Source of the DNA: an uncultured Pirellula sp.
GTDB lineage: Bacteria > Planctomycetota > Planctomycetia > Pirellulales > Pirellulaceae
Assembly (NCBI GenBank): GCA_903858115.1
Contig: CAIOHR010000349.1
Span: forward strand, 1-64,000
DNA length: 64,000 bases
Direction of reading: 5' to 3'
Positions within the stretch are counted from its first letter, which is position 1, and the number at the start of each line of letters is the position of its first letter. Shown piece after piece: positions 1 to 64,000 of the stretch. The notes under the pieces are model-generated. The model searched no databases. It was given only the letters and a program-made list of their open reading frames with translations, and had not been told where the DNA came from. A program made the translations under genes and the position numbers.

Positions 1-457
1 CGCGGACGCGGTAGTCGTTCCATTCTCCGACCGGTTTACTCGCCTTTTCCAGCACTTCCTTCGTGGGTCTCTGGATGACTTTGCTGCGGCGGATGTGGTC
101 GTAGAGCGCTCCGTCGTAACCTGCGCCGAGGTCCGCCTGAAATCCGGATACTTCGGTGCCCTTCGGGACACGCTTGGAGCGGAACTGCACACCGCCATTC
201 ACAAAGCCTTCCGTGCCCTCCAGCTTCCATTTCAACGTAAGCTCAAAGTCACCGAACTCTTTCGTCGTCGCAAGATAGTCGTTGTAAGGTTGCTTTTTCT
301 CGAGTGATCCCGAAGTGAAAGCGCCCTCTTCGATGCGCCATTGCTTGGTAGTGTCCCCCTCCCAGCCAGTGAAGGTCTTGCCGTCGAAGAGCGGTGTCTG
401 CTCCGAGGCTGCGGAGGTCATGAGTAGGAGGGTGAGGAAGAGGAGTGTATTCATCAT
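1..457 (-). CDS. DUF1080 (3-keto-disaccharide hydrolase-like) exported protein, 3' end outside window
   Basis: Partial gene: 152 codons are visible and it runs off the left edge. The reverse strand opens with MMNTLLFLTLLLMTSAASE, a Sec signal peptide, followed by LFDGKTFTGW, the hallmark start of DUF1080 domains (concanavalin/LamG-like fold; members include 3-keto-glucoside hydrolases). Later residues (FELTLKWKLEG, GGVQFRS, GFQADLGAG, GALYD) match the DUF1080 core. Two in-frame ATGs (ends 457 and 454) are possible. It is the last visible gene of a minus-strand cluster with a propeller protein, DUF1501 and PSD1. Its first 80 bases are closely related to a broken copy at 12240-12326. Family is clear; substrate is not. 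Confidence 0.85.
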   Translation of the reverse strand, partial: MMNTLLFLTLLLMTSAASEQTPLFDGKTFTGWEGDTTKQWRIEEGAFTSGSLEKKQPYNDYLATTKEFGDFELTLKWKLEGTEGFVNGGVQFRSKRVPKGTEVSGFQADLGAGYDGALYDHIRRSKVIQRPTKEVLEKASKPVGEWNDYRVR

Positions 458-512
458 GGTTGTGCAGTGTTTGGAGGGGTGATTGGGTTAGCGCTTCGGT
501 GAAGATGTTGGA
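458..512. repeat. Copy A of duplicated upstream/regulatory block
   Basis: About 50 bp directly upstream of the DUF1080 gene match, with few changes, 12330-12380 and more loosely 6457-6506 (shared core TTTGGAGGGGTGAT and CTTCGGT-AAGATG-TGG). Only the DUF1080-proximal part is present. Past 512 the sequence diverges and becomes the 3' flank of the next gene. It probably marks a recombination junction and may contain the DUF1080 leader. Confidence 0.6.
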
Positions 513-549
513 ATTGTGCGAGCGTCATGGCCGTCGGGTCGCTCTTTTG

Positions 550-1539
550 TCATCGCTGAACGTCGAGACATTCCACGAGATGAGCGTTGTCGTAGGCATG
601 GACATTGGTGATGCGCATCTCCTCCATGCCCGTGCTCTTTTCGACAACGCCCTCGATTTGATCCACCAACTGCTCACGCCGGAGTCGCCAGACGATATTG
701 CCATTCGCATCGATCTCCGCGAGCAGGTCACGGCCTTCATCGGAGTTTTTGAGATGATAATCTCCGCAGGCGACGAGCAGGTTCCCACTCTGCAGACGCT
801 GCGTACCCAGAAGGTAAAGGCAGGAGAGGCCAAGCTCCTGAGTCGTCCAGCACGTCCGTTTTTTTCCATCCGGACCCACGTACAGCAACTGGCAGCCTGT
901 CGAGGTGGAGACAAACAGCGAGCCATCATCGCTCTGCGTTACGGCAAAGGCCTTCTTCACCGTGGGCGATGGGGTGAGTAGCGGGTCCAGCGGTATCGAT
1001 TGCAAGACTTTGCCCGTTTGGGCTTCGACCTTGAGAACCGTCTTGCGTCCGTATTGGCCGACCCAAAACGCGCTCGCGCCCGGCACCGCGCGGATCATGC
1101 GGTAGCGGAAGTGCAATGGATCATCTTTGAGGTCCGGCAATGGCGTCTCGCTAACTACCGCGCCGTCGCGAGCCACCACGCGGATCTGGCTCACCCCGCT
1201 ATCTATCAGCGCAAATCGCGCACCGCCATCGAGCACCGCGCAACTGTTTGCCTCCGCCCCCTTTTCACCGCGACGCGCTGCATGTTCCAGCACGAGCTTT
1301 TTTGTCGCATCGAAGACCGCCAGACCGCCGCGATGCGCAAACGCGATGCCGCCATCCGGCAGACGCCATGCGTCATAGATACCGCCGTAGCCGGGAAGTT
1401 TCAGCATGTCCGTGACCATGCCTGCTCGGTTGACCTCGATGACTTGATTGTCCGCCGCGAGGAGGAAGCGTTCCTCGGCGCTGACCTTCCCGCAGTTGAA
1501 CGCCAGCGCGAAGAGCGCGTGGAGCAAGACGAGTTTCAT
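550..1539 (-). CDS. Exported beta-propeller protein of unknown function
   Basis: 329 residues starting at MKLVLLHALFALAFNCGKVSAEE, a clear Sec signal peptide; the reading frame stays open upstream but that part overlaps the DUF1501 gene and looks non-coding. The body is a series of short strands of propeller type: FLLAADNQVIEVNRAG, AWRLPDGGIAFAHRGG, AVLDGGARFALIDSG, ILAVTQSDDGSLF-like repeats, LLAEIDANGNIVWRL. No catalytic motif was recognised. It lies 47 bases downstream of DUF1501 in the same direction, so it is probably cotranscribed and acts outside the cytoplasm. The segment ending in NIVWRLRREQ resembles PQQ-like or NHL-like blades, but I cannot assign a family. Confidence 0.75.
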   Translation of the reverse strand: MKLVLLHALFALAFNCGKVSAEERFLLAADNQVIEVNRAGMVTDMLKLPGYGGIYDAWRLPDGGIAFAHRGGLAVFDATKKLVLEHAARRGEKGAEANSCAVLDGGARFALIDSGVSQIRVVARDGAVVSETPLPDLKDDPLHFRYRMIRAVPGASAFWVGQYGRKTVLKVEAQTGKVLQSIPLDPLLTPSPTVKKAFAVTQSDDGSLFVSTSTGCQLLYVGPDGKKRTCWTTQELGLSCLYLLGTQRLQSGNLLVACGDYHLKNSDEGRDLLAEIDANGNIVWRLRREQLVDQIEGVVEKSTGMEEMRITNVHAYDNAHLVECLDVQR

Positions 1540-1586
1540 CGGATGAAAAAATGACGGATGGTTTGGTTTCTGATTGTTTGGCATCA

Positions 1587-2969
1587 TCAAGCGAGAATCT
1601 CTTTTACCAAGTTTCCATGGACATCGGTGAGGCGGAAATCGCGACCGGAGTAGCGGTAGGTGAGTCGCGCGTGGTCGATACCGAGCAGGTGGAGCACGGT
1701 GGCGTGGAGGTCGTGGATATCCACGGCTCCTTCGACCGGGAAGTAGCCGAACTCGTCGAGCATGCCGTGGCTCATGCCAGGGCGAAGGCCAGCACCGGCC
1801 ATCCAAATGGTGTAGCCCCACGGGTGATGGTCGCGGCCCGGTTTATTGTCCGCTCCTTCGGTGTTTGGGGTGCGGCCAAACTCGGAGGCGAAGACGACGA
1901 GCGTGTCCTCCAGCAGGCCGCGGCTTTTCAGATCCTTCAGTAGTCCGGCAATAGGACGGTCGATGGAAATGGCGAGCTTGGCATGGGCGTTCTGGATGTC
2001 GTTGTGACTGTCCCAGCCATTGCTGACGATCTCGATGAATCGGACGCCGCGCTCGAGCAGCCGCCGGGCCACGAGGCATTGGCTACCAAACTTATCCGTG
2101 TCCTTGTGCTCTGCTCCCACGCCGTAGAGCGCGAGGGTGGCGGCGGTCTCCTTGGTGAGGTCGGTGGCCTCGGGAACAGCATCCTGCATGAAGTAGGCCT
2201 TCTCGTGGTTGGCGATGGCGGCTTCGATGATCTGATTTTGCGCGGAGGATTGGAGGAAGACGCGGTCGAGTTGGCCGACAGCCTGCATTTTGTTGTGCTG
2301 GAGCGATTTGAGTTTCTCGGCCATCACGAGGTCGTCCAAAGGCCGTGCGGGGTCCTGGAAAAAGGGGGAGCCCTGATGGATCGGCGGCAAGAATCCACTG
2401 GTGCGGCACATGCGTTTCCGCGAGCCCATGACGACGAAGCCGGGCAGGTTCTGATTCTCCGAGCCGAGGCCGTAGTGCGTCCATGAGCCGACGCTGGGGA
2501 AGCCCTGCATCAGCGAACCTCCGTGGAGCATGCCGATAGCGCTCTCGTGGTCGGGCGACGGCCCGTGCATGGCGTGGAGGAAGGTGAGGTCGTCCACGCA
2601 AGAGCCGATCTGTGGGAAGAGATCGCTCACCATTTTCCCGCACTCACCGTAACGCTGGAAGGGAAAGGGACTGCCTAGAATGGCATTGGTGGTGCGGCCA
2701 GTGATGTCTTCTTTTTTTCCTGCGACCTGGAGTGGCTTTCCATGATCCTGGGTGAGCCGCGGCTTGTGATCAAAGCTGTCGAGATGCGAGAGGCCACCAT
2801 CCAGAAAGAACCACACGACGCGCTTCGCCTTGGGAGTGATGTGCGGGCCGACCGCCTGAAGCGGGGAGCCGAAGGAACGGTCTGCCAAGAGCGATTGAAG
2901 GGCGAGCCAGCCGAAACCCGAGGCGCTGGATTGCAGCAACATGCGGCGGCTAAGAGGTGCAATATTCAT
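1587..2969 (-). CDS. DUF1501 family protein, Tat-exported
   Basis: 460 residues. The N-terminus has a twin-arginine signal (SRRMLLQSSASGFG). The body matches DUF1501 (PF07394), an alkaline-phosphatase/sulfatase-like fold: FFLDGGLSHLDSFDHKP near residue 55, SEFGRTP near 357, GRDHHPWGY near 370, and a C-terminal SGRDFRLTDVHGNLVKEILA. The sulfatase formylglycine motif (CxPxR) is absent, as in the family. It lies 36 bases after PSD1 (3006-6416), the standard PVC pairing; the pair is thought to be envelope-located, but its reaction is unknown. Two paralogues lie at 7786 and 51776. An 18-bp tandem repeat sits in its leader. Confidence 0.93.
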   Translation of the reverse strand: MNIAPLSRRMLLQSSASGFGWLALQSLLADRSFGSPLQAVGPHITPKAKRVVWFFLDGGLSHLDSFDHKPRLTQDHGKPLQVAGKKEDITGRTTNAILGSPFPFQRYGECGKMVSDLFPQIGSCVDDLTFLHAMHGPSPDHESAIGMLHGGSLMQGFPSVGSWTHYGLGSENQNLPGFVVMGSRKRMCRTSGFLPPIHQGSPFFQDPARPLDDLVMAEKLKSLQHNKMQAVGQLDRVFLQSSAQNQIIEAAIANHEKAYFMQDAVPEATDLTKETAATLALYGVGAEHKDTDKFGSQCLVARRLLERGVRFIEIVSNGWDSHNDIQNAHAKLAISIDRPIAGLLKDLKSRGLLEDTLVVFASEFGRTPNTEGADNKPGRDHHPWGYTIWMAGAGLRPGMSHGMLDEFGYFPVEGAVDIHDLHATVLHLLGIDHARLTYRYSGRDFRLTDVHGNLVKEILA

Positions 2970-2978
2970 GGCGGCTTA

Positions 2979-3014
2979 ACGAATGGTTCAAGGATTACGA
3001 ATGGTTCAAGGAAT
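2979..3014. repeat. 18-bp tandem repeat (x2) spanning PSD1 stop and DUF1501 leader
   Basis: Two near-identical 18-base units (ACGAATGGTTCAAGGA plus 2 bases) lie head to tail. They cover the last codons and stop of the PSD1 gene and the leader of DUF1501. It is one of several short A/C-rich (on the minus strand) repeats found just ahead of exported-protein genes in this window. Confidence 0.85.
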
Positions 3015-6000
3015 GTAGAGAAACTCTTTGGTGTTGATGAGGACATGGCAAAGGTCTGTCCAGAGCCGTTCATCCGAGCCCCGGGCAACGGGCGGGATGG
3101 AGTAGGCTTCGGCCTGGTCCTCGATGAACTCGACGAGGGTCTGCACCTCGCTTCCGGCCGGTTGACGACCGAGCGCTGAAACGAAGAGATGCTCGATGCG
3201 CTGTTCGACTGAGAATCCCTGGCGAAGGCCCAATTCCTTTCGGGCCCAGACAGCGGCCTGTTCGTGGACAAAGGAGTTGTTGAGCATGAGCAGCGACTGC
3301 CCGGGGACACTGCTGGTCTCGCGGTTACCCTGCGTGCGCGATGGCTCCGGCGCATCGAACATGATCATCAAGTGATTGAGGTCCTCGCGCTTGATGTATT
3401 GGTAAATGCCTCGCCTTTGACGCGGACTGGCCACGATGGCGCTCTCGCTTTGGTTCGCCGGACCGGTGTAGCCGAACAGCATCGGATCCAGCGTGCCGCT
3501 GACCGCGAGAATAGAATCGCGAACCGTCTCGGCCCGCAGGCGCTGTACCGGCATGTGCGAGAGGAGGCGGTTGGCCGGGTCCACTTGTTGGGCCTTCGCG
3601 GAGGCGAGGCTTTGGGCTTGGAAGGCGCGGCTTGTGACGAGATGACGGATCAGTGCTTTCACCGACCAGTCGTGCTCGACGAGATAGGTGGCGAGGTAAT
3701 CGAGCAACTCAGGATGGCTGGGCTTCTCGCCCATGACGCCGAAGTTGTCCACGGTGGCGACGAGTCCCTGGCCGAAGATCCAGCGCCAGACGCGGTTCGC
3801 CATGACTCGGGCGGTGAGCGGATTTTGCGGCGAGGTAAGGTCGTGCGCCAGTTCCAGCCGCGCCTGCCATCCGGTGGTGTAGCCCTCAGGCCCGTGAATG
3901 ACTTCAAGGAAACGGCGGGGTGCTATCTCGCCCGGTGCATCCGGCGAGCCTCGGCGCTGCACTGGAGAATCAAACCCAGGGCCTTCCGTCACGATTGCTG
4001 AGGCGCGCTGAAAACGTGGCAGGCCGGACTCGATGCCTCGATACTGCTCAGCGAGCTTTTGCACGTCGCCGGGCAGTTGTTCCAATTGATTGCGCAGGGC
4101 CCCGTGCTCCAGCAGCCAATTCAGCAGAACCACATCGTCGGCGCTGGCAGCATTGCGGCCCCATCGTTCCAGCGCCGCCTCACATTCCTGAAGCCAGTGA
4201 GTTGCGAGACCTTCCGTGCTCCACTCTGGACTCGTGGGCGCGAGACGCAGCGCCAGGTGCAGCTCATTTTCCGGCGCTCCCGGCGTATCATGCTCCACGA
4301 TCTGATCCACGGAGAACCACGAGCGCCCAGTCGTGTCATTGACCACGAGCTGATAAGGTTTGTTGCCCTCATCGGAACGGCGGAAATGGGCCGCATCATC
4401 CTTGGTCAGGATTTCCAAATACGACCGGCGGCCCTGCCAGCTCGCCTGATGCCCCACCGGCACCGTCACCCAGGTGGGAAAGCGTGAATCAAAGTGCCGC
4501 ACTTTATTGGCGTGAGCGATGTTCTCCATCGGCTGGAAGTTGTTTTGAATCAGTCGAACATGCGCCGACGAACCACCCGCCACCCGAAGGCTGACGAACT
4601 GCGTGCCGAGCGAAAAATCCGCCGAACGAGCGATGCTACCATGCTTGCGGGTCAACCGATCCGAGCTGAGGCCCGGAGGCACCAAGCGATCGACCAACTC
4701 CTTTCCCTCCGGCATCAGTGTGAAATCGCTGCCGCCGCTCCAGACCGTGCTCGGCTGCACACCCGAGAAGAACCAGCCCGTATCACTCTGACGAAAATCC
4801 GCCGTGGTCTTGAACTTGTTCCGGTTCCGCTCCTCGCGGGCTGCGGACTCACGTCGCTGCTCGTCGAGCCAGGTCGCGCCTACCTTTTCCCAGCGCTCGC
4901 CCGCGGGCGTCTGCCGGATGCGCCAGAAAAGATGTCCTGGATCCGCCCGGTCCACCTTTTCCCTGAGCAGTACACGGCCCCAGAACGACGCGGCATCCAA
5001 CTTTCCTTCATACCCGGCTTGAAGCCATTTTTGCAATGCTGCGCTCTGAGTTTGCACATCCTCCGTCCATAGCGTGAGCAGGCGATTTTTCATCTGCTGC
5101 TTGCCCGACTGCATCGCAGCCACCCCTTGGCTTTTCACCTCTGGGGCATCGATGATCACCTGGCTTTGACGTGAGCTGGCGAGAGTCCCAAAGAGCGCAT
5201 AGTAATCCGCCGTGGAGATCGCATCGAACTTGTGATCGTGGCAGCGGGCGCAGGAGACCGTGAGCCCCTGAAAAGCCTTCGCCAGCGTGTCGATCTGGTT
5301 TTCCACGATCTGCGCTTCCTCCAACGCCACGTCCGAGGCCGTGGAAGAGACTTCCATCAAACGCAGAAAACCGGTGCCGATCGGGGCCTCGTTGATGTGC
5401 AGTGCTTCATTGAGACGGGGCGGCAATAGGTCGCCCGCCACATGCTCCTGCACGAAACGGTCATACGGCACATCCGCATTGAAGGCGCGGATCACGTAGT
5501 CGCGGTAGCGCCAGGCCTGCGGGATCGGGTAATCGCGCACGTACCCGCCAGTCTCGCCAAAGCGCATCAGGTCCAGCCAATAGCCCGCCCAATGCTCCCC
5601 GAACTGCTGGCTCTGCAGCAGCCGGTCGATGAGGGATTCGGTTGCAGAGTGAGAGGTCTCCTCGTCTGATTGTCTCCCTGTCTCCTTTTCCGAAAGTCTT
5701 CCCCTGCCAGCGACTCCCTCGATTTCTCGAACAAACACCGCCATCTCACCCTCCGTCGGCGGCAGGCCCACCAGCGCGAACTTCAGTCTGCGCAACAAGG
5801 CGGGGGGCGAAGCCGGAGCCGCCGGTTCCAGCCCTTTCTCTTGCATCTTCGCCATGAGAAATCGGTCCACTGGGTGCGTGGGTGTATCGGTCCCCGCCAG
5901 TGTCGGCGCCGTTGGCTTGTGCACTGGCTGCCAGGCCCAGTGGGCGCGTCGCGTCTCCAGTTTTGTATGCCATTCCTGGGCCGCCACGTCCTTCGCAGTG

Positions 6001-6416
6001 GGCGGATTCTCAGGCAACCCGGGCACACCCATGCGAACCCAGCGTGTGAGGTCTGCGATCACTCCGTCCGGGAGCTTTTTGGCCCCCTTCGGCATCTTCA
6101 TCTCCTCTTCCTCATGGCGGATGACTTGGAGCAATAGGCTCTTGTCGGGTGCGCTGGCATTCACGAGCGCGCCGCTATCCCCGCCCTTTTCAAAACCACC
6201 CCGGTAGTCCAGTCGCAAACCGCCCTCGGTCTTTCCCGCGCTGTGGCATTCGTAACAGTGCGTCAGCAACACTGGCCGCACCCGCGACTCAAAAAATGCC
6301 ACACCATCGGGTTCCGCTGCGGAGGCTCCCGTGGAAAACCATGATGCCAGCGCAAAGACTTGGAGACCAACGATGCATCGGAACGGAGCAACAAAGGAAC
6401 GACAAAGTAGCTTCAT
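3006..6416 (-). CDS. PSD1 protein: PSCyt1 cytochrome-c-like + DUF1549 + DUF1553
   Basis: 1136 residues from MKLLCRSF, chosen because a signal peptide (VGLQVFALASWFSTGASAAE) follows; the frame is open to 6545. Order: PSCyt1 with heme motif CYECH and MPKGAKKLP near residues 60-120; DUF1549 with a second CxxCH (CARCHDHKFD) near 390; a long beta-rich middle; DUF1553 (LTARVMANRVWRWIFGQGLV, then QSLLMLNNSFV) in the last 300 residues. Presumed multi-domain c-type cytochrome-like envelope protein. Bases about 5640-5710 encode a Q/S/E/T-rich insert (KETGRQSDEETSHS) that looks like an expanded purine-rich repeat. First gene of the cluster; the upstream block is the duplicated regulatory region. Confidence 0.93.
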   Translation of the reverse strand: MKLLCRSFVAPFRCIVGLQVFALASWFSTGASAAEPDGVAFFESRVRPVLLTHCYECHSAGKTEGGLRLDYRGGFEKGGDSGALVNASAPDKSLLLQVIRHEEEEMKMPKGAKKLPDGVIADLTRWVRMGVPGLPENPPTAKDVAAQEWHTKLETRRAHWAWQPVHKPTAPTLAGTDTPTHPVDRFLMAKMQEKGLEPAAPASPPALLRRLKFALVGLPPTEGEMAVFVREIEGVAGRGRLSEKETGRQSDEETSHSATESLIDRLLQSQQFGEHWAGYWLDLMRFGETGGYVRDYPIPQAWRYRDYVIRAFNADVPYDRFVQEHVAGDLLPPRLNEALHINEAPIGTGFLRLMEVSSTASDVALEEAQIVENQIDTLAKAFQGLTVSCARCHDHKFDAISTADYYALFGTLASSRQSQVIIDAPEVKSQGVAAMQSGKQQMKNRLLTLWTEDVQTQSAALQKWLQAGYEGKLDAASFWGRVLLREKVDRADPGHLFWRIRQTPAGERWEKVGATWLDEQRRESAAREERNRNKFKTTADFRQSDTGWFFSGVQPSTVWSGGSDFTLMPEGKELVDRLVPPGLSSDRLTRKHGSIARSADFSLGTQFVSLRVAGGSSAHVRLIQNNFQPMENIAHANKVRHFDSRFPTWVTVPVGHQASWQGRRSYLEILTKDDAAHFRRSDEGNKPYQLVVNDTTGRSWFSVDQIVEHDTPGAPENELHLALRLAPTSPEWSTEGLATHWLQECEAALERWGRNAASADDVVLLNWLLEHGALRNQLEQLPGDVQKLAEQYRGIESGLPRFQRASAIVTEGPGFDSPVQRRGSPDAPGEIAPRRFLEVIHGPEGYTTGWQARLELAHDLTSPQNPLTARVMANRVWRWIFGQGLVATVDNFGVMGEKPSHPELLDYLATYLVEHDWSVKALIRHLVTSRAFQAQSLASAKAQQVDPANRLLSHMPVQRLRAETVRDSILAVSGTLDPMLFGYTGPANQSESAIVASPRQRRGIYQYIKREDLNHLMIMFDAPEPSRTQGNRETSSVPGQSLLMLNNSFVHEQAAVWARKELGLRQGFSVEQRIEHLFVSALGRQPAGSEVQTLVEFIEDQAEAYSIPPVARGSDERLWTDLCHVLINTKEFLYIP

Positions 6417-6655
6417 ATGATTGCGGTTCAGGGTCGAAGGGACAGACATAGCGTCTGTGTTTGGAGGGGTGATCACGTCAGTGCTTCGGTGAAGATGTTG
6501 GCGCGACGGATTCGGCTTGACGATGACTGAGCTGAAGCGGACCATGAGCGCAGTATTTTTCCATCATCATTTTTTCAAACAATTCCCATTTTTACTTGGC
6601 AAATACTCGCGACATTTTGTATATTCGGCGCATCGCGTTCCTTTCTGAGTCACCC
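6417..6655. promoter_or_regulatory. Divergent promoter region, copy B of duplicated block
   Basis: Non-coding region between PSD1 (minus) and the PAS-AraC gene (plus). Bases about 6457-6670 match 12336-12550 at roughly 85-90% by eye, including AT-rich stretches (TTTTTTCAAACAA, TTGG-AAATACTCGCGACATTTTGTAT) and the first codons of the regulator (MKMR). Conservation across non-coding bases, and position between an AraC-type regulator and the operon it faces, suggest operators and two promoters. A possible -10 for the regulator is TATATT in the AT-rich stretch. I did not find an unambiguous operator palindrome. Confidence 0.6.
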
Positions 6656-7462
6656 ATGAAAATGCGCAACAACACGTCCCCGCCCGCTCAAGTCTCCGAG
6701 GGAAGGCTCCTTCAGGAAGCCTTCTTGTCGCGTCTCAATCCCCAAGACTCGTTGGGCCAATTGTTTGACATGCTTCCGAATGTTTATTTCTTCGTCAAGG
6801 ACACCGAAGGGCGGTTCTTGCGGATGAATCAAGCGTTGCTGCTGGCCATCGGATTTCGCCATGAGTCCGAAGTTTTAGGATTCACGGACGCCGACTTTTT
6901 CTCTCCGTTACTCGCCCACGGTTATCGTGAAGAAGACCGCTGGATTGCTGACCAAAACGTAGCCGTCAGAGACAAGATTTGGTTCGTGCCCAATAGCAAA
7001 GGTGTCCTGGTCTGCTACCTGTGTAGCAAGACGCCCCTGCACGACCGGACAGGGCGCGTCATCGGCATCGCCGGAGTCATGCGAGACGCCAGCAGTGCGG
7101 GCGCGATCATCGGACCCTACGAAGATCTCAAGCCCGCTTTGGATTATCTCAACAAGCATTTCACGGAGAGCATTACCATCGAGAGCATCGCCGCGATGGT
7201 GCATCTGTCGACCAGCCAATTTCAACGCCGATTCAGCGCCTTGTTTCAGACGTCTCCCATTCAGTATTTACTGCAGCTTCGGATCGATAGTGCCTGCCAG
7301 CAATTGCAGTGCACGGATGCCTCCATCGGCACCATCGCCCAGGAAAACGGCTTCTACGACCAAAGTGCGTTCTGCCGTCAGTTTCAAAAGCGCGTCGGTT
7401 TGACGCCCCGCCAATACAGGACACGCTTGGGTAAGAGCGCGAAGTGGAAGCCATTTGGATAG
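6656..7462 (+). CDS. AraC-family transcriptional regulator with N-terminal PAS domain
   Basis: 268 residues from MKMRNNTSPP. This start is favoured over the upstream ATG-less extension because the duplicate at 12533 conserves the same ATGAAAATGCGC. Residues about 35-150 form a PAS domain (LFDMLPNVYFFVKDTEGRF, GFTDADFF, TPLHDRTGRVIGIAGVMRD). Residues about 160-258 are an AraC double helix-turn-helix (IAAMVHLSTSQFQRRF, then FYDQSAFCRQFQKRVGLTPRQYR). It faces the PSD1/DUF1501/propeller/DUF1080 cluster and probably regulates it in response to a small ligand or redox cue sensed by PAS. Because the same upstream block precedes the second PSD1 operon, it may control both. Confidence 0.92.
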   Translation: MKMRNNTSPPAQVSEGRLLQEAFLSRLNPQDSLGQLFDMLPNVYFFVKDTEGRFLRMNQALLLAIGFRHESEVLGFTDADFFSPLLAHGYREEDRWIADQNVAVRDKIWFVPNSKGVLVCYLCSKTPLHDRTGRVIGIAGVMRDASSAGAIIGPYEDLKPALDYLNKHFTESITIESIAAMVHLSTSQFQRRFSALFQTSPIQYLLQLRIDSACQQLQCTDASIGTIAQENGFYDQSAFCRQFQKRVGLTPRQYRTRLGKSAKWKPFG

Positions 7463-7465
7463 CCG

Positions 7466-7777
7466 TCATAGTTCGGGCCTGCTGGCTTGGGCGCACAGAA
7501 ACGGGGCCTTGAGGTTCACGGCCAAGATGCGGTCCCAATCGGCTTCCTTCAAATCGACGAATGGACTGGGGTTCTGGGTCGCAGCGTTGTTGATCAATGC
7601 ATCGACGCGGACGCAGCGCTTGAACATCGCGCCGATTGAGTTGTCATCCGCGAGATCTGCCATTTCCATCGTGGAGGCGGGAGCCAAGGCCCGGATCTCT
7701 TCAAACGCCGATCGCAATTCGCCCGAATCTCGGCTCCCATGTACGATCACGGTGCGTGCGACAGGGTGAAGGCGCTC
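7466..7777 (-). pseudogene. Short-chain dehydrogenase/reductase remnant
   Basis: About 100 codons of an SDR survive: the NNA motif (LINNAATQNPSPF) and the following helix (DWDRILAVNLKAPFLCAQA) are textbook SDR sequence. The N-terminal glycine-rich cofactor motif and everything after the NNA helix, including the catalytic Tyr-Lys, are missing. It lies between the AraC gene and DUF1501, and fills most of this 323-base gap. It is best read as a deletion remnant, not a working enzyme. Confidence 0.75.
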
Positions 7778-7785
7778 GTCGGTTC

Positions 7786-9225
7786 TCAGGCGATCAGTTC
7801 GTGGATGACATTTCCATGGACATCGGTCAGCCGGTAGTCCCGACCGGAGTAACGGTAGGTGAGCCTTTTGTGATCTAAGCCCATGAGGTGAAGGATCGTC
7901 GCGTGAAGGTCGTGTACGTGCATTCGATTCTCGACTGCGGAGAGCCCGAACTCGTCGGTGGCTCCGTAGCTAAATCCGGGCTTCACACCGCCGCCTGCCA
8001 TCCAGATCGTGTAGCCGTAGTGATCGTGATCGCGGCCTTTGGCACCTTCGGAGGTCGGAGCTCGGCCAAACTCTCCGCCCCAGACGACGAGTGTGTCTTC
8101 CAGCAGACCGCGGCTCTTGAGGTCCTTCAGCAACGCCGCGATCCCCTGGTCGCAGGCTTTGGCGAGTTCGGCGTGCCCGTTGACGATGTCGTTGTGCCCG
8201 GTGTCCCAAGCAATATCGTAGCCGCTAATGGAATGCGAAAGCTGGACGACGCGTACCCCTTGCTCGATCAAGCGACGTGCGATGAGACAACCTTTCGCAA
8301 ACTCACTTTCGCCGTAAAGGTCGAGAGTTGCCTGGCTCTCCTTGCTTACATCAAAAACCTCTGGCACCGAGAACTGCATTCGGAAGGCCATCTCCATCGC
8401 TTGAATCGCGGCTTCGAGCTGTTGGTCCTGCTGCAGTTTCTCAAGGTGCAAATGGTTCAGCTTGGCTAGCAGATCCACTTGTTTGCGTTGCTCCTCAGGC
8501 AGTGCAGCAGCGTTCTTGAGATCGCGCAGAGCGGCATCCGGCTTCATCTCGCGGATGTTGACATAGGAGCCTGCATAAGCACCTGGGAGGAAGGAGTTAC
8601 TCCAGTTAGCCGATTTGCCACGAGGCTGTGCGACAGGTGACATTGCGACAAAGCCAGGGAGATTCTCGGTCTCGGCACCGAGTCCATAAAGCAACCAAGA
8701 GCCCATGCTCGGGCGGTTGGGCTGAAGCGAACCGAGGTTCGACATGAGAATCGCGCCAGCGTGCTCTGGTATGTCAGTATACATCGAGTGAACGAAACAG
8801 ATGTCGTCCACACATTTGGCGGTCTCGGGAAAAATGTCGCTCACCCACTTACCTGACTGGCCGTATTGCTGAAAACCGAAAGGTGATGGCATGAGGCCCA
8901 TCTGCGTGTTGCGCAGCGATTTGCGATTGACGATCTCAGGACGCTCACCGGCGTGTTTGGCCAGCAACGGCTTGTGGTCGAAGGTATCGACTTGCGAGGG
9001 GCCACCTGGCATGAAGAGCTGGATTACCCGCTTCGCATGCGCTGGAAAATGCGGCTGCTTGGGAGCCAGCGGACTAGTAGCGTCAGCGTACGCAGCTTGC
9101 TGTCCAAGAAGACTGGCAAGGCCAATGCTTCCCATGCCAGCACCCATCTTGCGCAGAGCTTCACGCCGGGTTTGCTGGCTTAGAAGGGCTTGCCGAAACT
9201 CACGTTGATGTTGTTCGTATTTCAT
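7786..9225 (-). CDS. DUF1501 family protein
   Basis: 479 residues starting MKYEQHQREF. The export signal region is QQTRREALRKMGAGMGSIGLASLLG (twin-Arg-like TRREAL) followed by AAYADA. Family motifs: LFMPGGPSQVDTFDHKP near residue 70, GGEFGRAP near 385, GRDHDHYGYTIWMAGGG near 398, and the terminal SGRDYRLTDVHGNVIHELIA. It starts 10 bases after the PSD1 stop at 9236, so the two are cotranscribed and probably coupled in function. It is longer than the 1587 paralogue and has a Q/E/L-rich helical segment (KLNHLHLEKLQQDQQLEAA) in the middle. Confidence 0.93.
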   Translation of the reverse strand: MKYEQHQREFRQALLSQQTRREALRKMGAGMGSIGLASLLGQQAAYADATSPLAPKQPHFPAHAKRVIQLFMPGGPSQVDTFDHKPLLAKHAGERPEIVNRKSLRNTQMGLMPSPFGFQQYGQSGKWVSDIFPETAKCVDDICFVHSMYTDIPEHAGAILMSNLGSLQPNRPSMGSWLLYGLGAETENLPGFVAMSPVAQPRGKSANWSNSFLPGAYAGSYVNIREMKPDAALRDLKNAAALPEEQRKQVDLLAKLNHLHLEKLQQDQQLEAAIQAMEMAFRMQFSVPEVFDVSKESQATLDLYGESEFAKGCLIARRLIEQGVRVVQLSHSISGYDIAWDTGHNDIVNGHAELAKACDQGIAALLKDLKSRGLLEDTLVVWGGEFGRAPTSEGAKGRDHDHYGYTIWMAGGGVKPGFSYGATDEFGLSAVENRMHVHDLHATILHLMGLDHKRLTYRYSGRDYRLTDVHGNVIHELIA

Positions 9226-9235
9226 GGTAGCTAAC

Positions 9236-12226
9236 TCACTGTATCTGGATCAATTCGTGTGCGCTGAGCAGTACCTGTGCGTACTCACTCCATCGCTCAG
9301 GATGTTCGCTAAGAAAATCTAATCCCGCCTCCAATTCAGGGGCTGCGACAGGTCTCCCGTAGAGACGTTCATAGGCGGCCTCGATGCGAGGTTTGTCGCC
9401 ATCGATCTTCTGGAGCAACTGCGCCAATGCCGAAGCACGCTTGGTCATGAAATGGTTGTTCATCATGAAGAGATACTGCTGTGGCACGGTGGTCGAAATG
9501 CGTTTCTCTGCGGTAGCCTGAGCTGTCGGGAAGTCGAACAGGCGGAAAAAGGAGTCTGACTCCAATCGTTCGCCACTGCGACTAATGGTGGCGTAGAGCG
9601 AACGACGCGGGTTGTTCATGATCGAATCCGTCGACTCACCGCCGAGTTTGCGATCGAGTTCGCCAGTGACGGACAGCAGGCTGTCTCGCCAGATTTCGAC
9701 TTCGATTTTGCGTGGATTCATGCGCCAGATCAGTCGATTATCACCATCCTTGGAGAACTTCTGCTCATCATAGCGACTGCTCATCTGCCACGAAGCAGAC
9801 AGCAAAATCTCGCGGTGCAATTTCTTCAACGACCATCCGCTCTTCATGAAGCGTTGCGCGAGCCAATCGAGCAGCAAGGGGTGTGTCGGATCTTCACCCA
9901 AGACACCGAAGTTGCTCGGCGTACGACTGAGCGCTTGACCAAAATGCCAATCCCATACCCGATTCACCATCACCCGTGCCGTCAGCGGATTGGCAGGATC
10001 CACGACGGCTTCCGCGAGTTCACGACGACCGCTGCCGTCTTTGAAGGGAGCAGCCTCGTTACCGGCAACGATCTCGAGGAATCTGCGTTGAACCAGTTCA
10101 CCAGGTTTCGCCAAATTGCCACGCAGGGCCAGATGCATGTCTTTGCTGCCAGATTCTTTGATGACATGCGCAATGGCATATTTCGGCGGAGCGGACTTCT
10201 GCGCGGCTTCAAGGGCCTCGTCCAATTCCTTGGTCGACTCTTTTTTCTTCTTTTGTTCCTTCAAGAGTTTGTTCAATTCCTTGATACGCTCTTGGGCTTC
10301 CCTGTATGCGTTGACTTCCACCTGGGATGCCAACGTATATTCCCCAACCGGTGAGTTTCGAAACACACCCGCAACGGCATAGTAGTCGCGCTGGGTGATC
10401 GGATCGAACTTGTGATCATGGCAACGAGCACAGGCCACCGTGAGACCGAGGAAGGCTCGAGAGAACGTATCCACACGGTCGGACAAGGTCTCCGCTTCCG
10501 CGATCAGTTTGGCCTCGGCATCGCCGCCATCCGATTTATAGGTCGGTCCCACCGCAAAGAAGCCGGTCGCAATCGGATCGGGTTCACCCTTTATTAGATC
10601 ACCCGCTATCTGACGCTTCACGAACTCGTCGTAGCCCATGTCGCGGTTGAAAGCCTCAACGACCCAGTCGCGATAGAGCCAGGCTCCCTCCAACTTCTCG
10701 CCATTGCCAAACTCCGATCCGAAACCATCGCTGTAGCGCGCCACGTCCAGCCAATGCCGCGCCCATCGCTCACCATAGTGCTTGGACTGTAACAGTTCAT
10801 CCACTACCTTCTCGAACGCCTCTGGACGCGCGTCGACCAGGAACGCAGACACTTGTTCGGGTGTAGGCGGCAAGCCAACGAGATCTAGATAAGCACGTCG
10901 AATCAGCGTGCGTTTGTCGGCCTGTTCATTCGGAACCAGCCCCGCCAACTCCATACGAGAGAGGACGAAACGGTCGATGTCATTCTTTGGCCAGGCGCTG
11001 TCATTCACTGTTGGTGTTTGCGGATCAGCGATAGATCGAAACGACCAATGATCCTGCCGAAACAAGTCCCAGTCATAGGTTTCTGTTTTCCTTTTCGCAG
11101 CAGTCGCCAACGCCTTCGGATCAAAGCCAGGCCAAGGTGCCCCCATCGCCACCCACTCGGTCAGAGCGACGATCTCTTCGTCACGCAACTTTTTCTTCGG
11201 TGGCATGGCAGTGTCTTCGTTTTTGTAGCGGATGGCTTCGATGACGAGACTCTTATCGGGGTCGTTTGGCACGATGGCGGGCCCCGAGTCACCACCACTC
11301 AGAATGTGAGCCAAGCTGTCCAATCGCAAACCGGCATTGCGTTCGTCCTCATCCTCTCCATGACAACGAAAGCAGTTTTCAGCCAACACCGGACGCACTT
11401 TATTTTCGAAGAAATCAATCTGCGCGGCAGTCGGCTTGAGGTTAGGACCGCTGATCATGGCCGTCTTCACCTCCTCTGTTACAGCGGGAGTTGGCGAATC
11501 AGAACTCAGGGCCCAGCGCTGCTTCAGGGCACTGATCTCTGTCTTGATCTCCGCCGTCGATAGCGCTGAGTCAAACACGCGAATCTCCGCCAGTTCGCCT
11601 TGGAAGAACTCGCCATTCGACGCGAGCTTGTTACCCACGCGGATGCCATCGACGCCGACCCTCTGCTTTTCGATGTCGATAGTGCCGACCACGGGAGATG
11701 CATCGTTGTCGAAGATGATGACATTGTTTTTCTTCTCGCCGTTTACCACCATCACGGTCAATCGCCACTCGTCGGGCGTCACAGGAATGAGCGTATGCGC
11801 ATCATTGCTCTGACCATTGAAGCCGTAGGCACCATTGACCTGAAGCAGCGAGGCACGCCGACCCGTGCCCTGTCCTGCCTGCTCGAACACGGCCTGCACT
11901 CCCGAGCGACTTGGCCGCCACAGCACGATGAACGTAAAGGTATCATCACCCTCCTTCAGCACCGCTGGGCCAGCCAGGAAGTCGGTGCCATCAAAGTAGA
12001 GCGTCGTGCGTCCATTCAACTTGCCCCGCGGCTCTGGGCGATAGTCCACGTTGGGTTGCATAACCACGGTGCCCTTGCCAGCAGCATCCTTCCATTCACG
12101 GACCTGCTCCTCGCCGAGTACCAGCGATTGCGAATTGCCCGCATCCAGCCACAGCACGGGCTCAGCGGCCTTCAAACATGAGGCCGTAGCAAGCAAACAC
12201 AGAGCGTGGGAGAAGACTCTAATCAT
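9236..12226 (-). CDS. PSD1 protein with N-terminal LamG-like domain: LamG + PSCyt1 + DUF1549 + DUF1553
   Basis: 996 residues with a Sec signal (MIRVFSHALCLLATASCLKA). Residues about 22-235 form a concanavalin/LamG-like domain (PVLWLDAGNSQSL, FDGTDFLAG, FFQGELAEIRVFDSALS). PSCyt1 follows near 260-340 (CFRCHGEDED, MPPKKKL), then DUF1549 (VACARCHDHKFDP near 610) and DUF1553 (LTARVMVNRVWDWHFGQAL; QQYLFMMNNHFM). A charged K/E helix (LNKLLKEQKKKKESTKELDE) lies in the linker. The LamG fusion suggests binding of a polysaccharide. First gene of a two-gene operon with DUF1501. Upstream are a DUF1080 stub and regulatory copy C. Confidence 0.93.
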   Translation of the reverse strand: MIRVFSHALCLLATASCLKAAEPVLWLDAGNSQSLVLGEEQVREWKDAAGKGTVVMQPNVDYRPEPRGKLNGRTTLYFDGTDFLAGPAVLKEGDDTFTFIVLWRPSRSGVQAVFEQAGQGTGRRASLLQVNGAYGFNGQSNDAHTLIPVTPDEWRLTVMVVNGEKKNNVIIFDNDASPVVGTIDIEKQRVGVDGIRVGNKLASNGEFFQGELAEIRVFDSALSTAEIKTEISALKQRWALSSDSPTPAVTEEVKTAMISGPNLKPTAAQIDFFENKVRPVLAENCFRCHGEDEDERNAGLRLDSLAHILSGGDSGPAIVPNDPDKSLVIEAIRYKNEDTAMPPKKKLRDEEIVALTEWVAMGAPWPGFDPKALATAAKRKTETYDWDLFRQDHWSFRSIADPQTPTVNDSAWPKNDIDRFVLSRMELAGLVPNEQADKRTLIRRAYLDLVGLPPTPEQVSAFLVDARPEAFEKVVDELLQSKHYGERWARHWLDVARYSDGFGSEFGNGEKLEGAWLYRDWVVEAFNRDMGYDEFVKRQIAGDLIKGEPDPIATGFFAVGPTYKSDGGDAEAKLIAEAETLSDRVDTFSRAFLGLTVACARCHDHKFDPITQRDYYAVAGVFRNSPVGEYTLASQVEVNAYREAQERIKELNKLLKEQKKKKESTKELDEALEAAQKSAPPKYAIAHVIKESGSKDMHLALRGNLAKPGELVQRRFLEIVAGNEAAPFKDGSGRRELAEAVVDPANPLTARVMVNRVWDWHFGQALSRTPSNFGVLGEDPTHPLLLDWLAQRFMKSGWSLKKLHREILLSASWQMSSRYDEQKFSKDGDNRLIWRMNPRKIEVEIWRDSLLSVTGELDRKLGGESTDSIMNNPRRSLYATISRSGERLESDSFFRLFDFPTAQATAEKRISTTVPQQYLFMMNNHFMTKRASALAQLLQKIDGDKPRIEAAYERLYGRPVAAPELEAGLDFLSEHPERWSEYAQVLLSAHELIQIQ

Positions 12227-12239
12227 GATCAGGTATAGT

Positions 12240-12326
12240 TTAGCAGGTCTTGCCGTCGAAGAGAGATGTCTGAGCCCAGGCTGGGGAGGTGATGATGAGG
12301 AAAGTGAGAAGGAGGGTTTTCATCAT
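12240..12326 (-). pseudogene. DUF1080 N-terminal stub
   Basis: A 28-codon ORF (MMKTLLLTFLIITSPAWAQ then TSLFDGKTC, stop) is a signal peptide plus the opening of a DUF1080 domain. It parallels the intact start at 457 (LFDGKTFTGW) in sequence and in its upstream DNA. The rest of the domain is gone, and PSD1 starts 13 bases downstream. It is a deletion remnant. Confidence 0.8.
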
Positions 12327-12329
12327 GAT

Positions 12330-12550
12330 TGTGCAGTGTTTGGAGGGGTGATTAGGTCAACGCTTCGGTAAAGATGCTGGCGAGACGGAATCGGCTTGAC
12401 GATGACTGATCTGAAGCGGACCATAGATGCAGTATTTTTGTTGCATCATTTTTTCAAACAACTCCCATTTTTAATTGGAAAATACTCGCGACATTTTGTA
12501 TGTTCGGCGCATCGCGTTCATTTCAGAGTTGCATGAAAATGCGCATCAAA
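12330..12550. promoter_or_regulatory. Copy C of duplicated divergent regulatory block
   Basis: About 210 bp matching 6457-6670 almost throughout, with the DUF1080-proximal end also matching 460-512. It includes the AT-rich segment and the start of a regulator (ATGAAAATGCGC at 12533). In this copy one side is the DUF1080 stub leading into PSD1 (9236-12226), and the other an AraC stub. It probably still drives the PSD1/DUF1501 operon. Confidence 0.65.
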
Positions 12551-12599
12551 ACGCCCCGCACTCACGCCAGCACCACTTTGCCATGCACTTCCGGAGCGG

Positions 12600-12731
12600 C
12601 ATTTTAGGAACCTGCTCGGCCGTTCCTCGATGACCTATCTTCGCCGTGTCCGCCTCAACGCGGTATGCCGAGCGATCCCCCGCCTATCTGTCTGCGAAAA
12701 ACGCCAACTGCAATTTTTGCGCGAACTTTGA
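12600..12731 (+). pseudogene. AraC-family C-terminal helix-turn-helix remnant
   Basis: In one frame the sequence reads HFRNLLGRSSMTYLRRVRLNAVCRA, the closing helix-turn-helix of AraC regulators (the FxxxFGxSPxxYLRRxRLxxA pattern), before losing similarity and reaching a stop. The regulator start at 12533 and this tail are in different frames with most of the gene missing. It fills the gap between regulatory copy C and the next gene. Confidence 0.65.
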
Positions 12732-12801
12732 AACGGCTGCCGAGGTATGCTGGCGTGATCTGACTTACCATTCCCATTCGATTCCTCCGAGAGCTTCATC
12801 A

Positions 12802-15153
12802 ATGCTACAACTCGATCGTTCTTGGTTTCGTTGCATTCTCTGTTTCGTGTGGATGTTGGTCGGTGAAGCTCTTCACGGGGACGAAACGATCGGTTATTGG
12901 GAGTTCAGCAAAGGAATGGATAGCTGGACTGTGAACCCACATATACGCAACCTGCAGCATGGTGCAAATGGTGTGTCGATGGAGTTGCAAGCCCCAGATC
13001 CGTTCCTGACGAGTCCACAGATGGCTTGCCCAGCAGGAAAGGTGGTTTGCGTTACCCTTCGCATGCTTTCACGCGCTGGCTCTGTTGGGCAAATCTATTT
13101 TCGCCAACCCTTTTCGGAAGAACGGAGCCGCACGTTTGTGATTCAGAACGATGGTCAATGGCATGAGTATCGCGTTTGGCTTCCCACGCTCGCTCCTCGC
13201 GCGCGATTCCGATTCGACCCAAGCTTCGATGAGGGCTTGATCGAGTTGGCCTGGATCCGCATCGAAGCGTTTGACGAAATGCCAGGTGAACTTTGGGCGC
13301 AGCCACGTGAACTGCGCAACAAAAAGTTCATCGGTGGAGGACTCTATACGGTCAATGGCGCAGAGTCAGCGATTACTCCGCGATTCATCGCCGAGCACCC
13401 TGAGTTCCACGCGCATTATCCTTTCGACGGAATCGTTCTCCCAGCTGTATTGTCACACGAGTGGGTCGATTCACTCGGCCTGACGAAACTGGGAATGCCA
13501 CTAAGACCCGCCTTCCTGCACGAGTTGTTATGGAATACCGTCAAAATCCCCGACGAGGCGGTTGCACAAACTCTGTCCGATCTGCAGAGGATGCTTCGCG
13601 GCAATCTAACCGACAACTTCCTGATCTTTGGAATGGTGGATGGAGCGCGTGGACTGCATACACCCAACCTGGCGGATGATCACGACTGGGAAGCGATTCA
13701 GCACAATTCCGTCCTCGCAGCGCGTCTCTGTCGAATAGGCAAGTTGAAAGGACTTTGGCTGGATACCGAACAGTACGGTCAGTATCGATGGCGAACGCAA
13801 TCGGGAACACCTGAGTTCGAACCGGACCAGCCACAGGGTCTTCCTTTTCCGCTCGGTAAAGATGCACCCGAGGTTCTGCGCCGCCGTGGCAAGCAATGGA
13901 TTCAGGCGATCCAAGCCGAGTTTCCCGAAGTCAAAATCATGACGACGTTCGCATGGTCCCCAGATTCCAACAGCTACGGGCCACTGGGCGGAGTCATTCC
14001 TTTCCTCGATGGTGTACTGGAAGGCATTCAATCACCCGCTGAGATCATTCATGGACATGAAAACACGTTCTATTTCGGTCATGCCCCCGGAACGACGCAC
14101 ACGCATGCAACGAAAGACGGCTTTCCGGGCGACCGAAACCGATACTCGACTGCGCGAGCTGAAATTCGAAACTGGCGCTCGCTGAGCAACGATCCAGCCA
14201 AGTATGACGCATTTGTCAAAGTCGGTATGGCCGCATGGGTCGAAGATCACCCATGGAACACGCCTCCGGGATGGCCCAACGGAACCAAGGCATCCTTGTG
14301 GTCCAATTTGCCGTTAGCACTTGTTGCCAGCGACGAGTATGTTTGGGTTTGGAGCGAACATACCAAGTATGGCCAACCTGAAAGGATCGAAGTGAATCCG
14401 TTTCTCGCTTCGCTAAGCAATCAAACTTGGAACACACCGAAGTCGACTGGTTCGACGTTCGACGAGCAATTCGATTCTGATCCGCTAGCGCGCGGTTGGT
14501 ACTTCGACTTTGACATGTTAAGCATTGGCCGCAAGGCGACTCCGGCAGATGAAGCGGCCATCATGGATCCGTCGACCGTTCCCTACGGCTGGGACAAGCT
14601 GACGAAGTGCTTGAAGATTGCGGGGGGCCTTAATATTGCGGGCGAGAGCTCAAGCAAGCTGATCCATCAACGTCGTCGATATGTCCGCGCCGTCGATCCA
14701 ACGGACACTTGTAAAGCCTTCACCTTGGCAGTGGACTTCCACATCCAATCCTTCGGCGACAACCAGCGAAACCCCATGATCATCGGGTTATTTCAAAGTG
14801 ATTTACCATTGGACCAACACTCGTTGGCTCTTCGAATCTCGAGTCCAGAGAAGGTGGAACTGGTGCTGGCCGCACAAGGAAAGGTCCTCAAATTCCCTGT
14901 CGTGCAGGATGACTCCCTACGCCCCGCAACTCCCTATCGATTTGAATTAACTTACAACCCATCGAAGACGCAAATTCAAGCCAATCTAGTGACTCAGTCC
15001 TCGCCTCAACAGCGGTTCGCAATCGAACGTGACGTCACAGAAGCGATGCACCCATGGACGCTAGATGAATTGGGAATTGCCATCGACGAACATGGAGAGA
15101 CTTCCCAGCAAGTCTATCGCTTTCAAATCGATTCCATTCGCTTCAATCCCTAA
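12802..15153 (+). CDS. Exported protein, putative TIM-barrel hydrolase flanked by beta-sandwich domains; family not recognised
   Basis: 783 residues from MLQLDRSWFRCILCFVWMLVGEALHG (signal peptide); the frame opens earlier at 12646 but that stretch contains the AraC remnant. Residues about 30-185 look like a carbohydrate-binding beta-sandwich (IGYWEFSKGMDSW, WHEYRVWLP). Residues about 190-530 contain alternating helix/strand with acidic and aromatic residues (FDGIVLPAVLSHEWVDS, GKLKGLWLDTEQYGQY, EVKIMTTFAW, YVWVWSEHTKYG), as in glycoside hydrolase barrels. The last 230 residues are again beta-rich. It is the only plus-strand gene for 18 kb and has no operon partner. I do not recognise a named family; the hydrolase role is inference. 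Confidence 0.75.
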   Translation: MLQLDRSWFRCILCFVWMLVGEALHGDETIGYWEFSKGMDSWTVNPHIRNLQHGANGVSMELQAPDPFLTSPQMACPAGKVVCVTLRMLSRAGSVGQIYFRQPFSEERSRTFVIQNDGQWHEYRVWLPTLAPRARFRFDPSFDEGLIELAWIRIEAFDEMPGELWAQPRELRNKKFIGGGLYTVNGAESAITPRFIAEHPEFHAHYPFDGIVLPAVLSHEWVDSLGLTKLGMPLRPAFLHELLWNTVKIPDEAVAQTLSDLQRMLRGNLTDNFLIFGMVDGARGLHTPNLADDHDWEAIQHNSVLAARLCRIGKLKGLWLDTEQYGQYRWRTQSGTPEFEPDQPQGLPFPLGKDAPEVLRRRGKQWIQAIQAEFPEVKIMTTFAWSPDSNSYGPLGGVIPFLDGVLEGIQSPAEIIHGHENTFYFGHAPGTTHTHATKDGFPGDRNRYSTARAEIRNWRSLSNDPAKYDAFVKVGMAAWVEDHPWNTPPGWPNGTKASLWSNLPLALVASDEYVWVWSEHTKYGQPERIEVNPFLASLSNQTWNTPKSTGSTFDEQFDSDPLARGWYFDFDMLSIGRKATPADEAAIMDPSTVPYGWDKLTKCLKIAGGLNIAGESSSKLIHQRRRYVRAVDPTDTCKAFTLAVDFHIQSFGDNQRNPMIIGLFQSDLPLDQHSLALRISSPEKVELVLAAQGKVLKFPVVQDDSLRPATPYRFELTYNPSKTQIQANLVTQSSPQQRFAIERDVTEAMHPWTLDELGIAIDEHGETSQQVYRFQIDSIRFNP

Positions 15154-15637
15154 GTCTTTCACGCGCCCTCGCCTCAATCTTGTTGCGGCCTTGTTGCGGC
15201 AATCGTTTTGCTTTCCAGCAGTGTTGCCTCCGCTACCCCCAGGACCACCTACCGCCGCGCGATCAGACAAGGAAACCGCGCAGCAGGCCCAGCCGCGCTA
15301 GCAAATTCGGTAAAGTCCATGTTGCGGAGTCTCAGATTGTTTTCATGCCCCCAGATTTCCGTTGGAATGACGCGAAACGATGCGCCGGGCAATCAACGCA
15401 ATCGACACACAGTACTGCATGATCCACGCCGCCAATCGTTTCAGCATCGGCGAGTCCTGTTGGAGTGAACCTTGAGTCCCGTGACAAGGATCGCACCATC
15501 CACAACGAGCTTCATCGTTCCTAGCTTCGGTGCCAGGTCGAGGCTGCCATGAATGATCGCCGTGACGCCGCATTGAGCCTCTCGATCCACGGTCCAACGA
15601 AATGGCCATTGTCGTGATAGGTGCGACCGCGTGGGTT
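15154..15637. other. 484-bp gap with apparently decayed minus-strand coding sequence
   Basis: No intact gene. On the minus strand, frames between about 15440 and 15690 alternate in looking coding (IIHGSLDLAPKLGTMKLVVDG in one frame, HDNGHFVGPWIERLN in another), which suggests a frameshifted fragment whose family I could not identify. The first 100 bases after the plus-strand stop contain a short direct repeat (TTGTTGCGGC twice). Confidence 0.35.
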
Positions 15638-17227
15638 TCATGGGAAGAATACAGGAACGGCCCATTTGCTGATGAGGATTTTTTCACCTACGGCGCAGTC
15701 CTTTTGAAACAGCGTGCAGTAGTTCGCGGGCGAGGTGGGATTGAAGAGCGGGATTTCCGGCAGGGCGACTTTCTCGAAACCCTGATCCATCAGCGGCTGC
15801 GCGGCCGTGTCGCGGTTGCGTTCGAGCACGGGGGTAAGAAAGAAGACGGTGCCTGCACGGTCGCATTGGATCGTCTTCTGGCCATTCATCGTGAGGGGAA
15901 GGAAGGAAGCGTTCTTGAGCGCCATGGGAAGCTCTGCGGCTGTATAGACGCGGTCGGTGAAGAGCTTCGCACCGGGGACGAGGGCTTGTGCTTTGACTTC
16001 GGTGCTGGTGAGCATTCCGGGACTGGTGGTCCGCATCGGCTTGCCGTCGGCGTTGGCGTGAACGGGGGCAGTGGCGGGCTTCGGCTTTTCCTGGCCGCCA
16101 GTGGCTTTACTGACGAGCTGACGCAATTTTACCGAGCCGCGCACGTCCTTGCCTGCCGCAATGTCTTCCTCGCGGAAGGAGGCCATAAGGATATTTCGGT
16201 CAGCGGTACGGCTGTAGTCGTAGATGATGCGGATAAGGCCATCGGGTGTCTGCTGGCCGTCGGGATAGGAAACGCCCAGGCGTTCATCCAGCATGAGTCC
16301 GCCAGTCCAGGTCTTGCCGTCATCGTTGGAAACGTAAGCCGTGAGATGCGAACGGCTGGTACGGGCATCGAGCGGGCCGTGCTTCACGAGCAGAAGATTG
16401 CCCGACAAGAGACGGCTGATGAAGAACCGCGACGGGGTGTGAAGAATGCTTGACGGCTTCAACTCCGGCCAAGTCTTGCCCTGGTCCGTGCTAAAACTAT
16501 CACCGATACCATAGGTGGTGCGGACGAGAAGCAAGAGCGAGCCGTCCTTGCGCTCAACAAACATGTGCTCGTCGAACTGGCGCGCGTCCTTCGGAACATT
16601 GCAAGCGCCGCGAAGCGTCCAAGTCTTGCCTCGATCGTTCGATACGATCATCTGTGCGCTTTCATCGTGCTCGCGCCAGCGAGAAATCGGCAACACCCAT
16701 TCGCCGGAGGAAAGTGTGAGTGGCTTGCACATCATCACGCCGTCGCCTATTCGGCGAGGTTTGGACCACGTCGGCTGTGGGATATCGGGCTCGTTTGTCT
16801 CGATACACCACACGCCGAGCTCGACATCGCGCCTGCCTTTTTCCATCTGCGCCCAAAAGAAAAACAGGCGACCATCCGGCGACATCCACAGCTCGGGATC
16901 GAAGCTGCGAACGGGTCCACTTGCATCAGGATCGACGGTGAGCACTTCCGTCCAAGTGCCACCGCCATCACTGCTCGTGCTTAGCACGACGTAGTTGTTC
17001 ATGTCTTCGCCTGGCGTCGGGCCTGCATACCAAGTGGCCCACATGCGCCCCCTCGGTGCGACTGCCATGCTTGGTATTCCAGCGAATGCTCGGTTCGTCA
17101 CCGCCTGATCAGCACGCGGCGGACCGAGATGCTGAGGCGGTTGCAAAGACGGAGCGTCAGCAGCATGCAGCGCGGCCAGCGGTGCAAGCAGCAGGGCGGT
17201 GAGGAGAATGTGGAGCGCTTGTTTCAT
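15638..17227 (-). CDS. Sialidase-like (BNR/Asp-box) exported protein
   Basis: 529 residues from MKQALHILLTALLLAPLAALHA (signal peptide). Residues about 35-375 form a six-bladed sialidase-type propeller with Asp-box motifs SSDGGGTWTE, SNDRGKTWTL, STDQGKTWPE and SNDDGKTWTG. Residues about 425-529 are an extra domain starting AKLFTDRVYTAAELP and ending KILISKWAVPVFF; the same domain occurs inside the 20756-25990 protein. Such proteins are commonly annotated exo-alpha-sialidase, but true sialic-acid specificity is unproven. The start overlaps the upstream stop by 4 bases (ATGA), so it is translationally coupled. Last gene of the 26-15.6 kb operon. Confidence 0.88.
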   Translation of the reverse strand: MKQALHILLTALLLAPLAALHAADAPSLQPPQHLGPPRADQAVTNRAFAGIPSMAVAPRGRMWATWYAGPTPGEDMNNYVVLSTSSDGGGTWTEVLTVDPDASGPVRSFDPELWMSPDGRLFFFWAQMEKGRRDVELGVWCIETNEPDIPQPTWSKPRRIGDGVMMCKPLTLSSGEWVLPISRWREHDESAQMIVSNDRGKTWTLRGACNVPKDARQFDEHMFVERKDGSLLLLVRTTYGIGDSFSTDQGKTWPELKPSSILHTPSRFFISRLLSGNLLLVKHGPLDARTSRSHLTAYVSNDDGKTWTGGLMLDERLGVSYPDGQQTPDGLIRIIYDYSRTADRNILMASFREEDIAAGKDVRGSVKLRQLVSKATGGQEKPKPATAPVHANADGKPMRTTSPGMLTSTEVKAQALVPGAKLFTDRVYTAAELPMALKNASFLPLTMNGQKTIQCDRAGTVFFLTPVLERNRDTAAQPLMDQGFEKVALPEIPLFNPTSPANYCTLFQKDCAVGEKILISKWAVPVFFP

Positions 17228-18564
17228 GGTTTGGAAGCAGTTGGAAGTTTGCAAGATTGCCAAGCAAGGAATCGCCATTGGTCCTTCTCCTTGCGCCAGA
17301 CGGCGAGAAAGCTGAGCGAGTTTTCCATTTCACCTTCCGCAGTCGCGACGCGGATGCGGACGCGACCCGTCATCAACGCGATGCCGGGCGCGGGAAAGCT
17401 GAACTCGCGTTCCAGATATTCAAAGCGAAGATACTTCGTTTTGCCAGAGATGAGCGTGTCGATAAACGATGCCTTGGTATCCACCGCACCCGTGGAGTGC
17501 GCATAGCGGAGTTCGTCGGAGAAGATCGCAGTCATTCGGGAGCGTTCTGGTGAACTCATGGCGGCGATGCGGGCGTCATCAGCAGATTGGACGGCCAGAC
17601 GGGCATCATCGGCGGCTTGCGGTGCGGCCAACGAGGCGAACACTGGCTTGGGAAGCACTGGCTTGGGTGGCGCGAGCTCCTGCGGCTTGGGCCCTCCGGA
17701 GCCGGGCTGCTGCAATTCCTTTTGCACCCACTCGAGGCCTTGCAGGTTGCCCTTGATTCCCTCGGCGGCGTCGACGGTAGGGCGTTCGTGGATGACACCG
17801 ATCGGACCGCGCCAGCCGCTCTCTTTGACGACACGGATCATCTCAAGTTCCGATTCATCGGAGCCGATGTAGCGCACTGGGGGATACTGTGCAGTATCGG
17901 CTCTCATTCCGTTGAGATTGACTGCGAGCAGATGAGGCTGGATGCGTTTGAAGAGCGCGGGGAACTCTGCCAGCGAGCCGCGCCAGTGGTGAAAATTGAA
18001 GACGATGCCCACGTTCGTCAGTCCGTCGCGGCGCAGACGCTCGATGATGGCGATTTGATGATCCTGCTCCTCGAACCAAGGCTCGCGATGATTGTAAAGC
18101 CCCACTTTGCAACCAATCGCTGCCGCATCCTCCGCGATGGGCCGGATGCGAGCCACCTCGGCTTCGATTCGCTCGGCTTCGTTCGTCACTGTGATGGCGC
18201 GTGATCCGCAAACCCAGAACTGGGGATGGATGCCGTAGCGATTAATGGTATCGACGACTTGCGGATTCCGTGCTGGATACCAGAACGCGGCGATTTCGAT
18301 GCCGTACTTCTTCGCCGCTTCGATTTCCGCATCGACCGCGCCGTCTCCGTTGTAAGCGAACTTGCTCAAGCCAAGCTCCTTCAGCATCTGCATCCGTTCC
18401 TCCGGGCCGCGCTTCTTCGCATCCCAGGGAGCCGCGATCCATAACGCGGAGATGTTCTTGTGGTCGAACAACGACACAGTGTCATCCGCAGTCAGCCTGA
18501 CAGATGTAGTCGCGAGCAACGCAACGGTGAGGAGGCCGAGCAACGTAGGTGGTTGTGGTTTCAT
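17224..18564 (-). CDS. Xylose-isomerase-like TIM barrel fused to NTF2-like (SnoaL/DUF4440) domain, exported
   Basis: 446 residues with a signal peptide (TLLGLLTVALLATTSVRLTA). Residues about 30-290 resemble the AP_endonuc_2/xylose-isomerase-like barrel: LGLSKFAYNGDG, YGIEIAAFWYP, GCKVGLYNHREPWFEE, VGIVFNFHHWRGSL, IGVIHERPTVDAAEG. A Pro/Ala-rich linker (about 300-330) leads to a C-terminal domain ending MENSLSFLAVWRKEKDQWRFLAWQSCKL, typical of NTF2-fold/DUF4440 domains. Export of a sugar-isomerase-like barrel is unusual outside PVC bacteria. It overlaps the downstream sialidase by 4 bases. Substrate unknown; a sugar epimerase/isomerase or inactive binding role is possible. Confidence 0.8.
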   Translation of the reverse strand: MKPQPPTLLGLLTVALLATTSVRLTADDTVSLFDHKNISALWIAAPWDAKKRGPEERMQMLKELGLSKFAYNGDGAVDAEIEAAKKYGIEIAAFWYPARNPQVVDTINRYGIHPQFWVCGSRAITVTNEAERIEAEVARIRPIAEDAAAIGCKVGLYNHREPWFEEQDHQIAIIERLRRDGLTNVGIVFNFHHWRGSLAEFPALFKRIQPHLLAVNLNGMRADTAQYPPVRYIGSDESELEMIRVVKESGWRGPIGVIHERPTVDAAEGIKGNLQGLEWVQKELQQPGSGGPKPQELAPPKPVLPKPVFASLAAPQAADDARLAVQSADDARIAAMSSPERSRMTAIFSDELRYAHSTGAVDTKASFIDTLISGKTKYLRFEYLEREFSFPAPGIALMTGRVRIRVATAEGEMENSLSFLAVWRKEKDQWRFLAWQSCKLPTASKP

Positions 18565-18678
18565 GGGTGGTCTTTCGCTGACGAGTCGTTCGAATAATGG
18601 AAAGCCGGCGAGGTCCTATCACGATAGCAGAACATTGTAACGATAGTGATGGATAGTGATGCAGCACCATGGGGGTTT

Positions 18679-19404
18679 TCATTGTTGAATAGAGTTAAGG
18701 ATTTTCGCGTAGGCTTTGCGAAGGATCGCGATGTCCAGATCTACGGCAATGTGTGTGAAGCCTAGGTCATGGTGCGCCGGAAGATCGGCCGCGTCTCGAA
18801 CGAGAATGCCAGCGGCCTTGCCAGCTCCTTTCGCTGCGGAGACGACGGTGCGCAGGCATTGTTGGTAGTCTCCCACCGAGGAATCGGCGTGATTCTGAAG
18901 ATCGAACTGCAAATCCGACGGGCCGACGAACAGCACATCAATGCCATCCGTGCTCGCGATCTCGGCGGCCCGCTTCACAGCTTCGACGGTCTCGATCTGC
19001 GCCATGATCAGCGGCACGGGCATCGCGTCACCCGGCGGATTCAGCCCGTAGTCGTAGGCGCGAACGCTGCGCGAAAGACCGCGCTGGCCGCGCGGCGCGT
19101 AGTGCGCGGACTTTACGATACGCTCGGCCTCGGCGGCGGAATTCACATGCGGCACCATGATACCGCGCGCGCCCCAATCGAGCACCCGCGCCATGAGATC
19201 CGCATGCGGTGCGCCCACCCGCACGATGCCGCGCGTGCGGGTACCCCGCAATCCGCGTAGTTGATTCGGCAGCGAGGCCTCCGACTCATTGCCATGCTCG
19301 AGATCGAACAGTACCCAATCGAAGCCCGAAAGTGCGGCGAGTTCCGCGATGACGGGCGAACCGGTGGAGAGCCAGGTGCCGATGCTTGGTGGGATCATGT
19401 TCAT
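18679..19404 (-). CDS. HpcH/HpaI-family aldolase (2-keto-3-deoxy acid aldolase type)
   Basis: 241 residues, no signal peptide, so cytoplasmic. Motifs of class II HpaI-type pyruvate aldolases are in order: GTWLSTGSP at the start, FDWVLFDLEHG (about 28-38), IVRVG (substrate Arg), RGIMVPHVNSAAEA, MAQIETVEAV (metal-binding Glu) and LFVGPSDLQ (metal-binding Asp). The family splits 2-keto-3-deoxy or 4-hydroxy-2-keto acids into pyruvate and an aldehyde. It sits in the operon 12 bases after an APH-type kinase, consistent with breakdown of a sugar acid released by the exported enzymes. The exact substrate cannot be assigned. Confidence 0.9.
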   Translation of the reverse strand: MNMIPPSIGTWLSTGSPVIAELAALSGFDWVLFDLEHGNESEASLPNQLRGLRGTRTRGIVRVGAPHADLMARVLDWGARGIMVPHVNSAAEAERIVKSAHYAPRGQRGLSRSVRAYDYGLNPPGDAMPVPLIMAQIETVEAVKRAAEIASTDGIDVLFVGPSDLQFDLQNHADSSVGDYQQCLRTVVSAAKGAGKAAGILVRDAADLPAHHDLGFTHIAVDLDIAILRKAYAKILNSIQQ

Positions 19405-19416
19405 AGGATAATGTTC

Positions 19417-20556
19417 CTAGGACGTTGTTCGTAGGATAGAGAGGTCAGAATTGGATGCGAGGCCGCGGAGGGCGAGCGCGATTCGCGCGTGAGTGGTGCG
19501 TTTCAAGTCCGCGCCGCTCCCGCCTGTGCCGATGAGGAAAAACCCGTCGTCGCGTTCAAAGTATCCCGCACCGACGCGGATGACAGCCTTCACGATCATG
19601 TTGCGCAGAAGATGCAGCCAGAAACGGCGGCGATGCTCCTCTGGCAACGGGCGGATGCTTTGATATCCCTCGAAGGCGCGCGAGAGAAATGCCGCATCGT
19701 GAAAGCACGCGAGCAGCGAGAGATCGTCCATCGCGTCGCCGGAGATCGCGTCATCGAAGTCGATGAACGCGGCGATATGCTCGCGGGTGCCGAGTATGTT
19801 CCAAAGCGCGAGATCTTTATGGACAAGACAGCCCCGCGGCAGGTCGAGCAAGGCCTGGTGGTTTGCAATTTCTGCGGCGATTTCGTCGCGTTGCTCACGA
19901 GTGAAAAAGCCGCTCGAAACGAGAAAGGTGAGGTGCTTGTCCAGTCGAAGATGGAAGTAGTCGGCGTAGGATCTGCGAGAGCCCGCAAATGGCCCGCTCA
20001 GCTCACTGTGCTCTCTTTGCCTTTCAATCTTCGATTGGCTTTCGTTCCGCGCGGACCACTCTAGCGTGCCAAATCCTTCCAGCGTGATCGTCTGCCATTT
20101 CGCGACACCTTGTCCGATGGCGTAGGCAATGGCGGATACATCGAGACTCCCTAGCTTGAACCAATGGTTCAGATCCGGAGCCGAAATCCTATCCAATGCC
20201 TGCCAGGCAAAGGGCACACGGCTCCGCGTGGCATCGCAGCCAAAAACTTTAGGAGTTATGACGCCGATTTCGCGCACACGGTCCAGCACGACAGACTCGA
20301 TAGCGAGATGATCGTCGTTCTCGGGCCCGTTCTCGACCCGCACAAACATCGCCTGGCTATCCACGTCGGCATTCCAGGTGAGATGATTGCCCTGACCGAC
20401 TCCGGGGCTCAGTTCGATGACTCGAGCACCCAGCTCTCGCTGCATGGATTCACGAAGCTGACTTTCGATCTCGGTATTCGCCTCATGACGCGTCTGCGTG
20501 CCATAAAACGCCGCTGGGCGATCACATTTCCAATAGTAGATGTTGCGGCGGCTCAT
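19417..20556 (-). CDS. Aminoglycoside-phosphotransferase-fold kinase
   Basis: 379 residues. The protein-kinase-like fold is shown by the catalytic loop HKDLALWNIL (HxDxxxxN, about residue 250) and the metal-binding IDFDDA 17 residues later, preceded by the family's helical lobe. The family phosphorylates small molecules such as aminoglycosides, choline and sugars; in this operon a metabolite kinase is more likely than a resistance enzyme. The N-terminal 20 residues are divergent. Its ATG overlaps the TGA of the gutted symporter upstream (ATGA), a relic of the original operon. Natural substrate unknown. Confidence 0.85.
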   Translation of the reverse strand: MSRRNIYYWKCDRPAAFYGTQTRHEANTEIESQLRESMQRELGARVIELSPGVGQGNHLTWNADVDSQAMFVRVENGPENDDHLAIESVVLDRVREIGVITPKVFGCDATRSRVPFAWQALDRISAPDLNHWFKLGSLDVSAIAYAIGQGVAKWQTITLEGFGTLEWSARNESQSKIERQREHSELSGPFAGSRRSYADYFHLRLDKHLTFLVSSGFFTREQRDEIAAEIANHQALLDLPRGCLVHKDLALWNILGTREHIAAFIDFDDAISGDAMDDLSLLACFHDAAFLSRAFEGYQSIRPLPEEHRRRFWLHLLRNMIVKAVIRVGAGYFERDDGFFLIGTGGSGADLKRTTHARIALALRGLASNSDLSILRTTS

Positions 20557-20745
20557 CCGTTCTCGCTCTCACTGGATTCCTCGACGGGGTGCAATCGCCA
20601 CCAGGTGGCGATGACGCTGCCGACGAGTGTTTGGATGAAGGCACTGAACACAGCAGGCACGGCGGCGAGCGACATAGACGAGCAGGGACACGGCGATGGT
20701 CCAAACGGGATAGAGATTGGTAAACCAGGATATGTAGCGTTGCAT
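20553..20745 (-). pseudogene. Bile acid:Na+ symporter (BASS family) remnant with internal deletion
   Basis: The 5' end encodes MQRYISWFTNLYPVWTIAVS, the first membrane helix of BASS-family symporters. After about 25 codons the frame shifts by one and the sequence continues as SLAAVPAVFSAFIQTLVG and VIATWWRL, the family's C-terminal helix, ending in a stop that overlaps the kinase start. The roughly 250 central codons expected of the family are gone. The join falls near 20670. Upstream spacing (10 bases after the giant sialidase stop) and downstream overlap still show its former place in the operon. Confidence 0.72.
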
Positions 20746-20755
20746 GATGAGTTGG

Positions 20756-23700
20756 CTACTTGCTGTCCATGGTTCCCGAATACTGCGGCCCACCCGCGCC
20801 GACGTATCCATTGCTTGCACCATTCGGATCGGATGTGACCCAAAATGCGAAGAGCTGCCCATTGGTGAGATGAAAGCGGAAACGGACTGGTTTGCCAGAA
20901 AACGCGGACAAGTCGGCGCGGTCGGTCCACTCGATCCGCTGCCGAGTCGTTTCGGCGGTCAGCGGTTGGGAAGCGGCGAGCACTTTACCTGCGGCATCCA
21001 GCGCCTCGACGCGCAGCTCGCCTCCCTTCGCGAGGACGTTCACGAAGAGATGACGGCCTTGGAACACTACGGGGCGCGTCGTGAGAGTGCCATTCTTTTC
21101 GAGTGCGTCCATCGAGGCGAAGCCATCGCGACGAAGCATCGCCAGTCCGATGCTTCCGCCGGTGTACATGCCGCGGGTACCGCTCGGGGCGATGCCCGAA
21201 TAAGCGCAGTAGGGGAAGACGAGTTGGTCATCGAGCACGACGCAGACGCCGGTGGTGGTATGGACGTAGCCGCGATCCCAGTCGCCTTCCTTGCGGGTCG
21301 CGGCGATGAAGGCGCGACGATCTGGCCGATCCCAGTGGAAGCCATCGCGGCTAAAGCCGAGCTTGAGTTCCGTGAGCTTGGGGAACTTGCCTTCGTTGCA
21401 GATTTTGTTGTCTGGGCCGAGGTGGATCTGAAACATGCCGAGCATTACGCTCTCATACGCGACGGCGCTGAGGCTGTAGAGCTGCGCGGGTACGCCGATT
21501 CTCGGATCGGGCTCGTCGAGACGGTCGGCATTCGCCCAGAAAACCGACTTCGACCATTCCGCACCTTGCATGAAGTCGCGAGACTCGTGATACCAGCGAT
21601 TGCGTCCATGTTTGCCTCCCTGCTTAATGCTGTAGCACCAGACGTTGCGGAAGGGATTATGGAAGATGGAACAGTAGTCGCCCGCCTTGCCCGTGGGCAC
21701 AGGATTCGACCACACACGTCCATCACCAGAGGTTTGCAAAAAGTGACCTTCCCTACCGCGATCCGTGAGGAATTTAAGACGTGTATCTTGCGACGCGAGA
21801 TCAAGCCACATGCTATTGTCGCCCCCCGCGTCGCTGCCTTTCGCGAGCAGCAAATTGTCTTCGAGGACGCCGAGATTCGGACGCGTCCAGGTTTTCAAAT
21901 CGGTGCTCGTTGCGAGCGCCAGCGGTCCACGCCAGCCCGCGGTGTAGAACATCTTGAATTGCTTCGACTCGGGATCGAAAAACAGACCGCCATGCCCGAG
22001 GTAGGTCACGGCTTCCTGGCCCTTTTCACCGAGTGTTGATCCAGACAGTTCGTGCTTCGTCTCCGCCTTGAATACCGGATTGCCCTCGAACTTCTTCGCC
22101 TGATGAAAGGTGCGATTGAGGGTCGTTTTCTCGATTAGGAAATCGTCCACGAAGAGCTGTCGCCCCACATCAATCGGGATCGTCTTTGGCGGCTGCTTCA
22201 AATACGGAACCTCCATCGGTTCATTCGAGTCGGGATCCAGAAACCGTGGTGGCCACACATCCGGCAACTCGATGCCGTTATAGAGCTTCTCTGGCTTTGG
22301 GCCCGTGGCCTTGTTCGCGAGCTGGAGTAGCTTTGCGTCCTTCGAGACGATCTTGCCCGCGAGAACGTCTTCTTCGCGAAATTTCGCCATCAAGATCTCC
22401 GCGTCCGTGTGACGGTTCCAATCATAAAGGATGTGGATGAGACCGTCGGGCGATTCGAAACCATCGGGATACGAAACCGCGTTGCGTTCATCGAGCAACA
22501 GCCCCCCTTTCCACGTCTGACCATCATCATCGGAGAGCCATGCGCTCATGTGCGTTCGCTTTTGCAGACGCTCGCTAGGCGAGCCGTTCTTCACCAACAA
22601 GATGCGACCGGACTTCAGCCTTCGGAGAAAGAATCTCGCGTTGATGTTTTGCACTGTCGCGGCCTGACGTGGTTCGCTCCAGGTCTTGCCGCCATCGCTG
22701 GAAAAACTCTCGTGTGGCTGGCCTTTCGTGCGAGCAAGCATCCACAAGCGGCCATCGCGCAGTTCGACCGTCATATGCTCGTCAAACTCCCAATCCGGGA
22801 ATTGCAAGCTGCCACGCTCCTTCCACGTCATGCCTTCATCGGTTGAGGCAAAGACTCTCGCAGTTTTCTTATGCCAATCGGAAACCGGCAGCAACCAGTC
22901 ACCGTTCTTGAGCACGGTCGGTTTGTTCAGCGTACAACCCTCGGCGAACTGAACTGGCTCTGACCACTTGGGCTCAGCGGCATCGGGATCATCGCAACGG
23001 ATGAACCAGTTTGTGATGCGGCCTTGCGGATCGCCGAGCTGCTGATCGAAGAACAACCACAAGCGCCCTTTCGGATCGCTCCAGAGATTCCCGACCAGCG
23101 CACCGCTGCGCTTTTGTTCAGGCTCCGTGCGTGCTCCAACCGCCAGACGCGGCTTCGACCAAGTGGAGCCATCATTATCGCTTGTGGCTAACAGAAAATA
23201 ACCATCCCTTTTGTCGCCCGTGCCGGTCCAGCTACCCCAAAGGCGGCCCTCCGGTGTGCGATCCATGCCGATGATCATCGCGCCCGGCCGCGCCTCGTCC
23301 TGAAACTCCGCGCCAGGATTCGCGATCACGACCGGCGCGTAAGGATCCGACTCCCTCACCTGCGCACCTTCCGCGAGAATCAGTAGCACCATCTTCTTGA
23401 ACTTCAAGCGCTCGCCCGCTTTAACCTCCTTACGATAGAGGCTCACGCGATTGATCTCGCCAGGGAAGAGCTGAACCTCGGGACCATCCACTTTGGCAAA
23501 GCCCGCTTTCCGAAGCGTATCTTCTTGGCTTGCAGCCGTTGGGCGAATCGTCGGCGTGAGCGCAAACAATGTCCCAGGCTGGGTCACAATCACATCGGTC
23601 TGTTCGATGCTCGTTCGATAAAAGGATAGATCGCGGACGGCATCAGGCATTTCGTCGATGACATAATCACGATCGGTAAACAGCTTCACGCCACGTTTCA

Positions 23701-25990
23701 TCCGTGCTGGTGATGGAGGTGGTGGTACGGGCCACTCGATGCGTTGCTTACCGCTTTGCAATTCAAACTGGCCGACCTCTTCCAGCTTGCCGAACATAAT
23801 GCGGTCCGAGGATCCGCCGTGATCACTTTGCGTGACGGTAAGCCAGATCGTGCCTTCGTGTTCGTGGAAGGTCGGATACTGAAACGAGTGCGGCGACTCG
23901 AAGCGGTACTTGCGCTCCCAAGTCCTGCCGTCGCGCGAGATGTCCACGTTGAAGACGCTGCGGTTGCAATCGTGAACACGCGTGTTCTCTTGCCAGCCAA
24001 GGTAGTAAACGCCGCCGAACTTGTCGAAGGTCGGCTTCGAGTTCAGGCCGCGGGGCACGAACGGCATCGTCTGACCGACACTCCATGTCTTGCCGTCTTT
24101 GCTCGTGGTGAAGTGATAATTGCCTCCGTCGTTGCGACAGATTGCCATCCAAGTGCCATCAGGCAAACGGTTCACCGCCGACTCGCTGAGCTGCTGCGAC
24201 TGCGGTTCGTTGTAATGGCCGATGATCTCGAACGTTGTGAAGTCATCCTGCAACACGGCAAGGGCGTTTTGTTTGCCGGGGAAGTTGTTGAGGGCCACGT
24301 AGCGGCGACCGTCGAACTCTTTGAATGAATCGAAAATGTAGAGCCCTTCGCGAACCGGCGGCTTTGTGAAGCCCTGCGCAGCAGCGTCGGCATGGAAATG
24401 ACGCGGCTCCATGTCAAAGGTCCCAGCCGCCGTCTTGAGCTTCGCCTTGTGGATGCTTTTCTCAAAGGTCTGCGTACGAAGATCGAAGTCACGAAACCAC
24501 GTCACTGCTTGTTCCTTGGATGGCTGGCTGCAGAAGTAAGTCCGCAGCGTGTGGTCGTCTTTGCGAATGATGCGCGGCACGAAGACTTGCGCCTCCGGCA
24601 GGGTGACGTTTGCAAACGCCTGGCCTGCTCGAGCCATTGGGATGGTCTTTTCCACTGCAAGCGTCTTTAGGTTCACCACCGTCAGTACGCAATACATCGC
24701 CGCGCCGGCGCCGTGTCCAGGAGCGACATCGTTGTCGTGCTCGACGATGTATGCGCGATCGCCAACACAGACGAACTCCGCATCATGCGCCCCCTTCACC
24801 TGAGGCGCAGTGACCTTGATGAGACGCTGCATGACAATATCACCCGCCAGCCCCGCGTTCCAGTTGGCAGGCAGCAACGATGGCTTGTCGAGCTTGTTCA
24901 TAGTCTGCGCGAGCATCACTGCACCCGAGACGTTCTTGCCTGCCAGCACATCTTCCTCGCGGAATTTTGCGAGCAGGATTTCGCCAACTCCTTGCCGGTC
25001 GCGATCGTAAGTGACCCAAATCAATCCATCGCGATCCTGCACACCGTCGGGGTAAGAAACGCCTTTGCGTTCATCCAGTAGCAGACCCTCGTTCCACGTC
25101 ACGCCTTCATCCGTCGAAACATGGGCGGTGAGATGACTGCGCCCGGTGAACTTGTAGTGATTCACCAGCAGCAGATTGCCCGAGGAGAGTCGGCGGATAA
25201 AGAAACGCGAGCCCGGGCTCTTCATCGTGCTCGCCGTCCCTTCGCTCCAAGTTCGTCCTTTATCAGTGGAGTGGCTTTGCCAAAGGACGCCAGCGCCGGT
25301 ACGAATGAGCATCCACAAGCGGCCATCTCGCAGTTCCGTGATCATGCACTCCAGCGCCCACTCAGGTGCTTTCACCGCGCCGTGAAGTTTCCATGTCTTG
25401 CCCTCATCGGTCGAGATGCCCACACCTTGCAGTTGCTTCGGGCCAGCAAACCAATCGCGAATCGGCTCCATGGCATGCGTCAATGGCATGATCCATTCAC
25501 CGGAGGAAAGCACCGTCGGCTTGTTCATCCGGAAAGCATACGGACCCTCGTAGCCGACGCGAAACTCAGCGCCGAATACGGGCTTCGTAGCATCAGGGTC
25601 GTCGCAGATACGCGCCCAGACATCGTGCTGCGCCGTGTCCTTGTTGCCGCGATTGAAGACATACCAGAGCCGCCCCTTCGGATCGATCCAAAGCGTAGGG
25701 TCGAAAACGCGGGTACCTTCACTCGAAGGCATAGCGATCGCTTCGGGCGGCGTGAAGGTCTTGCCAGCATCCTCGCTGTAGGAAAGCACCACCGTGTTCT
25801 CTGGTGCCGGCTCCTTGGGCCCGCCGGTGAACCACGAGGCAAACACGCGCCCCTTCGCGGTACGTTCGATGCCGGGAATGCCTTGCCATGTGCGTTGGGT
25901 GAGGTCAATTGCCACACTGCTGTCGGCGGCTTGTACCTGTGCATCAGTGACGACAAGGAACAACGGTAAAAATAGTAGGAGGTTTCTCAT
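20756..25990 (-). CDS. Giant exported sialidase-like protein: two to three Asp-box propellers plus GH32/43-like C-terminal propeller
   Basis: 1744 residues from MRNLLLFLPLFLVVTDAQVQA (signal peptide; frame open to 26092). Rough order: sialidase propeller 25-355 (STDEGKTWK, STDKGRTWS, STDEGVTWN); second BNR-like propeller 375-740 (SKDGKTWS, SRDGRTWE); KLFTDRDY domain 765-870, shared with 15638-17227; third sialidase propeller 880-1240 (SDNDGSTWS, STDEGMTWK, SSDGGKTWS, SDDDGQTWK); and 1285-1744, which resembles GH32/43-type propellers (FFDPESKQFKMFYTAG, LALATSTDLKTW). Typical family members are 350-550 residues, so this looks like a fusion of three genes. It heads the operon and probably acts on extracellular glycans. 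The sequence shows no frame break. Confidence 0.85.
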   Translation of the reverse strand: MRNLLLFLPLFLVVTDAQVQAADSSVAIDLTQRTWQGIPGIERTAKGRVFASWFTGGPKEPAPENTVVLSYSEDAGKTFTPPEAIAMPSSEGTRVFDPTLWIDPKGRLWYVFNRGNKDTAQHDVWARICDDPDATKPVFGAEFRVGYEGPYAFRMNKPTVLSSGEWIMPLTHAMEPIRDWFAGPKQLQGVGISTDEGKTWKLHGAVKAPEWALECMITELRDGRLWMLIRTGAGVLWQSHSTDKGRTWSEGTASTMKSPGSRFFIRRLSSGNLLLVNHYKFTGRSHLTAHVSTDEGVTWNEGLLLDERKGVSYPDGVQDRDGLIWVTYDRDRQGVGEILLAKFREEDVLAGKNVSGAVMLAQTMNKLDKPSLLPANWNAGLAGDIVMQRLIKVTAPQVKGAHDAEFVCVGDRAYIVEHDNDVAPGHGAGAAMYCVLTVVNLKTLAVEKTIPMARAGQAFANVTLPEAQVFVPRIIRKDDHTLRTYFCSQPSKEQAVTWFRDFDLRTQTFEKSIHKAKLKTAAGTFDMEPRHFHADAAAQGFTKPPVREGLYIFDSFKEFDGRRYVALNNFPGKQNALAVLQDDFTTFEIIGHYNEPQSQQLSESAVNRLPDGTWMAICRNDGGNYHFTTSKDGKTWSVGQTMPFVPRGLNSKPTFDKFGGVYYLGWQENTRVHDCNRSVFNVDISRDGRTWERKYRFESPHSFQYPTFHEHEGTIWLTVTQSDHGGSSDRIMFGKLEEVGQFELQSGKQRIEWPVPPPPSPARMKRGVKLFTDRDYVIDEMPDAVRDLSFYRTSIEQTDVIVTQPGTLFALTPTIRPTAASQEDTLRKAGFAKVDGPEVQLFPGEINRVSLYRKEVKAGERLKFKKMVLLILAEGAQVRESDPYAPVVIANPGAEFQDEARPGAMIIGMDRTPEGRLWGSWTGTGDKRDGYFLLATSDNDGSTWSKPRLAVGARTEPEQKRSGALVGNLWSDPKGRLWLFFDQQLGDPQGRITNWFIRCDDPDAAEPKWSEPVQFAEGCTLNKPTVLKNGDWLLPVSDWHKKTARVFASTDEGMTWKERGSLQFPDWEFDEHMTVELRDGRLWMLARTKGQPHESFSSDGGKTWSEPRQAATVQNINARFFLRRLKSGRILLVKNGSPSERLQKRTHMSAWLSDDDGQTWKGGLLLDERNAVSYPDGFESPDGLIHILYDWNRHTDAEILMAKFREEDVLAGKIVSKDAKLLQLANKATGPKPEKLYNGIELPDVWPPRFLDPDSNEPMEVPYLKQPPKTIPIDVGRQLFVDDFLIEKTTLNRTFHQAKKFEGNPVFKAETKHELSGSTLGEKGQEAVTYLGHGGLFFDPESKQFKMFYTAGWRGPLALATSTDLKTWTRPNLGVLEDNLLLAKGSDAGGDNSMWLDLASQDTRLKFLTDRGREGHFLQTSGDGRVWSNPVPTGKAGDYCSIFHNPFRNVWCYSIKQGGKHGRNRWYHESRDFMQGAEWSKSVFWANADRLDEPDPRIGVPAQLYSLSAVAYESVMLGMFQIHLGPDNKICNEGKFPKLTELKLGFSRDGFHWDRPDRRAFIAATRKEGDWDRGYVHTTTGVCVVLDDQLVFPYCAYSGIAPSGTRGMYTGGSIGLAMLRRDGFASMDALEKNGTLTTRPVVFQGRHLFVNVLAKGGELRVEALDAAGKVLAASQPLTAETTRQRIEWTDRADLSAFSGKPVRFRFHLTNGQLFAFWVTSDPNGASNGYVGAGGPQYSGTMDSK

Positions 25991-26123
25991 GGAATAAAAA
26001 GCTAACAGTCTGCCGAATGGGTCGCAATGGAATTGTTCAGGGAAGCTCACATTTGCTTTGGCCAGAACATGTGGATGCGTGAAACAGAACATTTTATGCT
26101 ACGTTCTGTTTCTGAACTGGTCT

Positions 26124-26228
26124 TCACGTAGCTTCGTCTCTCCGAGACGCTGGCAAATCGCTTCGGCGACGGTAATCGAGTGGCGTCATGCCAAATATCC
26201 GTCGAAAGTTTGCCCCCTGGTCGCGTCA
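26124..26228 (-). pseudogene. AraC-family C-terminal remnant
   Basis: On the minus strand one frame reads NFRRIFGMTPLDYRRRSDLP then ASRRDEAT and a stop, the closing helix and tail of an AraC regulator (FxxxFGMTPLxYRRR). No upstream helix-turn-helix or sensor domain remains; the flank towards 26252 is the tail of a DUF1552 gene. It lies upstream of the giant sialidase operon, where a regulator gene would be expected. The rest of the 25991-26251 gap shows nothing else. Confidence 0.65.
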
Positions 26229-26251
26229 CTCAGCGATTTACTCGGCGGGTG

Positions 26252-27583
26252 TCAGACTTCTTCCAGACGGGTCTTGGCGTCGCCGAAGGTCTTTAGGTGT
26301 ATGTCGGTCTTGTCCATCATCGAAAGGAACAGACGGCACAGTTGACGTTCAGGTTTGCCGGTGTAGTCGAGGGCGCGGCCCCCTTTCAATTTTCCGCCGG
26401 CGCCGCCCAGCAGGATCACCGGCAGCTGGTCGTTGTTGTGCAACGCACCGGCCATCATACTCGAACAGTGCATGAGCATCGTGTTGTCCAGCAACGTGCG
26501 ATCCCCTTCCTGTATGGAGTCGAGCTTCCGTGCCAGGTAGGCTAGCTGCTCCATGAAGAACAGATTCACCCTCAGCCAATCTCGGCCGTCGCTGTGGGAG
26601 AGCAAGTGATGGATCATGTAATCAATGCCGTGTCCCGCCTGCTCGACGCTGGTGAGATTCGGGAATCGCAGCGCGCTGTGGTCGTTGTTCAGCTTGAGCG
26701 TCGCCACGCGAGTCGTGTCGGTCTGAAAGCCGAGGACGAGAATATCGATCATCAGCCGCATGTGCTCGGCGATATCCTGCGGAATCCCGTCCGCCGGGCG
26801 TTGGATGTTCGGTTTGTCGAGAGTTGGCTTCCAACCCTGCAATTCGCCACGCTTGCCAGCACTCGCGATTCGGGTCTCAATTTCGCGAACGCTGTCGAGG
26901 TACTCGTCCAGCTTCTGCTTATCTCCGGAACTGATCTTTCGCCGCAGGTCTTGGGCATCGGCGAGCACCGCATCCAGAACGCTCTGATCTTCGGGTGACG
27001 ATGCGTCCTTGAAGAGTCGGTCGAATGCCAGCGCAGGATAGAGTTCCAGAGGGGTAGGAGTCGTCGGGGAACTCCACGAGATGTGCGAACTGTAAAGCAT
27101 GCTGTAGTTCTTATGGACCGACGGGTTCGATGTCTCGCAGGCCAAGACCATACTCGGGACTTTGGTGCTGCGGCCATAGGTCTGAGCGATGACCTGATCG
27201 AAGCTGGTCCCTGAGCGAATCTCGCCGCCGCTGGCGATCGGAGCGCCCGAGAGCATGTTGCCGGTCTGCGAACTGTGAATGTTCCCTTTGCGTGCCTCCT
27301 CGTGGTACAAGCCGCGTACGAAGACCAACTTCTCTCGGAAATCGGACAGCGGCTGAAGGACCTGGCCGAGTTCCATGTTGCGGCCTTCCCCTTTGGCCCA
27401 CCATTCCTTCGAATGAAAGCCGTTGCCAGAGAAGGTCACGCACAACCGGATCGGTGCGTTGCTGGCGACCGTGGATGAGTTCGTCTCGTCGCCCCAGACG
27501 CGCAGCGACTCCATCCAGGGGAGTGCCATCGAAACGCCGAGACCGTGCAGGAATGTTCGCCGTGAGAAGTGATGCTGGTTCAT
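26252..27583 (-). CDS. DUF1552 family protein, Tat-exported (HxxSHS variant)
   Basis: 443 residues. Tat signal FSRRTFLHGLGVSMALPWME at the N-terminus. DUF1552 (PF07586) features: FSGNGFHSKEWWAKGEG, GNMLSGAPI, SWSSPTTPTPLE, DEYLDSVREIETR, QTDTTRVATLKL, LMHCSSMMAG and LLGGAGGKLKGGRALDY. The family motif HxxSHH is HLLSHS here (about bases 26596-26613), losing the last His. It lies downstream of the giant DUF1592-group gene in the same direction, 124 bases apart with a REP-1 palindrome between, the standard PVC pair. Predicted envelope protein; reaction unknown. Confidence 0.92.
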   Translation of the reverse strand: MNQHHFSRRTFLHGLGVSMALPWMESLRVWGDETNSSTVASNAPIRLCVTFSGNGFHSKEWWAKGEGRNMELGQVLQPLSDFREKLVFVRGLYHEEARKGNIHSSQTGNMLSGAPIASGGEIRSGTSFDQVIAQTYGRSTKVPSMVLACETSNPSVHKNYSMLYSSHISWSSPTTPTPLELYPALAFDRLFKDASSPEDQSVLDAVLADAQDLRRKISSGDKQKLDEYLDSVREIETRIASAGKRGELQGWKPTLDKPNIQRPADGIPQDIAEHMRLMIDILVLGFQTDTTRVATLKLNNDHSALRFPNLTSVEQAGHGIDYMIHHLLSHSDGRDWLRVNLFFMEQLAYLARKLDSIQEGDRTLLDNTMLMHCSSMMAGALHNNDQLPVILLGGAGGKLKGGRALDYTGKPERQLCRLFLSMMDKTDIHLKTFGDAKTRLEEV

Positions 27584-27626
27584 GTTGGCTCCGGAAGTGG
27601 TTGAAGAAGCTGATGTTCGTTTCTTG

Positions 27627-27695
27627 GTACGACGGACTTCCTGTCCGTCGCGATTTTGGCCCGATTGGAAACGACGGGCTGGAAGTCCGTCGTAC
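27627..27695. repeat. REP-1 palindrome pair
   Basis: Two inverted hairpins, GTACGACGGACTTCC-GTCCGTCG and its reverse complement, separated by about 20 bases. The stem is GACGGACT / AGTCCGTC around a TCC triloop (GGA in the opposite orientation). This copy has point changes. It lies between the DUF1592 and DUF1552 genes, where it could also act as an RNA hairpin. Confidence 0.9.
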
Positions 27696-27707
27696 TAGAA
27701 AATTTCC

Positions 27708-30700
27708 TTATTGCCCGGTGCCGCGAATCTCGCGGAACTGAGGACTGAGAACGATTTGCACAATCATCTGGCCGACATGGCCGCCCTCCGTTTTGGAGAG
27801 GTTGTCGATCAGCGGTTGGTCGGATAGCTGCGCGCTTCGCCCCAATGAGTAGCCGAGAAGTTTGCGGCTGAACTGCCGGAGGAAATCAGCTCGACGCTGG
27901 TTGGCCAAATAGTCCCGCAAACCGGCCAAGCCTTCCACAGCCGTGCCGTCGAAGGTCATGGACTTCGTGTCAGCCACCCGCGTTCGACCGATGGCATCGA
28001 AGCCTTCGAGCGCGAAACCGAAGGGGTCGATTCGTTTGTGGCAGCCTGCGCAGCGCGCGTCGCTGCTGTGGCGTTCGATCAACTGGCGTTCGCTGAGTCC
28101 TTCCGGGGCTTCTTCCGGCAACGTCGGAACGCCTTTGGGCGGATTGGGAATCTTGTCGCCGAGCAGTACTTCGCTGACCCACATGCCACGCAGGATGGCG
28201 CTCGTGCGCGACGCACCTGAATGTTTCGCGAGCGCCGCCGAGAAACCCAGTGCGCCTCCGCGACCATATTTCTTGATGCCTTCGACTCGCTGCCAATCGC
28301 TTCCTTCGAACGGAATGCCATAATGTTCAGCCAGCGGTTTGCTGAGGAACGTGTAATCCGCATCCAGCAGCGACAGCGCGCTGCGATCGTTCTGGAAGAG
28401 GTCAATATAGAAACGCGTCACTTCTTCCTGCATTGCTTCACGGAGCGGTTTGAAGTCAGGGAAGTGGCGTTCGCTCTTCTCATCGAGCGTTGCCACATCG
28501 CGAACATGCAGGTGCTGGCACCCAAACTCCGTGGCCAGGCGGCGAATGCGATCGTCCTTCAACATGCGTCGAGCTTGGGCAGCCAAGACATCAGGATCGC
28601 GCAGCCGTCCCGCAGCGGCGACCGCGCGCAACTCGTCATCGGGAACGGAAGACCACAGGAAGTAACTCAGCCGCGTCGCGAGTTCCCAGTCATTCACAGG
28701 GTCGGTTTGAATCGCGGGCGTTTCGCTGCGATACAGGTACGCGGGAGATGTGAGGATTCGCACGAGCATCAAGCGGGGCTCGAACTTCCTCAAACTGGCT
28801 GTCTCCGACTCGGTAAGTGGCCGTCGCCAGGCTTTTTCGGCCAAAGCGAGTATGGCGGCCTTTTGAGGTTCGATGGCCGCTGTCTTCTGTTCTTTGAACT
28901 TTGCCGCAGCAGCCATGATCGGCTCGCGCAGGGGTTCCAGGCGTTTATCTCCGTTGGGAGCGTTGGGGCCGTCCTGCGTCGAAAACTGCCAGATTTGCTC
29001 GTAGGCATCCACCAACGTGAGAGCGTCTTCGCTGACGAAATGCAGTTCGTCCCACAAGCGGTTGAGCTCGGCGATTTGATCATCGTTGAGCATCAGTCGC
29101 CGTAGTGGTTCGTCTTCGCGATGGAACAACGTCAGTGTCACGACCTCATCTACGGGAACGATCTTCGTGTAGCACAGCGCTGCGGGGAACAGAGCGCGGA
29201 AGTCATCAAAGGCCGACTCGAACCGGCGACGCGCCTCGCTACCTTCCGCCACCAGGATCGGCGCGTCAAACATCATCGGCGGTTTGCTGCTGTTCCACGC
29301 GCCAGCTTCTTTGGTTAAGGTCGCGTTCGTAGCCCGCAGGCCGGAATCAGCAGCGGGTTTGGTGGTGAGTATCTGCATTTGCACGCTGCCTTTGCTGGCT
29401 GCGGAGGGATGGAGTCGGCCCGTGGCTATCAGCTCGGCACCAGTGAGCAGCGATCCGGGAAGTCGCACTTCGATGACCGAGGGCGCTTGCACGCAGAGGC
29501 TTGTCGCGGCCACTTCACTGGCTACTTCATTGGCTACTTCATTGGCCACCTCACTGGCCACTTCACCGCTCTTGGGGTGCCTGCCAAACAGCTCTGGGTC
29601 GAGGCCATACGGAGACTCCGAGCCGACGGTCGCCTGCGCCTTCACCGCACGCCACGCATTGGCTAGGAGAGGACCATTCAGCGAGAGGAGTTGCTGACTC
29701 AGAACACGATCGCTCGGACTCGCCTGCTCGGCAGCGGCGTCCTGCTGAAGCAACTGTTGCACTTGCGCGGCGAATTGTGCTCGCTCTGCGGAGTCCTCGG
29801 CCTTCCTCCATTTCGAGAGCAGAGATGTCGAATCGACCGCCATCGTCGGCGCGTCCGTTCCTCTGGCGGGCTGACTGAGGAAGTGCCACACAGCACGGTT
29901 GCCGTGCCGATCGGCGTGTGGATTGCTGGCGAGGATGTCAGGTGAAACATCCTTGGCGAGATCCCATTCGAGCTTGCCATCGCTGAGGGTCAGATTCACC
30001 GGTGTGTGATCGCAGGCGTGATCGCCATTTCGCGGATCAATCACAAGTGCGACCACATCGCCCTGCATCACCCTCACGTCTTGCAGCGGCCCTAGCGAGA
30101 TCACGGACGAGCCCTTGCTCTCGCCGGCCGCCAGTACTTCGCGCGTCTGCCCGCGTCGCAGTTCCAATGAGTAAAGGATGCCATTACCGCAAGCCGTGTG
30201 ACCGTCCTGCACCGTGCCACTGATCCGCAGTGCGCCAGAGACCGGACTGCGCCAGGCGATCACAGATGCCAGTTTCGGTGAAGGATGCGTGGCAATACTG
30301 TTCGGCTTCATTTCGCCGGGGATGTTGACAGCGGCATCGGATGAATTCGCAAGTACGCTCAGTGCGTTATCACCAACCCAGCCCCTGATGAAGTTATAGT
30401 TGGCGACGCTCTCTGCTTTCTTGGTGATCAGCGGCTCCAGCTTCGATTCCCCGGCGCGGGCGATACCGAGATAGGTGAGCCAGCCGGCCAGCACTTCGCC
30501 ATCGACTTTGTGCTTCTGCGCCAGTACGGAGAGATCCAGCCCGTCTTTTGCGATCTCCGCTTCGTGTGCAGCGGCAAGGCAGCGTACCGCGCTTTCTATG
30601 ACGGTAGCGCGATGACGTTCCATTTGCTGCATGACCGAACGGACGTCGCGCAAGAGGAGTTCGCCACGTCCGGGCGTGATGAGACGGGCATTGTCCCAGA

Positions 30701-31823
30701 GGGCGACATCGTTGACATCGCCATCACCAGCATCGCCATCACCAGCATTACTAGTGGAGAAGTAGAGCGTGAGATCGCTTCCGTCCGGTGAGGGCTGCAA
30801 CTTCATCCGAAATTCATGCTGGGTCGCGAGCGGTGTCACCGGTTCCAGCCAAGACTTCGGGCCACCCACCTTTCCGAGATGTCCCACATTGGAGAATCGC
30901 CACAAGGCCTTTTGCCACGGCTCGATATCGGCGGCCGTGAGTTGCTTTGCTCTAAACTTTGCGCGCAACGGATCGAGCAGCGTGGATGGCTGCGCACCGG
31001 CAAGCGCGTCGCGGAGAATCCCGAGATACTTCGGACTGAGCCCCTCCGTGCTGGCTCGTCCTTGAAGTGCGTCGAGATAGCGCGCGAGCGGCAGCCGTCC
31101 GCTGCCGGTGCCGATGTCGAGCTTGATACCTTGTGCGACGGTCTGAGAACTCTCGCCGCTGGCCGTGTGCGTCGCATAAAATGCGCGGATTTTCGCTAGG
31201 GTCTCGTCGGTCCAGTCGCGCGACGATGTCTCGGCAGAGAAGTGAATGCCTGTGGGAGTCAGCACCAGGTGACCCGCCACATCCTTTGCGGCGTCGAGGT
31301 ACTTCGACAGCAGCGCCGGAGACATGACCAGCGCGGCGCCGACGTTCGTGAACCCTTCGCCCGCCGCGCCGTCAACCGGGAACTCTCGGGCCGGATCGAG
31401 CGACGGAACTCCGGTCAAATCGCGGAGCGAGTAGGTGTATTCATGATTCGACAACCGGCGCAGCACGACCGGACCCGGATCGCCCGCACTGGCCAGCGCG
31501 ATTTCGTTGAGAGTACTACGAACCCAGTCGGCCAGCAGACGCCTCGGTTCTGCCGAAAGCTGTTTGGCATCCTTGGGGGGCATTTCACCCAGAACCAGTT
31601 GTTCTTGAACCCGCTCCCAAACGTCAGCGTGCCGCTTGACCTGCTCCAAGGATAGGAATCGCTCCAAGTCGAGCTCCCCTTCCTGCTTCTCGGTAGAATG
31701 GCAAGTCACGCAATATTCACGCAGCAAGGGACGAACCGACTGCTCAAAGGCATCGGCGGAAATGCCCTTCGAAGAGGACACTGCCAGCACCGCAATCACA
31801 CTCACCGCAGAAAATATTCTCAT
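27708..31823 (-). CDS. Giant DUF1592-group cytochrome-c-like protein (PSCyt1, DUF1587, DUF1595, DUF1592, DUF1588, DUF1585)
   Basis: 1371 residues with a signal peptide (MRIFSAVSVIAVLAVSSSKG). PSCyt1 with CVTCH and LGEMPPKDAKQ (about 35-85); DUF1587 (RRLSNHEYTYSLRDLTG, about 120-185); a roughly 550-residue beta-rich insert; DUF1595 (LAEKAWRRPLTESE), DUF1592 (DWELATRLSYFLWSSVPDDEL), DUF1588 with a second heme motif (CAGCHKRIDPFGF) and DUF1585 (FSRKLLGYSLGR) in the last 400. The large insert roughly doubles the usual 700-850 length. Two in-frame minisatellites lie in the insert (29508-29567 and 30716-30745). Probably an envelope redox protein working with DUF1552; no biochemical role is established. 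Confidence 0.9.
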   Translation of the reverse strand: MRIFSAVSVIAVLAVSSSKGISADAFEQSVRPLLREYCVTCHSTEKQEGELDLERFLSLEQVKRHADVWERVQEQLVLGEMPPKDAKQLSAEPRRLLADWVRSTLNEIALASAGDPGPVVLRRLSNHEYTYSLRDLTGVPSLDPAREFPVDGAAGEGFTNVGAALVMSPALLSKYLDAAKDVAGHLVLTPTGIHFSAETSSRDWTDETLAKIRAFYATHTASGESSQTVAQGIKLDIGTGSGRLPLARYLDALQGRASTEGLSPKYLGILRDALAGAQPSTLLDPLRAKFRAKQLTAADIEPWQKALWRFSNVGHLGKVGGPKSWLEPVTPLATQHEFRMKLQPSPDGSDLTLYFSTSNAGDGDAGDGDVNDVALWDNARLITPGRGELLLRDVRSVMQQMERHRATVIESAVRCLAAAHEAEIAKDGLDLSVLAQKHKVDGEVLAGWLTYLGIARAGESKLEPLITKKAESVANYNFIRGWVGDNALSVLANSSDAAVNIPGEMKPNSIATHPSPKLASVIAWRSPVSGALRISGTVQDGHTACGNGILYSLELRRGQTREVLAAGESKGSSVISLGPLQDVRVMQGDVVALVIDPRNGDHACDHTPVNLTLSDGKLEWDLAKDVSPDILASNPHADRHGNRAVWHFLSQPARGTDAPTMAVDSTSLLSKWRKAEDSAERAQFAAQVQQLLQQDAAAEQASPSDRVLSQQLLSLNGPLLANAWRAVKAQATVGSESPYGLDPELFGRHPKSGEVASEVANEVANEVASEVAATSLCVQAPSVIEVRLPGSLLTGAELIATGRLHPSAASKGSVQMQILTTKPAADSGLRATNATLTKEAGAWNSSKPPMMFDAPILVAEGSEARRRFESAFDDFRALFPAALCYTKIVPVDEVVTLTLFHREDEPLRRLMLNDDQIAELNRLWDELHFVSEDALTLVDAYEQIWQFSTQDGPNAPNGDKRLEPLREPIMAAAAKFKEQKTAAIEPQKAAILALAEKAWRRPLTESETASLRKFEPRLMLVRILTSPAYLYRSETPAIQTDPVNDWELATRLSYFLWSSVPDDELRAVAAAGRLRDPDVLAAQARRMLKDDRIRRLATEFGCQHLHVRDVATLDEKSERHFPDFKPLREAMQEEVTRFYIDLFQNDRSALSLLDADYTFLSKPLAEHYGIPFEGSDWQRVEGIKKYGRGGALGFSAALAKHSGASRTSAILRGMWVSEVLLGDKIPNPPKGVPTLPEEAPEGLSERQLIERHSSDARCAGCHKRIDPFGFALEGFDAIGRTRVADTKSMTFDGTAVEGLAGLRDYLANQRRADFLRQFSRKLLGYSLGRSAQLSDQPLIDNLSKTEGGHVGQMIVQIVLSPQFREIRGTGQ
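29508..29567. repeat. In-frame 12-bp minisatellite (x5) in DUF1592 gene
   Basis: Five 12-base units (GGCYACYTCAYT type) lie head to tail and encode repeats of the four residues V-A-S/N-E in the linker region of the giant protein. The unit length is a multiple of three, so copy-number change would keep the frame. Confidence 0.9.
30716..30745. repeat. In-frame 15-bp tandem repeat (x2) in DUF1592 gene
   Basis: Two perfect units of CATCGCCATCACCAG encode a G-D-A-G-D-G-D-type acidic loop. It is a second small frame-preserving expansion in the same gene. Confidence 0.9.
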
Positions 31824-31891
31824 GATAGAACCACCTTCACTGGACCGACGGCCTGACGAGACCGTCCTTTAAACGTATGTCGACTCGGTTC

Positions 31892-31949
31892 GTACGACGG
31901 ACTTCCAGTCCGTCGATTTGCAGTACGACGGACTGGAAGTCCATCGTAC
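31892..31949. repeat. REP-1 palindrome pair
   Basis: Two hairpins (GACGGACT-TCC-AGTCCGTC and the inverted form) separated by 7 bases. It lies between the DUF1552 gene at 31961-33262 and the DUF1592 gene at 27708-31823. Confidence 0.93.
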
Positions 31950-31960
31950 ATCTAAATTCA

Positions 31961-33262
31961 TCAAATGCCCGTCAACCGCTCGGTCGAATCGCCGAACTGG
32001 TCGAGCTCGAGCCCACCCCACTCCATCAGGCTCAGGAACAGGCTGCACATCCGCCGGTTGGGAGCATCGAGGTAGTCGAGCACTCGGCCGCCGCGAAGTT
32101 TACCCCCTGCGCCGCCGAGCAGTACGATCGGCAACTGCTTGGCGTCGTGACTGCCGTGCAACATGCTCGAGCAGTGCATGATCGAGGTGTTGTCGAGCAA
32201 CGAGCGGTCCCCTTCCTTGACCTCTGACATTCGCTCGCAGAGGTAAGCAAGCTGTGCCATGAAGAACTGGTTGAGTGGGATGAGTTCCGGCGGCTGAGTG
32301 TGGCTCATCTGGTGGTGCTGATCCTTGGCGCCGCAGTGAGTGTGGGTCTCGGCGGAGCCATCGTTGCAATACTTGAGGGTCGCGATCCGGGTGGTGTCCG
32401 TGCGGAAAGCCAACAGCACGATGTCGTTCATGAGCTTCCAATAGTCCGGGATCTCAGCGGGAATGCCATCGGCGGGTCGCGGGCGGTCGGGGGCAGCCAG
32501 GGTTGGGGTCCATCCGCTCTCCTCGCGCTTCTGACCGGCCCGCTTGATGCGACCCTCGATCTCGTGAACGCTGCCCAGATACTCCTCGAATCGCTGTCGG
32601 TCCGAGACCGAGAGCCGCTGACGAAGCGACTGGGCATCTTCAAGCACGGCATCGACGACTCGGCGGTCGCCTCGGTTGGGCTCGGTGCGGAAGAGCTGGT
32701 CGAAGGCCAGCGCCGGACGCGTTTCCGTCCAGGTTGGCGACACTGCCGTGCTCCAAGAAATATGCGAGCTATAGAGCAATGGAAGCCCGTCCTGGAGTCC
32801 AGGAATCGGTCCTTCGCAGCCCAGCACCAGCGAAGGGATTCGCGTGCGATCGCCAATCCGCTGTGCCATCAACTGGTCGAAACTGACGCCTGTGCGGACT
32901 TCGGCCCCCGACAACGGCGAGCCGCTGAGCATGTTCCCGGTCTGCATGCAGTGGATGGCGCTCTTGTTGGCTTGCTCGTTCCACAGACCGCGCAGGAAGA
33001 CCAGCCGCTCCTTCCACGGCTCGAGCGGCTTTAGACACGGCCCGAGTTCCATGCCCGCTCCCTCCCCCTTGGCCCACCAGTGCTGGGAGTGAAAGCCCAT
33101 ACCTGTGAAAGTGACGAGCGTGCGGGTCGGCGGTGGAGTGGGGACGTTGGTTCCCAGTCGAGCAGCGAAGGACAGCGATTCGAGCCAAGGCAGAGCCATC
33201 GAAACGCCGAGCCCACGCAGCAGGGTACGCCGCGAAATGGTCGAAGCAGATTTGATGTGCAT
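31961..33262 (-). CDS. DUF1552 family protein, Tat-exported (HxxSHT variant)
   Basis: 433 residues, Tat signal ISRRTLLRGLGVSMALPWLE. Close paralogue of 26252-27583: FTGMGFHSQHWWAKGEG, GNMLSGSPL, EEYLGSVHEIEGR, RTDTTRIATLKY, MHCSSMLHG, LLGGAGGKLRGGRVLDYLD. The family motif reads HQMSHT (about 32301-32318), again lacking the last His. It lies upstream of DUF1592 gene 27708-31823 and downstream of the RAYT gene, with REP-1 palindromes on both sides. The C-terminus of about 30 residues is divergent. Same predicted role as its paralogues. Confidence 0.92.
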   Translation of the reverse strand: MHIKSASTISRRTLLRGLGVSMALPWLESLSFAARLGTNVPTPPPTRTLVTFTGMGFHSQHWWAKGEGAGMELGPCLKPLEPWKERLVFLRGLWNEQANKSAIHCMQTGNMLSGSPLSGAEVRTGVSFDQLMAQRIGDRTRIPSLVLGCEGPIPGLQDGLPLLYSSHISWSTAVSPTWTETRPALAFDQLFRTEPNRGDRRVVDAVLEDAQSLRQRLSVSDRQRFEEYLGSVHEIEGRIKRAGQKREESGWTPTLAAPDRPRPADGIPAEIPDYWKLMNDIVLLAFRTDTTRIATLKYCNDGSAETHTHCGAKDQHHQMSHTQPPELIPLNQFFMAQLAYLCERMSEVKEGDRSLLDNTSIMHCSSMLHGSHDAKQLPIVLLGGAGGKLRGGRVLDYLDAPNRRMCSLFLSLMEWGGLELDQFGDSTERLTGI

Positions 33263-33338
33263 GGGATGTATCCTTTCAGGAGGGTGTGTTGTTTCAGTCG
33301 AAGCCGAGGGTTGTCTGTCGAACGGTGGGAAGAATCTT

Positions 33339-33465
33339 GTATGACGGACTTCCAGTCCGTCGATCTTAGCGGCAGCCTTCGATTCCGTCGATCTGCGCGA
33401 CGGACTGGAAGTCCGTCGTACCTATTGTATGCCTGTCTGTACGATGGACTTCCAGTCCGTCGTAC
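33339..33465. repeat. REP-1 cluster (three hairpins) downstream of RAYT gene
   Basis: Hairpins at 33339-33362, 33398-33421 (inverted) and 33439-33465. The last is flanked by GTAC on both sides, giving a near-perfect 27-base palindrome that ends 5 bases from the RAYT stop codon. Spacers contain partial copies (CGATTCCGTCG). Confidence 0.93.
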
Positions 33466-33469
33466 GAAA

Positions 33470-34153
33470 TTAATCATCATGGAAATCCCAACCGGCAGCC
33501 TGCCAGTCTGGATGAATCCATCGTACCCATTGTGCGACCGGAATGCCTGCTTTCTTGGGATTCCGGCCGATGTATTGAACGACTTTCCAAAGATGATCTT
33601 CATCTCGAACGATGCGGTCGTAGCTCTCTTCCTCCCAAAGAGTTCCCTCTTGTTTGAGGTTCTTATTTACATGCGTTGAGACGTACTGCTTGATTCGCTG
33701 CAAACAATCTTCCAACTCAAAGCTGGACATCGGACGCATCACTGCATGGACATGGTTTGGCATCACCACGAAGCACGACGTGAAGTGGCGTTGGTTCTGA
33801 AAATGCAGCAGCGAATCTGACATCATTCTGGAGAACTTGGACTCGCGAAACACACATGAGCCATAGCCTTCATCTATCCATCGTTCGGTCTTGTTAGTGA
33901 TCTCCTGAGCGAACTGCTTCCATTCGATCTCAGTGCGTGGTTCCGGGTGTTGTTGCTCCCAGATGGCTCGCCAATGTTTGAGCGCTTGCAGATGTGTCTG
34001 CGGAATCGAATCCGCTTGTCGAAACGTGACTGCGTAAGTCGCACCCTCTTGTCTCCAATGTGGCAGGTGTCGGTGATACGTGCGGAGCGGGAGATCGGGA
34101 TGCAATCCCCGAAAATTCGGCGGCGCTGGCTTGTTGAAGGTTTCGATATTCAT
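33470..34153 (-). CDS. REP-associated tyrosine transposase (RAYT, Y1 HUH family)
   Basis: 227 residues, no signal peptide. It has the IS200-like/RAYT pattern: YHRHLPHWRQEGATYAVTF at the N-terminus, the metal-binding HUH motif in FVVMPNHVHAVM (about 137-148), a helix with the probable nucleophile Tyr (IKQYVSTHVNKNL, about 165-177), and the closing YIGRNPKKAGIP. RAYTs nick and rejoin single-stranded REP hairpins and are thought to spread them. The gene is bracketed by REP-1 hairpins on both sides (33339-33465; 34213-34339), and no IS200-type partner TnpB is present. All key residues appear intact, so it is probably active. Confidence 0.93.
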   Translation of the reverse strand: MNIETFNKPAPPNFRGLHPDLPLRTYHRHLPHWRQEGATYAVTFRQADSIPQTHLQALKHWRAIWEQQHPEPRTEIEWKQFAQEITNKTERWIDEGYGSCVFRESKFSRMMSDSLLHFQNQRHFTSCFVVMPNHVHAVMRPMSSFELEDCLQRIKQYVSTHVNKNLKQEGTLWEEESYDRIVRDEDHLWKVVQYIGRNPKKAGIPVAQWVRWIHPDWQAAGWDFHDD

Positions 34154-34212
34154 CTTGTCGTCTCTATGCCAATTGACCTTGTTGACTTGTATGACGCATT
34201 GTGTGCCTCTTT

Positions 34213-34267
34213 GTACGACGGACTTCTAGTCCGTTGATCGGCGCGACGGACTGGAAGTCCGTCATAC
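34213..34267. repeat. REP-1 palindrome pair upstream of RAYT gene
   Basis: Two inverted hairpins with 7 bases between them. The first arm carries TTCTAG in place of TTCCAG and ends TTG, a subtype shared with the neighbouring copy at 34285-34339, so these two probably arose by local duplication. Confidence 0.93.
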
Positions 34268-34284
34268 CTGTTCTATGGCTCTTT

Positions 34285-34339
34285 GTATGACGGACTTCTA
34301 GTCCGTTGATCGACGCGACGGACTGGAAGTCCGTCGTAC
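34285..34339. repeat. REP-1 palindrome pair upstream of RAYT gene
   Basis: Same subtype and spacing as 34213-34267. Together they form a tandem of two BIME-like units, 18 bases apart, ending 11 bases from the stop of the DUF1592 gene at 34351. Confidence 0.93.
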
Positions 34340-34350
34340 CTGTTGGCGCT

Positions 34351-37300
34351 TTAGGGTGGCGTGGCGGCAACGGCACTTGTCGGGCGAATGCAGCGGAACT
34401 GTTCGCTGCGAACAATCATAAGCATAACATCCGACCAGTGGCCGCCGTCGACCATGGTCTTCGTCAGTTCGTCGACCAGCTTCCGATCGGAAAGCTGCAC
34501 AGCCCGGCCCAGCGCGTAGCCGGTCAGTTTGTGAGCGAGCTCCCGCAACAAGTCCTCGCGCCGCGGGCCGGCGATGTAGTCTCGTAGGCCGGCGAAGCCA
34601 TCGATCTCGACGCCGTCACGCGTGGTTGCCCTGGCATCGCCAGGCTTCAGATCTTTGGCGGGCCGCAGTCTGCCGAGGGCGTCGAATTGTTCAAGCGTCA
34701 TGCCATAGGGATCGATGCGGACGTGGCAACCGGCACAGGCTGCATCCTGGCGATGCCGCTCGGTGATCTCGCGCACGGTAAGTCCATCGGGCGGAGTCTC
34801 CGGCAGCGGTGGCACGCCGGGCGGTACCTTCGGCAGCCGCTCGCCGACCAGCTGAACCACCCACGCGCCACGTTTGACTGGGCTCGTACGGGACGACGCT
34901 GACTGCTTGGCGAGCACCGCACCCAAGCCGAGCAACCCGCCGCGTCCATAAGTTGAAACCTTCTCGATGCGACGCCACTCCGACCCGGTCACGCCGGGGA
35001 TACCGTAGTACTGGGCGAGGACATCGTTGACGACCACTGCATCGGCGGCGATCACTTCGGCGACCGAACGGTCGTTCACGAACATATCCGCGAAGAACCG
35101 TACCGGTTCCTCGGCCAACGCGTCGCGCACGGCCGGCGTGAAATCGGGGAATTGCTTTAGGTTCCGGCCGTGGTTGGTGACGAAGTCCCGCACGCCAAGC
35201 CAACGGGCGCCGAACTCCTCTCCCATGCCCCGCATCCGGGCGTCCTTCAACATGCGTCGCAGTTGCTGCTCCATGACCGCAGGGTCGTGGAGCCTGGCGG
35301 CATAATCTCGCAATTCGTCGTCGGGGATCGAGTCCCAGAGGAGGAAACTGAGCCGCGTCGCCAATTCGTCACCCGATACCGGCTGCCAGCGCGGCCCGGT
35401 TGCCGGCTGCTCGACCCGGTAAAGGAACCACGGCGATGAGAGGACCCGGGCCAGAGCGGCACGGAACGCCGGATCGTGCTGGACGCCGTCGGCACGGTCG
35501 GCGCGGTAGGACGCGAGAATCGCCCCGCGTTCATCGTCAGCCAGCGACCGTCGCCACGAGCGCGCGGCGAAGGCAAGCAGCGCCTCAAGGTGCCTCGATT
35601 CCGCGTCGACCTTAGCCGCGAGAAAGGCTTTCTCTTCCCGTTTAATCTGTTCCTCGAACAGCTGGATGTAAAAGAACATGATCCGCGCGCCGTCGTTCGG
35701 CTTGCGGTAGTACTGTACGAGTCCCTCATACGCGATCTGGGTGGCAAGCGCTTGCTCACTTACGAACTCCAGTTCGCTCCAAAGCCGTTCGAGCTCAGTC
35801 CGGCCCGCCTCATCGAGCAGGAGCCGACGCAAAGGCTCGTCTTCGCGGCGGTACAAGAAGACGCTCCCCTGGGCGTCTCGCGGGATGATCGGTTGAAACA
35901 GGACCGCCGGGGGAAAGAGGGCGCGAAACTCCGCTGCTGGCCGAGCCCGTTCGGCGGCGACGCGCGGATGCACGATCTGCGCGGCATGCGGATCGCCCAC
36001 TTCTGCTTTAGCAACTGGCTCGGCCAATCTCCCGCCGCCTCCCGTGGCAGCGATCAGGAACGCCTGAATCGAGGCCGTTTCCGGACTGGCTTCGTCCAGG
36101 CTCACGTCAGCACGGAGAAACCGAGGCAGCGTCAGCGCCTTCTGCAAATCTGGGGGCAGTTTCCTCAGATCGAGGATGACCTCGGCACCGGCCACCGTGA
36201 CCAACGCAGACTTTGGCACCGGTCGGCCCTGCGGGTGATGGCCGAACTTCAATCCCGATGCTTGCTCGATGATCGCCCCCAGTTCTGGATGCTCCGCAAA
36301 CACCAGCGGCGGACCGTCACCACCTTCCAATCGCAGCCTATCCCAGACCACGAAGGTGTCGGGTTGGGCTGGCAACGCGACCATGCGAAAAAGTGGCTCA
36401 CGGGCGGCCCCTTGGACCCGCTCGCGAGCGACCACGCGACGCAACTCTTCCCAAGCAGGAAAGCCGTTCCCGACCGCGAGGGCCGCATTCTTGCCGTAGT
36501 TGCCTTGAAACAACTGATCCTGCATGGCCTTGATCGCCGCCAAGACCGGTGCCGGATCTGTGGTGGCCTCTCCCCACTTTTCCCGGACAAGGGCGAGCAT
36601 GTCCGGAGGCAGACCGGCGTCAGGCAGAACTGAGGACGCACTCCCCAAGTCAGCCAGAGCCTGTCCCAAAGCCGGAGAAGCAATATGCGACAGCTCGAAC
36701 AAGACCCCATCACCACCGCTCGGGTGAGCGTCGGCGACACGGCCCGAGACCGATAACTCGCCAGCAATCGGACTCGTCCAGGCGACCGCCACGGGGCGTT
36801 TCGGTCCCGGATGCACAAAGAACGATCGAGCGGGCAACTTCGTCCAAACCTGCAAATCCTCAGCGGCGGAATTCACGAACACCGAGGGTTCGGAACCGAG
36901 GCTCCACGATTTCACTTCGGACTTCCCTCCGTTGCTGTCGCGGCGTTCGGTGAGGAACACTGGAGTGGATGTCGTTTCCAAAAAGCTCCAACGGGCCTCT
37001 TGGTTGTCCGACCAGGGATTTCCCTTCAGAAGATTGGAAGTCAGATCGGAGACGCTCCATGTTCGCTGATCGCCGGCTGTTTCGTGGATCGTCCATTCGA
37101 CGAGCGTGCTGTCGGCCCCGTGATTTTCGTTCGGAAGCACAGTCAAGAGGAGCAGTTCGCCGCGCTCGACCGAGACCTTGTGCTCGAAGGGAACAGAGCC
37201 CCTCTCTGCAACCTTGGACTCCGCGAGAACACGTTTCGACGATGTCCACTCAGACTCGATAGCCTTCTTCGCCGATTGGAGAGTCGTCTGCCTCAGCTGC

Positions 37301-38319
37301 TTCTCAGCTTCAATTCGGGCCGCCTTCTCGGACCACTGCTTCATCCGAGCATCAACTTCGCCTTGCGTACGACGGACTTCCAGTCCGTCGCTCCCAACGT
37401 ACGACGGACTAGAAGTCGGTCGTACAGAGCCGCTCAGCCCGGCCCACAGTGCCGCCAGATAGGTAGCGTTGAGCTTTTCCTCGGCGGCCACCGCAGCGAT
37501 GTCGGCGGCCCCGCCACGGGTGAGCCTGTCGCGGTGCTTCAAGGTCGCCGCCAGATGCGCTGCTAACGGCGGCTCTCCGTTGGGCCCGGCATAGCGAGCG
37601 TGGAAGCTGCGAAGCGGCTTGAGAGCCTCCTCCGTCCAATACGGGCGTTCGGTGGACGGGGAAAAGCGAAAACCGCCGGGCAGTAGCACGACCCGCGCGG
37701 CGACGTCGCGAGCAGCGTGGTGGTAACGTTCGACCAGTTCGGGCGTCACCGGCATCGCGTCCCCAACGTTGGCAAAGCCCTCGCCGCCGACGCTGTCGAT
37801 AGGAAACTCGCGGGCCTGGGTTGGCCGCATGTCCACGCCGGTCAGATCGCGGACAGCGTTGTCGTACTCCGTATTGCTCAGCCGACGCAGCGTTACCGGC
37901 CCAGGATCACCGGCCCGCGCAGCCGCTTCCGCATCGAGGGCCGCATGGATCCAGCCCAGCAGTTGTTCCCTCTCGGCCTCGCTCGGCTGCGGAGCGTCCT
38001 TCGGCGGCATGTCGCCCAGTCGCAAACGGTCGGCGACATCGCTGAGCATCTGGGGCTTGCCGAGTATCGCCTGGGCAGAGCCAAAGCTCGTGAGATCGAG
38101 CTCGTTCTCCTCGGGAATCTTCCCATGGCAATTCCCGCAGGATCTGACGAGCAGCGGCTGGATCTGTGTGTCATAGGTTTGCGAGAGGTCATCTGCACCA
38201 TCAGCAGACGCTGCATCGAGCGTGAGAAAGGCAATTAGCAGTATGGCGCAAGCCGTCCGGTTTCGCCGTGCAGCACCGGTCGGCTTGCGTTGCACCGCTA
38301 CTTGTGTAAGGCATCGCAT
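34351..38319 (-). CDS. Giant DUF1592-group cytochrome-c-like protein with in-frame REP-1 insertion
   Basis: 1322 residues; signal region RTACAILLIAFLTLDAASA. Order as in 27708-31823: PSCyt1 (CGNCHGKIPE, LGDMPPKDAPQ), DUF1587 (RRLSNTEYDNAVRDLTG), a long central insert, DUF1595 (FAARSWRRSLADDERG), DUF1592 (DELATRLSFLLWDSIPDDEL), DUF1588 (CAGCHVRIDPYGM) and DUF1585 (LAHKLTGYALGR). A REP-1 element at 37367-37425 is translated in frame within the insert. The start overlaps the stop of the GntR regulator by one base (TGATG), so regulator and cytochrome-like gene are probably cotranscribed. Paired with DUF1552 gene 31961, with the RAYT gene inserted between. Confidence 0.9.
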   Translation of the reverse strand: MRCLTQVAVQRKPTGAARRNRTACAILLIAFLTLDAASADGADDLSQTYDTQIQPLLVRSCGNCHGKIPEENELDLTSFGSAQAILGKPQMLSDVADRLRLGDMPPKDAPQPSEAEREQLLGWIHAALDAEAAARAGDPGPVTLRRLSNTEYDNAVRDLTGVDMRPTQAREFPIDSVGGEGFANVGDAMPVTPELVERYHHAARDVAARVVLLPGGFRFSPSTERPYWTEEALKPLRSFHARYAGPNGEPPLAAHLAATLKHRDRLTRGGAADIAAVAAEEKLNATYLAALWAGLSGSVRPTSSPSYVGSDGLEVRRTQGEVDARMKQWSEKAARIEAEKQLRQTTLQSAKKAIESEWTSSKRVLAESKVAERGSVPFEHKVSVERGELLLLTVLPNENHGADSTLVEWTIHETAGDQRTWSVSDLTSNLLKGNPWSDNQEARWSFLETTSTPVFLTERRDSNGGKSEVKSWSLGSEPSVFVNSAAEDLQVWTKLPARSFFVHPGPKRPVAVAWTSPIAGELSVSGRVADAHPSGGDGVLFELSHIASPALGQALADLGSASSVLPDAGLPPDMLALVREKWGEATTDPAPVLAAIKAMQDQLFQGNYGKNAALAVGNGFPAWEELRRVVARERVQGAAREPLFRMVALPAQPDTFVVWDRLRLEGGDGPPLVFAEHPELGAIIEQASGLKFGHHPQGRPVPKSALVTVAGAEVILDLRKLPPDLQKALTLPRFLRADVSLDEASPETASIQAFLIAATGGGGRLAEPVAKAEVGDPHAAQIVHPRVAAERARPAAEFRALFPPAVLFQPIIPRDAQGSVFLYRREDEPLRRLLLDEAGRTELERLWSELEFVSEQALATQIAYEGLVQYYRKPNDGARIMFFYIQLFEEQIKREEKAFLAAKVDAESRHLEALLAFAARSWRRSLADDERGAILASYRADRADGVQHDPAFRAALARVLSSPWFLYRVEQPATGPRWQPVSGDELATRLSFLLWDSIPDDELRDYAARLHDPAVMEQQLRRMLKDARMRGMGEEFGARWLGVRDFVTNHGRNLKQFPDFTPAVRDALAEEPVRFFADMFVNDRSVAEVIAADAVVVNDVLAQYYGIPGVTGSEWRRIEKVSTYGRGGLLGLGAVLAKQSASSRTSPVKRGAWVVQLVGERLPKVPPGVPPLPETPPDGLTVREITERHRQDAACAGCHVRIDPYGMTLEQFDALGRLRPAKDLKPGDARATTRDGVEIDGFAGLRDYIAGPRREDLLRELAHKLTGYALGRAVQLSDRKLVDELTKTMVDGGHWSDVMLMIVRSEQFRCIRPTSAVAATPP
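37367..37425. repeat. REP-1 element inside coding sequence
   Basis: 59 bases with two inverted hairpins, as in the intergenic copies (one stem carries GTCGGTCG). In the DUF1592 reading frame it is translated without stop as a segment containing [12 protein letters not shown]. The 27708 paralogue has no REP-1 sequence in its own insert, so this is an insertion, not a conserved part. Confidence 0.93.
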
Positions 38320-38993
38320 CAGATTCGCTCCCGGTGGCTCTCGATGTGCGATCGCAACTCCCGATCGGCTTCCTGAACACGACCGGCCTTCAGTGCGTCA
38401 ATGACCCTTTGATGACTCTCGATGCCGGTAGACCATTCGGCCTTCCGCACGCTTTCGCGGAAGCGACGAAAAAAGACGGCCAGTACGTCCGTAAATGCCA
38501 TCAGCGGCGAAAGTCCGCTGGCGCTGATCAGCTCGCGATGAAACGCAATATCCAATTTCACCCAGCGAGATAGGCTGCCAGCCTGCCGCAGTTCGGCATT
38601 GATCGCGTTCAGCTTGTTGTACAGCGACTCATCCTGCTTCATGCGTCTGGCGACATGCGGCAGGACGCCCGCCTCGATGAGCACTCGCGTGTCAATCAGT
38701 TCTTCCGCAGAAACGTCCTGCATCGCAGGGTGGAATCCAAGGTATTCGGTAACCCGGTCCATGTTCACACTGCCGACGGTCAGTCCGCGCCCTGGTCGGG
38801 CATGGACGATGCCGAGAAACTCCAGCGACTTGGTTGCCTCGCGCAGACTGGGTCGGCTGACACCGAATCTTGTTGCCAGTTCAGCCTCCGTCGGCAACCG
38901 GTCTCCGGATTTGAGATTGCCGTCCAGAATGAATGTCTTCAGGCGATCGGCAACGACGTCGCGAAGCTTGGATCGTTCGATGGTTTCCGGCAT
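38319..38993 (-). CDS. GntR/FadR-subfamily transcriptional regulator
   Basis: 224 residues. N-terminal winged helix (LRDVVADRLKTFILDGNLKSGDRLPTE, then FGVSRPSLREATKSLEFLGI, about 10-70) followed by an FCD-type all-helical effector domain (about 90-220) with the metal/ligand residues expected of the subfamily (ELIDTRVLIEAG, DIAFHRELI, SHQRVIDALKAG). FadR-group FCD regulators typically repress organic-acid or sugar-acid genes and release on binding the acid. It faces the metabolic operon starting at 39122 across a 128-base region, so it is probably its regulator. Downstream it overlaps the DUF1592 gene by one base. Confidence 0.93.
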   Translation of the reverse strand: MPETIERSKLRDVVADRLKTFILDGNLKSGDRLPTEAELATRFGVSRPSLREATKSLEFLGIVHARPGRGLTVGSVNMDRVTEYLGFHPAMQDVSAEELIDTRVLIEAGVLPHVARRMKQDESLYNKLNAINAELRQAGSLSRWVKLDIAFHRELISASGLSPLMAFTDVLAVFFRRFRESVRKAEWSTGIESHQRVIDALKAGRVQEADRELRSHIESHRERI

Positions 38994-39121
38994 AGTTTTC
39001 TCACTGAAGTTGACAGCGGGCGATTGACAATCGCAAAGCGGATGATTAGTTTATCTGACAATCTTACTATGTCAAGAACGTACAGCCTAGTCTGCGTTGA
39101 GTTATCAAGGGAAATTCCCAT
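38994..39121. promoter_or_regulatory. Divergent promoter/operator region of the metabolic island
   Basis: Between GntR (minus) and the dehydrogenase (plus). TTGACA at 39024-39029 lies 17 bases from a poor -10 candidate TAGTTT; it is embedded in the small palindrome GATTGACAATC, and TGACAATC recurs about 30 bases later, a plausible GntR operator. A second small palindrome, GGGAAATTCCC at 39109-39119, lies directly before the start codon and could cover the ribosome site. Assignments are by eye. Confidence 0.45.
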
Positions 39122-40066
39122 ATGAAAATCGCCATCACCGACTACTCGTTTCCGAGTCTGGATATCGAAGAGAGTATTCTTCGGCCGCTGGGCCATGAAA
39201 TCGCCTCCCTGAAGGAGAGGAAGTCCGCATCTGAGTTGGTGGCCGATGCCGATGCAGTCATCACTCAGTTTGCACCGGTCGATGCCCACGTGATCGCCAG
39301 CATGCAGCAGGCGAAGGTCATTGTCCGCTACGGCATCGGCTACGACAACGTCGATGTGAAGGCGGCGCGCGAGCGAGGCATTCCTGTCTGCAACATCCCC
39401 GATTACTGCATCGACGAGGTCGCCGATCATACGCTCGCATTCATACTGGGCACCACACGACAAGTGGTTCCGAACACGCTGCATATTCGCGACGGAAAAT
39501 GGGGGCTGGCGACGCCGCTTGATCAACTGCGAACTCTGCGCGATCAAACCGTGGGGATCGTCGGCTTCGGACGCATCGGTCGTGAAGTGGCCGCGAGACT
39601 GGCTCCGTTCAAGTGCCGGCGGCTCGTGCATGACGTCTTCGTTCCGGCTGACACTGTGCGAGCAGTCGGTTGCGAACCGGTATCGCTGGATGACCTGCTC
39701 GCTCAGTCCGACATCGTGACTCTGCATTGTCCTTCGACGCCGCAGACGAAGAAGTTGCTCAATGACGAATCGCTCGGTCGCCTGAAGCAAGGTTCGGTCG
39801 TAGTGAATTTAGGGCGAGGCGATCTAATCGACTCAGGTTCACTCATCGCTGCGTTGCAATCAGGAAAGATCGCATCCGCCGCGCTCGATGTGTTTGAACA
39901 AGAGCCGCTGCCACTGGAAAACCCACTGCGATTCATGCCGAATGTTATCGCAGCTTCGCACATCGCTTCGGCAAGCCCCAAGTCCTTTAGAACGCTTCGC
40001 GAGACCGCTGCAAAGATCGCAATCATGGCCCTGCGCGGAGAACCGTTGCCAAACATTGTGAACTGA
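39122..40066 (+). CDS. NAD-dependent 2-hydroxyacid dehydrogenase (phosphoglycerate-dehydrogenase-like)
   Basis: 314 residues. D-2-hydroxyacid dehydrogenase fold: substrate-domain Arg/Gly segment VRYGIGYDNVDVKAA (about 74-88), Rossmann motif VGIVGFGRIGREVA (about 144-157), NLGRGDLIDSGSL with the catalytic-loop Arg (about 223-235), LDVFEQEPLP (Glu), and the His of the family in SHIAS near the end. It interconverts a 2-keto acid and a D-2-hydroxy acid with NAD(P). First gene of the operon under the GntR regulator; companions are a FAH hydrolase, SDR and transporter. Probably catabolic and not the serine-biosynthesis enzyme, since the ACT domain is absent. Confidence 0.9.
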   Translation: MKIAITDYSFPSLDIEESILRPLGHEIASLKERKSASELVADADAVITQFAPVDAHVIASMQQAKVIVRYGIGYDNVDVKAARERGIPVCNIPDYCIDEVADHTLAFILGTTRQVVPNTLHIRDGKWGLATPLDQLRTLRDQTVGIVGFGRIGREVAARLAPFKCRRLVHDVFVPADTVRAVGCEPVSLDDLLAQSDIVTLHCPSTPQTKKLLNDESLGRLKQGSVVVNLGRGDLIDSGSLIAALQSGKIASAALDVFEQEPLPLENPLRFMPNVIAASHIASASPKSFRTLRETAAKIAIMALRGEPLPNIVN

Positions 40067-40068
40067 TG

Positions 40069-40146
40069 TATCTGTGCTCCGGCCTTGCCATCGGTGCTAT
40101 TGCTTTGAGGGGTATGATTAGCGCAGATGGCACAACCGAGCCACAG
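40069..40146. repeat. REP-2 palindrome, degenerate copy
   Basis: Starts 3 bases after the dehydrogenase stop. The left arm TATCTGTGCTCCGGCCTTGC matches the copies at 42775 and 43684; the right arm is degraded (GATGGCACAACCGAGCCACAG). Confidence 0.75.
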
Positions 40147-40485
40147 GTAGACATACCAACGAACCGTATTCGCAAAAATGTAACGCTGATTCGTGAACCA
40201 TTCACGAGTAACCACGAGGCCATTGGCCTGAACAAAACTGTTTTCTCTGAGGAATTACCAGTGCCCAAGCCCTTGTTTCGCGGAGTCTGCGGCTCGTCGA
40301 TCACGCACTTTCATCCCGATGGAAGTTTGTGGCTCGCGCGTCTGAAACCTCACATCGACAGGCTGATTGCAGAGCGGGTTGATGCCATTTCACCATCATG
40401 AATCAAATAGCTATGGCGGACGGACCACGGTGTGTGCCTGTCACCTTATGCAACATCATCAAACATCAAGCGTTAGGAGCTCACC
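40147..40485 (+). other. Intercistronic gap with uncertain small ORF and a REP-3 half-copy
   Basis: An open frame runs to 40401 (ending CGSSITHFHPDGSLWLARLK and 19 more codons) but begins in the REP-2 element and resembles nothing I know; it may be a gene fragment. Bases about 40411-40445 (GCGGACGG, CACGGTGTGTGCCTG) are a degenerate REP-3 half. A good ribosome site (TAGGAG) precedes the next gene. Confidence 0.4.
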
Positions 40486-41298
40486 ATGAAAATCGTCCGT
40501 TACCAAACTACGACCGGCCAGTTAGCCTACGGGCGGCTTCACGCCGATGGTCGCACGACGCGACTCGCCGGGGAGATTCTCGGCGAGCTGACGGACACGG
40601 GTGAACCGGCTGCCTTCGCGAAACTGCTCGCACCGATCGAACCGCGCGACATCATTTGCATTGGACTCAACTATCGAAAGCACGCCGCCGAGGGAAACCA
40701 GCCGATTCCCGAATGGCCGGTCGTCTTTATGAAGAACAGCGGCACACTGCAACATCCCGACGAGCCCATCGTGTTGCCGCGACGGCTCATGAGCGACGCT
40801 GTCGACTACGAATGCGAACTCGCGGTGGTAATCGGTCGAGAGTGCTACAACGTCTCGAAAGCCGATGCACTAAGCTATGTTTTAGGTTACACCTGTGCCA
40901 ACGACGTCAGCGCTCGCGACTGGCAAATGAAGTACGGTGGCACGCAATGGTGCCGAGGCAAAACATTCGCCACTTTCTGTCCGCTGGGGCCATGTTTGAC
41001 AACGGTCGACGAGATTCCAAATCCGAACTCACTCGGCATTCGTACGATCCTAAACGGTCAGACGATGCAGGACTGGAATACCAACGATATGATTTTTGAT
41101 GTGCCGACGTTGATCGAATTCCTGAGCGGTAGCACACGCTTGGCTGCTGGAACAGTGATTCTCACTGGCACACCGCATGGCGTCGGTGGAGCACGCAAAC
41201 CGCCTGTATATCTTCAACCGGGCGATACGGTGACGATCGAAATCGACGGAATTGGTAAACTGACTAACCCCGTCATCGCAGAGGGAGAGAACGGATGA
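40486..41298 (+). CDS. Fumarylacetoacetate hydrolase (FAH) family protein
   Basis: 270 residues. FAH-superfamily core: IICIGLNYRKHAAEGN (about 62-77), PVVFMKNSGTLQHPDEPIVLP (about 82-103), metal-site acids in VDYECELAVVIGRE (about 108-121), the GYTCANDVSARDWQ loop, GKTFATFCPLGP, and a C-terminal LIEFLSGSTRLAAGTVILTGTPHGVG. These enzymes hydrolyse C-C bonds of 2,4-diketo acids or decarboxylate/hydrate keto acids, for example 2,4-diketo-3-deoxy sugar acids. Next to an SDR and a 2-hydroxyacid dehydrogenase, a sugar-acid or aromatic meta-cleavage-like route is likely. Strong ribosome site TAGGAG. Exact substrate not determinable. Confidence 0.92.
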   Translation: MKIVRYQTTTGQLAYGRLHADGRTTRLAGEILGELTDTGEPAAFAKLLAPIEPRDIICIGLNYRKHAAEGNQPIPEWPVVFMKNSGTLQHPDEPIVLPRRLMSDAVDYECELAVVIGRECYNVSKADALSYVLGYTCANDVSARDWQMKYGGTQWCRGKTFATFCPLGPCLTTVDEIPNPNSLGIRTILNGQTMQDWNTNDMIFDVPTLIEFLSGSTRLAAGTVILTGTPHGVGGARKPPVYLQPGDTVTIEIDGIGKLTNPVIAEGENG

Positions 41299-41311
41299 AA
41301 GTTGTCCATCA

Positions 41312-41433
41312 AAGTAGTAGGCACACTCCGTGTGCTGTAACAAATTGAAAGTAGTAGGCACACTCCGTGTGCCGTAACAAAATTCCGATGGCTTTTGAAT
41401 GGCGGACGGCACACGGAGTGTGCCTGCTACTTT
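41312..41433. repeat. REP-3 array (three hairpins)
   Basis: Two direct copies of AAGTAGTAGGCACAC-TCC-GTGTGC (stems at about 41320 and 41357-41373) and one inverted copy (41408-41424). The stem is GGCACAC / GTGTGCC around TCC, the same triloop as REP-1 with an unrelated stem. It starts 13 bases after the FAH stop. Confidence 0.9.
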
Positions 41434-41454
41434 AACTTGGCAGCGCAACGAATG

Positions 41455-41490
41455 CGTCCTAATTGCCGGTCACGTCCTAATTGCCGGTCA
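41455..41490. repeat. 18-bp perfect tandem repeat (x2)
   Basis: CGTCCTAATTGCCGGTCA occurs twice head to tail, ending 14 bases before the MFS start codon. It may affect the MFS leader. Confidence 0.9.
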
Positions 41491-41504
41491 CAGAAGAGAT
41501 CACG

Positions 41505-42767
41505 ATGAATCATGAGCTAGAACAATCTACACTTCGCATTGTTGCTTGGCGCATCGTGCCTTTCATTTGCTTGCTGTATGTGTTGAACATCCTCGATCGA
41601 GCGAATGTTGGCTTCGCCCGCTTGGCGATGCAGGACGATCTGGGGCTTAGCAAAGCTGCGTTCGACCTCGGCTACGGGATGTTCTACCTCGGCTACCTTC
41701 TCTTCGAAGTGCCGAGCAATCTGCTGATGCAAAGGTTTGGAGCACGGCGGTGGATGGCGCGAATCATGATCACTTGGGGACTGGTCTCCGCCGCAACGAT
41801 GTTCGCCAGTGATATATGGACGTTTTACGCTCTACGGATCCTACTAGGTATTGCTGAAGCAGGCTTTTTTCCGGGGATCATTCTCTATCTCACCTACTGG
41901 TTTCCCGATCGACAGCGAGCCAAGATGACTGCATTCTTCATGCTTGCCATAGGCCTTTCGAATGTATTGGGCAACCCGTTATCGGGCTGGATCATGGATC
42001 ACTTTAACGGCGTGAATGGCTGGCATGGTTGGCAATGGCTATTTCTGCTAGAAGGATTGCCAACTTCTTTGGTAGGTGTCACGGTCTTGTTTTATTTGCA
42101 GGACTCTCCGCTTGACGCTCGATGGCTTCGAGACGATCAACGTCGCTGGTTGGTCGATCATCTTGCCGAAGAAGATCGTGTTCGGCGCGAGAAACATGGT
42201 CCCGATCATTGGCAAGCAATGCTTCAGACGCGCGTCTGGTTGCTGATTGCGATCTATTTTACAGTGGCGGTTGGCATCAACGCGGGAGGTGCTTACTTTC
42301 CGACATTGATCAAAGAGCAATACCAGGGGGCTACCAATGTACAGATCGGATTGCTCACCGCGCTGCCGCATCTGTGTGCGATTGTTGCCATGGCGTTGGT
42401 TGGAATTAGCTCCGACCGAACTGGTGAACGGCGTTGGCACTTGGCCGGTTCGGCATTGGCTGCGGCGATTGGATGGGCGATGGTCGCGTGGGGACCAACC
42501 CCGCTGGTTGCAATGGCCGGGTTGTGTCTCGCGCAATCGGGCATGATGAGCATGCTGCCCGTTTTCTGGACGCTACCGAGTGTATTCCTCTCCGGAGTCG
42601 CCGCCGCCGGGGGCATCGCGCTCATCAATTCCGTTGCCAACATCGGAGGCTTCTTTGGAGCTTCCATACTTGGGTTTATGGGACTCTGGTCGATGGCGGC
42701 GATCCTGATGTTCGGCAGCCTTCTAACGGCAACTGCCTTAAGAAGCTGGAATTCTCATGATCAATAG
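41505..42767 (+). CDS. MFS transporter, anion:cation symporter (ACS)-like
   Basis: 420 residues from MNHELEQS, chosen over the earlier in-frame ATG because of the ribosome site AGAAGAG and because it avoids the tandem repeat. Twelve hydrophobic segments; first-helix signature CLLYVLNILDRANVGFARLAM, the loop motif RFGARRWMARIMITWG, and FPGIILYLTYWFPDRQRAKM, all typical of the ACS family (glucarate, galactonate, phthalate, tartrate permeases). Inner-membrane proton-coupled uptake of an organic anion is the likely role, matching the downstream hydroxyacid, FAH and SDR enzymes. Intergenic REP elements lie on both sides. Confidence 0.92.
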   Translation: MNHELEQSTLRIVAWRIVPFICLLYVLNILDRANVGFARLAMQDDLGLSKAAFDLGYGMFYLGYLLFEVPSNLLMQRFGARRWMARIMITWGLVSAATMFASDIWTFYALRILLGIAEAGFFPGIILYLTYWFPDRQRAKMTAFFMLAIGLSNVLGNPLSGWIMDHFNGVNGWHGWQWLFLLEGLPTSLVGVTVLFYLQDSPLDARWLRDDQRRWLVDHLAEEDRVRREKHGPDHWQAMLQTRVWLLIAIYFTVAVGINAGGAYFPTLIKEQYQGATNVQIGLLTALPHLCAIVAMALVGISSDRTGERRWHLAGSALAAAIGWAMVAWGPTPLVAMAGLCLAQSGMMSMLPVFWTLPSVFLSGVAAAGGIALINSVANIGGFFGASILGFMGLWSMAAILMFGSLLTATALRSWNSHDQ

Positions 42768-42774
42768 CCGTCTT

Positions 42775-42853
42775 TATCTGTGCTCCGGCTTTGCCATCTG
42801 TGCTACTCTACTCCGAGATTGGATAGCACGGATGGCAAGGCCGAAGCACAGAT
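42775..42853. repeat. REP-2 palindrome
   Basis: Inverted repeat with arms TATCTGTGCTCCGGCTTTGC and GGCAAGGCCGAAGCACAGAT (about 24-base arms, about 30-base loop containing a further GTGCTA/TAGCAC pair). It lies between the MFS and GxxExxY genes. Confidence 0.9.
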
Positions 42854-42878
42854 GGGGAAGAAGGTGGGAGAAATAACG

Positions 42879-43679
42879 ATGGAGTACTTTTTGGCTGAAA
42901 AAACCGAGCAACTGATTCGTGGCTTCTTTGCGGTGCAGAATGAAGTTGGGCTAGGGCGAAACGAGGAGGCCTATCAGCGTGCGTTCGAGATTTGGACCCA
43001 TGAAGAGAAATTACCGATTGCGAGCAAACCTCCGGTGCAAGTGCTGATCCGATATCGGGTGGCGCATACGCTCGACCCGGATTTTGTAGGCTGGGACGAG
43101 ATCGTCGTCGAACTCAAGGCGTTACCGAGAGCGATTGGACCATCGGAAACATTGCAATTGTTTGACTACTTGCGAGCCCGGCGTAGTCGATTGGGGCTAA
43201 TCGTCAACATGGGACTCGACCGTGTCCACGTAGAACGACGAATCCTCGATCCCGTCGAATCGATTCTCACTGAGGACTTTTCCTATTGGACAAACCACAT
43301 CGGCGGTTCGGACCGTACCATTGGGATCGCCATCCGCAACGCGTTGCACTTGGTCTACGCAGAACATCGCACAGGATACAGCTTGCCGATCACAGAGCAT
43401 TTGCTGCTGACGGCCCTATCGCTATGTCAGCTCGATGTAACGGTGCGGCCGATCGCGCCGGCCATGTTCCATAAACAGGTCGTTCATGAGAGTGCTCTGG
43501 AGTGCATGGTGGTGGCAGGCAAGTTCGTAATGACCGTTACGGCTCACTTCGAAAGCAACGAATTCGCCAAGAGCCTCGGACTGTCGCACATGAAGACGCT
43601 CAGTGCGCCCTGGGGAGTTGCTGCGAACTTTGGTATCAAAGAATGTCAGATAACTGCGTTGAGGTACGGAAACAAATAG
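42879..43679 (+). CDS. GxxExxY (PDDEXK_3-type) protein with two tandem domains
   Basis: 266 residues from MEYFLAEKTE; ribosome site GGTGGGAG lies before this ATG, while the earlier frame opens inside a REP-2 copy. Residues about 5-125 are a standard GxxExxY domain (VGLGRNEEAYQRAF; DEIVVELKAL with the E-x-K of the PD-(D/E)XK fold; LQLFDYLRARRSRLGLIVNMG). Residues about 145-260 appear to be a second, decayed copy: PITEHLL in place of GxxExxY, VVAGKF in place of VELK, ending GLSHMKTLSAPWGVAANFG. It is bracketed by REP-2 elements and interrupts an otherwise metabolic operon. Cellular role of the family is unknown; nuclease activity is inferred from the fold. Confidence 0.82.
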   Translation: MEYFLAEKTEQLIRGFFAVQNEVGLGRNEEAYQRAFEIWTHEEKLPIASKPPVQVLIRYRVAHTLDPDFVGWDEIVVELKALPRAIGPSETLQLFDYLRARRSRLGLIVNMGLDRVHVERRILDPVESILTEDFSYWTNHIGGSDRTIGIAIRNALHLVYAEHRTGYSLPITEHLLLTALSLCQLDVTVRPIAPAMFHKQVVHESALECMVVAGKFVMTVTAHFESNEFAKSLGLSHMKTLSAPWGVAANFGIKECQITALRYGNK

Positions 43680-43683
43680 CCTA

Positions 43684-43762
43684 TATCTGTGCTCCGGCCT
43701 TGCCATTTGTGCTACTCAATTCGCGAAGTCTAGAGCTCAGATGGCAGAGCCGGAGCACAGAT
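43684..43762. repeat. REP-2 palindrome
   Basis: Arms TATCTGTGCTCCGGCCTTGC and GCAGAGCCGGAGCACAGAT, with a short internal hairpin (TCTAGA). It starts 5 bases after the GxxExxY stop and is nearly the same length (79 bp) as the copy at 42775, so the two bracket that gene. Confidence 0.9.
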
Positions 43763-43808
43763 GAAGATTGTAAGGTACGGGGAAAGTATGGGGGAAGTAA
43801 AAGAGAAG

Positions 43809-44639
43809 ATGATGAAACTGTTTGATTTGACGGATCGAGTCGCCGTCGTATCCGGCGCTGCGCAAGGTTTGGGGCGAGCCACCGCACTGGCGCTCGCCCA
43901 GCACGGAGCCGATCTTGTTTTGGTGGATCGCAATCTGTCAGGTGCAGAAGCCACCGCAACTGAAATACAGGTACTCGGACGCAAGACACTGGTGGCTGGA
44001 ACCGACGTCTCCTCTCCTGAAGCCATCGCTGAACTGTTTCAACGGGTCGATACTCAGTTTGGACGAGTCGATTTTTTGGGAAATATTGCCGGTGACGGGC
44101 ATTTGGCCAAACCTGAAGAGTTGACCATCGCCGATCTGCATCGGGTGTTGCAGAATTTGGTCGTGGGCCGATTTTCGATGTGCCAAGAGGCGGGCAGGCG
44201 CATGCTGTCTCAAGGCCGCGGCTCGATCATGAACATCGGTTCGCTGGCTAGCTCCACAGCCCTCGGTCGTGGACATATCGCCTACAGCATGGCGATGGGA
44301 GCAGTCATCCAAATGACGCGTGAGTTGAGTACCGAATGGAGTTATCGCGGAGTCCGCGTCAATTGTGTAACGCCAGCGCAAGTGGTAAACCCGAGCCTTG
44401 AAGCCCGTATGGCCGACGACGGTACGCTTGAAGGTCGCTTTCTACGAGGCATTCCCGCAGGAAGGTTGGGACAGCCAAACGACATCATGGGCCTTGCGGT
44501 ACTCTTGGCGTCCGACGCGTCGGAATGGATCACCGGAGCCATCATCCCCATGGATGGTGGCAACATGGCCATGAACGCTGGCGGCACGCCAGGCCATGAG
44601 CCTGGGAATATTCAATCGTTTCGCACGGAGAGCAAGTGA
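43809..44639 (+). CDS. Short-chain dehydrogenase/reductase lacking the catalytic lysine
   Basis: About 276 residues from MMKLFDLTDR (ribosome site AGAGAAG; the earlier frame starts in a REP-2 arm). Cofactor motif VSGAAQGLGRAT (TGxxxGxG type) near residue 15; aspartate after strand 2 (VLVDRN) suggests NAD. The NNAG motif is altered to GNIAG. The catalytic Ser (NIGSLASS) and Tyr are present, but the YxxxK motif reads YSMAM, with Met (codon 44295-44297) for Lys. Remaining family features (RVNCVTPAQV, GRLGQPNDI, DGGNMA) are intact. The coherent sequence argues for a conserved variant subfamily and not decay. It overlaps the GTG start of E1 by 4 bases. Confidence 0.88.
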   Translation: MMKLFDLTDRVAVVSGAAQGLGRATALALAQHGADLVLVDRNLSGAEATATEIQVLGRKTLVAGTDVSSPEAIAELFQRVDTQFGRVDFLGNIAGDGHLAKPEELTIADLHRVLQNLVVGRFSMCQEAGRRMLSQGRGSIMNIGSLASSTALGRGHIAYSMAMGAVIQMTRELSTEWSYRGVRVNCVTPAQVVNPSLEARMADDGTLEGRFLRGIPAGRLGQPNDIMGLAVLLASDASEWITGAIIPMDGGNMAMNAGGTPGHEPGNIQSFRTESK

Positions 44640-46624
44640 ACTCAATGAACCAGCTTTGTAACCTGTCAGACGAAATGATTCTGGCCCTCTACCGCACGAT
44701 GCAAACTATTCGGCATACCGAAGAGGAACTCGCGAGGTGCCATCAGCGAGTACTCATTCACGGTGCATGTCATACTTATGTTGGCCAAGAGGCGATTGCG
44801 ACAGGTGTCTGTGCGCACTTATACCAGCATGATCCGATTTTCTCAACGCATCGTGGACATGGTCACGCATTGGCTAAGGGTATGCCACCGAGAGAATTGA
44901 TCGCGGAACTGTTCGGTCGCGAAACGGGGTGCTCTCGCGGACGCGGCGGCAGCATGCACTTGTTCTCACCTGTGATTGGAATGATGGGAACCAGCGGTAT
45001 CGTTGGGCCATGTCTGCTACAAGCGTGCGGCGGTGGGTACAGTTCGAAGATACTTAAGAACGGCACGGTTGCGGCGGCGTTCTTTGGTGATGGAGCGGTC
45101 AACAACGGGGCCTTCCATGAAGGGCTCAACATGGCCAGCATCTGGAAGCTACCGGTGCTGTTCATTTGCGAGAACAATCAGTACGCTACCGAAGTCCCCT
45201 TTTCCTATTCCAGCGGCAATCCAAGTATCGGGTCGCGAGGCGCCGCCTACGGAATTCCAGGCATCACCATCGATGGAAATGATGTGTTGGAAATCTACCG
45301 AGTCGCAGCAGAGGCCGTTGCACGGGCGCGAAGTGGTGGCGGACCGACATTAATCGAATGCAAAACGTATCGCACTCGAGCCCACGCCGAGGGGATGAGT
45401 GATTTCACTTACCGAACGAAAGAAGAAGTGGCAGCGTGGAAGGAGCGTTGTCCCATCGCGCGTTTGAGAACTGAGAACGGCGCGATGATCGATCAATTGG
45501 ACACGGTTGATCAAGAAGTGGTAGGCTTAGTAAAGGAAGCCAGAGATTTCGCTGAACGAAGCGAGGTACCGCCAGCCAGGACAGCAACTACGTATGTCTA
45601 TTCGGCAGGCGTTGTCGATGCTCAACTTCCAAAATCCGACTCTGAGTCGCGAGAAATCTCGTTTGTCGCCGCCACTCTGGAAGCCCTCGATCAAGCCATG
45701 GCAGCCGATCCAAAAATTTTCGTGATGGGTGAAGGGATCGGCGTTCGCGGTGGTAACTTTACAACGACGCTCGGCTTGTACGCCAAGTACGGAGCCGACC
45801 GACTTTGCGATACGCCTATCTGTGAACGCGGCTTCGTGGGGCTAGCCTGCGGAGCCGCGATGACCGGCACACGACCTATCATCGACTTTATGTTCATCGA
45901 CTTTATCAATGACTCGTTTGGAGAGATCGTCAACCAGATCGCCAAGATGCAGTACATGAGCAGCGGCCGACTGAAGATGCCTGTTGTATTGCGTGGTTGT
46001 GGAGGCGTCGGTCACTCGGCTGCCACGCATCATTCTGGAATGTATCATTCCATCTACTCGCACATTCCCGGTCTGCGCGTTGTATTGCCGTCCAATCCTT
46101 ACGATGCAAAAGGCCTTTTTGCACACGCACTGCGGAGCGACGATCCAGTTTTATTCCTCGAACACCGCGAACTGATGCAGAGCAAAGGTTCCGTTCCCAT
46201 GGAGCACTATGAAATTCCCTTTGGAAAAGCTCGGGTCGCACGAGCCGGGACCGATGTCACCGTGGTCGCACTCTCGTTAATGGTTCAGCATGCATTGAAA
46301 GCCGCCGAACAACTTGCGGGCGAGCATATCTCCGTGGAGATTATCGATCCACGCACCGTCTCACCCTTGGATGTCGACAGTATTCTGCAATCCGTTGCCA
46401 AAACGGGGCGATTGCTGGTTGTCGATGAAGCCTTTGGGCCATGTGGTTTCGCATCGGAGATTGCCGCTCACGTAGCTGACGCGGGATTCAACGATCTGGA
46501 TGCACCCATCAAACGGTTGCATGGTGCGTTCGCTCCTACGCCCTACGCACCGACACTGGAGCGAGCGGTCGTGCCCGATGTGGCACAGGTCGTGCAGGCT
46601 ATTCGCGATTTGATGGGAGAATAG
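44636..46624 (+). CDS. Thiamine-dependent 2-oxoacid dehydrogenase E1, alpha and beta subunits fused
   Basis: 662 residues. GTG start at 44636, 5 bases after GGAG and overlapping the SDR stop; an ATG at 44645 is the alternative. Residues about 10-315 are E1-alpha: HTYVGQEAIATGV, HRGHGHALAKG, GRGGSMHLF, and the thiamine-diphosphate motif GDGAVNNGAFHEGLNMA to ENNQYA. Residues about 340-660 are E1-beta: ALDQAMAADPKIFVMGEGIG, GTRPIIDFMFIDF, GHSAATHHSG, VIIDPRTVSPLD-type C-terminus. Separate alpha and beta genes are usual for acetoin, branched-chain and pyruvate complexes; the fused form is less common. It decarboxylates a 2-oxo acid (or acetoin-like substrate) and passes the acyl group to the E2 encoded 2 bases downstream. 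Confidence 0.93.
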   Translation: MNSMNQLCNLSDEMILALYRTMQTIRHTEEELARCHQRVLIHGACHTYVGQEAIATGVCAHLYQHDPIFSTHRGHGHALAKGMPPRELIAELFGRETGCSRGRGGSMHLFSPVIGMMGTSGIVGPCLLQACGGGYSSKILKNGTVAAAFFGDGAVNNGAFHEGLNMASIWKLPVLFICENNQYATEVPFSYSSGNPSIGSRGAAYGIPGITIDGNDVLEIYRVAAEAVARARSGGGPTLIECKTYRTRAHAEGMSDFTYRTKEEVAAWKERCPIARLRTENGAMIDQLDTVDQEVVGLVKEARDFAERSEVPPARTATTYVYSAGVVDAQLPKSDSESREISFVAATLEALDQAMAADPKIFVMGEGIGVRGGNFTTTLGLYAKYGADRLCDTPICERGFVGLACGAAMTGTRPIIDFMFIDFINDSFGEIVNQIAKMQYMSSGRLKMPVVLRGCGGVGHSAATHHSGMYHSIYSHIPGLRVVLPSNPYDAKGLFAHALRSDDPVLFLEHRELMQSKGSVPMEHYEIPFGKARVARAGTDVTVVALSLMVQHALKAAEQLAGEHISVEIIDPRTVSPLDVDSILQSVAKTGRLLVVDEAFGPCGFASEIAAHVADAGFNDLDAPIKRLHGAFAPTPYAPTLERAVVPDVAQVVQAIRDLMGE

Positions 46625-46626
46625 CA

Positions 46627-48036
46627 ATGGCACACTCAATCACGATTCCGCGCCTCGGTTGGTCGATGGAGGAAGGCGTGTTTGCCGAATGGCTCAAGTC
46701 ACCTGGCGAATATGTTCGCGCTGGTGAAATGATCTATTTGCTGGAAGGTGAAAAGGCAGCGCAGGAGATCGAATCTTTTGACTCGGGCTACTTATGTATT
46801 CCACCGGATGCACCTCAGCCGGGAGCAACCGTCCAAGTTGGCGAAGTGATTGGCTTTCTTCTTGCCGAAGGGGAACCCGCACCCGCGTCGGTTCATGTCC
46901 ATCGCTTCGACTCATCGCCCACTCCGTCGGTCGCCTCAGACAGCTTGCGTACTGAATCAGCGGATTCTCCTGCCGCTACTGTGTCTTCAAGTCCGCGGGT
47001 TGCGGGTCCCGCAGCGCGTCGATTGGCACGCGAACTGGGTATAGACCTGGGCTCTGTCTTCACCCCCGATCCGACCGGGCGAGTCCTTACGGAAGATATC
47101 CGAAGAATTGCCGCTCCTCATGATCGCAACCAGTCGATTGGCAAAAATGCAAAGGGCCCGATCGCAACGCCACGCGCACGCCGACGCGCTCGCGAACTCG
47201 GAGTTGATTGGAATCGTCTGACGGGTACTGGACGTGGAGGCCGAATTCGAGAACGAGATGTCGTCACTGCACCGTTAACACCGCAGGTGGCGAACACGGT
47301 AGCAGAGCCGACACCGTCCGTACCTGGTCATCATTTCCCTGCAAGCAAGTTGCGCCGAGTCATTGCACAGCGAATGATGGCGGGAGTTCATCAAGCTGCC
47401 CCTGTTACCCTAACAACGAAAGTCGATGCGCAACCGCTTTCATTCTTCCGCGAAAGACTGAAACTCGAGGCCAGCCATGGTACGGTTCCAAGCTACAACG
47501 ATTTTCTGATTGGATTAGCAGCTAAAACGCTGCGGCAGTTCCCGGAATTAAATGCCTGTTGGTATCGCGAAGGGATCTACCAATTTGAAGAAATTCACGT
47601 TGCCACTGCGATCGATACACCAGATGGTTTGTTAGCTCCGGTCGTCCGTCATACCGATCGCTTATCGTTCATCGAAATTGCGAGGCAAACCAGGCAACTC
47701 ATACAGCTAGCACGTACCGGACAGTTGAAGCAGGAGCATCTTACCGGGGGTACTTTCACCGTCACGAATCTAGGTATGTTTGGCATCGACGCTTTCACAC
47801 CGATACTCAACCTCCCGCAAGCAGCGATTCTGGGAATCGGTCGTATCATCGAAGAGTCAGTCGTTCGCGACAGACGTCTCGAAGTCGGCCTGACGCTGAC
47901 CCTCAGTCTGACCTTCGACCACCGCATCCTCGACGGCGCTCCAGCCGCCCGCTTCTTGCAGGCCATCGCCACCGCCATCGCCAATCCCACTTTTGCATTG
48001 ACTGACACCTCATTTGGATCAATGGACAAGAACTGA
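46627..48036 (+). CDS. Dihydrolipoamide acyltransferase (E2) with two subunit-binding domains
   Basis: 469 residues; ribosome site GGGAGA. Lipoyl domain residues 1-80 with the attachment Lys at about residue 43 in LEGEKAAQE. Two peripheral subunit-binding domains follow: AARRLARELGIDLGSV to GRVLTEDIRR (about 125-160), and ARRRARELGVDWNRLTGTG to RIRERDV (about 182-212). The catalytic domain (about 230-460) has the trimer-forming acyltransferase signatures TFTVTNLGMFGID and FDHRILDGAPAARF with the active-site His and Asp. Most E2s carry one binding domain; two is unusual. No E3 (lipoamide dehydrogenase) gene is in the window, so a shared E3 must be used. Last gene of the operon. Confidence 0.93.
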   Translation: MAHSITIPRLGWSMEEGVFAEWLKSPGEYVRAGEMIYLLEGEKAAQEIESFDSGYLCIPPDAPQPGATVQVGEVIGFLLAEGEPAPASVHVHRFDSSPTPSVASDSLRTESADSPAATVSSSPRVAGPAARRLARELGIDLGSVFTPDPTGRVLTEDIRRIAAPHDRNQSIGKNAKGPIATPRARRRARELGVDWNRLTGTGRGGRIRERDVVTAPLTPQVANTVAEPTPSVPGHHFPASKLRRVIAQRMMAGVHQAAPVTLTTKVDAQPLSFFRERLKLEASHGTVPSYNDFLIGLAAKTLRQFPELNACWYREGIYQFEEIHVATAIDTPDGLLAPVVRHTDRLSFIEIARQTRQLIQLARTGQLKQEHLTGGTFTVTNLGMFGIDAFTPILNLPQAAILGIGRIIEESVVRDRRLEVGLTLTLSLTFDHRILDGAPAARFLQAIATAIANPTFALTDTSFGSMDKN

Positions 48037-48039
48037 GCC

Positions 48040-48192
48040 AGCCATCGCGGAAGGAAACGGCAGAGACGGCAGCGGCGATTCTATCGCAATGTGGGACGCG
48101 GGCGTCCAGCATTCGAGAATCGGAAGACCGAGCGCGATGCCGAGGCCGCGAAAGAACCTGCTACGGTGGTTGTGTGATTGCCGGGAAGTCAT
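48040..48192 (-). pseudogene. DUF1552 N-terminal remnant
   Basis: The minus strand reads MTSRQSHNHRSRFFRGLGIA then LGLPILECWTPAS, a DUF1552 Tat leader (RRxFLRGLGxALxLPxLE) with the first Arg pair altered, then stops resembling the family and runs into the E2 3' end on the other strand. It marks the breakpoint where the metabolic island meets the exported-protein region. Confidence 0.65.
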
Positions 48193-48223
48193 TGATCGAT
48201 GAATGTCGTTTCTCGTGATCGAC

Positions 48224-48535
48224 TTAGTCGGCCGGGTCGAGCACCAGCAAATGCATGCCGAGCACGTAATCTTTGACATTGACGCGATACGCTTGCATGT
48301 GCGGCGAAACCGAGTGCGCCTTGAGTGCGGCGAGGTCTTCCCACTTCTCCACGACGACGACTTTGTCGGGACCGACCTTGGCTTGATTGGACAGATCGGT
48401 TAGTGCGTCCAGAGCAGGGCCGTATTCGATGCAGCCTTTCTCTGCGCGGACGTCGGAAATGATTTTCCGGAACTCGGTCAGGTATGTTTCGCGCGTGCCT
48501 GGTGCGAGTTCAATGGTGGCGATGACGTGGATCAT
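48224..48535 (-). CDS. Antibiotic biosynthesis monooxygenase (ABM)-domain protein
   Basis: 103 residues, no signal peptide. It follows the ABM pattern (PF03992): MIHVIATIELAPGTRETYLTEF, EKGCIEYGPALD, VVVVEKWEDLAALKAHSVSPHMQAY. The ferredoxin-like dimeric fold includes small monooxygenases, heme-degrading enzymes and AI-2-processing LsrG-like proteins; no specific residues allow a choice. Ribosome site AAGGAA. It follows a 54-codon ORF and PSD1 (48723) with short gaps, so it is probably the last gene of that operon. Confidence 0.88.
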   Translation of the reverse strand: MIHVIATIELAPGTRETYLTEFRKIISDVRAEKGCIEYGPALDALTDLSNQAKVGPDKVVVVEKWEDLAALKAHSVSPHMQAYRVNVKDYVLGMHLLVLDPAD

Positions 48536-48548
48536 TTTTTTCCTTTCG

Positions 48549-48713
48549 TTACTTCACAAACTTCACGTCCAACGTAGGCAGCAGGGCTTTCACTTTGGCC
48601 TGTGCTTCGTCGGCATGGATAAGGTTGAGGGATTCCTGGTTGGGGAATCGTATGCAGATGTGGCCACGGCCTTCGTCATCAACGTCGCCGGGTCCGTCAA
48701 GGATGTTTTTCAT
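48549..48713 (-). CDS. Small protein of 54 residues, unrecognised
   Basis: MKNILDGPGDVDDEGRGHIC followed by IRFPNQESLNLIHADEAQAK and VKALLPTLDVKFVK. It starts 9 bases after the PSD1 stop and ends 13 bases before the ABM gene, which argues that it is a real cotranscribed gene. Acidic N-terminus, amphipathic middle, no signal peptide, no known motif. It could instead be the decayed C-terminus of a larger gene. Confidence 0.5.
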   Translation of the reverse strand: MKNILDGPGDVDDEGRGHICIRFPNQESLNLIHADEAQAKVKALLPTLDVKFVK

Positions 48714-48722
48714 GAATGGGAT

Positions 48723-51692
48723 TCAGTTCACAAAAAGAAACTCGTTGCTGTTGATAAGCACGCGGCAGAGCGCGGCGAGGCCGTTCTTCTGAGCATATGC
48801 GATGAAGCCGGGGAGTTCATCCTCCGTCGGTTCGCGCAGCAGGATGCAGCGGATGGCTTCGGCGGGCGTAGTGACTTGTTTGCCCAACTCACTGCTGAAG
48901 TGCAGGACGAAACTGTTGTTGTAGAGCGCGAGGGATTGAAGCGACGAGGCGGAGAAACTGCGGCTCGAGGCGAGCAGTCCGAGGTCGGGGAAGTCGAGCA
49001 TGTCCATGAAAGGGTCGGGCACGCCGCGCCAGACAAAGCGGTAGATGCTGCGGCGATGCCTCGGTAGCGCGGACCAGTCGTAGGCGGCGTAGTCGAGCGT
49101 GGGCGTGAGCTGCACGGGCGGGCCGGTGATGAATTGCCGCTCGCTGGGACCGCCGAGGGTGAGGTCGAGTCTGTCAGCCGCAGCGAGGACGAAGTCACGG
49201 TAGCTGTCGGCGTCGAGGCGCAAGCGATTCATGCGCCAGAGCAGACGGTTGTCGCCGTCGAGCTTTGCACCCTCTTCGCGGTGCTCGCTGCTCTGGCGAT
49301 ACACGGCGCTGGTGACGATGAGGCGGTGCAAATGCTTCAAGGAGCCGCCGCTGTCTCGCAATTCGCAGGCGAGCCAGTCGAGCAGTTCGGGATGCGAAGG
49401 CACGCCGCCCATGCGCCCGAAATCGCTGGGCGTATCGCAGATGCCGCGACCGAAATGGTAATGCCACACGCGGTTCGCGATGCTGCGCCAGGTGAGCGGG
49501 TTTTTGTCATCGGCGATCCAATCCGCGAGCGAAGCGCGGCGTTCGGATTCATCGCCGGCGTGCGCGCTGGTGAAACGCGCGGGCAGCACCTTCACGGCAC
49601 TGATCGCGCCGCTATCGGCGTCACCGATGGGCTTATCAAACTCTCCGCGTTTCAAGATGTGCACGACCTTGGGCTTGGCCACGGTGGTCGGCTTGCCTTT
49701 GCTGACGGCGAGCAGCACATCGGCCTGCCTGCCTGCGGCATAGACGAGCGCCGGCGCGGGCAGCTTTTGCATTGCATCGGCGGCATGCAGGCGCAGCACA
49801 TGAGCAGCGAGCGCGACGTGTTGCGGCTCGGTGCGTTTATCGGCGGGAATCGCGAGCGCGGAGGAGGCGATCGCAGGCATCGCTGAAACGCGGGCTGCGG
49901 GTTCATCGGTCGCGGAGAGTGTGAAGCGGCCCACGAGATGCGACTGCGGCGCGAGTTGCTTCAGCGAGATGGTGAGCTTCGCGTCAGGCTTCAAGTTAAG
50001 CGGAGCAGCGAGTTCGAACACTGCATGGTGCGACTGACCCACGGCCGGATGAATACCCCAGCCCGTGGCCGCGTTGCCGTCAATTGCCGATGGAGCTGCG
50101 TAGCTGGCTTGATTGAAGTCCGCCGTCGCGCGTGAGAACTTCAACTTCACCGGCGACGATGCTCCAGCATCGAAGACCTGCGCCTCAAACTCGCTTACCG
50201 TAAGATTACCATTGTCCTGCCTGCCCGGACCGTCTTTGGGCAGGGACTTGTCCGCGATGACATCGAGCCGCAACGCGGTGATGCTCGCGAGGGGCGCCGT
50301 GGCGGTGATGACATACGTGTCTTTCTCCGGCTTGGTGCCGCCGGAGATGATGACCTCGCCGCTGCGCGAAAGCGTCGCGCCCTCGGTGCTGATGAAGCTC
50401 TCGTATTCGAGCGTCGTCCATTTTACCGCCGGCCCCTGACGCTTCTCCCAATCGGCGACGATCACCTCATTTTCTGCTGTGAGCAGCACGGTCTTGTCCT
50501 GCGATTCAGCGGCGGTGAGCAGCGACTGCCAATGCTTCCGCTGCTGCGCGACCTTCATGTCTTCATCAAAAGGAATATCGCCTTCAATGATGCCCGCAAA
50601 GACTGCTTGCAGCGCGTAGTAATCCTCCTGCGTGATCGGATCGAACTTGTGCGCGTGGCATCGGGCGCAGTTCGCCGTGGTACTGGTGAAGGCCGCCATC
50701 GTCTGCGTCACCAAATCATCGCGGTCGAGGTAGTCGAAGTTCGTCGGAGCCGTCTCATACGCGCTGTGGTCAAACACCCCCGCGCCAAGAAACCCGAGCG
50801 CAGCGATGAGACGCGGCTCCTCGGGGAAAAGACGGTCCGCAGCGAGCTGCTCGCGCACAAACCGAGACCAAGGCTTATCGGCGTTCAGCGACTCGATGAC
50901 ATAGTCGCGATACCGCCACGCATGATCCCGTGGCAGATCGTGACCACATCCATGCGTCTCCGCGAAATGAATCGTATCCAGCCAGTGCCGCGCCCAGCGC
51001 TCGCCATAGCGCGGCGAAGCGAGCAACCGGTCCACCAGATGCTCGTAAGCCTTCGGATCACTGTCCTTTTCAAAAGCCTCTACCTCGGCAGGTGACGGCG
51101 GCAAACCATGCAGATCGAAATACAACCGCCGGATTAGCGTGCGCCGGTTTGCTTCCGGAGAAGGGGTCAACTTCCGCTCCGCGAGCCGCGCCCGGATGAA
51201 GCCATCCACCGGATGCTCGACCGTCGAGCCTGCGATGACTGGAAGCGCGGGTTTCACCAGCGGCTTGAGTGACCACCAGTCCGTGGTATTTGGTCGCGTC
51301 TCTACGAGCACGCGCGGATCGGACGCTCCGCGCTTCACCCATTCCTCCAGCAGCGCGATCTCCGACGCCGGGAGTTTTTCTTTCGGCGGCATCTGGTGAT
51401 CGTCATCTGACCAGCGCACCATCTTGATGAGCAAGCTCTCCTCCGGTTTTCCCACAACGATAGCAGGCCCCGAGTCTCCTCCTTCCTCCCAGCCCGATTT
51501 GGAATCGAGCGTCAGCCCAGCCTTCATTGTCTTTTCGTGCGAATGACACTCGTAGCAGCGCTGTTTCAACAACGGCTCGATTTTGGACGTGAAGAACTCA
51601 TCCACATTCGCCGATGCAACATCAGCCGCCCGGACTGGCGTTGCAATCAGCAACAGGCCCAGCAGCATGATGGTGAATGAGTTGTTTCTCAT
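48723..51692 (-). CDS. PSD1 protein: PSCyt1 + DUF1549 + DUF1553
   Basis: 989 residues from MRNNSFTIMLLGLLLIATPVRA, chosen because a strong ribosome site (AAGGAG) and the signal peptide coincide; the open frame to 52277 is inside DUF1501. PSCyt1 has CYECHSHEKT and MPPKEKLP; DUF1549 has LRYD-type HFAETHGCGHD and a second heme motif CARCHAHKFDP; a beta-sandwich (KFSRATADFNQASYAAPSAI, HHAVFELAAPLN) lies near 450-620; DUF1553 (LTWRSIANRVWHYHFGRGI, QSLALYNNSFV) at the C-terminus. DUF1501 is upstream of it here, the reverse of the two left-hand clusters. Followed by the small ORF and ABM gene. Confidence 0.93.
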   Translation of the reverse strand: MRNNSFTIMLLGLLLIATPVRAADVASANVDEFFTSKIEPLLKQRCYECHSHEKTMKAGLTLDSKSGWEEGGDSGPAIVVGKPEESLLIKMVRWSDDDHQMPPKEKLPASEIALLEEWVKRGASDPRVLVETRPNTTDWWSLKPLVKPALPVIAGSTVEHPVDGFIRARLAERKLTPSPEANRRTLIRRLYFDLHGLPPSPAEVEAFEKDSDPKAYEHLVDRLLASPRYGERWARHWLDTIHFAETHGCGHDLPRDHAWRYRDYVIESLNADKPWSRFVREQLAADRLFPEEPRLIAALGFLGAGVFDHSAYETAPTNFDYLDRDDLVTQTMAAFTSTTANCARCHAHKFDPITQEDYYALQAVFAGIIEGDIPFDEDMKVAQQRKHWQSLLTAAESQDKTVLLTAENEVIVADWEKRQGPAVKWTTLEYESFISTEGATLSRSGEVIISGGTKPEKDTYVITATAPLASITALRLDVIADKSLPKDGPGRQDNGNLTVSEFEAQVFDAGASSPVKLKFSRATADFNQASYAAPSAIDGNAATGWGIHPAVGQSHHAVFELAAPLNLKPDAKLTISLKQLAPQSHLVGRFTLSATDEPAARVSAMPAIASSALAIPADKRTEPQHVALAAHVLRLHAADAMQKLPAPALVYAAGRQADVLLAVSKGKPTTVAKPKVVHILKRGEFDKPIGDADSGAISAVKVLPARFTSAHAGDESERRASLADWIADDKNPLTWRSIANRVWHYHFGRGICDTPSDFGRMGGVPSHPELLDWLACELRDSGGSLKHLHRLIVTSAVYRQSSEHREEGAKLDGDNRLLWRMNRLRLDADSYRDFVLAAADRLDLTLGGPSERQFITGPPVQLTPTLDYAAYDWSALPRHRRSIYRFVWRGVPDPFMDMLDFPDLGLLASSRSFSASSLQSLALYNNSFVLHFSSELGKQVTTPAEAIRCILLREPTEDELPGFIAYAQKNGLAALCRVLINSNEFLFVN

Positions 51693-51775
51693 GACTGGCT
51701 CCTTGGGACCGATGCGCGGTCCGCAGCGATGTCTGGCATATAATTCCGATGCGTTTTCATGGCCGGTGATTGGCT

Positions 51776-53212
51776 TCAAGCGAGAATCTCCTTCACCACG
51801 TTCCCATGCACATCCGTGAGGCGTCGGTCCACGCCGTTGGTGCGCACGGTGAGTTTTTGATGATCGATGCCGAGCAGGTGCAGGATGGTGGCATGCATAT
51901 CGTAGCCGGTGGTGATGTCTTGCGCGGCCTGGTAGCCCAGATCGTCGCTCTGGCCGTGGGCGATGCCGGGCTTGATGCCTGCGCCCCAAAGCCAGCTCAC
52001 AAAACTGCCGCAGTTGTGATCGCGGCCCAGTGATCCCTGCGAAAACGGCGTGCGTCCAAACTCCGTGGTCCAGACGACGAGTGTGTCTTCGGCGAGTCCG
52101 CGCTGGCGGAGATCGCGCAGCAGGGCGGCGATTGGCTTGTCGATGCTGGCGCACATGGGCGGGAGTTCTTTGGGGATGTTGCCGTGGTTGTCCCAGTTGT
52201 TCACCGCGCCCTCGGGGCCGCTCCACACCTGGACAAAGCGCACGCCGCGCTCGATGAGTCGCGTTGCGAGCAGGCAACGCTTGCCGAAGTCAGCAGTGGC
52301 TTTGTCGGCGCTGTCGAGGCAGTAGGCCTGGCGTGCAGACTCGGGCTCGCGCATCACGTCGAAGGCTTCGGGCGCGCTGAGCTGAAGCTTTGCGGCGAGT
52401 TGATAGCCGGCAATGCGGGCATCGAGTCGTGAATCGCCGGGATGTTGCGCGGCGTGCGCCTGATTCATCTGGTTCAACAACGCCAGTCCGTCGCCATCGG
52501 CCTGGCGCGTGGCGAAGGCGAACTTGTCGCTGGCAAAGAGGTCGGGGATGGGTTGCGACGCGCCTGCTTTGATGACGGTGCCTTGATGCACGGCAGGCAG
52601 AAAGCCAGAGGTGAAGCAACCGCGTCCGTTGTAGGGTAGGCCGCGCGCATCAGGCAGCACGATGAAGGTGGGAAGGTTGTCGGTGAGATTGCCGAGCGCG
52701 TAGGAAATCCATGCACCCATGCAGGGGAAGCCCGGCAGCAGGAAGCCGTTGTTCATCAGGTAGGCGCTCTGACCATGCACATTCGAGCGGCCCTGCATCG
52801 CCATGAGAAAGGCCATCTCGTCCACGAGCTTCGCCTGCTCGGGAAACAGACTGCTCGCCCAGCGTCCGCTTTGACCATGCTGCTTGAACTCAAACGGGCT
52901 CTTCATCAGCGGCCCCTGCATGCCGGTCGCGCCTTCGATTTTCACCTTCGAGCCGAGCTCCTGTCCGTGCTGTTTCGTGAGCATCGGTTTGTAATCCCAG
53001 AGGTCCATCGGGCTCGCGCCGCCATTCATGAAAAGCTGGATGACGCGTTTCACTTTTGCCGGATGATGAATGCCGCCGTTGAACTCCGGCCTTGGCATCG
53101 GGACGATGGCGGAGGCATCGCGAGCGAGCAGTTGCGAAAGCGCGACCCCCGCGAATCCGCTGCTGATGCCACCGAGAAAGTCGCGTCGGGTGTGAAGTGG
53201 AAGTGTGTTCAT
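51776..53212 (-). CDS. DUF1501 family protein, Tat-exported
   Basis: 478 residues from MNTLPLHTRRDFLGGISSGF (Tat-type TRRDFLGG). Upstream in-frame ATGs at 53233 and 53254 arise from a 21-base duplicated leader, so the true start is uncertain. DUF1501 motifs: LFMNGGASPMDLWDYKP, GFPCMGAWISYALG, WTTEFGRTPFSQG, GRDHNCGSFVSWLWGAG, and the terminal RRLTDVHGNVVKEILA. It lies 83 bases upstream of PSD1 48723-51692 and downstream of an unrecognised exported protein. Same presumed envelope role as the other DUF1501 proteins. Confidence 0.92.
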   Translation of the reverse strand: MNTLPLHTRRDFLGGISSGFAGVALSQLLARDASAIVPMPRPEFNGGIHHPAKVKRVIQLFMNGGASPMDLWDYKPMLTKQHGQELGSKVKIEGATGMQGPLMKSPFEFKQHGQSGRWASSLFPEQAKLVDEMAFLMAMQGRSNVHGQSAYLMNNGFLLPGFPCMGAWISYALGNLTDNLPTFIVLPDARGLPYNGRGCFTSGFLPAVHQGTVIKAGASQPIPDLFASDKFAFATRQADGDGLALLNQMNQAHAAQHPGDSRLDARIAGYQLAAKLQLSAPEAFDVMREPESARQAYCLDSADKATADFGKRCLLATRLIERGVRFVQVWSGPEGAVNNWDNHGNIPKELPPMCASIDKPIAALLRDLRQRGLAEDTLVVWTTEFGRTPFSQGSLGRDHNCGSFVSWLWGAGIKPGIAHGQSDDLGYQAAQDITTGYDMHATILHLLGIDHQKLTVRTNGVDRRLTDVHGNVVKEILA

Positions 53213-53247
53213 GGGGTTCAGAAGTCTGTTCATGGGGTTCAATGGTG
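53213..53247. repeat. Tandem duplicated start-codon leader of DUF1501
   Basis: TGTTCATGGGGTTCA occurs twice 21 bases apart, duplicating the ATG context of the DUF1501 gene (encoded NPMN...NPMN). It creates three in-frame ATG candidates. Confidence 0.85.
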
Positions 53248-53311
53248 GAGGCATTCAGCGAAGGACTTCGCCTTTTGTCGCGCCGGCAGGCACATCGAGA
53301 AACTGTATCTG

Positions 53312-53416
53312 TCAAACGGTCTCAAAGCCCGCGTAGTCGATGAATTCCCACATGGCTTTCTCGTCTCGCGTGACCTCGAAAACCCTCGGCTGCTCGCCCA
53401 GGTTGTAGCGCACCTC
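53312..53416 (-). pseudogene. Short coding remnant, family unknown
   Basis: An in-frame stretch EVRYNLGEQPRVFEV then TRDEKAMWEFIDYAGFETV and a stop has strongly coding-like composition but no start or upstream part. It lies between DUF1501 and the next gene and is probably the C-terminal scrap of a lost exported protein. Confidence 0.4.
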
Positions 53417-53428
53417 AGCACCTCAGGG

Positions 53429-54706
53429 CTACTCCCGCCCCTGAAACTCTTCTTCTCTGGGCAGAGCATTTACTTTCCAAGTGGGGGGATAGAAGCGGAC
53501 GATGCGTTTCGGGCGGTAGCCTTCGAGCATCATGTCCATCTTGAGCTTGATCTGCACGCCGCTGCTGCCGGGATCGACGGGGATCGTCTTCACGTCGAGG
53601 ATACCGCCGGTTTTGCGGTCGTTCACGGGGTCGTAGGTCATGAGGCTATCGCGCGCGACGGCAAGGCCTCCGCGCGGTTCGGCAGGCGGCGGGCTGCCAT
53701 CGGCCGGCGGTTTGGCGTTCGGGTCTTTGATGGTGAGTTCGTCGAAGAGCTTGGGATCGACATTGCCAAAGAAGGTGATGGTGACGAATTGAGGCTCGTC
53801 CTCGACGGCGGTGACCCAGCCGGGCAGCCCGCGCTGGCGGATGTGGATGCGGTGGCGTTCGAGTTGCTGAGCGCTGGCAAGGTTTCGCGCTTGTTCATCG
53901 AGCCACACGTCGGTGATGCGTCCAGGGCCGTAGAGGGTGGCCCAGGTGAGATTGAAGAGGACGCTTTGGCCGGGTTGCAGGGCTTTAAGATCTTCTAAGG
54001 CTTTGCCTTCGAAGATGCGGGTGCTGGCGAGGAGGTCGAAGGTCTTCGGGGAATGGAGTGCTGAAGTAGTGGCGTTTTTTGGAACCCCAGCACTCCCTTT
54101 CTCCACGACTCCATCACTCCCGGCTCCGCTCTGGAGCGATGCAGTGAGCTTCATCGTGGTGAGGTCCACGCTGTCGATCTTCCAGAGCTGCTTCTGCCGC
54201 GTATGATGCGTGAAGTCATCCTCGATGCGGAAGCAGCGGCGGAAGTCGAACTCCGGGGTCTTGCGCCGGAAAGCGGTGTCGGGTGGCGGTGTCTTGTCAT
54301 TCGGATCGACCAGATAAAACAAGCCGTGCAGGTGTGTGCCCAGCGGGATGTCCTGAAGCGCGGCCGGTGCTCCATGAAACCAGATGGAGCCATACGGCAG
54401 CATCCCCGCATCGACCGGGAGGTCCCAAACTCCGCGATCCTGGCTGTCATTGCGATCCACGCGAATCTGGAACCGCCGTTCGAGATGGTCCACCTTGATG
54501 AGTTCGCCCGAGACCGCGTGCGCCGATCCCTCCGGCGGAAACTGACCTTCGACGATCTGATACCATTCGGGCGCGGCATTCGGATCCTTGGGATTTCGCT
54601 TCTTCTCGCCGGCCTTCACCGGTCCATCGGCGTCGGTGCGGAACTTGGGTTTGTCCTCGGCGTGGAGGAGTGCGGTGAGACAGCAGAGGGCGAGCAGGAG
54701 ACGCAT
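53429..54706 (-). CDS. Exported protein of unrecognised family (paralogue of 61483-62787)
   Basis: 425 residues with a Sec signal (MRLLLALCCLTALLHAED). Its segments LPVDAGMLPYGSIWFHGAPA, DIPLGTHLHGLFYL, ITDVWLDEQARN, ARDSLMTYDPVNDR, SSGVQIKLKMDMMLEGYRP and RIVRFYPPTWK have counterparts in the same order in 61483-62787, so both belong to one family. The N-terminal third is probably a small beta-barrel. Bases about 54095-54125 encode an insert (DGVVEKGSAGVPKN) that looks like an internalised copy of its leader repeat. It lies upstream of a DUF1501/PSD1 pair and downstream of a DUF1552 gene. No catalytic motif was identified. Confidence 0.8.
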   Translation of the reverse strand: MRLLLALCCLTALLHAEDKPKFRTDADGPVKAGEKKRNPKDPNAAPEWYQIVEGQFPPEGSAHAVSGELIKVDHLERRFQIRVDRNDSQDRGVWDLPVDAGMLPYGSIWFHGAPAALQDIPLGTHLHGLFYLVDPNDKTPPPDTAFRRKTPEFDFRRCFRIEDDFTHHTRQKQLWKIDSVDLTTMKLTASLQSGAGSDGVVEKGSAGVPKNATTSALHSPKTFDLLASTRIFEGKALEDLKALQPGQSVLFNLTWATLYGPGRITDVWLDEQARNLASAQQLERHRIHIRQRGLPGWVTAVEDEPQFVTITFFGNVDPKLFDELTIKDPNAKPPADGSPPPAEPRGGLAVARDSLMTYDPVNDRKTGGILDVKTIPVDPGSSGVQIKLKMDMMLEGYRPKRIVRFYPPTWKVNALPREEEFQGRE

Positions 54707-54745
54707 GTGGGGAACCGGAGTATTGGAGTGATGGAGTGATGGGAT
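54707..54745. repeat. A/C-rich tandem leader repeat
   Basis: On the minus strand, units of CATCACTC / CAATACTCC precede the ATG at 54706 (plus strand TGGAGTGATGGAGTGATGG). The same wording recurs inside the gene near 54103-54122. Confidence 0.8.
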
Positions 54746-54970
54746 CAGTCTTTCGGCTTCGTTTCGGCCGCTGTCTCAGGGCGTTTCAAACTCGCGGGCA
54801 GCGGCGCGGGCGGCAGTCGCCGCGCGGCGCATGATGCAACAGTTCGGCATACGGCATCACCGTGAAGCTCATCACCTCGTCTGTGCTCTCGTTGCGGAAC
54901 TTCCCACGAGGAGAGGCAACAGGGCAAAGGCGAGCGTGAGCGTCAGGAATGTGATGGCGGGTAGTTTCAT
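54745..54970 (-). pseudogene. Small exported-protein gene broken by frameshifts
   Basis: It opens with MKLPAITFLTLTLAFALLPL (signal peptide), then continues only if the frame is changed: GKFRNESTDEVMSFTVMPYA in a second frame and LPPAPLPASLKRPETAAETK in a third. Each part looks coding, so a gene of about 70 codons appears to have taken two indels. It lies in the 336-base gap after DUF1552; the remainder holds leader-type repeats (CTCCAACACTCCAACTCTCC on the minus strand). Confidence 0.45.
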
Positions 54971-55042
54971 GTGTTTTTGGTTCTTGGTGGAGAGTTGGAG
55001 TGTTGGAGCAGTTCATAACTCCATAGCGGCAGTCGCCGAGCC

Positions 55043-56404
55043 TCAACCCACAATCTGCGAGAGCGGCCCCACGCTGTCCTGGAACTTGTCCGCCTTCACG
55101 TCCACGCGTTGCAGCATGGTGAGCAGCAGGTTGCTGAGGCGGGCGTCGCCATCGACGGGCCGCGAGCAAATCTTGTAGTGTTCCTGGGCGTTGGTGACGT
55201 CGTATTTGGTGATCTTCGGCAGGTTGAAATCCACGTGCGTGCCGTGCTTGTAGCCGAGCGCTTTGCCACCGGCGAGGATGGTGGGGAGGTTGGCGTTGCC
55301 GTGGCTGTGGCCGTAGGCCATGCCGCTGCCCCAGAGGACCTGCGTGGTGTCGAGCAGGGGTGTGTCGCCTTCCTTGTGCTCCTTGAGCTGGTCCAGGAAG
55401 TAGCTGAGCTGGCCAACGAGGAAGGTATCGGTCTCCGTGAGGCGGCGGAGCTGCTCGGGGTCGCCATTGTGATGGCTGAGGCCGTGGCGGGTCTGCAAAA
55501 TGCCGATCTCAGGGATGCCGCTGGTGTTGCCCTCGCTGCCGATGCCGCAGGTGATGACGCGCGTCGAATCCGTGCGCAGCGCCATGACCATGAGGTCGTA
55601 GAAGAGGCGGTAATACTCGCCAGCCTCGGCCATGCTGAGCTTGCGCTGGAGGCGTGCAGCTTCGTCAGCAGGGACGGCGGGCTTGGGCACGTTCAGCCAC
55701 TCGTCGGCGCGGCGGGTGCGCTCCTCGACCTGGCGCACGGCGGTTAGGTATTCGTCGAGCTTGCTGCGGTCTTCGCTGCCGAGATTGTTGTTCACGCGTT
55801 TTGCGTCATCGGCCACAATGTCAAGGATGCTGCTGCGACGGCTGAGACGGCGGCGGATGGTCTCCTTGCTGTCCTTCTCGACGCCGAAGAGGACGTTGAA
55901 AATCTGCTGCGTATTCCGTTCGGCGGGAATCTGGATGCCATCCTTCGACCACGCGAGCGAGGTGCCCTCGATGGCCATTTCGAGCGACGAAAAGCGCGTG
56001 GCATTGCCCTGCGCTTCGGCCATGAGCTGGTCAGCGGAGACGGTGTTGCGGAAAGCGCCGCCGTCGCCGGGGACGTTCGCACCGGTGAGCCAGACTCTCT
56101 CGCAGTTGTGGTGCTTGCCGATGACCATCGGGTGATGCAGGCCGCTGATCGGCGTGATGTCAGCGCGGTGTTTTTCCAAAGCCTTGAGCGGCGCGGTGAA
56201 CTCATAGTCCTTGCCCGCTTTATGAATCTGCCAAGTGAGCGTGTTCACACCGTTGGGGATGTAAAGAAACACGCTGCGCTTGGGCTTGGACGGCGCGGGG
56301 ACTGCCGCCATACAGTTGAGAAGCGGCAAGGCGATAGTCGCACCGAGCCCTCGCAGCATCGTGCGTCGGGAGATTTGCCATTGGTGGAGATGGAGATGCG
56401 GCAT
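55043..56404 (-). CDS. DUF1552 family protein, Tat-exported (canonical HxxSHH)
   Basis: 453 residues from [20 protein letters not shown] (Tat signal; the frame is open to 56467 through an A-rich repeat). PF07586 features: [66 protein letters not shown], and the defining HGLSHH (about 55473-55490), then [20 protein letters not shown]. It differs from the 26252/31961 pair and resembles the partial gene at 62784. It lies downstream of DUF1592 56579-59011 with a REP-1 element between, the usual pair. Confidence 0.93.
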
Positions 56405-56467
56405 GATTGGTGCTTTCTTGGAGAGTCTTTGGTTGTTAGTTGTGCGATTCTTAGTTGTGCGATTCAT
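56405..56467. repeat. A-rich tandem leader repeat upstream of DUF1552
   Basis: On the minus strand AATCGCACAACTAA occurs twice, followed by CAACCAAAGACTC, ending just before the DUF1552 ATG. In frame it would read [11 protein letters not shown], which explains the open upstream extension. Confidence 0.75.
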
Positions 56468-56468
56468 T

Positions 56469-56523
56469 GTACGACGGACTTCCAGTCCGTCGAGAATTTC
56501 GATGGACTGGAAGTCCGTCGTAC
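56469..56523. repeat. REP-1 palindrome pair
   Basis: Two inverted hairpins (GACGGACT-TCC-AGTCCGTC; second arm starts CGATGGACT) with 7 bases between. This is the most distant copy, 22 kb from the RAYT gene. Confidence 0.93.
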
Positions 56524-56578
56524 CTTTCGGTGCGGCTTTGTCGTGTTCGGGTTGTGGGACAAGTCGTCGGACGGATCG

Positions 56579-59011
56579 TCAACGTAATTGGAATAAGTCA
56601 GAACAAACAAACGCCTCGACAATGTCTTTAAGGCGGTAGTCCTTTGCTTTACTGACGGCGGCGATCTTCATCAATTCGTCGCGGTCCGTGAAGGTCGTCG
56701 TACGGCGCAGGCCGTAGGTGGCAAGTTTCTCGATGAACGTGGCGTTGAAGGCATCGATGTCTTGCAGGAGAAGTTGCTTCAACTCCTCGGCATTCTTGTA
56801 TTCGCGGCCATCGGGCAGCATACCAGATGAGACGACATTCGGGTTCGCACCGATGCCGTCGGTGACTTCCTCGGTGCGCCAGCGACCGATGGCGTCGTAG
56901 TTCTCGAAGGCTAGGCCAAGTGGATCGATCTTCGCGTGGCAGGCGGCGCAGTTCGCATCGTGGATATGCGCTTCGAGCTTCTCGCGCAGCGTGGCTTTCG
57001 GGCCGGTGGGGTTCGTGGGGATCGGGTTGACGTTCGCTGGCGGCGGCGGCGGTGATTTGCCGAAGATGGACTCCATGACCCACACGCCGCGATGCACGGG
57101 ACGATGCCGCGAGCCGTCGCTGGTGAGCGATAGGATGGATGCCTGGGTGAGCAGCCCACCGCGCTTGCTTTCGGCAGGCAGGGAGACGCGTTGGAAGTCA
57201 TTCCACGGAATGCCTGCGTCCGGCAAGCCGTAGAACTGGGCGAGGCAGGCGTTCATCATGCTCCAATCGCTGTGCAAAAACTCACGCAGCGTGAGCCCGG
57301 CTCGGAGCACTTCCCGGACGAAGGCCTGGGTCTCGCCGATCATACTGGCTTCGAGCGTCTTGTCGTAGTCGGGGAAGAGCTTCTTGTCCGGCGGGAACAT
57401 CCCCACCTTGCGCAGGCGCAGCCACTGCGAACTGAACGCATCCGTGAAGCGCACCGAGCGCTCGTCCTTCAACATCCGTGCGACTTGTCGTGCCAGCTCT
57501 GCCTTGTCATGCAACTTGCCTTGCTCGGCGAGCGTGAGGAGTTCCGAGTCCGGCATCGTGCTCCAGAGGAAGTAGGACACACGTGACGCGAGTTCCCAAT
57601 CGTTGAGTGTGGTGCGCTGCGCATTCTCGTCACCCTCCGCGAGAAACAGGAAACTCTTCGAGTTCAGGATCGCCAGCATCCCGGCCTTCACGGCATCGCG
57701 AAACGTCTCCTTCGCTTCGAGTTCGCTCTTCACGATGGTCATGTAGCCGTCGATCTCCTCATCGGCGACCGGACGACGAAACGCACGCTTCGCCAGCGTG
57801 GCGAGGCACTCGCGCACTTGCACCAGGTTGCCTTCCTCGCGCGGCATGTAGTCATCGCGGAGTTGCTTCTCGCGGTCTTCAATGATTGGCCCCTTCCACG
57901 AGATGGAGTCCATGATGAGAAAGGGATAACGTGGCTGGCCCTGCTCATCGGTGAGCTTCATCTGCCAGGGGATGCGGCCGATTTTCGTGCTGATGAACGG
58001 GATGTTGCCATGCCGACCCGAGCGCGGGATGGTCGACGGACCCGGCACGTCGTTGTAAACGTGAATGGTCGGTCGCCCCTTCGGCAAATGCGCGCGGAAG
58101 GTCACGGTGATCGGCTTGTCCTCGGGCGCGATGATGTCCTGCTCGAACAACACGCGGTCGAGCTTCTCCTCATACACCTTCAAGCGCGGTGCGCGGCCAT
58201 TCTTCGGTTTCAACCCGCTGAGCGTGTAGCTGATCTCATACACGCCCGCCTCGGGCAGTGGGTCCTTCAGCAACGAGTAGCGGAAAATGTCCCCTGGCCA
58301 CATCTCGTAACGCACTTTGTCGAGAAGGCCCATTTCACGCAGCCGTTCGCGATGCCGCTCGTCGATCTGTTCCTCGTAAAGCGGAGGCTTCGATCCTCCG
58401 AAGGGCAGCACGGGTTTCGCGCCCTTCTTTGGCGGCACAATCTCAGGGTAGGCCTCTTTCAAGACCGTCTCCGCCGCTGCGAGATATTTTTCGATGTTCG
58501 AGGGCGAGAGCGTCAGCACCGAACCAATGCGTTCAAAGCCATGCCACTCCTGGTCTTCCAATAGAGCGCCCGGGTCCTTCGCATCATACTGCACGCCGAT
58601 GAGATCACGCAGCGTGTTCACATACTCGTCGCGGGTGAGCCGGTTGTAGGTCACACGACCACGCGAGGCCATGCGCGCTTGCTCGCCATCCTTCAACTTC
58701 GCCGCGATCCACTCCACCACCTTCGCACTATCCTCCGCCGCAGGCCGCTTCTTCTCCTTTTTTGGCGGCATCTCGCCCGAGTTGATGCGTTCCATGATCT
58801 CAATCCACTGCGGCGTGTTCTCAAAGCCGACCTTTGGGGAGAGCGTGTCGAGCCGGAAGTCGCCCTTCTGCACATCCGCATCGTGGCACTTGTTGCAGTG
58901 CTGAGCGAAGTAAGTGGTCACCTTGGGATCGAGTGCGGTGACTGGCCCATCAGCCGCGTGCAACGCGGCGAACGACGAGAGAAATAAGGCGGTGAGGAGG
59001 GTAAGTTTCAT
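56579..59011 (-). CDS. DUF1592-group cytochrome-c-like protein, standard length
   Basis: 810 residues from MKLTLLTALFLSSFAALHAAD (signal peptide); the upstream open frame is leader repeat. PSCyt1 (CNKCHDADVQ, SGEMPPKKEKK), DUF1587 (YNRLTRDEYVNTLRDLIG), a beta-rich segment (about 250-400), DUF1595 (LAKRAFRRPVADEE), DUF1592 (DWELASRVSYFLWSTMPDSEL), DUF1588 (GVWVMESIFGKSPPPPPANV, CAACHAKIDPLGLAFENYDAIG) and DUF1585 (FIEKLATYGLRR). The length is typical, unlike the 1371- and 1322-residue paralogues. It pairs with DUF1552 55043-56404. Confidence 0.93.
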   Translation of the reverse strand: MKLTLLTALFLSSFAALHAADGPVTALDPKVTTYFAQHCNKCHDADVQKGDFRLDTLSPKVGFENTPQWIEIMERINSGEMPPKKEKKRPAAEDSAKVVEWIAAKLKDGEQARMASRGRVTYNRLTRDEYVNTLRDLIGVQYDAKDPGALLEDQEWHGFERIGSVLTLSPSNIEKYLAAAETVLKEAYPEIVPPKKGAKPVLPFGGSKPPLYEEQIDERHRERLREMGLLDKVRYEMWPGDIFRYSLLKDPLPEAGVYEISYTLSGLKPKNGRAPRLKVYEEKLDRVLFEQDIIAPEDKPITVTFRAHLPKGRPTIHVYNDVPGPSTIPRSGRHGNIPFISTKIGRIPWQMKLTDEQGQPRYPFLIMDSISWKGPIIEDREKQLRDDYMPREEGNLVQVRECLATLAKRAFRRPVADEEIDGYMTIVKSELEAKETFRDAVKAGMLAILNSKSFLFLAEGDENAQRTTLNDWELASRVSYFLWSTMPDSELLTLAEQGKLHDKAELARQVARMLKDERSVRFTDAFSSQWLRLRKVGMFPPDKKLFPDYDKTLEASMIGETQAFVREVLRAGLTLREFLHSDWSMMNACLAQFYGLPDAGIPWNDFQRVSLPAESKRGGLLTQASILSLTSDGSRHRPVHRGVWVMESIFGKSPPPPPANVNPIPTNPTGPKATLREKLEAHIHDANCAACHAKIDPLGLAFENYDAIGRWRTEEVTDGIGANPNVVSSGMLPDGREYKNAEELKQLLLQDIDAFNATFIEKLATYGLRRTTTFTDRDELMKIAAVSKAKDYRLKDIVEAFVCSDLFQLR

Positions 59012-59060
59012 GTTCTTGGTTCTTAGTTCATGGTTCTTAGTTCTTGGTTCGCGGTTCCCA
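59012..59060. repeat. AAGAACC tandem leader repeat
   Basis: The minus strand carries repeated AACTAAGAACC / AAGAAC units before the DUF1592 ATG. Related runs lie at 59091-59106, 61328-61352, 62680-62715 (inside a gene) and 54971-54990. Confidence 0.8.
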
Positions 59061-59117
59061 GTTTCGATTTCTCGGCGTCTCGCTGGGCAACGAAGAACCA
59101 AGAACGATAGTGGCGGA

Positions 59118-60122
59118 TCATGGCGCCAGACTCCCGGTTTGGCAGAATTCCTGCCACTTCCGAGCATACTCTTCCGTCGGCAGCCACGACGCCTCGCTCT
59201 TGTATCCTGCAAACTGCGCATACGGCGCAATCTCCAGCAATTGCCCGACAACCACCGGCGTCTTCCAGGACCATTGGAACTTGTCGTCCCGCACGCGCAC
59301 TCCGTCCAGGTTCTTACCCAGCCATCCCTTCTCTTCCGCTGCGTCGATCAGCTTGGGCGGTCCCTTGCTCGGATCGGCATCGGCCGGCACTCGCAGGTGA
59401 TACGCCGTCCGAATGAACGCCATCACGATCGGCAGCGTCTGGGTTCCTCGCGGTCCCTCTCCCCAATGCCCGCCGCCCGGTTCGACAATCATGTGCATCC
59501 GCGCGTGGTGCTCCTTACGCAGCTTCTTGACCGTCTCCAACTGGTCCTGGAAGTAAGATCTATCGTTCTCACCGCTGAGAACGAGTCCCGGGATCGGGTA
59601 GATCGCCGGCTCCGAAAACTGCTTGCCGAACGCCGACTTAAACGCGATCCAGGCGAAGACCCGTTCCGGATGCTTGCCGCCGAATCCGCTGACGAACGCC
59701 GTTGCGTTGGAATGCCCGAACAAACACAGCGGCGCGTTCACGACCTCCCGGTGCCCGCTCTGCTTTGCCAATTCCGCGAATGCCTCCAGGAGCCGCGTAT
59801 CGGGCGACTTCTGGTGGCCGGGGAACCCCAACTGCGTCCCGTCCGGCAGTTTGCCCAACTGGTCGAACGCCACAATCCCACAGCTCAATTCGTTCCCCAG
59901 ATCCTGCACCTCAGGACTTACGGACCATTGCTCCCCCGTTCCGTGATAGGGGAATACCAGCAGCCCTTTGATGAACGCGGTGTCCTTCGGCAGCCAAAGA
60001 TGAAACAACCCGTTCTCTGTCGTAAAGGGCCAGGCATACGGCGTCTTCGGCTCGCCGGCGGAAGCGTTCGGCAAAAGCCCCCGCGACGCGAGTAGGAGGA
60101 GGCAGAGGAAGGTGCGGATCAT
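59118..60122 (-). CDS. Alpha/beta hydrolase, exported
   Basis: 334 residues from MIRTFLCLLLLASRGLLPNASAG (signal peptide; the open frame to 60524 is antisense-like extension inside the neighbour). Alpha/beta-hydrolase features: GLLVFPYHGTGEQW (oxyanion side), nucleophile elbow LFGHSNATAF (about 143-152), LVLSGENDRSYF (acid), EPGGGHWGEG (His). It resembles PHB-depolymerase/feruloyl-esterase-like fold proteins in PVC genomes. Its ATG overlaps the upstream hydrolase stop by 4 bases, so the two are translationally coupled. Likely extracellular ester cleavage; substrate unknown. Confidence 0.85.
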   Translation of the reverse strand: MIRTFLCLLLLASRGLLPNASAGEPKTPYAWPFTTENGLFHLWLPKDTAFIKGLLVFPYHGTGEQWSVSPEVQDLGNELSCGIVAFDQLGKLPDGTQLGFPGHQKSPDTRLLEAFAELAKQSGHREVVNAPLCLFGHSNATAFVSGFGGKHPERVFAWIAFKSAFGKQFSEPAIYPIPGLVLSGENDRSYFQDQLETVKKLRKEHHARMHMIVEPGGGHWGEGPRGTQTLPIVMAFIRTAYHLRVPADADPSKGPPKLIDAAEEKGWLGKNLDGVRVRDDKFQWSWKTPVVVGQLLEIAPYAQFAGYKSEASWLPTEEYARKWQEFCQTGSLAP

Positions 60123-61327
60123 TTGATTTCTTGGTAGTCGGAGGTGAGGGTCAGCTTGTCGGCGTAGACGTTGATATACCAAGCCGTCGTGCCGACGGGG
60201 AGGGTCGCCGTGGCGGTCATCGTCTTCAGGTCGAAGTGCGCCGGCGTCTCGACCCACTTGCGCGTGCCGGTGAAGCCTTCGTCGGTCGTCGAGATTAGCA
60301 CAGCGCGGTCGATCGGCTTCGTGGAGGTGAAGGTCGCGGTCGCATGGCCATCCTGGACGGTGGCCATGGGCGAGTTGCCCCACGGTTTGCCGGTTGACAC
60401 GACGCTTTGGGCGAAGGCGTAGCTGTCGGGTGGATTCCAGCCGGCCGGGTGGCTGTGGCCCATCTTCGTCACGAGGGAGACCATGCGGGGCCCGGGCGCC
60501 TTGCGGTAGTTCTCCGCCTGGCATCCGAGGGGGAAGTGCGCGTCCTGCGGCCAGGAGAGCCAGAGCACGGGCATCTTCACGCGGTCGGCGTAATTCATGG
60601 CATCCCAGACCTGCTTATAGCCTTCGTTGTCATGGAGGGCTGCGCCCCAGCCGTTTTCGGCGTCGAAGAGGTGGCCGCAACCATAGGTCGGAATGCCGAA
60701 AGCGAATCGTTCGTCGAGGCCGATGACGGTGCTCGTGATCACTCCGCCCCAGGAGATTCCCATCACGCCGATCTTAGACGGATCGACTTCGGGCAGGGTG
60801 CGCAGGAGTGAGTTCGCCAGCATCGTGTCGGCCAGCGCGTGGTACATCCACTGTTCCTTCAGGGGCAGCTTCGAGTCGGCGAACGTCCCGTCGCGGGCCG
60901 GGCCGGAGAATGCGTGGCGCGCCCAGATGGGTCGGCCCTTGGCCTCCGTCTTCTCGTAGACGTCGGTCTGGCCTTCGACCGCGATACTTATGGCCGCAAA
61001 GCCCTGGGCGTTCCACTTCTGCACCCACTCCTTGTAGGCCGTGCCGCCGCCTCCATGGACGAGGACGATGCCGGGAATCTTCCCTTCGCGTTTGGCCGGC
61101 AAGCCGATCCAGGCGAAAACTCGGGTGGGTTTTCCCTTCCAAGGCAGGGCATCATAGAAGATCGCATGGACTGCGCCATCGGGCTGGAAGCCTTCGGCTT
61201 CAGAGGTCTTCGGTGCCTGGGCGCAGGTATCGAGCAGGCCCAGCGCCACCTTGCGGTCGACGATTGTTTCGGCGCAGAGCGAGGCCGATAGGAGCAGCGA
61301 GGCGAGTAGGGTGGTGGTGGGTTTCAT
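60119..61327 (-). CDS. Alpha/beta hydrolase (acetyl-xylan-esterase/dienelactone-hydrolase-like), exported
   Basis: 402 residues, signal peptide MKPTTTLLASLLLSASLCAE. Core: FAWIGLPAKREGKIPGIVLV then HGGGGTAYKEWV (oxyanion region), nucleophile in GVMGISWGGVITS (about 185-197), PVLWLSWPQDAHFP (acid), TKMGHSHPAGW (His). An extra C-terminal beta domain (about 310-402, ATFTSTKPIDRAVLIS) probably binds carbohydrate. It is coupled to the next hydrolase (ATGA overlap). Likely removes acyl groups from polysaccharides outside the cell. Confidence 0.87.
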   Translation of the reverse strand: MKPTTTLLASLLLSASLCAETIVDRKVALGLLDTCAQAPKTSEAEGFQPDGAVHAIFYDALPWKGKPTRVFAWIGLPAKREGKIPGIVLVHGGGGTAYKEWVQKWNAQGFAAISIAVEGQTDVYEKTEAKGRPIWARHAFSGPARDGTFADSKLPLKEQWMYHALADTMLANSLLRTLPEVDPSKIGVMGISWGGVITSTVIGLDERFAFGIPTYGCGHLFDAENGWGAALHDNEGYKQVWDAMNYADRVKMPVLWLSWPQDAHFPLGCQAENYRKAPGPRMVSLVTKMGHSHPAGWNPPDSYAFAQSVVSTGKPWGNSPMATVQDGHATATFTSTKPIDRAVLISTTDEGFTGTRKWVETPAHFDLKTMTATATLPVGTTAWYINVYADKLTLTSDYQEIK

Positions 61328-61352
61328 GTTTGTTGTTCTTGGTTCTTGGTCC
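61328..61352. repeat. AAGAACC leader repeat upstream of hydrolase
   Basis: Minus strand AAGGACCAAGAACCAAGAAC lies directly before the ATG at 61327. The rest of the gap to 61482 holds no recognisable feature. Confidence 0.75.
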
Positions 61353-61482
61353 TTAGTTTCAAGTTGAAGCGGGGTGGAGAACAGCCCACTCGAAAGGATT
61401 CTCGCGGCGGGCCGTCAGCGCCGTTCTGAAAATGTAGCAATCAGCCGGTTTGAAAACGCTGTTTGCGTCCCCTTCGTTTGCT

Positions 61483-62787
61483 TCAATTCAAACCTATTCC
61501 TCCGTATTTCGGGAATATGTCCGGAGACGGGAAGCGTTCTTCCAAATGGCCTTCTGTGTATTCCTCCCGTGGCGCCGCGTCGTCGGGCCAGTTCATCGGT
61601 CGGATTCGGACAATCCTCCCAGGACGAATGCCCTCAATGATCTGGTTCACCTTAATTCGGATCTGGATCCCGCTGCTGCCCAGCGGGATCTCTTTGTCCT
61701 GCTTCATCACTTCTAGGATGGGGCCCGAGATGGCTACCAGGGAATCCCTAACCGTCCCATACTCATGCTTCAAATTCGCTTCGGACGCAGCGACCTGTCC
61801 ATCGATGCCCTTCTGGAAATCGGCATAGAGGGAAGGTTCCATGCCGCCGAACAAGGTCGCGGTCACTGTGGCGTTGCCGAACTTGCCATACTCGACGGCA
61901 TCCACCCATGCGGGCATCCAGCGGCTCCGGATCAGCTCCCGATGCACCTCGATCTGGTGCTGGGTGGCACGCTGGATCGCCGTCTCATCCAACCAGATAT
62001 CGGAGATACGAAGTCGATTGCCAACACGTCGCTCCCAGTGCCCATCCGGTTTCCAAGTGATTCCCAGATGGACGACCTGACCGCCGAGGGATTTCTTCCC
62101 GTCGGCAGGCCACAGGCCTTCGGCAATCAAGTCCTCGAGCCCGAGCTGCTCGCGACCGCGCCAAAAACGGGTCGCAGCATCGATGGTCATCTGTAGTTCG
62201 CCTTCCTTGCCCTCTCCGCCTGCCTTGGGTTCACGATTGGCAACGATCATCCCTTTTTTGTTTCCGTTGAGCGCCACCTCCTGCAACTTCCAGACTTTGC
62301 CCTCCCGGAGGCAGAAACTGGACTCGTCCTCCAGCAGGATGGCGTGGTTCTCCGCGGGTTGGGTGACGCTGGCTTTGGTGACGACCGGCACGGAGGAGAG
62401 TTTTGGATCTGGTGGCAGATAAAAGCGACCATGCATCATGGTGCCGAGCGGGACATCCCTGAGATCCGCTGGCGCACCGTGATAGCGGACCATGCCATAG
62501 GGGAGCATGGCAAAGGGGCTCGGGGCCGTGGAGTGCAGCAACTCTCCGCCAGTCACGCGGATGCTGCCGCGGCGATTGGCATGGTCCACGAACATGAGTT
62601 GGCCGTCGTAGGCTTTGGCCTTTTCCAAAGGGGGGAACTTTCCCGCCTCGGGCCGGAAGGGGGCGGCTACGCCGGTTCCTGGTTCTTGGTTCTTTGTGCT
62701 TGGTTCTTGGCCGGCGGATGACGCATGGACAACTAACGAGCAAGCAAGCAACAACAACGAATAACGAGGAACAAAGAACGTTTTCAT
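61483..62787 (-). CDS. Exported protein of unrecognised family (paralogue of 53429-54706)
   Basis: 434 residues with signal peptide ([18 protein letters not shown]). Shared blocks with 53429-54706: [90 protein letters not shown]. Residues about 27-40 ([12 protein letters not shown]) are encoded by an AAGAACC-type repeat that has entered the coding sequence. It overlaps the DUF1552 gene 62784 by 4 bases (ATGA), a firm sign that the two work in one pathway. Function unknown; structural or binding role is possible. Confidence 0.82.
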
Positions 62788-64000
62788 AGTGCGATGACCT
62801 TATTGCTGTCGCCAAACTTGTCGGTTTCAACGCCCATGCGCTGGGCCATGAGGAGCAGGAGGTTGCTCATGTGGGCGTCGGTGTTGACCGGGCGGCTGCA
62901 GAGCTGATAATGCGCGCTGGTAAGCGCTCCGTCCGCGCCGAGCGCGTAGCCTTGGAAGCCTTTGGCGTCCTTGTTGAAGTCGAGATGACTTCCATGCTTC
63001 AGGCCCAGGTCCGAGCCGCCGGCGAGCACCAACGGGAGGTTGGCATTGCCGTGACTGTGGCCGTAGCACATGCCGCTGCCGAAGAGGGCCATCGTCGAGC
63101 CCAAAAGCGGCTTGCCACCGAGATCCTTGGTCTCGGCGAGCCGAGTCAGGAAGTAGCTGAACTGCTCGATGGCGAAGGTGTCGTATTTGGTGAGCTTTTC
63201 CATGTAGCCCGGATCGCCGCCATGGTGGCTGAGCTGATGGCGCGACTCGGTGATGCCGATTTCAGGGATGGAAAAGGCGTCTCCCTCGCCACCCAGACTG
63301 AAGGTGGCCACACGGGTCACGTCGGTCTGGAAGGCCAGCACCATAAGGTCATAGACCGTGCGGAAATAATCGCCCGCCATGGTGGCGGCAACGTCGCGGT
63401 TGGTGCGCTTTCGGTCGGCGTCGGAGACCGCGGGCAACGGCGTGTCGAGCCACGTATCGGCCCTGCGTGTGCGGATCTCTGCCTCACGCACCGAGGTAAG
63501 GTATTGTTCCATGCGCCCTTTGTCCGCCGCCCCCAAGTCTTTATCGAGCTGGCGCACTTCGTCGAGGTTGGCGTCGAGGACGCTCCCCTTGCGACGCAAG
63601 TTCCTCCTTTGGACCGCCTTGCCCCCTTTCGGCTCTTCAAACATCGACGCGAAGATCTCACTGCAACGACGCATCGCCGGCAGCCGCACGCCATCCGCTG
63701 TCCAGGCGAGCGAAGCACCCGTGAGGGCGACATCCATCGAGGGGTAACGGGTGTGCGGCGCCGTGATCTCCGCCATCTTTTGGTCCACGGAAATGGTGTT
63801 GCGATCCGTAGGGCCCATCTTGCCGCCGGTGAGCCACACGTTGATGCAGCCGTGGTCGTGGCCGAGGGCTCCCGGGTGATGCAGCCCGCTGATAGGCGTG
63901 ATGACTTCGCGATGCTTCTCGAGCGGCTTGAGTGACCGGGAAAACTCGTAGTCTTTTCCCGGCTTGGTGATCTGGTAGTTGAGCGAATGGACGCCATTGG
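62784..64000 (-). CDS. DUF1552 family protein, 5' end outside window (canonical HxxSHH)
   Basis: Partial; the coding frame continues to the right edge ([20 protein letters not shown] and [17 protein letters not shown] are visible upstream of the first in-window start), so the Tat leader is outside. Family features: [39 protein letters not shown], the defining HQLSHH (about 63227-63244), and [20 protein letters not shown]. Closest in-window relative is 55043-56404. It is coupled to the unrecognised exported protein downstream. Confidence 0.92.

Follow-up and report, generated by a model that had tools for sequence, protein, structure and literature searches.

A RAYT gene flanked by its own GTAC-tagged REP hairpins in a planctomycete genome

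The DNA analysed here, which we call the window, is a 64,000-nucleotide part of contig C349 (111,648 bases) in the genome of an uncultured Pirellula sp. (7.89 Mb, 445 contigs), and it carries a RAYT gene flanked by REP hairpins, four upstream and three downstream (Table 1). In what follows, G-codes denote genomes, with G000 the genome of the window, and L-codes denote loci. We searched both strands of the window with GACGGACTTCCAGTCCGTC, allowing up to three mismatches and using 100 dinucleotide shuffles of the window as the control. The search returned 22 strand matches at 15 distinct places (27631/27673, 31896/31927, 33343/33399/33443, 34217/34245/34289/34317, 37371/37403, and 56473/56501), and the shuffles gave a mean of 0.05 matches, with none of the 100 reaching 22. 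The initial annotation had listed 15 hairpins, and all 15 are there, far above chance. It had also counted five other loci; their positions are right, but the one at 34213/34285 flanks the RAYT gene on its other side, which leaves four places apart from the gene. In the window pairs, the tags described below face outwards. The pair at 37371/37403 is intragenic, in frame inside a PSD gene, and the initial annotation had noted neither this nor the 5' GTAC tag. The region 26252-38319 holds two adjacent DUF1552/PSD gene pairs, both on the minus strand; three of the gaps and one of the genes contain REP pairs. An Rfam search of 33300-34400 only gave 12 matches to microRNA-precursor models, all far below the gathering score, which we took as chance matches to long hairpins.

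Table 1. Coordinates of the RAYT gene, REP hairpins, and host gene in the window
Feature	Position	Strand	Remark
REP pair, head-to-head	27627-27695		between DUF1552 gene 26252-27583 and PSD gene 27708-31823
REP pair, head-to-head	31892-31949		between PSD gene 27708-31823 and DUF1552 gene 31961-33262
REP unit, tag GTAT	33339-33362	+	downstream of RAYT
REP unit, tag GTAC	33398-33421	-	head-to-head partner of 33339-33362
REP unit, tag GTAC	33439-33462	+	adjoins RAYT stop
RAYT (TnpAREP-like Y1/HUH) gene, 227 aa	33470-34153	-	Pfam PF01797; profile match to 4er8
REP unit, tag GTAC	34213-34236	+	upstream of RAYT
REP unit, tag GTAT	34244-34267	-	upstream of RAYT
REP unit, tag GTAT	34285-34308	+	upstream of RAYT
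REP unit, tag GTAC	34316-34339	-	upstream of RAYT
PSD gene (DUF1587/1595/1592/1588/1585 domains)	34351-38319	-	hosts in-frame REP pair
REP pair, in frame within PSD gene (codons 299-318)	37367-37425		absent in G162 and G105
REP pair, head-to-head	56469-56523		absent at aligned place in G211 and G136

The RAYT protein matches the Pfam Y1_Tnp model at 28.0 bits, which passes the cut-off of 23, and its best and sole NCBIfam match is REP_Tyr_transpos at 69.3 bits, under the cut-off of 80. When 20 RAYT relatives were compared with the models at E 0.001, REP_Tyr_transpos matched all 20 and the IS200 model matched three. The key residues are NHVH at 133-136, W173-E174, D179, R180, R183, and Y194, and H134, H136, Y194, and the W residue are invariant in all 20 RAYTs. 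A PDB search with a profile of the 20 RAYTs put E. coli TnpAREP (4er8) at the top of six sequences (E 1.7e-5), with IS200-type transposases as weaker matches; the same search with the single RAYT sequence returned no TnpAREP, only galectin chance matches. In the profile alignment with 4er8, W173, E174, D179, R180, and R183 fall opposite W, Q, E, H, and R of the E. coli protein, and Y194 falls opposite the tyrosine of YI..NP. These E. coli residues are numbered W94, Q95, E100, H101, and R104 in PMC6006769, and PMC6006769 and PMC8266576 describe them as guide contacts. The reading frame is open and 93% identical in relatives. Eight Y1-type matches occur in the genome, seven of them above the Pfam cut-off, and the next RAYT match among those listed for the genome is 32% identical. 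The genes scanned around RAYT are PSD, DUF1552, and GntR, and tnpB is absent among these neighbours. PADLOC gave no match, and a structure prediction of the RAYT and five relatives (mean pLDDT 41.7) was set aside.

The hairpins follow the form 5'-GTAC-GACGGACT-TYC-AGTCCGTC-G. A genome search allowing up to two mismatches found 27 copies, 11 of them exact, with none in the reversed control, and this whole-genome count, a check that the initial annotation had asked for, places the palindromes beyond the window. When the 27 copies are oriented by their TTCC loop, all have a tag at the 5' foot, GTAC in 24 and GTAT in three. Outside the tag no position exceeds 0.32 bits, which gives a sharp outer edge, and on the 3' side a single G is conserved in 26 copies. 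Distinct copies pooled over the loci of many genomes (n=150) have GTAC in 128 cases and GTAT in seven. Because the tag stands at one foot with a sharp edge in 27 of 27 copies, we conclude that the palindrome is a polarised unit. None of the 27 has the canonical REP tag, GTAG or GTGG, at this foot. The tag's C lies opposite the 3' G in 26 copies and GTA is the invariant part, and a tag of GTA with one extra base pair describes the same facts equally well as a tag of GTAC. CGTC lies inside the paired stem, and the unpaired tag is GTA followed by C or T. Among 118 different 5' flanks, we found no cut-site dinucleotide at a fixed distance.

Two related hairpins were also seen. A relative with a 4-nt loop, GTAC-GACGGACT-TCCA/TCCT-AGTCCGTC, is dispersed and has longer conserved flanks (L194-L201 and L203, in G211, G154, G195, and G203), and in G211 such a relative of the REP pair occurs at many places. 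The variant stem AACGGACTTCCAGTCCGTG has three copies in L001 (at 1598, 1905, and 2084; C60:147381-147982), which share a longer flank and are distant from any RAYT close to the window RAYT.

Seven of the 27 hairpins lie at the RAYT gene and 20 elsewhere in the genome; a looser 15-mer search gave 45 matches against 15 in its reversed control and was left out of the counts. The RAYT contig holds 16 of the 27 copies. Without the flanks of RAYT itself, five of 11 hand-merged places are on this contig (binomial 2.4e-7), and in other genomes the RAYT contig holds 16/18 places in G104, 21/34 in G211, and 8/40 in G177, so that clustering near RAYT is seen in three of the four genomes. Local copying, host-gene duplication, and whole-locus transfer all fit this distribution.

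We then compared RAYTs and hairpins over 199 genomes of the same family, 130 of which have a RAYT match. Among the 30 best RAYT loci, one per genome, out of these 130, 28 have their own hairpin in at least two copies, and its foot is GTA or GTG in all 28. The expectation that RAYT homologues carry their own stems thus held at 28 loci and failed at L085 and L086, which have no hairpin family at the RAYT locus. The distance between RAYT proteins correlates with that between stems (Mantel r 0.672, n=33), also after near-duplicates were removed (r 0.588, n=29), and in both cases none of 9,999 permutations was as high; shared descent explains part of this co-variation. The tree and the Mantel test use 33 of 46 loci and leave out L032 (same gene as L066), L074 (in-frame stop), L085 and L086 (hairpin family lacking), L207, L215, and L035 (few hairpins or ambiguous foot), and L028-L031, L033, and L034 (other or partial Y1 matches). 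The 8-nt stem arms for the Mantel test and tag tables were taken by eye, and the tag of L070, for which the tag table counted zero copies, is the locus consensus.

Stems are also specific to particular genomes. The L072/L075 stem occurs in eight of 19 genomes, with 343 copies in G179, 312 in G148, 66 in G008, 46 in G106, 19 in G195, and single copies in G146, G104, and G174. A RAYT bearing this stem is present in G179, G106, and G008 (in a 2-mismatch form); among the sampled loci G195 and G148 have the stem without a matching RAYT, and the RAYT locus sampled in G148 carries another stem. The L084 stem is found in two of the 19, its own genome G053 (22) and G211 (1), and both stems are absent from G000 and G177. 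G211 has three RAYTs, 94, 78, and 44% identical to the window RAYT, whose hairpin sets differ, and at the 78% RAYT a new stem is paired with one copy of the window stem. The Y1 domain, the 28 of 30 loci, the Mantel test, the stem specificity, and the 4er8 match give good support to the claim that this RAYT has cognate REPs of its own. At L073 (787-1423), two unrelated hairpins alternate along a tandem array of ~100-base units beside a RAYT.

The window stem itself is present in the four of 199 genomes whose RAYT is at least 76% identical (27 copies in G000, 40 in G177, 18 in G104, and 190 in G008), and it has 0-1 copies in all eight genomes whose best RAYT is 59-65% identical (G024, G013, G179, G148, G065, G106, G130, and G174). 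Some match to it occurs in 62 of the 199 genomes, with at most two per genome in the reversed control. At least 10 palindromes are found in 4/4 genomes with such a close RAYT and in 10/195 others (Fisher 1.6e-5, kinship ignored); counting a RAYT fragment at a contig end in G137, the figures are 5/5 and 9/194 (Fisher 8e-7, kinship again ignored). Palindromes equally common without a RAYT would have spoken against the initial annotation, and the comparison goes mostly in its favour. The nine palindrome-rich genomes without a close RAYT (G197 267, G123 75, G063 52, G101 37, G162 23, G040 22, G015 14, G112 12, and G057 11) count against a strict link between RAYT and palindrome. In G123 the contig carrying the PSD gene stops ~2.5 kb short of the RAYT place, so the RAYT gene may be unassembled there. 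The G197 assembly, 85% complete, is split into ~1,210 contigs, and REPs stand at the ends of several of them. In G040, which is 99% complete, a RAYT match was not found, and the assembly of G162 covers the RAYT place, which shows a REP pair and no RAYT.

RAYT and its REPs lie between DUF1552 and PSD genes in G000, G211, G177, and G104, the last from another genus. The single REP pair at this place in G162 has the same outer ends as the RAYT locus, and G105 and G136 have neither RAYT nor REP there and no palindrome anywhere in either genome. G136 is 86-91% like the window at the RAYT place and 68-69% at the 56-kb place; given this uneven likeness, exchange of the locus is possible, and the change may have gone in either direction. 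The pair at 56469 is missing in G211, which bears a RAYT, as well as in G136, with the surrounding spacer diverged, and the upstream array of four hairpins has 13 in G211. The initial annotation called the RAYT apparently active, which is supported in part only. The differences in array length, the REP site missing in a RAYT-bearing relative, and the in-frame expansion described next speak for this indirectly; only 27 copies, their clustering near RAYT in three of four genomes, and no strain-level new insertion speak against it.

The pair inside the PSD gene is present with the frame open in G000, G211, G177, and G104, and in the two genomes that lack it the gene is 17 codons shorter. In G123 it is tandemly expanded by 33-base units (11 codons), and the frame is still open. 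Further in-gene copies lie at C349:65581 and C146:20733, each within an open frame of 829 codons that encodes a paralogous PSD protein, and these are probably one insertion that predates the gene duplication. In both of them (loci L019 and L002, ~1451-1520 in each) the REP pair splits the DUF1592 profile into two stretches. L003 and L011 share a 148-base repeat (1389-1536, 89% alike) at distant places, with one REP and short pieces resembling L019 in each; it is perhaps a larger composite repeat.

Next, we consider the tag. GTAC is the main tag of 10 of the 33 RAYTs, all in one supported clade of 14 (97/96), the rest of which includes three with GTAG and one mixed, and four tag changes are needed on the tree. 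At the position of Q95, Glu goes with mainly C as the fourth tag base in 8/8 RAYTs, several of them close orthologues, and Gln goes with G in 11/12. Ala is found with C, G, and mixed tags, Thr with C and G, Met with G, T, T, and mixed, and Ser, Tyr, and two His with G. Gln against the other residues gives a Fisher value of 0.003 with kinship ignored. L076 (GTAG) and L077 (GTAC) have near-identical RAYTs, both with Thr; since the same residue goes with different tags here, and Ala and Thr go either way, residue 95 alone does not fix the tag. L215, which has Gln and was excluded from the tree, has a foot readable as GTTG or GTAC, so that GTAC may also occur beyond this clade.

In the guide model described in PMC8266576, bases 3-4 and 2-4 of the tag choose the cut dinucleotide, from which GTAC in place of GTAG is predicted to direct cutting at GT or GA and not at CT or CA. 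That paper reports that E. coli tolerates no change of the GTAG tag, that a GTAC mutant is uncut in Stenotrophomonas, and that in Marinomonas a GTAC mutant shifts the cut to GA/GT with varying efficiency. We tentatively propose, as a possible history and not yet a probable one, that the REP guide of a planctomycete RAYT clade was naturally recoded, GTAC taking the place of GTAG, that Gln95-to-Glu belonged to this change in one branch, that cutting consequently falls at GT/GA, and that the tag switched more than once within the clade (L072/L073, L076/L077, and L208), whose members would form a natural series for studying the guide code in single strands.

The locus resembles the proteobacterial REPtrons of E. 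coli, S. maltophilia, and Marinomonas, as PMC8266576 presents them, in its Y1/HUH protein, a gene flanked by its REPs, the four-base tag at the 5' foot, REP pairs placed head-to-head, and stems that, like those of group 3, are perfect with a 3-nt loop; it differs in GTAC/GTAT in place of GTAG, in Glu at the Q95 position, and in its planctomycete host. Subclass 2.7 of TnpAY1, by its description in PMC6006769, is alike in ~213 aa, NHVH, Asp/Arg/Arg at 100/101/104, a longer N-terminus, no added C-terminal domain, and long regular REPs. The motifs given there are [ND]HVH, WQ, and YI[LR][NQ]NP, whereas the RAYT here has WE and YIGRNP, with a tag of GTAC and not GT[AG]G. The published REP tag is GTAG or GTGG (PMC3733652), and such systems had been called poorly described in PVC bacteria, which is fair, but GTAG REPs of R. 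baltica and O. terrae are already in print in that paper. The Planctomycetes/Verrucomicrobia REPs are likewise tagged PVC palindromes with head-to-head dimers and intragenic copies; in the text description, their tags are GTAG/GTGG and bases 2-3 vary, whereas here base 4 does. Rickettsial palindromic elements and CGTC REPs (PMC3733652) also lie in frame within protein genes, but are described there as having no known dedicated transposase, in contrast to the cognate RAYT here, and the CGTC super-family has CGTC unpaired at one end and no transposase, whereas here CGTC is in the paired stem. Our searches of open-licence PMC papers, among them PMC3733652, PMC6006769, and PMC8266576, turned up no natural GTAC-tagged REPs; subscription papers and sequences in figures lie outside that search, and the natural GTAC tag is provisionally new.

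The explanation that we favour, with good confidence, is a REPtron in which one RAYT recognises its own REP hairpins and has contributed to their copying, for the most part in head-to-head pairs. We observed the gene family, its cognate hairpins with their polarised tag, the co-variation, and the REP-free orthologous places, and we infer that the window RAYT binds, cuts, and copies REPs. It would recognise the REP as single-stranded DNA with the tag acting as a guide, and pairs of REPs would be copied together to sites close by and to a few far away, some in frame within genes. The nine palindrome-rich genomes without a close RAYT, the L072/L075 stem in G195 and G148 without a matching RAYT among the sampled loci, and the negative search for a fixed cut-site dinucleotide in 118 flanks weigh against it. 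The low copy number, with 16 of 27 copies on one contig, goes against such copying and suits a different account that we regard as rather unlikely, in which the REPs spread in the past, the RAYT is now silent or has a host task, and inheritance, transfer of the locus, and duplication of genes maintain the copies in place of present transposition. Clustering on the RAYT contig in G104 and G211 agrees with such a relic, yet G177 has only 8/40 there; the two intragenic copies in paralogous genes and the REPs retained in G162 without a RAYT also agree with it. An open frame 93% identical in relatives, full conservation of the HUH, W, and Y residues in 20/20, 11 exact copies, an upstream array of four hairpins in G000 against 13 in G211, and the 56469 pair missing in RAYT-bearing G211 all argue against a relic.

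It is very improbable that the palindromes are independent repeats, such as terminators or RNA hairpins, among which the RAYT landed like some REP-targeting insertion sequences: some genomes do have palindromes without a close RAYT, and window pairs often lie between same-strand genes, but the hairpins co-vary with RAYT, a plain terminator needs no one-sided tag, and the RAYTs of one genome have distinct sets, though one G211 set includes the window stem. Slightly less credible still is an IS200/IS605 insertion sequence with the hairpins as chance ends. Membership of the same Y1 family, the IS200-type transposases among the weaker PDB matches, and the outer ends at the G162 place, which are those of a plain REP pair, are compatible with it; the single genome copy (next listed match 32% identical), the motif YIGRNP in place of the Y---Q given in PMC6006769, the 3/20 against 20/20 model matches, and the scanned neighbourhood without tnpB are not.

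A REPtron is a known kind of system, and what is provisionally new is the GTAC/GTAT tag in a planctomycete RAYT lineage. A natural GTAC clade, together with near-identical RAYTs with different tags such as L076/L077, would open the guide code to comparative tests, and the in-frame REP pairs, one of which has grown by 11-codon units, would be a route for adding peptide to proteins.
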